Of a stretch of 23,200 bases of DNA, positions 1 through 23,200 are shown in pieces. Below the pieces are notes generated by a model, which was given only the letters and a program-made list of their open reading frames with translations, searched no databases and had not been told where the DNA came from. Numbering within the stretch: position 1 is the first letter of the stretch; every line of letters starts with the position of its first letter. The stretch is from positions 1-23,200 of the IMG/VR virus record IMGVR_UViG_3300006805_000171. One strand, written 5' to 3'. This DNA is from a virus. A program made the translations under genes and the position numbers.

Positions 1-68
1 CCCGGACGCCGCGCGGCTGATCCCGTCTCCCACCCGCCCGGCCCTGATAACTCCCAGGGCCGGTTGCG

Positions 69-107
69 AGCCCGCGAGGAACACCCACCCCTCCTCGCGG
101 GCTTTTT
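69..107 (+). terminator. Intrinsic terminator
   Basis: A perfect 12-bp stem (arms 69-80 and 92-103, AGCCCGCGAGGA and its complement) with an 11-nt loop is followed directly by a T run ending at 107. This is a textbook Rho-independent terminator and probably ends an operon entering from the left edge. A second perfect 9-bp hairpin (38-46 with 55-63) lies just upstream but has no T run. Confidence 0.9.
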
Positions 108-120
108 GTGCGCGCCGTGC

Positions 121-209
121 GTCATTTTGACGACGCGACAGTTGACAGCGTCAAGTTTGACTCGTCAAAATGATTCTTCCGTGTGGTCAAAAATCACGCT
201 TGATTTTTG
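121..209 (+). promoter_or_regulatory. AT-rich promoter/operator-like region with TTGAC/GTCAA half-sites
   Basis: This AT-rich island lies between the terminator and the first gene. It holds five TTGAC or GTCAA half-sites (127-131, 142-146, 150-154, 157-161, 164-168), an 8-bp inverted repeat TTTTGACG/CGTCAAAA (125-132, 163-170) and a second palindrome CAAAAATCA/TGATTTTTG (188-196, 201-209). TTGACA at 142-147 could be a -35 box, but the hexamer 17 bp downstream (TCAAAA) is a poor -10. The arrangement looks like a repressor operator next to a promoter. The regulator is not identified. Confidence 0.45.
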
Positions 210-221
210 GGTGGGATCAAA

Positions 222-434
222 GTGACCGACGAGCCTGAGCTTGATCTCGGCCCACTGAACGACCCGCCTGTCCCCCGGCTGCACTTCTGGGAATGCAAGC
301 GGTGCGGGCGTCAGTGGCGCGAGGAGATCGACCCGTACAGCACCGCCGGTCGGCCGCACGCGGCGACGACCACGATCTGCCTGACGTGCGTCGGCAGGAT
401 GGGGCCGCCGAGGCGGGGGAGGAAGAGGCTGTGA
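222..434 (+). CDS. Small putative zinc-binding protein
   Basis: A 70-aa reading frame starts at GTG 222; TTG 207 in the same frame is an alternative. A GGTGG-like SD lies about 7 nt before the GTG. The product has two CxxC pairs (CKRC and CLTC) about 30 residues apart, the usual layout of a small zinc ribbon, and a very basic C-terminus (PPRRGRKRL). Such proteins are common in phages as nucleic-acid-binding or adaptor proteins, but no specific family is recognised. Its stop overlaps the GTG of the next gene (GTGA), suggesting translational coupling. It is the first gene after the terminator and operator-like region. Confidence 0.6.
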   Translation: MTDEPELDLGPLNDPPVPRLHFWECKRCGRQWREEIDPYSTAGRPHAATTTICLTCVGRMGPPRRGRKRL

Positions 435-769
435 CCAAGCTGCTCGCGAATCGCTTGGCCCGGGCGTTCCTCGCCTTTGTGCTTGCGGGGCCGGTGTCGT
501 TCATTCTGTTCGTCTGGGATCGACTCTCGGCAGATGCCCGGATTGCCTCGGTCGGATGGTTCTTTGCAGGCAGCATGATGTTTCTCACCGCGATGCCCGG
601 TGAGCAGGAGTATGAAGGTCTTTCAGGGGGAGGAAGTCTTGAAGTCCAAGGTGATGCTCGCGCGGTTCCCGGGGATGTTTCAGGAACACCCGAAGTCGTC
701 GAACTGGGTCCGGCAGACGTTCGGGAAGATGCGGCCGATCGAGATGCTGGACCGGCTGGAGTCGGATAA
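431..769 (+). CDS. Small membrane protein, two predicted TM segments
   Basis: This frame starts at GTG 431, overlapping the upstream stop as GTGA. It encodes a positively charged N-terminus followed by two hydrophobic stretches (about residues 12-30, AFLAFVLAGPVSFILF, and 40-58, ASVGWFFAGSMMFL), so an inner-membrane protein is likely. The frame runs to 769 and overlaps the next gene by about 160 nt. The last 50 residues are Gly/Asp/Val-rich and look like the shadow of the glycosyltransferase frame. Either the overlap is real or an indel has removed the original stop. A holin-like role is possible from size and topology, but nothing in the sequence proves it. Confidence 0.4.
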   Translation: MTKLLANRLARAFLAFVLAGPVSFILFVWDRLSADARIASVGWFFAGSMMFLTAMPGEQEYEGLSGGGSLEVQGDARAVPGDVSGTPEVVELGPADVREDAADRDAGPAGVG

Positions 770-1670
770 CCAGACGATCGAGACGTGGCGCACGGCCCAC
801 GCCGAGATCGGCGAGGTGGTCCTGTGGGACCTGACCGAGACGCCGATCGACATGGCCCGCAACAGGTGCATCAAGGAAGCCCAGGAGCGGGGCTGCGACT
901 ACGTCCTGATGATCGACGCCGACATGGCGCCCGATGAGGACCGGCCCGGCGCGAAGCCGTTCTGGGACACGGCCTGGACGTGGATCCGTCAGCAGCGAGC
1001 CCCGGTCGTGGTCGCCGCGCCCTATGTGGGGCCGGGTCTCCACCAGAACATCTACGTCTTCCGGTGGGCCAACTGGCAGAACCCGGAGCATGAGCAGGGG
1101 CCCTCGCCGCGCCTCGTCCAGTACACGCGCGAGGAAGCCAGCGAACGTGGGGGGTTTGAGCAGGTCGCCGCGCTCCCGACGGGCCTGATCTTATACGACC
1201 TGCGAATTTTTGAAAAAATGGCGCCGCCCTTCTTCTATTACGAGATGGATTCGTTCCACTCGAAGAAGCACTCCACGGAGGACGTCACGAATACCCGGGA
1301 TCTGGGAATCCTGTGGTCGAGGACTCCGGGCGCGGGATGCTATGTGGCCTGGGACACCTGGGCGCGGCACGTCAAGCTGACTGAGTTCGGTGGTCCGGTT
1401 CCGTCCAACACGGCTGTGGTCGGCGAACACCTTCGCCGTTCGCTCGAGCGTGGCATGGGGCCTGGCGACCGCGTGATCGACATCGAGAGGCCCGCCGAGA
1501 CCGCGCCAGAGGCCCAGCAGCGGCTGGTTGAGGTCAAGGCATCCATGGCGGCGGCCGACGAGCGGACGGGCTCTCCGAGCCTCACAGGGGCCCTCTCGCT
1601 GGAGAGGGCCACCCGCATGGCCGCCCGCTGCTTCCGCGACGTGATGGAGGGTCCGGATGACACCGAGTGA
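612..1670 (+). CDS. Putative glycosyltransferase, GT-A fold
   Basis: The product is about 352 aa and resembles phage GT-A (GT2-like) transferases. An early segment reads TPIDMARNRCIKEA, a typical pattern before the donor-binding loop. It is followed by the DxD-type motif in MIDADMAPDE (D102 and D104 from ATG 612), which would bind a metal and the nucleotide sugar. The C-terminal 100 residues carry no clear domain. The start is uncertain. GTG 600 has no SD, ATG 612 has AGGAG only 1 nt away, and ATG 654 has an AAGG at better spacing. Its stop overlaps the methyltransferase start by 14 nt. Likely roles are modification of virion protein, phage DNA or host surface glycan; the sequence does not distinguish these. 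Confidence 0.7.
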   Translation: MKVFQGEEVLKSKVMLARFPGMFQEHPKSSNWVRQTFGKMRPIEMLDRLESDNQTIETWRTAHAEIGEVVLWDLTETPIDMARNRCIKEAQERGCDYVLMIDADMAPDEDRPGAKPFWDTAWTWIRQQRAPVVVAAPYVGPGLHQNIYVFRWANWQNPEHEQGPSPRLVQYTREEASERGGFEQVAALPTGLILYDLRIFEKMAPPFFYYEMDSFHSKKHSTEDVTNTRDLGILWSRTPGAGCYVAWDTWARHVKLTEFGGPVPSNTAVVGEHLRRSLERGMGPGDRVIDIERPAETAPEAQQRLVEVKASMAAADERTGSPSLTGALSLERATRMAARCFRDVMEGPDDTE

Positions 1671-2388
1671 GGACAACTGCCCGTGGCTCCCGCCCGACTT
1701 CGAGCCGCTCGAGATGCTGGCTGATGGGACGCGGCTGGGTCGCGACCGATACGGGGCGAACGGGCATGGGCGGCGGACGCTCATCAAGCGGATCTGGGAG
1801 TCGCTGGGGAATCACTGGAAGCCGCCGAACGGCGGGCACGGATTCTCGTTGATTGAGGTCGGGAGCTGGGCCGGCGGCAATGCGCTCCAGATTTCGGAAG
1901 GGGTGAACTACCTCGACTGGATCTACTGCGTCGACACCTGGGCCGGGACCCCGGCACGCAACGGCGCAGACTCAACCACCGTGATTGCGGCGGCGATCAG
2001 CCCGGACAGGGTTTACCGGACGTTCCTGAAGAACGTCCAGAAGCAACTCTTCACTCGGATCGTCCCGTGTCGCGGGACCAGCGAGTTCTGGGCGTCGATC
2101 TGGCCCCGCCAGGTTGAGGTGATATTCATCGACGCCGATCACTCCTATGAGGGCGTGAAGGCGGACCTGAAGGGCTGGTGGCCCCACGTCCGGACCGGCG
2201 GCCTGTTCTGCGGGCACGACTACCACCTGTTCCCCGGCGTGAAGCAGGCCGTCGACGAGTGGGTGGCGGCGCAAGGCCTTGAGCTGCTGGTCGAGGAAGA
2301 GTGCTGGTTCGTGACGAAGCCGAGCGACGGGGGAATTCGCGGCTGGCATGCGATGCCGGAGCCGCACGACAGCCCTTATGGGGAGTGA
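1657..2388 (+). CDS. Class I SAM-dependent methyltransferase
   Basis: The 243-aa product has the Rossmann methyltransferase pattern of the Methyltransf_24 type. Motif I is LIEVGSWAGGNALQ (residues 65-78), the acidic loop follows at IYCVDTWAG, and the later strand is VEVIFIDADHSYEGVKADL (D159, D161, H162), then a GGLFCGHDY segment. This family methylates small molecules, sugars or glycosylated products. ATG 1657 overlaps the glycosyltransferase stop, so the two are probably made together and may modify the same glycan. That pairing is inference from position. No DNA-methyltransferase DPPY-type motif is present, so it is unlikely to be a restriction-evasion base methylase. Confidence 0.75.
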   Translation: MTPSEDNCPWLPPDFEPLEMLADGTRLGRDRYGANGHGRRTLIKRIWESLGNHWKPPNGGHGFSLIEVGSWAGGNALQISEGVNYLDWIYCVDTWAGTPARNGADSTTVIAAAISPDRVYRTFLKNVQKQLFTRIVPCRGTSEFWASIWPRQVEVIFIDADHSYEGVKADLKGWWPHVRTGGLFCGHDYHLFPGVKQAVDEWVAAQGLELLVEEECWFVTKPSDGGIRGWHAMPEPHDSPYGE

Positions 2389-2392
2389 AGCG

Positions 2393-2887
2393 ATGTCGCA
2401 CAGCCTAGAGCCGTGGTGGATCGAGCCACTCGCGAACAACGATCGTCGCGCTGAGATCCACAGCGGCGAGCGAACCGTCCACGAGGTTGACGGCTATGTC
2501 ACGTCTCCGTGCGTGGTGGCGTACAAAGTCCTGCCAACCACCGAAGACGCCGAGCGGATTGCCGCGTGTGTCAACGCCTGTGCCGGAATCCCCACCGAAG
2601 AGCTGAAGTGGGCAGGAAAGCCGATCGGCTGGAGTTCCGTGGCTGTCTGCGCTCTTGATGTCCTGCGACGCTTCTACGCCGCTGGCGGACTCCAGTCACT
2701 CCCCGCCGGAACAAGGGTCGTTCCGCAGATCACCTGCTCAATCGAGTCGGAGTCTCTGTTCGTTGGGGAGCGGCTCGATCCCGACTCGTTCAGCAACCTG
2801 TCCGCCGCATTGCGGGTGTGTCACCGGAACGGCTACAAGATCGACGACAAGGCGATGGAGATCACCTCTCCGGGCGAGAACCCCTGA
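2393..2887 (+). CDS. Phage hypothetical protein with NACAGIPTEEL motif
   Basis: ATG 2393 is chosen because GGGGAG (2380-2385) lies 7 nt upstream; the frame itself extends back to 2348. The 164-aa product contains EDAERIAACVNACAGIPTEEL (roughly residues 50-70). Short phage proteins of unknown function often carry a pattern like this (my recollection, not searched). No catalytic motif, signal peptide or membrane segment is visible. It follows the methyltransferase by 4 nt, and its stop overlaps the start of the next HTH gene (TGATG), so it sits in the same operon. Confidence 0.6.
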   Translation: MSHSLEPWWIEPLANNDRRAEIHSGERTVHEVDGYVTSPCVVAYKVLPTTEDAERIAACVNACAGIPTEELKWAGKPIGWSSVAVCALDVLRRFYAAGGLQSLPAGTRVVPQITCSIESESLFVGERLDPDSFSNLSAALRVCHRNGYKIDDKAMEITSPGENP

Positions 2888-3123
2888 TGCCCCCCGCCCT
2901 GACCCCCGACGAGCGCCGCGAGGCGAAGAAGCGATGGGCTGCGTTCGTTGACCGGCTGCTTGAGGTTTCCCGGTGGGAGGCCCAGCAGCTCGCCGAGGCG
3001 CTGGGCGTCAGCGAGGCGACCGTCAGCCGGTGGCGCAAGCCCGGCCCGAGAGGTCGCATCCCAAGCGGGCCCGCCGCGCGAATGCTCATTGATCTCGCGC
3101 GGTCGCTTGGGATGGTGAAGTAG
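2887..3123 (+). CDS. Small helix-turn-helix DNA-binding protein
   Basis: This 78-aa protein starts at an ATG that overlaps the upstream TGA. Residues 30-55 read WEAQQLAEALGVSEATVSRWRK, a clear Cro/XRE-like helix-turn-helix with the recognition helix VSEATVSRW. The rest is basic and has no effector domain, so it is probably a DNA-binding regulator. It ends in convergent overlap (38 nt) with the minus-strand gene downstream of integrase. A regulator next to the integration module suits a lysogeny-control role. It is a candidate to bind the palindromes at 121-209 and 14933-14972, but that is inference. Confidence 0.7.
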   Translation: MPPALTPDERREAKKRWAAFVDRLLEVSRWEAQQLAEALGVSEATVSRWRKPGPRGRIPSGPAARMLIDLARSLGMVK

Positions 3124-3526
3124 GCTCGGACTCGAGCATATCAATCAGGCGGTCGAGCATGATCGCAGGGACCGCCGACAGGGCGAGGTCTCCGACCTCT
3201 TCGTCGAGAACCTGCCGGAGTGAGATCCGGAAAAACGTCTGCGAGATCGCCCCGACGTACTTCGTCACAGTCCCAATCCGAACCGGCGAATGAGAGTTCA
3301 GGGCTTGATACGCCACCATGAGCGAGACGATCGACGATCTGCTCGCAACGTCTTCCTGAACTCTCAGGGAGAGGTCAACCTTGGCTGCGTGGCTCATGTC
3401 CCGCACCTGCTTCGCGATATCGACGAGGTCGATATCTTTTACGAAGTCCCCTAACTTTGCGCCGGGAAGCGTGGCCCGCTTCGCCCCCCTCATGCTTCGC
3501 GACAGTTCCTTGTCATCTTCGCTCAT
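3086..3526 (-). CDS. Hypothetical protein downstream of integrase
   Basis: The 146-aa product starts at ATG 3526, overlapping the integrase stop as ATGA, so it is translationally coupled to integrase. The N-terminus is rich in charged residues. The central part contains QVRDMSHAAKVDLSLRV and a largely helical, mildly hydrophobic region. No known domain, membrane segment or signal peptide can be read. Its 3' end overlaps the plus-strand HTH gene by 38 nt. Coupling to integrase suggests a role in integration control or lysogeny, but no function is recognised. Confidence 0.6.
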   Translation of the reverse strand: MSEDDKELSRSMRGAKRATLPGAKLGDFVKDIDLVDIAKQVRDMSHAAKVDLSLRVQEDVASRSSIVSLMVAYQALNSHSPVRIGTVTKYVGAISQTFFRISLRQVLDEEVGDLALSAVPAIMLDRLIDMLESEPTSPSQATARDQ

Positions 3527-4422
3527 CCTGCCGGCCTAAATAGGACATCCTTAGGCGCAGGGTTCTCTCGCCCCACGACCGCCGGATCGAGATAGTGCTT
3601 CGTCGTCACGAGCCGGCTGCTGTGGTCCAGCAGCTCCGTCGCGTTCCCGCCTGATGCCTCGAAGTAAGAGGCCGACGACTTCCGCATGCAGTGAAAGCTA
3701 TGCGCCCGGTCGCACGGGAGACCCGCCTTGCGGAGGATCCGCTTGTACTTGTACCAGAGATAGAACGGGTTCATGTCCCAAGGGAACACGAGCGTCGCCT
3801 TCGGGACCTTGAGGCGATACAAGAGTGCGACCGTGTCGGAGTGAAGCTGGTGCTGGCGGTCGCGGGTCTTGTTCTTCCGGTTCTCTGCCCGGAACGTGAC
3901 CCGCGCCGTCGACAGGGATACGTCATTCCATTCGAGCCTCACAACCGCACCGATCCGCTCAGCCGTATCCCAGATGACCGCGTGCAGAGCGGTCCACCAG
4001 AGCGAGGCCGGATGCCCGCCCACCGTGCCGGGCAGTAGCTGCAGGGCCTCGAACAGGCTCCGCAACTCGTCGCGAGTCCACGCGGTGGGAATCCGCTCCG
4101 GCTCCTTCAGTCGCTTCGAGTCGGGCCACTTCGTCATCCAGCCCATCCGGCAGGCGAACGACCAGAGTGTGTGCAGATTGCTCCGGATCTTGTTGGCCCC
4201 GCGCGGCGTGCGGCCCATCCGGAGGAACCACGCCATCATGTCCTGCACGGTGTCGTCCGTCAGGTCGCTCAGCACAGCCGGCCGACCCAGGAACTTCGCC
4301 ATGTTCCTCAAAGTCACCGCGTACTGCTTGACCGTTGAGGCCGCAGCCCAGCGGAGATGTTTTGAGGCATACACCTTGAGAACTTCTCCCACCTCTTCCG
4401 GAATCTTTGCTTCATTCGACAT
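3523..4422 (-). CDS. int: Tyrosine recombinase (phage integrase)
   Basis: The 299-aa protein from ATG 4422 has the integrase layout. An N-terminal SAM-like core-binding domain (about residues 10-100, with STVKQYAVTLRNMAKFL) is followed by the catalytic domain. Catalytic residues can be read as R156 (TAERIGAVVRLEW), K185 (NKTR), H244-x-x-R247 (FHCMRKS), H267 (LDHSS) and nucleophile Y277 (TTKHYLDP). It would catalyse site-specific integration and excision at attP. The open frame extends to 4485, but ATG 4422 is preferred because AAGGG lies upstream and the fold begins there. It is divergent from the excisionase-like gene and coupled to the gene at 3086-3526. The attP site was not identified. 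Confidence 0.92.
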   Translation of the reverse strand: MSNEAKIPEEVGEVLKVYASKHLRWAAASTVKQYAVTLRNMAKFLGRPAVLSDLTDDTVQDMMAWFLRMGRTPRGANKIRSNLHTLWSFACRMGWMTKWPDSKRLKEPERIPTAWTRDELRSLFEALQLLPGTVGGHPASLWWTALHAVIWDTAERIGAVVRLEWNDVSLSTARVTFRAENRKNKTRDRQHQLHSDTVALLYRLKVPKATLVFPWDMNPFYLWYKYKRILRKAGLPCDRAHSFHCMRKSSASYFEASGGNATELLDHSSRLVTTKHYLDPAVVGRENPAPKDVLFRPAG

Positions 4423-4704
4423 GGTTGCCCTTTGATAAGGGTTCAACCTCCCTGCGCGGCTGCTCCTTATATTCCCACGACACATAGGGAACGGCCCGAA
4501 TGGGCAGTTATCTCCAGTCTAATTCTTCAATTCGATGCACGATTTTTGCCTCGGATTCGGGAGACATATCAAGTCAGCGGGATAGATCGCCGATGCTAGA
4601 TAGGCCCCTGCTTCGCATTAGCTAAGGCGTTGCGGTTATTACACTTCTCTTGCACCTGCATTAGAAGTGTCTTGCGCACTTGAATCTTTGAAGTTTGAGT
4701 AAAG
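4423..4704. other. Non-coding region upstream of integrase; attP candidate area
   Basis: About 280 nt without a credible gene lie between integrase and the candidate RNA. The DNA is clearly more AT-rich than its surroundings. It contains an 8-bp perfect inverted repeat ACACTTCT/AGAAGTGT (4641-4648, 4663-4670), and TCTTGC occurs both in its loop and just after it. Integrase promoters and attP arm sites would be expected here, but no convincing -35/-10 pair or att core can be fixed from one sequence. Confidence 0.4.
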
Positions 4705-4840
4705 TCCCGACTCCGGGTGGTAGACGACAAGGCCGTAAGGCCCGTACTAGTGGTTCGGATTATTCCCGCAGGCAAGTTCTCTTCCCTGCGGTCGAGTGCC
4801 AAGCCGCTCTTGAGGTATCGGCCCGGAGTCGGGATTTTTT
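4705..4840 (+). ncRNA. Candidate structured RNA with 13-bp closing stem and terminator tail
   Basis: A perfect 13-bp inverted repeat (4705-4717 with 4822-4834, TCCCGACTCCGGG and its complement) encloses about 104 nt and is followed immediately by TTTTTT (4835-4840). Inside are three further hairpins: GGCC-GTAA-GGCC (4731-4742), CCGCAGG/CCTGCGG (4766-4772, 4785-4791) and GAGTG/CGCTC (4794-4798, 4805-4809). Together they make a multi-branch junction. The outer stem plus U tract would also terminate transcription 44 nt before the excisionase-like gene. It could be a freestanding small RNA or a 5' leader attenuator. No known RNA family is recognised. Confidence 0.5.
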
Positions 4841-4884
4841 CTCTTCAAAACTGTTCCGAGCTGGACCATAATAGGGGCATGATC

Positions 4885-5115
4885 ATGGCAACTCAAGAGT
4901 TGAAAACCTTGCCGACGGACACAATTCCGATCGAAGAGGCCGCGTCCATCATCGGCGTTTCCCTCCGCAGGATCCGGAAGATCTGTGAAAGCGGACGCCT
5001 CGGCTACAAGCTGCGCGTGACCTCCCACGTCGAGGTGTGGGTGATCACCCGGAGCGAGGCTGAGAAGTTCGCCAAGCAGGACCGCCCCTCGGGGCGGCCG
5101 AGGAAGATCGCCTAA
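4885..5115 (+). CDS. Excisionase-like helix-turn-helix protein
   Basis: The 76-aa product starts at ATG 4885, 7 nt after AGGGG; ATG 4879 is a close alternative. The core (residues 14-60) reads IPIEEAASIIGVSLRRIRKICESGRLGYK and then a short wing, VEVWVITRSEAEKFAKQ. This is the MerR-like winged-helix layout of excisionases and other helix-turn-helix domain 17 proteins. The C-terminus is basic (RPSGRPRKIA). It is transcribed divergently from integrase, as expected for a recombination directionality factor. It could instead be an early regulator acting on the repeats just downstream (5116-5342). Confidence 0.75.
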   Translation: MATQELKTLPTDTIPIEEAASIIGVSLRRIRKICESGRLGYKLRVTSHVEVWVITRSEAEKFAKQDRPSGRPRKIA

Positions 5116-5264
5116 GGCTGCATCGGGACACGTCTTAGCGAAATCTTCAGAATTTCGCTGATCCGGACTTGTTCTCACTGATCCGGGTCGGTACATTTTC
5201 GGCGTCGGGCATGACTGCTCGACGCCGACTCCGTTTGGTGACTACCATAACGAGTCGGTAGGAC
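5116..5264. other. Intergenic region with hairpins and direct repeats
   Basis: No gene is supported here. The segment holds a 7-bp hairpin GCGAAAT/ATTTCGC (5138-5144, 5152-5158), a direct repeat CTGATCCGG (5158-5166 and 5178-5186) and an 8-bp hairpin CGGCGTCG/CGACGCCG (5200-5207, 5220-5227). None has a T run, so these are not simple terminators. Protein-binding sites or leader RNA structure are the likely uses. Confidence 0.4.
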
Positions 5265-5342
5265 GCAGCCCCTGACCTCAAGCGGGGGACTGCACCATAC
5301 GGAGACCCGGCAATCGCCCTGACCTCAAGCAGGGGGATCGCC
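5265..5342 (+). promoter_or_regulatory. Two tandem hairpins with identical ACCTCAAG loops upstream of helicase
   Basis: Hairpin A (5265-5293) pairs GCAGCCCCTG with CGGGGG-A-CTGC (one bulged A). Hairpin B (5309-5342) pairs CCCTG with CAGGG and extends to GGC/GCC at the base with two mismatches. Both expose the same 8-nt loop ACCTCAAG, closed by a G-C pair and then a T-G or T-A pair. A change that keeps pairing points to selection on structure. The second hairpin ends 13 nt before the helicase ATG and overlaps the approach to its SD, so a translational or RNA-binding control element is plausible. A DNA direct repeat bound by the upstream HTH protein is the alternative. Confidence 0.45.
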
Positions 5343-5355
5343 GTGGAGAGAACGG

Positions 5356-7017
5356 ATGCAAGGCACGGCCGCCCCTGCGCACTTTCGTGCGCGCCTCGTC
5401 GGGTCCAAGATCCGCATCGACGCGCCCGTGAGCGAGTCGATCGAGGCATTCCTGCACACGCTTCCGGCGTGTGTCTGGGATCGCCGGGATCTCTGCTGGA
5501 AATGCAACGCGACGCCCGCCGCGGCGTGGCGGCTTCTCTACGGGGAAGTCCGCTTCGACGGCGACGCGGAGCTGTTCGCCCTCGCTTCGTCGATTCAGGA
5601 GGCCCAGATTGTCGGGACCGGCGGCGTGCTCATGCAGCCGGGATTCCGCAAGAACGACCTCTGGCGTCACCAGCTCGAGGCGTTCCGGTTCGCGAAGAAC
5701 CTGCCGGCCGCCATGCTCCACTGTGGGATGGGCTGCGGCAAAAGTAATATCGCAATCTCGCTCATCGCGAACCGCGCCTGCCGCAAGGTTCTGATCTGCT
5801 GTCCGAAGTCCGTCCTCGGTGTGTGGCGGCGGGAGTTCGAGAAGCACTGCCCGACCGCCCACAAGGTTGTCGTCCTTGAGAAAGGCACGACGACCGACAA
5901 GAAAAAGCTCCTCGAAAAAGAGCTGATGCTCGCGAGCGCTCTGCAGGCGCCGCGCATCACGGTGTTCGTCGTCAACTACGAAACAGCCCGCATGCCGGTC
6001 CTCGCCGAGGCCCTGGCGGAGGTCAAGTTCGACTGTGTCGTGTGCGACGAGTCGCAGCGCATCAAAGCCCACAATTCGCAGCAATCGAAGGCTCTGGCCG
6101 CGATCGGGGCCACGGCGAAGTATCGGCTCGCCCTCACCGGGACGCCGATGCAGAACTCGCCGATGGACGTGTTCGGGCAATTCCGATTCCTCGATCCCGG
6201 CGTGTTCGGGACGAAGTACCACGCGTTCCGGTCGCGGTACGCGGAGATAGGACATTTCGGAGCCGACCACATCGTCGGCTTCAAGAATCAGGAGGAGCTG
6301 GCCGCGAGGATGCGGCTGTTGACCTACCACGCGGACAGGTCGGTCCTCGACCTTCCGCCGGTGCAGCACATCACGGTTCCCGTGACGCTGGGGCAGGACA
6401 CCCTGAAGCTGTACCGCGCGCTCGAGCAGGAGATGATCGCGGCGGTAGCGGATGAGGTTGTGACGGTCTCGAACGCGCTGGTGAAGACGCTGCGTCTGCG
6501 GCAGATCACCGGCGGGTTCGTGCATACCGACGACGACGGCGCAGGATCGAGGCTCGTCGAGACAGGCCACGAGAAGCGGGATGCGCTCGTGGAGCTGCTG
6601 GAGGGGATGGACGCCCCTTGCGTCGTGTTTTGCGAGTTCGTTCACGACCTCGATCAGATCGCCGATGCCGCCAGGGAGGCGGGCCGCAAGTACGGAGAGG
6701 TGTCAGGGCGGAGGAAGGACCTGACACAGCATGCCACGATGCCCGAGGACGTGGGCGTGATGGGCGTGCAGGTTCGCAGCGGCGGCATCGGCGTCGATCT
6801 GACTCGCGCCCCGTACGGCGTGTTCTGGAATCACCCGTGGTCCCCCGGTCTCTACGACCAGGCGTGGGCCCGCGTGAGTCGGCCCGGGCAGACGCAGTCC
6901 TGCGTGTTCTATCACCTGCTGGCTGAAGGTACGGCCGACGTGCAGGTGTGGAAGGCGCTGGAGAAGAAGCAGAACGTGATCGACATGGTGATCTCTTACA
7001 TGAGGGGGATGGAGTGA
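5356..7017 (+). CDS. SNF2-family (SF2) helicase/ATPase
   Basis: The 553-aa product carries the SNF2 motif series. An unclassified N-terminal region (1-105) with a Cys/Trp-rich patch precedes motif I GMGCGKS (124-130), motif Ia LICCPKSVLGVW, motif II CDESQ (D231, E232; DESQ in place of DEAH), motif III LTGTPMQN (260-267), a C-terminal RecA lobe, and motif VI RVSRPGQ (R506, R509). It is a compact DNA translocase of the kind found in phage replication modules, acting in replication or recombination. ATG 5356 has GGAGAG 5 nt upstream. It opens the plus-strand early operon, and its stop overlaps the next start. The upstream tandem hairpins may control it. Confidence 0.9.
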   Translation: MQGTAAPAHFRARLVGSKIRIDAPVSESIEAFLHTLPACVWDRRDLCWKCNATPAAAWRLLYGEVRFDGDAELFALASSIQEAQIVGTGGVLMQPGFRKNDLWRHQLEAFRFAKNLPAAMLHCGMGCGKSNIAISLIANRACRKVLICCPKSVLGVWRREFEKHCPTAHKVVVLEKGTTTDKKKLLEKELMLASALQAPRITVFVVNYETARMPVLAEALAEVKFDCVVCDESQRIKAHNSQQSKALAAIGATAKYRLALTGTPMQNSPMDVFGQFRFLDPGVFGTKYHAFRSRYAEIGHFGADHIVGFKNQEELAARMRLLTYHADRSVLDLPPVQHITVPVTLGQDTLKLYRALEQEMIAAVADEVVTVSNALVKTLRLRQITGGFVHTDDDGAGSRLVETGHEKRDALVELLEGMDAPCVVFCEFVHDLDQIADAAREAGRKYGEVSGRRKDLTQHATMPEDVGVMGVQVRSGGIGVDLTRAPYGVFWNHPWSPGLYDQAWARVSRPGQTQSCVFYHLLAEGTADVQVWKALEKKQNVIDMVISYMRGME

Positions 7018-7355
7018 TGGAGCGAATGGGACATCTGGCAACGGCGGCCTCGCGAAGTGCGAACAGCATTCGGGACTACATCGACGTGAACGGTCCGGCG
7101 CCGGTCGCCGAGAAGCAGCTTCCACTGCAGGTGCGGCGGCTCGAGAGCGAGATCACGGAGCTGGGAGCAATCGTCAACTCCCTTGTGGATCGGCTGAAGC
7201 CGCTGCGAGGGGACTCGCTGGCGAGTAAGGGGTGCCCGGAGAACGGAGCATCGCCGAACCTCTGCGAGGTCGCGCATGCGGTCTTCGTGCAGTCCGACCG
7301 GATCCGCGACATCCGGCTTGCGCTCGACCGCCTCCTCTCTGAGCTGGAGGTCTGA
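7017..7355 (+). CDS. Hypothetical coiled-coil protein
   Basis: The 112-aa product starts at ATG 7017, overlapping the helicase stop as TGATG; ATG 7026 is an alternative. The middle region QVRRLESEITELGAIVNSLVDRL (about residues 40-62) has regular heptad spacing and should form a coiled coil. A second helix, QSDRIRDIRLALDRLLSELE, ends the protein. A short Gly/Ser/Asn-rich linker with two cysteines lies between. The family is not recognised. Coupling to the helicase suggests a replication accessory protein, but that rests on position only. Confidence 0.6.
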   Translation: MERMGHLATAASRSANSIRDYIDVNGPAPVAEKQLPLQVRRLESEITELGAIVNSLVDRLKPLRGDSLASKGCPENGASPNLCEVAHAVFVQSDRIRDIRLALDRLLSELEV

Positions 7356-7356
7356 A

Positions 7357-7587
7357 GTGAAAGCGAAGCTCGAGCAAGACGCCATCTACATCACGGCGGA
7401 GAACCCAAAAGAGACGCTCGCGCTGGTGGGCATCAACCAAACAAGTCTTTCCTGCGAACTGGGCACGACGCCCAGCGGGAAGATTGTTCTCCGGCTCCCG
7501 TACGAAGTCAGCGACTTCGACCTGAAGGAGTACATCGACGACGACGAACCCGTCCGCGGCCTTGCCGATGCGGGGGTGTCGAAGTGA
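7357..7587 (+). CDS. Small hypothetical protein
   Basis: GTG 7357 is chosen over the longer frame because GGAGG (7346-7350) lies 6 nt upstream and the previous gene stops at 7355. The 76-aa product has an N-terminal beta-rich segment (KLEQDAIYITAENPKETLAL) and an acidic C-terminal patch (EYIDDDEPVRG). No motif, membrane segment or zinc site is visible. Its stop overlaps the GTG of the next gene (GTGA). The function is unknown; the acidic tail would suit a protein-interaction role in the replication operon. Confidence 0.55.
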   Translation: MKAKLEQDAIYITAENPKETLALVGINQTSLSCELGTTPSGKIVLRLPYEVSDFDLKEYIDDDEPVRGLADAGVSK

Positions 7588-8078
7588 TCCCACCCACCTT
7601 CATCGACAGCATCGAAGAGACGCTCCAGCAGGCGACCGACGCGCCGCCGGAGCCGGAAGCGGGGACGCCGCTGCATGAGCGACTCAGCGTGTTCGTGCGG
7701 CTGGACAAGCTGCTCCGCGACCTGGAGGACGCGACCAAGCAGGTCAAGGCGACGATGGCGAGGATGGAGCCGGACCTCGCAACCGATATGGCGAGGGCGG
7801 GGTGCGACCAGATGCGGATTCACGGGATGACCGTGCATTTCCGCACCGAGACCTGGGTCCGCAAGCTCCCCGAGAAGGACGGCGTCACGGTCGAGATGGT
7901 CTGTGACGCCCTGCGGGCGATCGGCCGCGCGGACATGGTGGCCGACAACTACAGTCCCTCGTCCCTCAAGTCGCTCGTGAAGGAATACACGGACAACGGC
8001 GAGCCCGTGCCCGAGCCGCTGGCAAAGGTACTCGACGTCGGGAGCAAGACGGTCCTGAGCGTTCTCAAGGTGAAGTGA
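7584..8078 (+). CDS. Phage hypothetical protein in replication operon
   Basis: The 164-aa product starts at GTG 7584 in a GTGA overlap. An N-terminal acidic segment is followed by a helical region (LHERLSVFVRLDKLLRDLEDATKQVKA would be one long helix, split here only for description). A beta-rich middle follows (GMTVHFRTETWVRKLP), then a C-terminal part containing SPSSLKSLVKEYTDNG and PEPLAKVLDV. As far as I recall, the middle-to-C-terminal pattern occurs in unknown-function proteins beside phage recombination genes. No catalytic residues are evident. Confidence 0.6.
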   Translation: MIPPTFIDSIEETLQQATDAPPEPEAGTPLHERLSVFVRLDKLLRDLEDATKQVKATMARMEPDLATDMARAGCDQMRIHGMTVHFRTETWVRKLPEKDGVTVEMVCDALRAIGRADMVADNYSPSSLKSLVKEYTDNGEPVPEPLAKVLDVGSKTVLSVLKVK

Positions 8079-8091
8079 CACGGAGGTCGAC

Positions 8092-8307
8092 ATGCCCTCT
8101 CCCTGGCGTGGAAACGGAAAGAAGTGCGCGAGGTGCGAGACTTTCCCGTGCAACTACGGGACTCGCTTCTGCCTGAAGTGCGGCGAGCTGGTCCGCAACG
8201 CGATGGAGAAAGAGGGCTACCTCGAGGACGAGCCCTACAAGAACACCTACCGCTCGCAAGGGCAGAAGGAGAACCGAAAGGAGACGCGCGACGGTGTTGA
8301 TTCGTGA
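8092..8307 (+). CDS. Small zinc-binding protein (CxxC pairs)
   Basis: The 71-aa product starts at ATG 8092 with GGAGG (8082-8086) 5 nt upstream. CARCETFPC and CLKCG provide a CxxC-x(n)-CxxC zinc site near residues 12-33. The remainder is highly charged and probably unstructured (EGYLEDEPYKNTYRSQ). It is a generic phage zinc finger that could bind nucleic acid or protein. Its last codons lie inside a 16-bp tandem duplication that continues past the stop. Confidence 0.65.
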   Translation: MPSPWRGNGKKCARCETFPCNYGTRFCLKCGELVRNAMEKEGYLEDEPYKNTYRSQGQKENRKETRDGVDS

Positions 8308-8329
8308 CTGTGCTGATTCGTGACTGTGC
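8298..8329. repeat. 16-bp tandem duplication
   Basis: TGATTCGTGACTGTGC occurs twice in direct tandem (8298-8313 and 8314-8329), followed by a partial third copy. The first copy contains the stop of the zinc-binding gene. This looks like a recent slippage or duplication in a short spacer and has no evident function. Confidence 0.85.
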
Positions 8330-8365
8330 TGATGTGTTTCAACTCAAAAACGGAGACGAGTTCAG

Positions 8366-9169
8366 ATGACGACGACGGAGATGTCGGTGGTGAAGAAGGA
8401 GCGGTTCGCCCTGCTGGCTCCCGGCCAGAGCGAGGCCAAGGAAGCCATGCAGGCGATGCGCGAGACGGGCATGTCGATCGAGCCGAAGGACCTGCTGCGG
8501 ATCAAGGTGCCGGCCGGCGGCATGACTCAGTGGCTGATCGGCGAGGAGGCGCACCGGGAGATCGTCGGGGCGCTGGTGTTCTTCCAGAAGTGCTCGCTCC
8601 TCTGGCCGAGCGAGGACGCGAAGCCGGGACAGATCCCCGTGCTCCGCAGTTTCGACGGGATCGAAGGGGAGCAGCAGGGACCGATCCCGGAAGACATGAT
8701 GAAGGTCATGGCCCCGTACCTGATCCCGGATCGCACAAAGTACGACGCATCCGGGAACGTCGTGAAGCGGGTCTACAACATCGCCGAGGCGAGCGGGTTC
8801 CCCTACTCGCAGTGGGACACCGGCAAGAACGGCCGCGGCAAGCGGATGAAGGATCAGCGGATCCTGTTCATCCTGCGACCTGACGACCTGATGCCGCTCG
8901 TGGTGAACGTGCCGCCCGCCTCGATCAAGGCGTTCGACAAGTTCATCAAGGACAGCCTCCAGATCACGAAGATGCCGTACTGGCGTTACATGGTCCGGCT
9001 CGGACTGGCCCGGGCCCAGAACGCCGACGGCGCGCCGTACGCCCAGATCGTCCCGAGCGTCGCCGAGATCATCGCCCGCGATGCGGCCGAGGCGCTTCAG
9101 GATCAGTGGGGACGCGCCCTCCGCGAGGTCGCCGTCAAGGTGGCCGACACCGCGCCGCAAGAGGAGTGA
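8366..9169 (+). CDS. Phage protein, possible ssDNA-binding or recombination factor
   Basis: The 267-aa product starts at ATG 8366, with a GGAGACGAG stretch upstream. The order of segments matches a phage protein type often found between recombination genes and primases (my recollection, not searched). It has an early DLLRIKVPAGGMTQWLI segment, then GALVFFQKCSLLWP, a central YNIAEASGFPYSQWDTGKN with a tolerance for charged loops, VVNVPPASIKAFDKFIKD, and PYWRYMVRLGLARAQNADG near the C-terminus. Members of such groups are usually annotated as hypothetical or as putative single-stranded-DNA-binding proteins. There is no OB-fold signature I can confirm and no catalytic motif. Confidence 0.6.
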   Translation: MTTTEMSVVKKERFALLAPGQSEAKEAMQAMRETGMSIEPKDLLRIKVPAGGMTQWLIGEEAHREIVGALVFFQKCSLLWPSEDAKPGQIPVLRSFDGIEGEQQGPIPEDMMKVMAPYLIPDRTKYDASGNVVKRVYNIAEASGFPYSQWDTGKNGRGKRMKDQRILFILRPDDLMPLVVNVPPASIKAFDKFIKDSLQITKMPYWRYMVRLGLARAQNADGAPYAQIVPSVAEIIARDAAEALQDQWGRALREVAVKVADTAPQEE

Positions 9170-9399
9170 CTGCCCGGTAGGCAGGGCCGCTCCCGGCCTC
9201 AGGTCGCTGAGCATGAACAGCACCAGGGAGACGCCAGCAGGAGTGCGTGCGGGTCAGCCATGGACCTCATCAACCGCTTCGATCAGCGGCTGCAAACCAC
9301 TGCATGATCGGTTCGCCAGCAGGTGCGCATGAGCGGCTTTGACAACCGCTCGCCCGTTCGAGTCGGGCATGGCGAATTTCTCTCACTCAGGAGTCTCTC
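9170..9399. other. Intergenic region with tRNA-like 3' half (9313-9376)
   Basis: No strong gene is seen in these 230 nt; only tiny frames without good SDs occur (for example 9213-9332 and 9260-9307). At 9352-9368 there is a perfect T-arm-like hairpin, GCCCG-TTCGAGT-CGGGC. It is followed by ATGGCGA (9369-9375), which pairs with TCGCCA at 9313-9318. Between them, GAGCGG/CCGCTC closes a loop containing TTTGACA, which would place TGA as an anticodon. The total is only 64 nt, no normal D-arm can be drawn and the variable loop is 2 nt, so this is not called a tRNA. Confidence 0.35.
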
Positions 9400-9561
9400 A
9401 TGTTTTCCGACCTCCCTTCCTACTACTGGGAACTGCTCGAACAGCCGAGCCGCCTGACGCCGCCCGGCATGAGGATCCTGCTCCAGCAGATCATTCTGCC
9501 GGGGCACATGCCGGTGCCAACGCATATCGAGGCGCGCTTCCGGGCGGCGATGTTTCACTGA
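9400..9561 (+). CDS. Small hypothetical protein
   Basis: A 53-aa frame starts at ATG 9400 with AGGAG (9388-9392) 7 nt upstream. It encodes MFSDLPSYYWELLEQPSRL near its start and ends with THIEARFRAAMFH. It sits 24 nt before the primase and probably belongs to the same transcript. No family is recognised, and no membrane or zinc motif is present. The good SD, correct spacing to its neighbours and natural amino-acid composition are the reasons for calling it. Confidence 0.55.
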   Translation: MFSDLPSYYWELLEQPSRLTPPGMRILLQQIILPGHMPVPTHIEARFRAAMFH

Positions 9562-9585
9562 CCCATCATTCCGCACGGAGGTGCA

Positions 9586-11310
9586 ATGAATACGCAGCAG
9601 AAAGAGGCCGAGACGTTCCTGTGTGCCCTCTGGGAAGGCGTCCCGGAGCCGCACAAGTTCCTGACATGGACGCTCGACCGGAAGTGCAGCTACTGGTGGG
9701 ACGACCCGGCGGAAGCGGCCGAGGCGATCGCCGGGCGGCCGAACGAGTATGTGGGGGTCGGCCTCGCCGACCAGAGCAAGACGTCGCTCAAGCTCAGCGA
9801 GCGAGCCAAGGCGAACGAGATCAGCGGCATCGCCGGGTTCGGCCTCGACATCGACTATCAGGACGGGGCCGCCCACAAGGGCAAGACGCTCCCGCCGGAT
9901 GAGGAGTCGGCCCACAAGCTCCTCGACGCCATGCCGCTCCGGCCGACGCTCGTAGTCCACTCAGGTCACGGCCTGCAGGCGTGGTGGCTCCTGAAGGAGC
10001 ACCTGATCTTCAGCGGGGACGCCGACCGGATGCGGGCTGCGATGGTGGCCCGGGACTGGAACGCGACCCTCGCGGCGAAGGCGAAGGGATTCGGCTGGGA
10101 GGTCGACAGCGTCCATGACCTGGCCCGCGTGCTGCGGATTCCCGGGACGATCAACACGAAAGGCGGGGTCAGCGTCCCTGCCCGCCTGCTCAAGCACGAC
10201 GGCCCGCGGTTCGAGGATCTGGACTGCTTCACCGCGGTCTGCGTGCAGGCGCCGGCGGAGAGTAGCAAGGCGGGGCCGAAGCTGGCGGACGCCCCGCGGT
10301 CGCGCGAGTTCTGGAACAAGATCCTGTCCGGCGTCGAGGAAGGGGGCCGCAACAATGCTGTCGCCTCGCTCGCCGGGCTCCTGTTTCAGGGGATGAAGGA
10401 CGTCGAGGACGAGCGGCTGCGGCGGATCTACCTGGAGCTGCTACAGAAGGTCAACCTCGACTTCGACCCGCCGCTTCCCGAGATGGAAGTGACCCGCACG
10501 ACCATGTCGATCCTGCGGGCCGAGGTGCAGAAGCGGGCCGCGGCCGACGCCCTCGTGAAGCTCGAGCAGAGCGAGTCGTACGCTGAGGCGGCCCCCAGCG
10601 ACGAGCGGCTGCGGATCATCGCCTCGCTCCTGACCGACGACAACCTGCGAATCGCGGGGATCACGAAGCGGGGAAGCGAGGCGTCGGAGTACGCCTTCGA
10701 GCTGGACAACGGGACGTCCGTGACCCTGGGCTCCCTGCTCAATCAGGATCAGGTTCGCCGCGCCCTGTTCGATCACACCGCTGGCACGCCGGACCCCGTC
10801 GTGATCCGCCTCTTCAAGAAACCGGAATGGCTCTCCGTCTGCCGGCACATCGCCGCGGCGGCCCGGTCGATCGACGCCCCGGAGTACGGTCGCGCGACGC
10901 AAGGGGCCGCCTACCTCGGGGCGTACATCGAGATCAAGCAGGGCTCAACCGGGCTCCCCGCCCCGCACACGATGTCGCGGGAAGAGTGGGTCGACGGAGC
11001 CCCGTTCTTCGACGCCGGAGAGGTGTACATCGGCGTGCTCGACCTCACTCGGACGCTCCGCACCTGCGGCAATCCGTGGAACGAGAAGGACTGGGCAAAC
11101 GCTCTCATGGACATCGGTTTCGAGCGTGCCCAGGTAAACCGCCGCTTCGATGGGAAACAGATCAAGAGGCGTTGCTGGAAGGCGAACGCCTCCATGATTG
11201 AGGCAAAACACCACATTCACGCCTTCCGATCGGCTAACGATGTTACCAACCCTTCCCAGATTGACAGGCCGGAGCATGCCAGCTCGGCGCTGCTACCTGC
11301 TACCACCTGA
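9586..11310 (+). CDS. AEP-type DNA primase (RepB/PriCT-like)
   Basis: The 574-aa product has the archaeo-eukaryotic primase signatures seen in phage and plasmid RepB-like primases. A DxD metal site, FGLDIDYQDG (D88, D90), is followed by VVHSGHGLQAWWLL (S126, H128), the conserved sGHG-type motif, and then LARVLRIPGTINTK. After it, GGRNNAVASLAGLLF matches a PriCT-type primase C-terminal helical domain. The remaining 250 residues lack a helicase Walker motif. It would make primers for phage DNA replication, working with the flanking helicases. ATG 9586 has GGAGGTG 5 nt upstream. The last codons form the left arm of a 19-bp inverted repeat. Confidence 0.85.
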   Translation: MNTQQKEAETFLCALWEGVPEPHKFLTWTLDRKCSYWWDDPAEAAEAIAGRPNEYVGVGLADQSKTSLKLSERAKANEISGIAGFGLDIDYQDGAAHKGKTLPPDEESAHKLLDAMPLRPTLVVHSGHGLQAWWLLKEHLIFSGDADRMRAAMVARDWNATLAAKAKGFGWEVDSVHDLARVLRIPGTINTKGGVSVPARLLKHDGPRFEDLDCFTAVCVQAPAESSKAGPKLADAPRSREFWNKILSGVEEGGRNNAVASLAGLLFQGMKDVEDERLRRIYLELLQKVNLDFDPPLPEMEVTRTTMSILRAEVQKRAAADALVKLEQSESYAEAAPSDERLRIIASLLTDDNLRIAGITKRGSEASEYAFELDNGTSVTLGSLLNQDQVRRALFDHTAGTPDPVVIRLFKKPEWLSVCRHIAAAARSIDAPEYGRATQGAAYLGAYIEIKQGSTGLPAPHTMSREEWVDGAPFFDAGEVYIGVLDLTRTLRTCGNPWNEKDWANALMDIGFERAQVNRRFDGKQIKRRCWKANASMIEAKHHIHAFRSANDVTNPSQIDRPEHASSALLPATT

Positions 11311-11355
11311 TTTTGAAAAGTTGGAAAAACGAAAAACAGGTGGTAGCAGGTAGCA
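11291..11355. repeat. 19-bp perfect inverted repeat; candidate replication origin or regulatory hairpin
   Basis: Arms 11291-11309 and 11337-11355 are exact reverse complements, separated by a 27-nt A-rich loop. Each arm has an internal tandem element (GGTAGCA next to GGTAGCA-like GGTGGTAGC). The left arm overlaps the end of the primase gene, and the right arm ends 17 nt before the UvrD-type helicase start. No T run follows, so it is not a standard terminator. Position beside primase, an A-rich loop and iteron-like subrepeats would suit a replication origin. RNA folding that controls the helicase is the alternative. Confidence 0.7.
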
Positions 11356-11372
11356 CATAAGGAACCGCTTAT

Positions 11373-13004
11373 ATGTCACGGAACTGCTACATGACCGTTG
11401 GACCGCCAGGAACCGGAAAAACGACGGACCTGGTAGCAAACGCCTCGCGGGCCGTGGACCTGTACGGCGGCGACAAAGTCATGATCTGCTCCCTGACGAA
11501 AACGGCCGCCTTCGCGGTGCGCCAGAAGGGGGTCCCGCTCCCGAACAATTCCGTCGGGACGCTCCATGCCCACTGCCATCGCCTGCTCGGTCGGCCGGAG
11601 ATCGCCGAGGGGAAACTGAAGGAGTGGAATGAGCGGTGTCCGCGGCTGCCGCTGACAGGGGGAAGGACCACTCCGGACGATTCCGGGGAGCCGGTCCCGA
11701 CATCGCAGGCGGGCGGAGACCGGGTGTTCGCACGGTACACGATCAACCGCGCCCGGATGGTGCCGCGGGACGAGTGGGACTCGAGCGTGAACGACTTCGC
11801 CCGGAGCTGGGAGGAGTGGAAGGCGGAGACGGGATACATGGACTTCGAGGACCTGATCGAAGTTGCCGCCCGCGACTACGACCGGGCCCCCGGAAGTCCC
11901 TATATCATCTACGTCGATGAGGCCCAGGACTGTTCAGCCAGCGAGGTGAATCTGCTGGCGAAGTGGTCAGAAAACGCCAAGGTCGTCTTCTCGGGGGACA
12001 CCGACCAGTCCATCTTCGCGTGGCGCGGGGCCTCTCCCGAGGCGATCTGGAACCTCGGAATCCCCGCCTCGCAGAGGCGAGTGCTCGAGACGAGCTACCG
12101 CGTGCCGGACGCCGTCCTCAAACAGTCCCTCGGCTGGATCCGCAAGGTCAGCAGCCGCGAGGACGTGGTCTACAAGCCCCGCGGGGCGGACGGTCAGGTG
12201 GTGCGGTCGCCTCACCTGCACTTCCGCGACCCGGCCACGCTGATGCGGAACGCCCAGAAACACCTCGACGAGGGGAAGACGGTGATGTTCCTGGGGGCCT
12301 GCGGATTCCACGTCGACCCGCTCATCGCCCACATGCGGAAGGAGGGGATTCCCTTTCAGAATCCCTACGCGGTCCAGAATGGCCGGTGGAACCCGCTGGC
12401 GCCGAGGCAGGGGGCCAGCTCGACAGACCGGCTGCTGGCGTACCTGGCCGCCCGCGAGAAGGGGCGGTGGGAGCTGCGGGACATCCTGGCATGGGTCGAG
12501 GTGATCTCATCCGACGTGCTGAGTCGAGGAGCGAAGAAGCGGCTCGACGAGTGGAAGAAGGCCGAGAACCCGATCGTCACCGACGAAGACATCTCCGACC
12601 TGTTCGCCACCGAGGAGGATCAGCGGGCCGCCCTGTCGGCCGCGTGGCAGGGGGACCTGTCGTGGTTCCAGCGGAACCTGATCGCCAGCAAGAGCGGGGC
12701 GATGGAGTTCCCGGCGAAGGTCTACAAGCGGGTCGGCCCGGAGATGGGGCAGTACGGCAACCCGGGGACGCCGTTCGAGAAGTACCCGCTGGTGCGGGTC
12801 GGGACAATCCATTCGGCGAAGGGGGGCGAGGCCGACGTCGTCTACCTCTGCCCTGCCCTCAGTCGTGCGGGCTACGAGAACTGGGTCGGCCCCCGCGACC
12901 AGAAGGACATGATCTATCGCCTCTTTTACGTCGCCATGACGCGGGCCTACGAGACGCTCGTGCTGTGCGGCGACCTGTCACCCATGAAGGTGGAGTGGAA
13001 CTGA
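11373..13004 (+). CDS. UvrD/Rep-family SF1 DNA helicase
   Basis: The 543-aa product shows the full SF1A motif set. Walker A is GPPGTGKTT (10-18), Walker B is VDEAQD (D182, E183), motif III is FSGDTDQSIFAWRGA, motif IV lies near LETSYRVP, motif V is VGTIHSAKGGEADVVYL, and motif VI is YVAMTRA near the C-terminus. It is shorter than bacterial UvrD (about 700 aa), as usual for phage versions. It should unwind DNA 3' to 5' in replication or recombination. ATG 11373 has AAGGAA upstream. Its stop overlaps the next start (TGATG). A second helicase in the same operon suggests separate roles for this one and the SNF2-type ATPase. Confidence 0.9.
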   Translation: MSRNCYMTVGPPGTGKTTDLVANASRAVDLYGGDKVMICSLTKTAAFAVRQKGVPLPNNSVGTLHAHCHRLLGRPEIAEGKLKEWNERCPRLPLTGGRTTPDDSGEPVPTSQAGGDRVFARYTINRARMVPRDEWDSSVNDFARSWEEWKAETGYMDFEDLIEVAARDYDRAPGSPYIIYVDEAQDCSASEVNLLAKWSENAKVVFSGDTDQSIFAWRGASPEAIWNLGIPASQRRVLETSYRVPDAVLKQSLGWIRKVSSREDVVYKPRGADGQVVRSPHLHFRDPATLMRNAQKHLDEGKTVMFLGACGFHVDPLIAHMRKEGIPFQNPYAVQNGRWNPLAPRQGASSTDRLLAYLAAREKGRWELRDILAWVEVISSDVLSRGAKKRLDEWKKAENPIVTDEDISDLFATEEDQRAALSAAWQGDLSWFQRNLIASKSGAMEFPAKVYKRVGPEMGQYGNPGTPFEKYPLVRVGTIHSAKGGEADVVYLCPALSRAGYENWVGPRDQKDMIYRLFYVAMTRAYETLVLCGDLSPMKVEWN

Positions 13005-13303
13005 TGGCAACGATTCTTGAGAACGGAAAGATCGCCTTCCTGGGTGACATGGGGCGACGCTGCCGCTCCTGTCAGCGGACTCTCTATGAAAACTTCGAGG
13101 TGTTCTGGGACCAGTCCGCTCGCGACTGGCGGCAGTGGAAACTGACGATCCGCTGCAGGTCGTGCCAGAAGACCTTCGGCCCGGTCGCGAAGTCGAACAT
13201 GCCCGAGGACGAAAGCCTCATTCCCCCAAAGCCGGACATCGCCGGCCAGAAGGAGCTATTCAGTGACGCCGGAGCTTCAGAGTACGGAAATCGCGACCAT
13301 TGA
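13004..13303 (+). CDS. Zinc-ribbon protein
   Basis: The 99-aa product starts at ATG 13004 overlapping the helicase stop. [13 protein letters not shown] and [10 protein letters not shown] give two CxxC pairs about 32 residues apart, a classic zinc ribbon with aromatic residues between. The C-terminus (about residues 85-99) overlaps the first 41 nt of the HNH-AP2 gene and may be an extension gained when that gene inserted, since an original end near QKELFS would be natural. It probably binds nucleic acid or a helicase partner; the exact role is unknown. Confidence 0.65.
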
Positions 13304-13808
13304 ACTCGAGAAGGGAGTCGTAGTGACCTTCGACAGGTCCGACCTCGATCTCGTCTCTGGCCGAAAGTGGTTCGCGTGGCGATGCACCAGAAACATTGTC
13401 TATGCAGCTACGCGGGTGCCGGTCCCAAAGACCGGCAAGACGAACAATCTGGGAATGCACCGGCTCATCATGGGAGAGCCGCCCGGAATGCTGATAGATC
13501 ATCGAGACTGCGACGGCCTAAACAACAGGCGAAGCAACCTCAGGATCTGCACGCACGCGCAAAACAACAGGCACAGGAGACTGCACCGCAACAGCAAGTC
13601 GGGTCTCAAGGGGGTCTGTCGACAGTGCCAGCGATGGAAAGCGCACATAAGGGTGGACAAGGTCCGAATTCACTTGGGAACGTTCGATACGGCCGAGGAT
13701 GCCGCCAGGGCGTACGACGCAGCGGCCCTTAAGTATTTCGGGCGTGAGTGGTGCATCCTCAATTTCCCAGAGGAGGTGGGTGGTGACTCCCGAAGCCAAA
13801 GTGCTTAA
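13263..13808 (+). CDS. Freestanding homing endonuclease, HNH plus AP2 domain
   Basis: The 181-aa product starts at GTG 13263. An N-terminal segment precedes an HNH core, with H66 in [10 protein letters not shown]79 and H80 in [18 protein letters not shown], and N87, N92. This is followed by an AP2/ERF-type DNA-binding domain (about 113-170: [19 protein letters not shown], then [17 protein letters not shown] and [14 protein letters not shown]). HNH-AP2 proteins are mobile homing endonucleases that spread between phages. It overlaps the genes on both sides (41 nt and 26 nt), which indicates insertion at a gene junction. It is the first of three homing endonucleases in the window. Confidence 0.88.
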
Positions 13809-14079
13809 GAAGCTGACCGACTACCTCAAGAAACTCAAGGCAGCAGGAGAGCCGGTTTGGCACACCAAGAATCACGGCAGCCAGTACGCCAAGGCGGGCG
13901 TCCCTGACCTCGCCATCGTGTACCGGGGGCGGGCCGTCTGGGTCGAGGTGAAGGCGCCCGGCGGCCAGCCCAGCGAGATCCAGAAGCACCAGATGGGGCT
14001 TCTCGACAAGGCCGGTGCGATCGTCGGGGTGGTCCGGACGGTCGAGGAACTGCAGGAACTGTTGGCGAGGGTGGAATGA
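13783..14079 (+). CDS. VRR-NUC domain nuclease
   Basis: GTG 13783 is chosen because AGGAGG (13771-13776) lies 6 nt upstream and the encoded start matches family length; the open frame runs back to 13699. The 98-aa product reads as a stand-alone VRR-NUC domain: [17 protein letters not shown] (D42), [11 protein letters not shown] (E55, K57) and QPSEIQKHQ (Q70), then a C-terminal [10 protein letters not shown]. These are the conserved acidic, Lys and Gln residues of the PD-(D/E)xK-like fold. Phage VRR-NUC proteins act as structure-specific nucleases, possibly on Holliday junctions. Its start sits within the 3' end of the HNH-AP2 gene. Confidence 0.88.
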
Positions 14080-14531
14080 CACCCCCCATCCTCTGCCTGC
14101 ACCTCACCGAGGTCGCCGGCTGGGCCATGCTCAGCCAGGGCTTTACGAGCAGCGGCTGGCGCGACTTCGCCGACAGGACGAACCCGAAGCCGGGCCTGTC
14201 GCTCCCCTCGCTGGGAGCGTGGCTGGGAATGCTTCGGTATGAGCAATCGCGGTTCGCCGCAATCGGGGTCATCGGCGGGGATCACATCCTGCCGATGACC
14301 CCGTTCCTTGATGGGTGGGCCAGATCGACCGGAGCCGCCCTCCACCTGATTTCCCCGGCCACGATCAAGCGTGTGGCCTCGGGCCCCTACGCGAGCCGCA
14401 GGGACGTGCTGCGCTGGGCGCAGGGCAAAAACCCCAGGAAGACGATCGACCGCTATGAGCAAGCCGCTGCGCTCGCCGGACTGGAGTACCTGGCCGGAGG
14501 CGACCCGGGTCGAAAAGATCCCTCTCCTTAA
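14076..14531 (+). CDS. RuvC-like protein with degenerate active site
   Basis: The 151-aa product follows the RuvC resolvase layout. It has a first strand and GWA turn (LCLHLTEVAGWAML, 6-19), a second strand pair (SSGWRDF), a helix (LPSLGAWLGMLRYEQ), a third strand (AAIGVIGGD), the STIK-like segment ISPATIKRVASGPYASRRDVL, and a C-terminal helix (YEQAAALAGLEYL) in the place of the usual DEADA helix. Where active RuvC proteins have Asp, Glu and Asp pairs, this one shows H9, G in VIGGD, and Gln/Ala. It may therefore bind junctions without cutting, or be a diverged paralogue. It overlaps the VRR-NUC gene by 4 nt (ATGA). Confidence 0.55.
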   Translation: MTPPILCLHLTEVAGWAMLSQGFTSSGWRDFADRTNPKPGLSLPSLGAWLGMLRYEQSRFAAIGVIGGDHILPMTPFLDGWARSTGAALHLISPATIKRVASGPYASRRDVLRWAQGKNPRKTIDRYEQAAALAGLEYLAGGDPGRKDPSP

Positions 14532-14602
14532 TAGGGGAGAAAAAAAACTAAATTTCTGGCGCCTGGGGGGGAGGAGAGGAATCTTCGCCTTAATAAGGGG
14601 GG
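14526..14602. repeat. Direct repeat CCTTAATA(A)GGGG flanking A-rich/G-rich insert
   Basis: CCTTAATAGGGG (14526-14537) and CCTTAATAAGGGGGG (14588-14602) flank about 50 nt of unusual sequence that includes an A8 run and G-rich purine tracts. The first copy also forms a hairpin CTCTCCT-TAAT-AGGGGAG. It carries the RuvC-like gene's stop. No T run follows on either strand, so it is not a terminator. The composition is unlike the neighbouring DNA. Confidence 0.5.
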
Positions 14603-14697
14603 CGTCGAGCCGGGAGGCTCCCCAGAGAATCGGACTCAATCAGGTCGTGGCCTCCTATCAGACGGTGGCCGGACGATCACTGGCAATCTTCGAGAGG

Positions 14698-14883
14698 ATG
14701 GTCGAATTCGAGCAGTTCGTGGCCGAGTGCGCCGGACTCGATCTGGTGACAGACCTCGATCTGGTCATCTGTGATGATTGTGGCCGGGGGGCTCTGACGG
14801 TTGTTGAGCGACCCACCATGGATGGCCCCCGCGTGATCTGCCGCCCTTGCGCGGAGAGGGATTCACCTCGACAGGTCCCATAA
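14698..14883 (+). CDS. Small zinc-finger-like protein
   Basis: The open frame is long, but credible coding starts near ATG 14698, giving 61 aa; GTG 14647 and GTG 14665 are in-frame alternatives. The product holds CDDCGRG and CRPCA, two CxxC pairs spaced about 23 residues apart, with an acidic helix before them (MVEFEQFVAECAGLDL). This is a minimal zinc ribbon. It is the last gene before the promoter-like region at 14909. The start is poorly determined because GAGAGG abuts the ATG. The upstream 165 nt (14532-14697) hold repeats and no confident gene. Confidence 0.45.
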   Translation: MVEFEQFVAECAGLDLVTDLDLVICDDCGRGALTVVERPTMDGPRVICRPCAERDSPRQVP

Positions 14884-14908
14884 TGTGGTGGCCGTCCGTT
14901 TCGCCCTG

Positions 14909-14972
14909 TTGACGGCATGGGGACCGGTCGAGTATTTTTGATGAGTCAAAACCTGAAATTCGACCCATCAAA
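14909..14972 (+). promoter_or_regulatory. Sigma70-like promoter with palindromic operator
   Basis: TTGACG (14909-14914) and TATTTT (14933-14938) are separated by 18 bp, a reasonable -35/-10 pair. The -10 runs into the perfect palindrome TTTTGA-TGAG-TCAAAA (14936-14951), and a second inverted pair, TTTGATG/CATCAAA (14937-14943, 14966-14972), overlaps it. A repressor bound here would block the promoter. The TTTTGA/TCAAAA half-sites resemble those at 121-209, so one regulator may control both. This promoter would drive the membrane/export cassette at 14997-17893. Confidence 0.55.
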
Positions 14973-14996
14973 TCTGGGGTGGACCGGAGATCATCC

Positions 14997-15344
14997 GTGC
15001 CTGGAGCTGATGCCGCGAAGGGTGTTCTGGACAGTGCGGCCCAGCAGGGGCCGGTGGTCTATCTTGCCGTCGTCATTGTGATGGTGGCCGTTGCTTTGGG
15101 TGGGGTGGTCATCTACGGCCTGTGGAGGGCCGCGAAGTGGGCGGCCCCGAGGGTGGATGAAGGGTTCCGTGCTCATGTGGAACTCATGGGGGTAATGAAG
15201 GCGGACAAGGTAGCCGATGCGGCTCATCGCCAGCGACTCGAGGATCTCCACCAGGATCACGTCGAGGCGATGCGGAAGCTGGACGACCATGTCCGCGGGA
15301 TCCATTGCCGCGGGCTCATGCCGAGGCCAGGGGATGCGGGATGA
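14997..15344 (+). CDS. Single-pass membrane protein
   Basis: GTG 14997 is preferred because CGGAG (14985-14989) lies 7 nt upstream; GTG 14979 is in frame. The 115-aa product has one clear transmembrane segment at about residues 20-43 (VVYLAVVIVMVAVALGGVV core). A charged helical region follows that could form a short coiled coil (HRQRLEDLHQDHVEAMRKLD). It is the first gene after the promoter. Holin or spanin-like roles are possible from topology and place, but no family is recognised. Confidence 0.6.
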   Translation: MPGADAAKGVLDSAAQQGPVVYLAVVIVMVAVALGGVVIYGLWRAAKWAAPRVDEGFRAHVELMGVMKADKVADAAHRQRLEDLHQDHVEAMRKLDDHVRGIHCRGLMPRPGDAG

Positions 15345-15487
15345 CGCTCGGGCTGTTTGTGACTGAGGTGAGTTTCTGGGGGATCTTCTTCGGAAGTTCG
15401 CTCGTGTGGCTGCCGGTGGGCTACCTGCTCAGCCTCGCGTCCGTGAGCGTTGCGATCGACTTCCTGAGGATGAAGGAACAGAAATGA
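15341..15487 (+). CDS. Very small membrane protein
   Basis: A 48-aa frame starts at ATG 15341 in an ATGA overlap with the upstream stop. Almost the whole product is hydrophobic (LGLFVTEVSFWGIFFGSSLV, then a second stretch WLPVGYLLSLASVSVAI), giving two closely spaced membrane segments and a short basic tail FLRMKEQK. It is coupled on both sides by ATGA overlaps. A holin or antiholin partner of the preceding protein is a reasonable guess and not more than that. Confidence 0.55.
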   Translation: MTLGLFVTEVSFWGIFFGSSLVWLPVGYLLSLASVSVAIDFLRMKEQK

Positions 15488-16620
15488 ACTGGCTCGTCCA
15501 CATCGCCGCTCACGTCATCATCCACGTTGCGTGGGTGCTCGCTCCGTATGTCGCCTATGGGCAGGTGTGCCAGATTCGGAGTGCTGACGGTGCTGTCGGC
15601 TCGGCCGTGTGTATCGGAACGCGGACGGACGACGGGACCGGCGTGTTCTTTACGGCGGGCCATTGCATCGACCGCGACGGGACGTGGCTCGCCCCCGAAG
15701 GGAAGTGGCTGTGGGCGGAACCGTGGGCGTATTACGCGGGTGGACCCGGCAAGGATTTCGCTCTCGTCTACTGCCGTGGGTACAAACCGAAGGCGATCTA
15801 TGACATCGGCAAGGCGTCACCGGCGATCGGCTCGGAGGTCACGGTGTGCGGATTCGCACGCGGCGGGCAACTCACCGTTACGAAGACGCGGATTAGGAGC
15901 TATGGCACGGGGTATCTCAATCTCGAATGTCGTGGCATTCAGGGCGTCTCTGGTGGTCCGATTCTCGTTGGCAAGACCGTCGTTGGCATCCTGACGCACG
16001 ACGACTACGGCGACCAGTGCGGCATCGCGACGAACATCGAGACGATCCACGGTGCTCTCCGCTCGTGGCGTGCTCACTACGACAAGACGGCGTGGGGATT
16101 CGGCGTTGGGGTGGGTGGCGGGTGCGGACCCTATGGGTGCCGTCCGTTCGTGCCGGTTTATCCCGCCGTCCCCGCTCAACCGTACTACGCCGCACCGCAG
16201 CAACCCTACATGCCGAGTCCGGCCGCACCGCAGCAGCCGGGATATCCCGGATTCGACACGGCACCGACGCAGCCGAGTTCCCCGCCTGTCGCCTATGACG
16301 ACGCGGAGATCAAGAAGCGGTTGTCGGAACTCGAACTCACCGACACGGAAATCTCTCTCGCACTGAAGGCACTCGCCAGCCGCACGCCGAAAGAGGGACC
16401 GCCAGGACCGCCGGGACGTGACGGAAAGGATGGCGTGAGCATCGACCCGGCTCGACTCGCCGCACTGGAGGAACGTGCCGCCAAGCATGACGCCGACATC
16501 GCCGCGATTCGCAGCATCAAGATTCCCGTCCGCATTGTGGACAACACAGGGAAGGTTCTCAGCGAGCAAGCCTACGAGTTGGGTAAGCCGCTGGAGTTCA
16601 GGTTCACGGAACAGAAATGA
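15484..16620 (+). CDS. Exported trypsin-like serine protease with collagen-like tract
   Basis: The 378-aa product starts at ATG 15484 (ATGA overlap). Residues 1-26 form a signal-peptide-like hydrophobic start ending near PYVAYG. The protease domain shows the catalytic triad H60 (TAGHC), D91 (KDFALV) and S156 (GVSGGPIL), with several cysteines that could form disulfides. A Gly-rich stretch and a Pro/Gln/Tyr-rich linker follow (about 205-270), then a helical segment (EIKKRLSELELTDTEISLAL). A short collagen-like run GPPGPPGRDGKDG lies near residues 306-318, and a second helix precedes a beta-rich tail. Collagen-like tracts with coiled coils often trimerise surface or virion proteins. Its target is unknown. 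Confidence 0.8.
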   Translation: MNWLVHIAAHVIIHVAWVLAPYVAYGQVCQIRSADGAVGSAVCIGTRTDDGTGVFFTAGHCIDRDGTWLAPEGKWLWAEPWAYYAGGPGKDFALVYCRGYKPKAIYDIGKASPAIGSEVTVCGFARGGQLTVTKTRIRSYGTGYLNLECRGIQGVSGGPILVGKTVVGILTHDDYGDQCGIATNIETIHGALRSWRAHYDKTAWGFGVGVGGGCGPYGCRPFVPVYPAVPAQPYYAAPQQPYMPSPAAPQQPGYPGFDTAPTQPSSPPVAYDDAEIKKRLSELELTDTEISLALKALASRTPKEGPPGPPGRDGKDGVSIDPARLAALEERAAKHDADIAAIRSIKIPVRIVDNTGKVLSEQAYELGKPLEFRFTEQK

Positions 16621-16910
16621 CCGACGAACCCGGAATCACAGTTCACCTGCCCGCAGAGGGCGTTCAACCTTTGGAGATGACGATGGGTCCCGAAGACTAC
16701 GGAATGATGAAGATGCACGCTCTCAACGGAGCGCAGCGTCAGGCCGACGGTGCGGCGCACTACGCCGAGAACCTGCGGTACGACTACCTCGAAGGGAAGG
16801 CGAATGTCAGCCTGACCGAAGGGCTCGGCGTGCGGTACATCCAGGGGCCGCATCCGCAGTTCGGCTCGCCTGACGGCCCGACGGCCGGCCCGACGGCCGC
16901 GAAGCAGTGA
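16617..16910 (+). CDS. Hypothetical protein in export cassette
   Basis: The 97-aa product starts at ATG 16617 (ATGA overlap with the protease). The N-terminus is beta-like (GITVHLPAEGVQPLEM), the middle helical (MMKMHALNGAQRQADGAAHY), and the C-terminus Pro/Thr/Gly-rich (SPDGPTAGPTAAKQ). No signal peptide or membrane segment is seen. The family is unknown. Strict coupling to the protease suggests the two work together or are assembled together. Confidence 0.6.
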   Translation: MTDEPGITVHLPAEGVQPLEMTMGPEDYGMMKMHALNGAQRQADGAAHYAENLRYDYLEGKANVSLTEGLGVRYIQGPHPQFGSPDGPTAGPTAAKQ

Positions 16911-17161
16911 TGCACCCGCTGACCATCGCTCAGCAGCAAGCGGACAAGGCGGCGGGTGACGCTCAGGCGTTGCTCGCCGCGTACCGCATCCCCGGAGGCG
17001 TTCGTGGCCGAATCCGCACCATCGCAGATCAATACCGAGCTGCCGGAAGAGATCGCCCAGCAGTGGGCGCGGACTCGTCTGGCGCACGAAGCGGTGATGT
17101 TGCAGGACGCAGCGGAGAGCCTGCGGCTGGACAGGGCACGGACGCAGGCCCATCAACGTGA
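16910..17161 (+). CDS. Small ORF, possibly 5' part of the next gene split by a frameshift
   Basis: ATG 16910 overlaps the upstream stop (TGATG). The first 30 residues (HPLTIAQQQADKAAGDAQ, then ALLAAYRIP) read like a natural helical protein. After the CCCC run at about 16990 the frame becomes Arg/Gly-rich and unconvincing. Removing one C from that run would join AAYRIP to PEAFVAESAPSQ of the following gene without interruption. The start could therefore be the real beginning of the downstream gene, with an indel or a +1 shift at the C run. The distal half is probably not a real product. Confidence 0.35.
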   Translation: MHPLTIAQQQADKAAGDAQALLAAYRIPGGVRGRIRTIADQYRAAGRDRPAVGADSSGARSGDVAGRSGEPAAGQGTDAGPST

Positions 17162-17465
17162 GTTTCTCGGCCCATCGTGGAGCGATCCGCAGGGGGGCGA
17201 GGTGATCCATATCGGCGACGTTCATCAAGCGGTCCCGCTTCCCATTGCGAAGGAAGTCCCCGCGTCCCAGCCATCCACCATCAGCACGCTCGCAAAGGTG
17301 GCGATGGCGTTCGCTGTCGGTGGTCCGATCGGTGCGGGACTGGCGGCGATCCCGATTGTGCAGTCCTACCTGTCGCGTCCTGCAACCGTGGCTCAGCCGA
17401 CTCCCGTGGAGACGCCTGGAATCAAGCCGAACATTTACGGACTCGAACTGGTGCCGCCGAAATGA
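17004..17465 (+). CDS. Hypothetical protein with C-terminal membrane segment
   Basis: GTG 17004 has GGAGG (16994-16998) 5 nt upstream. The 153-aa product has an amphipathic helical first half (PEEIAQQWARTRLAHEAVML), then GPSWSDPQGGEVIHIGDVHQ. A Gly/Ala-rich hydrophobic segment lies near residues 97-120 (AMAFAVGGPIGAGLAAIPIV), long enough to span a membrane. The tail ends GLELVPPK. The function is not recognised. It is coupled by ATGA to the secreted nuclease-like gene. If the frameshift noted upstream is a sequencing error, the true protein begins at 16910 and is about 30 residues longer. Confidence 0.55.
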   Translation: MAESAPSQINTELPEEIAQQWARTRLAHEAVMLQDAAESLRLDRARTQAHQREFLGPSWSDPQGGEVIHIGDVHQAVPLPIAKEVPASQPSTISTLAKVAMAFAVGGPIGAGLAAIPIVQSYLSRPATVAQPTPVETPGIKPNIYGLELVPPK

Positions 17466-17893
17466 AGCTCAACACATTGCTGGCGATCACCTGTATTGCA
17501 GTCGCAACGAGCGTCTTGCTTCAGGCTAATGCAGAGCCAAGGGGCCCGAAGCCGGCAGTCGTTCCGATGATCCGCGTCCCGGCGGTCATCAACGAGGTTC
17601 ACGACGGCGACACACTCAGTGTCTCATTCGAGTTCTCAGCCCGCATTCGGCTCATCGACTGCTGGGCCCCTGAGCTGAAGAGTGGGGAGCCCGGAGCGAA
17701 GAGCAAGGCGAACCTGATCAAGCTCACCAGCAAGCATCAGCGGTGCATGGTCGAGATTCCGATTCACGACGACATTGGGAGGTCTACCTCGCTGGGTCGC
17801 GTCCTGGCTCGAGTGACTGTTGACGGACAGGACAAGGACCTGTCGACGCAGCAGGTCGTGGGGGGATTCGCCACGCGAGACAAGACCGATTGA
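17462..17893 (+). CDS. Exported staphylococcal-nuclease-like protein
   Basis: The 143-aa product starts at ATG 17462 (ATGA overlap). Residues 1-24 are a signal peptide (LLAITCIAVATSVLLQ core, cleavage after ANA). The mature part follows the SNase fold: INEVHDGDTLSV (D48, D50), RIRLIDCWAPE (R61 or R63, E71), AKSKANLIKL, and DDIGRSTSLGRVLARV with R107 and R113 in the place of the second catalytic Arg, then DLSTQQVVGGFA. The core matches the family, so DNA or RNA cleavage outside the cytoplasm is likely. It ends the cassette, about 100 nt before the packaging genes. Confidence 0.75.
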   Translation: MKLNTLLAITCIAVATSVLLQANAEPRGPKPAVVPMIRVPAVINEVHDGDTLSVSFEFSARIRLIDCWAPELKSGEPGAKSKANLIKLTSKHQRCMVEIPIHDDIGRSTSLGRVLARVTVDGQDKDLSTQQVVGGFATRDKTD

Positions 17894-17993
17894 ACAACCG
17901 CCCTCATTGTTTTACGATACAGCGAGCCCTGTCCCGCGTGCGGGCACTCTCAGGGGCTGAAAGCTGCGTCTCTCCGCAGTCGCGGACCCGGCC

Positions 17994-18377
17994 ATGCCAG
18001 CAGATCAGAGGTTTCTGGACCAGACCCTCGAGACGCTCCTCAGCGCTCCCAAGAATCAGGTCGACCTGTCCGAGCTTGCCGAAGCATTGATTACCGAGTT
18101 CGGCGGCCCCCGCGCATTCGCCAAGACAGTGCGTCAGCACTTTCAGGATTCCGCCCCGGGCGGAATGCAGCGCGGCCAGGCGATGAAGATGATTCTGGGC
18201 GTTGTCGAGAAGCATGCCTCGCTGACGAAGGCCGACTCGCGGCCCGAGCAGAGCATGAGCGACGAGGAGCTGAGGATCAACCTCGAGTTGCTGGCTCGTG
18301 AGATGCAGACGCCCGATGCCTCGGCCGCCTCGCCTCCCTCCGAGCCTCCTGCCGAACTCGCGCCGCGAGTCGGCTGA
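17994..18377 (+). CDS. Putative small terminase subunit-like protein
   Basis: The 127-aa product starts at ATG 17994 with a weak SD. It begins with a helical DNA-binding-like segment (LSELAEALITEFGGPRAFAK). A second helical part follows (GQAMKMILGVVEKHASLT), then an acidic helix (SDEELRINLELLAREMQ) and a Pro/Ala-rich tail. Its place directly before the large terminase and this helical pattern fit a small terminase or packaging adaptor, but no diagnostic motif proves it. Its end overlaps the open terminase frame by 80 nt. The 100 nt before it (17894-17993) contain a CCCGC/GCGGG hairpin and no clear promoter. Confidence 0.5.
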   Translation: MPADQRFLDQTLETLLSAPKNQVDLSELAEALITEFGGPRAFAKTVRQHFQDSAPGGMQRGQAMKMILGVVEKHASLTKADSRPEQSMSDEELRINLELLAREMQTPDASAASPPSEPPAELAPRVG

Positions 18378-21300
18378 CGGGTTCTCCGCGTTTGGCGTGA
18401 TCCTGCCGGATGACGACGCTCCTGATGCCGGGGGCATCGACACCGCCGCGGTCGCCCAGGCCCAGAGCAACTCGCAGCGCGCCCGCCTGATGCGGCTCCT
18501 GCAGGAGTACGCCAACCGCAAGGCCGAGGCGCTGAAGGTCTACCGGCCGCTCCCCGCGCAGCTTCGCTTCCATTCCTCGACCGCCGCCGATCGCGTTGTG
18601 AGGGGGAGCAATCGCTGCCTCGCAGGCAGCCAAGAAATCTACGACCCAGTCCATGGGGGGTATCGACGGATCGACGAGATCGACGGGGACTTCCATGTCC
18701 ACTCGCGCGATCCGGGTACGGGAGATCTCCAAGTCCGCCGGGCTTCCCGTCCATTCGTGAAGAGCGAGGGAGAACTCTATGAGTTCACCCTGTCGAATGG
18801 CGAGAAGTTGCGGGCAACTATGGAGCATCGGGTTTTGGATCGGTCCGGGCACTGGATTCCGCTTGGAGTCGCTCTCTCCTCCGGCGCCACCTTGCTCTGC
18901 GAGACGCGTCCATCGCCACTTTCCCCTCCTCGGTCCAGTTCGGAACCCTTCCCGTCCGGGTCGCCTTCAAGTGCTCGCCATTCGATGCGAACAGTTGAAG
19001 ATTATCAGGATGGTTGTTCGCGCGGTTCTCGTCGATGTGATGGACCACTTCGTGCGGCTCAAGCAGCCGGCCGAGCTTCTGCTCCATCACGAGACGGTGC
19101 TCTCGCACATAGCCCGCGTTGTTCGCACTGGGATGCTGAGGACGATACCTCAGGATGTATCCGTGCTTGTCGGTCGTCACGCCGCCCTTCCAGTCAGGAT
19201 GAAGCTCTCCGTTCCGTGGTCCTGTGCGGCGGCCCTGAATTCCGAACCTCCGAAACCGCCGGTTTATGGAGTTCAGGGAAACTCCCTTCGCTTTCGCGAT
19301 CTCTTGCTTTGTCATCAGTCGGACCTCGTACATCTCGCGAAGCTCAGCAGGGTCGAGGTCAATTCGCAGATCCGTTTTTGGCATCCCATCCTCCTGAATT
19401 CTGTGGCACCAATCGCGATGCAGATTGTACCATTGTGGATGTTTGTCCGCTAGGTCACGGATGTATTTTTGACATCACGGTCGAGCCGAACGCGAACTAT
19501 GTCGCTGCGGGATTGGTGAATGCGAACAGCGGGAAATCGCAATGCTGCGGCGCCGAGGTCGCGTGGTGGATGATGGGCTGCCATCCGCACCGCCGCGTGC
19601 CGAAAGAGAACGCCAACTTCATGGCGGTCGGGTGGGACTGGGACCACATCGGCCGCGTCATGTGGCCGAAGGTGGGCCGCGAGGGATCGTTCAAGATGAT
19701 CCGCGACGAGCACTCCCGGGAGTGGAGGCCCGTCATGCCGGACAATGCGTACGACAACGCCTACGCCGAGAAGTGGAAGGACGCTCCGCCGTTCCTGCCG
19801 CCGCGATGGATCAAGAGTATCGCGTGGGAGTGCAAGGCCAAGGATCAGCCCGGGATCATCGAGTGCGTCAACGGGAGCAAGCTCCGGTTCGCCTCGTCGG
19901 CCGGTGCGCCGAAGCAGGGGGACGAAATCGACGGCTGGTGGGCGGACGAGGAACTCGATAACGAGCGATGGATCTCGGAACTCCAGCGCGGCTGCGTGAA
20001 GCGCCGCGGGTCGGGGTTCTACTCCGCAACGCCGCTCGCGTCGTCGATCCAGTTGTTCGAGATGCACCGCCGGGCGATCGACCCGAAGAAGCAGTACGAC
20101 ATCGAGGAGTTTCATCTCCTCATCTCGGACAACGTCTACATCGGGAAGAAGGAGAAAGAAACCTTCTTCAAGCAGCTCCTGACGCCGCAGGACGTCCGGG
20201 TCCGCTGGTACGGCGAGTTCGCGATGAGCGGGCTCGTGGTGTATCCGGAGTGGGCTCCCGAGAAGCATGTCATCGAGCCGTTCGAGATCCCGCACTACTG
20301 GTCGCGATACATGATCGTCGACCCGGGCGTGCAGGTGTGCGCCGTCCTGTTCGCGGCCGTGCCGCCCGAGGAAGAACTCTTCACCTCGCAGCGCGGCGTG
20401 CCGTACGCGCACCGCGGGACGGTCCACATCTACGACGAGCTTTACATCGAGCGATGCACGGCCAGTCTCTTCGCCAAGAAGGTTGCCGAGAAGATGGGCG
20501 ACCGGAAGCGGGGCGAGTTTGAGGCGTTCGTGATCGACCACTCGATGGGCCGGCAGACGGAGCTGGGCTCGGGCCTCAACGTCGAGATCCAGTACAGCGA
20601 CGCGCTGGCGTCCGAGGGCGTTTACTCGCGCGTGACCGGGTCGGGCTTCCTCTGGGGAAGCGACGACATTGAGTCGCGGACGGAGTCGCTCCGCCGCTGG
20701 ATGATGGAGCGACCCGACACCGGCAAGCCGACGCTCAAGATCCACTCCCGCTGCCCGAAGCTCATCTGGGAGATGGGTCAGCAGTTCTACAAGAAGGACA
20801 AAGAAGGCAACGCCACGACGAAGCGGCGCGATGCGAATAACCACGCCGCCAGTTGCTTTGACGCAGAGACGGAAGTCCTTACCGAGAGTGGATGGAAGCG
20901 ATTCTACGACCTGTCTCCGGCAGAATCCTTGGCTACGGTCAACCTGGAGACGGACCTGATTGAGTATCAGGTGCCGTCTCGGCTGATTGCCAAGAGACAT
21001 TTCGGCGAAATGGTGAAGATTGGAGGGAGCCCAAGGCAGCGGCTCGACTGCCTCGTTACCCCGGACCATCGCATGGTGGTTTACGAGAAGCATGGAGATG
21101 GAAAGCCCGTCATTCGCTTGGCGGGCGAGCTGAGCATCTGGGATTCCATCAAGACGCGAGCGTCATGGGCTGGAAAGAAGTACGACAAGGTGGTCATCCC
21201 GAAGGCGGGAAGACTTGGCGGTGATCGGGAAGTTGATCCCGGAGACTTCGCTGAGCTGTGTGGCTGGTACGTTTCCGAAGGGTGCTGCGACAAGACGATC

Positions 21301-22041
21301 CGAATCCCTGGAAAAGGCTACCGGGTCACAATCTCTCAGGTGAAGCCCGAAGGCCGCAAGAGAATCCGCGACCTCGTTGATCGGCTTCCTTGGAACTGGG
21401 TGAGCACTCCGGGCGGGTTCGTGGCATCTAGTCGTCAGCTTTGGGAATACTTCTCCAGGTTCGGGAAGGGATTTCTCGAGAAGCGAGTTCCGCAGTGGAT
21501 TCGAGATGGCGAGCCGAAACTCATCCAGCGGTTTCTTGAAGGCGCCGTGATGGGGGATGGGAGTCGGCGACCGAACAGTGAGTGCTACTTCACGTCGAGC
21601 CCCATGCTCGCTGGGGACATTCAGGAGCTTTACCTGAAGTCTGGTTTCTCTACGTCTATGAGGCCACGCCCAGCGGGCACCACTACGTTAATCCGCGGAA
21701 AGCCATGCACCACTCGACATCCGTCGATTCGAGTTGGTCGGCGGCTTGAGCGCAAGGCGTCCCTGCGGGATGCCTACAACAGGCCAAACTTCGAGACTGT
21801 CCATTATGAGGGCATGGTCTATTGTGCTTCCGTGCCCAACGGCACGCTCATTGTTCGGAGAAACGGCAACGTAATCATTGCCGGGAACTGCCTCGAATAC
21901 CTGGCCGACCTCGCTCCGGACTGGACGCCCCCGAAGAAGGCGGCGCCTCGCGATTCGTGGGCGGTCCAGCAGTTGAACAACAAGCGAAGGAAGGCCGGGG
22001 CGTCCGGCGGATCCTTCTCCATTTCCCTGGGACCGAGCTGA
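18298..22041 (+). CDS. terL: Terminase large subunit interrupted by two inteins
   Basis: The 1247-aa precursor holds three extein segments (residues 1-106, 411-852, 1198-1247) and two inteins (107-410 and 853-1197). Spliced length is about 598 aa, or about 565 if GTG 18397 is the start; ATG 18298 overlaps the upstream gene and neither has a strong SD. Walker A becomes GSNRSGKS only after the first splice (G103-R106 joined to S411-S414). Walker B is IDGWWADEE (D550, E551). The RNase H-like nuclease shows MIVDPG (D675), FVIDHS (D747) and NNHAAS joined to CLEYL by the second splice. The product packages phage DNA: ATP-driven translocation plus headful or site cutting. Both inteins disrupt catalytic motifs, so unspliced protein should be inactive. 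Confidence 0.95.
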   Translation: MRCRRPMPRPPRLPPSLLPNSRRESADGFSAFGVILPDDDAPDAGGIDTAAVAQAQSNSQRARLMRLLQEYANRKAEALKVYRPLPAQLRFHSSTAADRVVRGSNRCLAGSQEIYDPVHGGYRRIDEIDGDFHVHSRDPGTGDLQVRRASRPFVKSEGELYEFTLSNGEKLRATMEHRVLDRSGHWIPLGVALSSGATLLCETRPSPLSPPRSSSEPFPSGSPSSARHSMRTVEDYQDGCSRGSRRCDGPLRAAQAAGRASAPSRDGALAHSPRCSHWDAEDDTSGCIRACRSSRRPSSQDEALRSVVLCGGPEFRTSETAGLWSSGKLPSLSRSLALSSVGPRTSREAQQGRGQFADPFLASHPPEFCGTNRDADCTIVDVCPLGHGCIFDITVEPNANYVAAGLVNANSGKSQCCGAEVAWWMMGCHPHRRVPKENANFMAVGWDWDHIGRVMWPKVGREGSFKMIRDEHSREWRPVMPDNAYDNAYAEKWKDAPPFLPPRWIKSIAWECKAKDQPGIIECVNGSKLRFASSAGAPKQGDEIDGWWADEELDNERWISELQRGCVKRRGSGFYSATPLASSIQLFEMHRRAIDPKKQYDIEEFHLLISDNVYIGKKEKETFFKQLLTPQDVRVRWYGEFAMSGLVVYPEWAPEKHVIEPFEIPHYWSRYMIVDPGVQVCAVLFAAVPPEEELFTSQRGVPYAHRGTVHIYDELYIERCTASLFAKKVAEKMGDRKRGEFEAFVIDHSMGRQTELGSGLNVEIQYSDALASEGVYSRVTGSGFLWGSDDIESRTESLRRWMMERPDTGKPTLKIHSRCPKLIWEMGQQFYKKDKEGNATTKRRDANNHAASCFDAETEVLTESGWKRFYDLSPAESLATVNLETDLIEYQVPSRLIAKRHFGEMVKIGGSPRQRLDCLVTPDHRMVVYEKHGDGKPVIRLAGELSIWDSIKTRASWAGKKYDKVVIPKAGRLGGDREVDPGDFAELCGWYVSEGCCDKTIRIPGKGYRVTISQVKPEGRKRIRDLVDRLPWNWVSTPGGFVASSRQLWEYFSRFGKGFLEKRVPQWIRDGEPKLIQRFLEGAVMGDGSRRPNSECYFTSSPMLAGDIQELYLKSGFSTSMRPRPAGTTTLIRGKPCTTRHPSIRVGRRLERKASLRDAYNRPNFETVHYEGMVYCASVPNGTLIVRRNGNVIIAGNCLEYLADLAPDWTPPKKAAPRDSWAVQQLNNKRRKAGASGGSFSISLGPS
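18818..19384 (-). CDS. HNH homing endonuclease nested antisense within intein 1
   Basis: The 188-aa product begins at ATG 19384 with AGGAGG 5 nt upstream (19390-19395 on the complement). Residues 11-48 (LREMYEVRLMTKQEIAKAKG and then VSLNSINRRFRRFGI) form a helix-turn-helix. The HNH_3-type core follows: HGYILRY, then GYVREHRLVMEQKLGRLL and HEVVHHIDENRANNHPDNL (H115, H116, D118, N120, N123, N128), and NGEHLK with H138. The C-terminus is Arg-rich. The whole gene lies inside the intein and ends inside block B. It replaces the endonuclease domain that inteins normally carry on the sense strand and could make the intein mobile. Confidence 0.93.
   Translation of the reverse strand: MPKTDLRIDLDPAELREMYEVRLMTKQEIAKAKGVSLNSINRRFRRFGIQGRRTGPRNGELHPDWKGGVTTDKHGYILRYRPQHPSANNAGYVREHRLVMEQKLGRLLEPHEVVHHIDENRANNHPDNLQLFASNGEHLKATRTGRVPNWTEEGKVAMDASRRARWRRRRERLQAESSARTDPKPDAP
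19390..19432 (-). promoter_or_regulatory. Extended -10 promoter-like site and SD for the antisense HNH gene
   Basis: Read on the minus strand, TGGTACAAT (19432-19424) is a good extended -10 (TGn-TACAAT). AGGAGG (19395-19390) follows about 28 nt later and sits 5 nt before the ATG. No clear -35 is present, as is common with extended -10 sites. The element lies within the intein block F coding sequence. Confidence 0.55.
20854..21888 (+). mobile_element. Intein 2 (in terminase nuclease motif) with LAGLIDADG endonuclease
   Basis: This 345-aa intein starts at Cys853 (block A CFDAETEVLTESGWKRFYDL) and ends at Asn1197 before Cys1198. Block B is LVTPDHRMVVYEK (TxxH). The central domain has two LAGLIDADG-type helices, FAELCGWYVSEGCCD and IQRFLEGAVMGDGSRR. 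The C-terminal blocks read MVYCASVPNGTLIVRRNGN and VIIAGN. The penultimate residue is Gly instead of His. Insertion splits NNHAAS from CLEYL, the conserved C-terminal helix of the terminase nuclease. Unlike intein 1, it encodes its endonuclease in the sense frame. Confidence 0.95.
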
Positions 22042-22043
22042 TT

Positions 22044-22373
22044 ATGACCGCCGTTCTGCCTCCTGAAATCAAGACCGACGCGGACCTCGCCAGGCCGGCG
22101 AAGCCGCGGAAGGAACGTCCCGAGCCCGAGGCTCCGCCGGAGCCGAAGCACAGGAACTTCATGGGCCAGATGGTTCGCTGGCGGCACCCCGGCGGCGAGT
22201 GGTTCCCGGCTCTCGTCCGCTATGTCAACGGCGACGGGACGCTGCGGCTGACGGTGTTCACGAACAACCCGACGCCGGACACCTCGAAGATGTGCGTCTG
22301 CCACATCAGCGAGTCGAACAACGTGTCGGAAGGGCGGAGCCATTACGGAATGTGGGACTACCTCGAAGGCTGA
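22044..22373 (+). CDS. Hypothetical protein between terminase and portal
   Basis: The 109-aa product starts at ATG 22044, 2 nt after the terminase stop. A charged, Pro-rich N-terminus (PAKPRKERPEPEAPPEPKH) precedes a compact beta-rich domain (GQMVRWRHPGGEWFPALVR, then NGDGTLRLTVFTNN and MCVCHISESNN). The motif VRWRHPGGEWFPALV resembles small SH3-like barrels. No enzyme motif is present. Place in the head-gene cluster suggests a packaging or head accessory role, which is inference. Confidence 0.6.
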   Translation: MTAVLPPEIKTDADLARPAKPRKERPEPEAPPEPKHRNFMGQMVRWRHPGGEWFPALVRYVNGDGTLRLTVFTNNPTPDTSKMCVCHISESNNVSEGRSHYGMWDYLEG

Positions 22374-22376
22374 TCC

Positions 22377-23200
22377 ATGCCGGTCTCGACCGACAACCCG
22401 ATGTCGCCAGTCGTGAGTCTCTGGCTTTCCCTCATGGGGAAGGCCAGGGATCACAAATGGCGCGCCTTCGGCAAGACGGCCGACGAGTGCTGGAAGTTCT
22501 TCGACGGCGCGCATGACTTCATGTACGCCCAGAAGAACGCGTCGGAAGCGGTCGGCATGTACGTCGACGGGACCGCCCCGAAGACGGTCTTCAAGATGTC
22601 GATGAACAAGGTCGCGGAGCTGGTGCAGCTCTTCGGCCCGACGATGTACTACAAGAACCCGAACCGTCAGGCGAACCCGAAGAAACCGGAGATCCCGCCG
22701 CTCGCGCTCCAGATGATCGCCAGCCAGCAGGCCCAGCAGCAGCTTGCGATGGCGTTCCAGCAGCAGGGAGCGATGTCGGCCCCGCCGATCCCGATGGTCG
22801 ACCCGATGACGGGGATGATGCTGAGTCCCGAGCAGATGGCAATGCAGCTCGAGCAGCGGATCGTCGCCAGCTACCAGCAGGAGATGCAGACGAACTACGC
22901 CCGCGACCAGGCGGTGGGCAACCTCATCCAGTGGGTCCTGAACTTCACGCCGAACGAGTTCAACCTGAAGGACGAGTCGCGGATGGCGATCGACGAGGCC
23001 CTGATCAAGGGTCGCGGCGTGCTGTTCCACGAGATGTACCAGCCTCCCGGCTCGGCGACGCGTCTGCCTCGCACGCGGTGGGTTTCGGTCGACGACCTGC
23101 TGATCGACCCGGACGCGACGACGCTGCGGGACGCGACGTGGATCGCCCTGCGTTGCCAGGAGCCGCAGTGGCAGGTCGAGCGGGATCGCGGCATGGAGCC
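22377..23200 (+). CDS. Portal protein, 3' end outside the window
   Basis: An open frame from ATG 22377 runs off the right edge (274 codons visible). It begins with SLWLSLMGKARDHKWRAFGK and continues with ECWKFFDGAHDFMY and MSMNKVAELVQLFGPTMYYK. A Met/Gln-rich segment follows (LALQMIASQQAQQQLAMAF), then RMAIDEALIKGRGVLFHEMY and WVSVDDLLIDPDATTLRDATW. The last pattern, a beta stretch with LLIDPDA, is typical of P22-like portal proteins, which form the dodecameric DNA gate and bind the terminase. The position just after terminase supports this. The start sits 3 nt after the previous stop. Confidence 0.75.
   Translation, partial: MPVSTDNPMSPVVSLWLSLMGKARDHKWRAFGKTADECWKFFDGAHDFMYAQKNASEAVGMYVDGTAPKTVFKMSMNKVAELVQLFGPTMYYKNPNRQANPKKPEIPPLALQMIASQQAQQQLAMAFQQQGAMSAPPIPMVDPMTGMMLSPEQMAMQLEQRIVASYQQEMQTNYARDQAVGNLIQWVLNFTPNEFNLKDESRMAIDEALIKGRGVLFHEMYQPPGSATRLPRTRWVSVDDLLIDPDATTLRDATWIALRCQEPQWQVERDRGME

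Follow-up and report, generated by a model that had tools for sequence, protein, structure and literature searches.

The window analysed here is the whole 23,200-nt stretch of a virus contig (IMG/VR record IMGVR_UViG_3300006805_000171, 23.2 kb). It carries a gene for a terminase large subunit (TerL) whose open reading frame (ORF; 18298-22041, plus strand) contains no break anywhere in the ORF list, although it includes an entire intein that overlaps an HNH endonuclease gene on the complementary strand. The features of the locus, with the evidence for each, are as follows.

18298-18615 (+): N-extein of TerL, ending in GSNR, the start of Walker A (ORF list; phrog_2; junction alignment with relatives)
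18616-19527 (+): intein 1, 304 aa, C1 to N304 (translation; intein_Nterm/intein_Cterm; family alignment)
18616-18909 (+): IntN splicing half, aa 1-98, blocks A and B, with H71 of block B (AlphaFold pLDDT; PF14890)
18818-19384 (-): antisense HTH-HNH_3 endonuclease gene, 188 aa, ATG start, TAG stop (Pfam/PHROG; structure model)
18910-19422 (+): sense-strand loop, aa 99-269, predicted to be disordered, opposite most of the HNH gene (pLDDT; residues unconserved)
19390-19395 (-): Shine-Dalgarno (SD) sequence AGGAGG of the HNH gene (sequence; SD enrichment in 56 representatives)
19423-19527 (+): IntC splicing half, aa 270-304, blocks F and G, with Ala303 in place of the penultimate His (pLDDT 97-98; alignment)
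19424-19432 (-): extended -10-like site TGGTACAAT upstream of the HNH gene, inside IntC (sequence; family enrichment of promoter-like sites)
19528-20853 (+): C-extein, with the remainder of Walker A (SGKS) and most of TerL (phrog_2, 3.5e-12; Terminase_6N)
20854-21888 (+): second intein of TerL, 345 aa, of the ordinary in-frame LAGLIDADG type (LAGLIDADG_3; translation)

The intein and its antisense gene

Intein 1 spans residues 107-410 of the TerL ORF, splitting Walker A between GSNR and SGKS, and the ORF matches the NCBIfam profiles intein_Nterm (3.7e-7) and intein_Cterm (0.002). The true start codon of the N-extein is uncertain. Residues C1, H71, D286 and N304 are invariant in an alignment of 47 family members, fulfilling the expectations for block B, block F and the terminal Asn, and the +1 residue is Ser, so that the class 1 pairing of C1 with a Cys, Ser or Thr nucleophile at +1 is also present. 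The penultimate residue of block G is Ala303 and does not meet the expectation of His; the His is nearly invariant in the family, with Lys or Arg in some members that have an intact HNH gene. A penultimate His is usual in class 1 inteins and not strictly required. It is possible that the window's intein splices less well, given this substitution. The first-pass annotation, which had described blocks A, B, F and G as intact, was thus right in part, with block G not fully canonical.

An AlphaFold model of the intein is confident at both ends (pLDDT 95-98 for residues 1-90, 81 for 91-100 and 97-98 for 271-304), with pLDDT of ~45-58 across the sense overlap (residues 101-270). The overlap is therefore predicted to form a disordered segment between the two halves of a HINT fold. 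This fold assignment is supported by Foldseek, which matches the model to the inteins of NpuDnaE and Mtu RecA (E down to 2e-6, TMt ~0.8). Profiles from Pfam, PHROG and NCBIfam gave no sense-strand endonuclease match in intein 1; with the overlap predicted to be disordered, we reject an in-frame endonuclease. We likewise reject a group I intron with an antisense endonuclease gene, since no Rfam intron matched within 18200-22100 at E up to 1.

The antisense protein matches Pfam HNH_3 at 1.5e-9 (37.7 bits, curated cut-off 24.8) and the HNH endonuclease family phrog_10730 at 7.6e-31, and its predicted structure (mean pLDDT 91) has an N-terminal HTH and an HNH core. HNH_3 is matched in 51 of 51 family members. 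The nearest solved HNH structure is I-HmuI (PDB 1u3e), a weak match (sequence E 0.0022, fold E 0.24), but the sole HNH structure retrieved by sequence and the first-ranked by fold. H96, R106, E112, H116, N124 and N128 are among the HNH residues that do not vary in the family; thus two of the residues singled out earlier, H116 and N128, are invariant, and three others, D118, N120 and N123, are not. The gene had been placed in the usual endonuclease region of the intein, which is correct except that its C-terminal tail also overlaps block B, so that both strands are constrained there.

The claim of a 188-aa HNH_3-type gene with an AGGAGG Shine-Dalgarno sequence held on Pfam, PHROG and sequence evidence; the AGGAGG (19395-19390, minus strand) lies 5 nt before the HNH ATG. 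The claim of a promoter-like site held in part: TGGTACAAT is present at 19432-19424, and only its extended -10 is good. For that reason a generic sigma-70 promoter scan of the window called no site at the HNH gene, and the promoter claim rests on family statistics.

Two further features of the window are recorded here. The second intein matches LAGLIDADG_3 (Pfam, 7.7e-5) over a 338-aa stretch, so this one terminase gene contains both an antisense-HNH intein and an in-frame LAGLIDADG intein. A short ORF at 17460-17893 (+) has a motif, HDGDTLSV, that resembles staphylococcal-nuclease-like proteins; this assignment is by sequence resemblance only.

Constraint and expression signals on the two strands

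Coding tests were performed on 56 representatives with less than 70% identity. In the phase of this overlap, a sense stop requires an HNH codon ending in TT, TC or CT followed by a codon starting with A. The representatives contain no sense stops in 11,840 codons, compared to ~375 expected under within-gene synonymous shuffling; the other two antisense frames of the same sequences contain 403 and 622, and free-standing HNH relatives outside inteins do have stops in this frame. Codon choice shows the same avoidance. Phe is never followed by Met, Ile, Lys, Asn or Thr (0 observed, 42 expected), Ile before A-starting codons is encoded by ATA in 73/73 cases versus 78/472 elsewhere, and NCT codons before A-starting codons number 0/619 versus 615/1571 elsewhere. 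When the window's own HNH gene was shuffled synonymously with its own codons, the sense frame stayed open in 0 of 2000 shuffles (mean 6.9 stops). With this result and ~100 other loci sharing the layout, we reject a sense frame open by chance. The sense frame had been described as open over the overlap, and it is open across the whole intein.

Close pairs of relatives show HNH-frame dN far below dS, whereas the sense frame of the same DNA has dN above dS in most close pairs and its residues are not conserved. The sense loop is therefore mostly constrained just to stay open. A conserved sense-strand domain in homologous inteins would have refuted the first-pass reading; this outcome did not arise, since the overlap is conserved as HNH and the sense frame is not. 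In most pairs, synonymous change in HNH is slower than in the flanking intein and extein; we note that, within the HNH part, such slowing where both strands are coding can look like recent transfer.

Expression signals upstream of the antisense gene are enriched across the family. Shine-Dalgarno sequences of at least 5 nt occur at 17 of 56 HNH starts (0.65 expected). Promoter-like sites scoring at least 9/12 within 120 nt upstream are found in 35 of 55, compared to 13.8 after sense-strand synonymous recoding, and an exact TTGACA upstream of HNH in 15, compared to 2.75 with the same control. The sites fall into two classes: in class 1 the -10 lies ~38 nt upstream of HNH and an SD is present in 20/26, and in class 2 the -10 lies ~14 nt upstream and an SD is present in 0/9 (Fisher p 7e-5). 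Neither this test nor the promoter-like site statistics are corrected for shared ancestry. Nine loci (L120, L124, L101, L076, L065, L080, L118, L122 and L024) have a -10-like sequence ~12-15 nt before the HNH ATG and no SD. Class 2 genes are probably translated from leaderless messages, as inferred only from their sequences.

Distribution, alleles and mobility

Using the window's HNH protein as query, we identified 43 loci in IMG/VR, and a 13-member HNH profile added at least ~77 more. We screened these for an antisense HNH within one open ORF bearing both intein halves, using intein profiles built from the first set. A total of 106 records pass, corresponding to ~102 contigs including the window once repeats (L001, L098, L103, L106) are removed, and five more match the layout on inspection (L045, L046, L059, L083, L112). 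Two of these five are cultured phages: Pectobacterium phage Abuela (L045), whose 754-aa intein-bearing protein is annotated as hypothetical, and Pseudoalteromonas phage PHS3 (L046), whose 708-aa ORF is publicly annotated as a truncated terminase with HNH as a separate gene. The same HNH occurs in seven more cultured Pectobacterium/Dickeya phages. Ten bacterial genome records also have the layout (L205-L212, L214, L242); the length and coordinates of one, L210, are identical to those of viral locus L090. A search of a plasmid collection returned only distant HNH matches, the layout of which is unexamined. Relatives with the same antisense layout thus exist and form a widespread single-phase class, not a local oddity. 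An assembly error, another outcome that would have refuted the earlier reading, is ruled out by the ~100 independent contigs and the cultured phages that share the layout.

The relative phase of the two genes is identical in 106/106 records, with HNH codon position 1 facing sense position 1 and position 3 facing position 2, and the genome cases checked keep this phase (p1 opposite p1), except L284. Host proteins are mostly terminases, of several families, and the insertion point is the P-loop (for example GGNR^SGKT, GNRxGK^T or GGRG^SGKS). In records from Acidobacteria (L205/L206) and Polaromonas (L211), the element lies in helicase-like proteins, also within the P-loop; judging by sequence, these would be two other kinds of P-loop protein. 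In the window and ~100 loci, the intein is contained in one ORF and so is not a split intein, which would have its halves in separate ORFs.

Several loci depart from the standard arrangement. Among loci that failed the screen and were inspected afterwards, one, L085 (480-773, minus; 2-490, plus), is ambiguous and interrupted: in a non-terminase P-loop protein, the N half of the intein stops just before the antisense HNH, at a contig end. It could be a split-intein derivative or a broken copy; a search for its relatives returned only its own contig. In L284, from an Actinomycetes MAG (3230-4885, minus; 3395-4201, plus), the host protein of the intein is itself HNH-like, and a zinc-finger HNH gene runs antisense to the intein in a different, codon-aligned phase that is open there. 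This locus may represent an independent origin of antisense overlap, and no relatives of its HNH were found. In L034 (4891-5454) and L040 (3439-3969), with inteins of 188 and 177 aa, the HNH ORFs are shortened to 73 and 62 aa; these genes are probably decaying, with the sense frame still open. In Polaromonas sp. CG9_12, the element-bearing region occurs twice, as L211 and L218, at opposite contig ends. The intein reading frame is broken in L218, and the repeat may be an assembly or circular overlap.

To sample alleles, we used relative L018 as a TerL query and fetched 80 loci of 84-100% identity regardless of HNH. Sixty-one are exact empty sites with GGNR-SGKT intact and 19 are occupied: 15 with an intact antisense HNH, three with mini-inteins and one cut by the contig end. 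Exact insertion with empty alleles is thus demonstrated in relatives only; no relatives of the window's own TerL C-extein were found among the viral contigs searched. The mini-inteins (L155, L169 and L185; 136, 132 and 136 aa) occupy the same TerL site and have no antisense HNH. These natural mini-inteins suggest that the overlap region is probably dispensable for splicing, an inference from sequence alone.

Comparisons of alleles also indicate horizontal spread. On either side of the insertion, occupied L125 matches empty L182 at 99.5% and 94.8% of positions; L125 and L192 have 87% of the intein in common, although a third of their N-extein sites differ. Occupied alleles have a divergent flank of 30-60 nt: over the first 30 nt downstream, identity to the nearest empty allele is 0.74, compared to 0.92 when empty alleles are set against each other as a control. 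TCG encodes the +1 Ser in 15/19 occupied versus 0/61 empty alleles. A short coconverted tract, as homing predicts, would leave such a flank; selection for an uncuttable flank is a possible alternative. Distances among HNH, intein and extein sequences correlate about equally (Mantel r 0.56-0.59), and transfer and descent therefore cannot be separated on deep branches.

A probable dual-strand homing intein and its alternatives

We conclude that the element is very likely a bipartite, dual-strand-coded homing intein. Its layout, the selection on both strands, the empty, full and mini alleles, the horizontal spread and the coconversion-like flanks are shown, and the folds are predicted by models. 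Splicing, antisense transcription, cutting and cut-driven spread are inferred, as in the following model. Read with the terminase, the HINT intein should cut itself out and restore Walker A; opposite HNH, its sequence would mostly need only to lack stop codons and would become a floppy loop. The opposite strand would produce an HTH-HNH endonuclease from its own promoter and ribosome-binding site, in some relatives probably from a leaderless message. The enzyme would most likely cut intein-less P-loop sites, and repair of the cut would copy the whole element, intein and antisense gene together. The first-pass reading of a splicing element with a separate antisense HNH mobility gene is supported at this level, its mobility part by the empty sites, HNH-less mini-inteins and coconversion-like flanks. 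It had also proposed that HNH invaded a mini-intein or a decayed endonuclease domain; our data favour neither entry into a mini-intein nor replacement of an older in-frame endonuclease.

We considered four rival explanations. In the first, HNH serves mainly to exclude intein-less phages that infect the same cell, and the element is copied only incidentally. Phage intron HNH enzymes have been reported to act in competitive exclusion (work cited in PMC6669764), and the altered flanks of occupied alleles could resist cutting. However, the coconversion-like flanks and the spread to unrelated P-loop genes fit copying. We regard this rival as unlikely, while noting that exclusion and homing roles are not mutually exclusive. 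In the second, the antisense HNH aids DNA packaging, not homing. Other HNH proteins encoded beside terminases are known to take part in packaging, and terminases are the usual host gene here. Against this, 61 of 80 close TerL relatives lack both the element and an HNH at the site, the same element lies in helicase-like proteins of Acidobacteria and Polaromonas, and the HNH gene runs against the terminase with promoter-like sites of its own; we consider this rival very unlikely. A third, in which the sense ORF is accidental and HNH broke the terminase or the intein is dead, could point to Ala303 in the window copy and the shortened HNH genes in L034 and L040, but is all but excluded by the 0 stops in 11,840 codons, the strong codon avoidance, the invariant splicing residues and the cultured phages with the element in their TerL gene. 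The fourth, that a genuine domain is encoded on the sense strand and the HNH ORF merely mirrors it by chance, draws on the abundance of long antisense ORFs in GC-rich DNA, with many in the window, and is all but excluded by HNH_3 matches in 51/51, the confident fold, SD and promoter enrichment, HNH-frame dN far below dS and the disordered sense overlap.

We found no description of an antisense endonuclease inside an intein in the open-access literature searched. Canonical homing inteins, including those of mycobacteriophage terminases (Kelley et al. 2016, PMC5050341), likewise have a HINT domain, lie in the ATPase domain of TerL, are distributed sporadically and have empty alleles. Their endonuclease is normally an in-frame part of the protein, which intein 1 lacks; in our element it is encoded apart, by an antisense gene that has a start of its own, opposite a disordered sense loop. 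The ShiLan element (Arsenault et al. 2025, PMC11855218), in which an out-of-frame HNH gene is concealed within a phage methylase gene, is similar in having HNH in another frame of an insertion that is open in the host frame. That HNH lies on the same strand in the third frame, its authors found no intein or intron, and no antisense case is reported in their paper (PMC11855218); our element differs on both points, with HNH antisense and HINT present. Fractured genes (Dassa et al. 2009) reportedly combine a split intein with an endonuclease gene that stands free between its two halves. They resemble our element in having a separate endonuclease gene where the intein endonuclease domain would be, but our intein is uninterrupted, in a single ORF, and is overlapped by the endonuclease gene on the complementary strand. 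L085 might be a link between the two arrangements. Antisense His-Cys homing endonuclease genes are known in nuclear group I introns, for example in Porphyra (PMC2585584), and also lie opposite the host gene strand within a splicing element. Such introns splice as RNA and their sense strand need not stay open, whereas here the sense strand must be translated through. I-HmuI, the HNH enzyme of a phage group I intron, shares the HNH core, but the similarity is weak and its host is an intron.

Inteins are the textbook case of splicing and mobility fused in one protein; here the two functions share DNA, not protein, which adds a third arrangement to the fused and the split/fractured ones. The overlap is a rare natural case of long antisense coding with strong, measurable selection on both strands, and could calibrate tests for overlapping genes. 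The arrangement explains terminases annotated as truncated or hypothetical, as in phages PHS3 and Abuela, and cultured phages make the dual-strand intein directly testable. More broadly, it is likely that these elements form a widespread group of homing inteins, old in origin and aimed at P-loops: the two strands of one DNA segment code for a disordered loop compatible with splicing and for a complete, independently expressed endonuclease, and a single-phase ancestral overlap has spread through unrelated phage terminases and helicase-like proteins. If so, expression of the endonuclease would be unlinked from that of the late packaging gene, and the mobility gene could be lost only in ways that keep the sense frame open.
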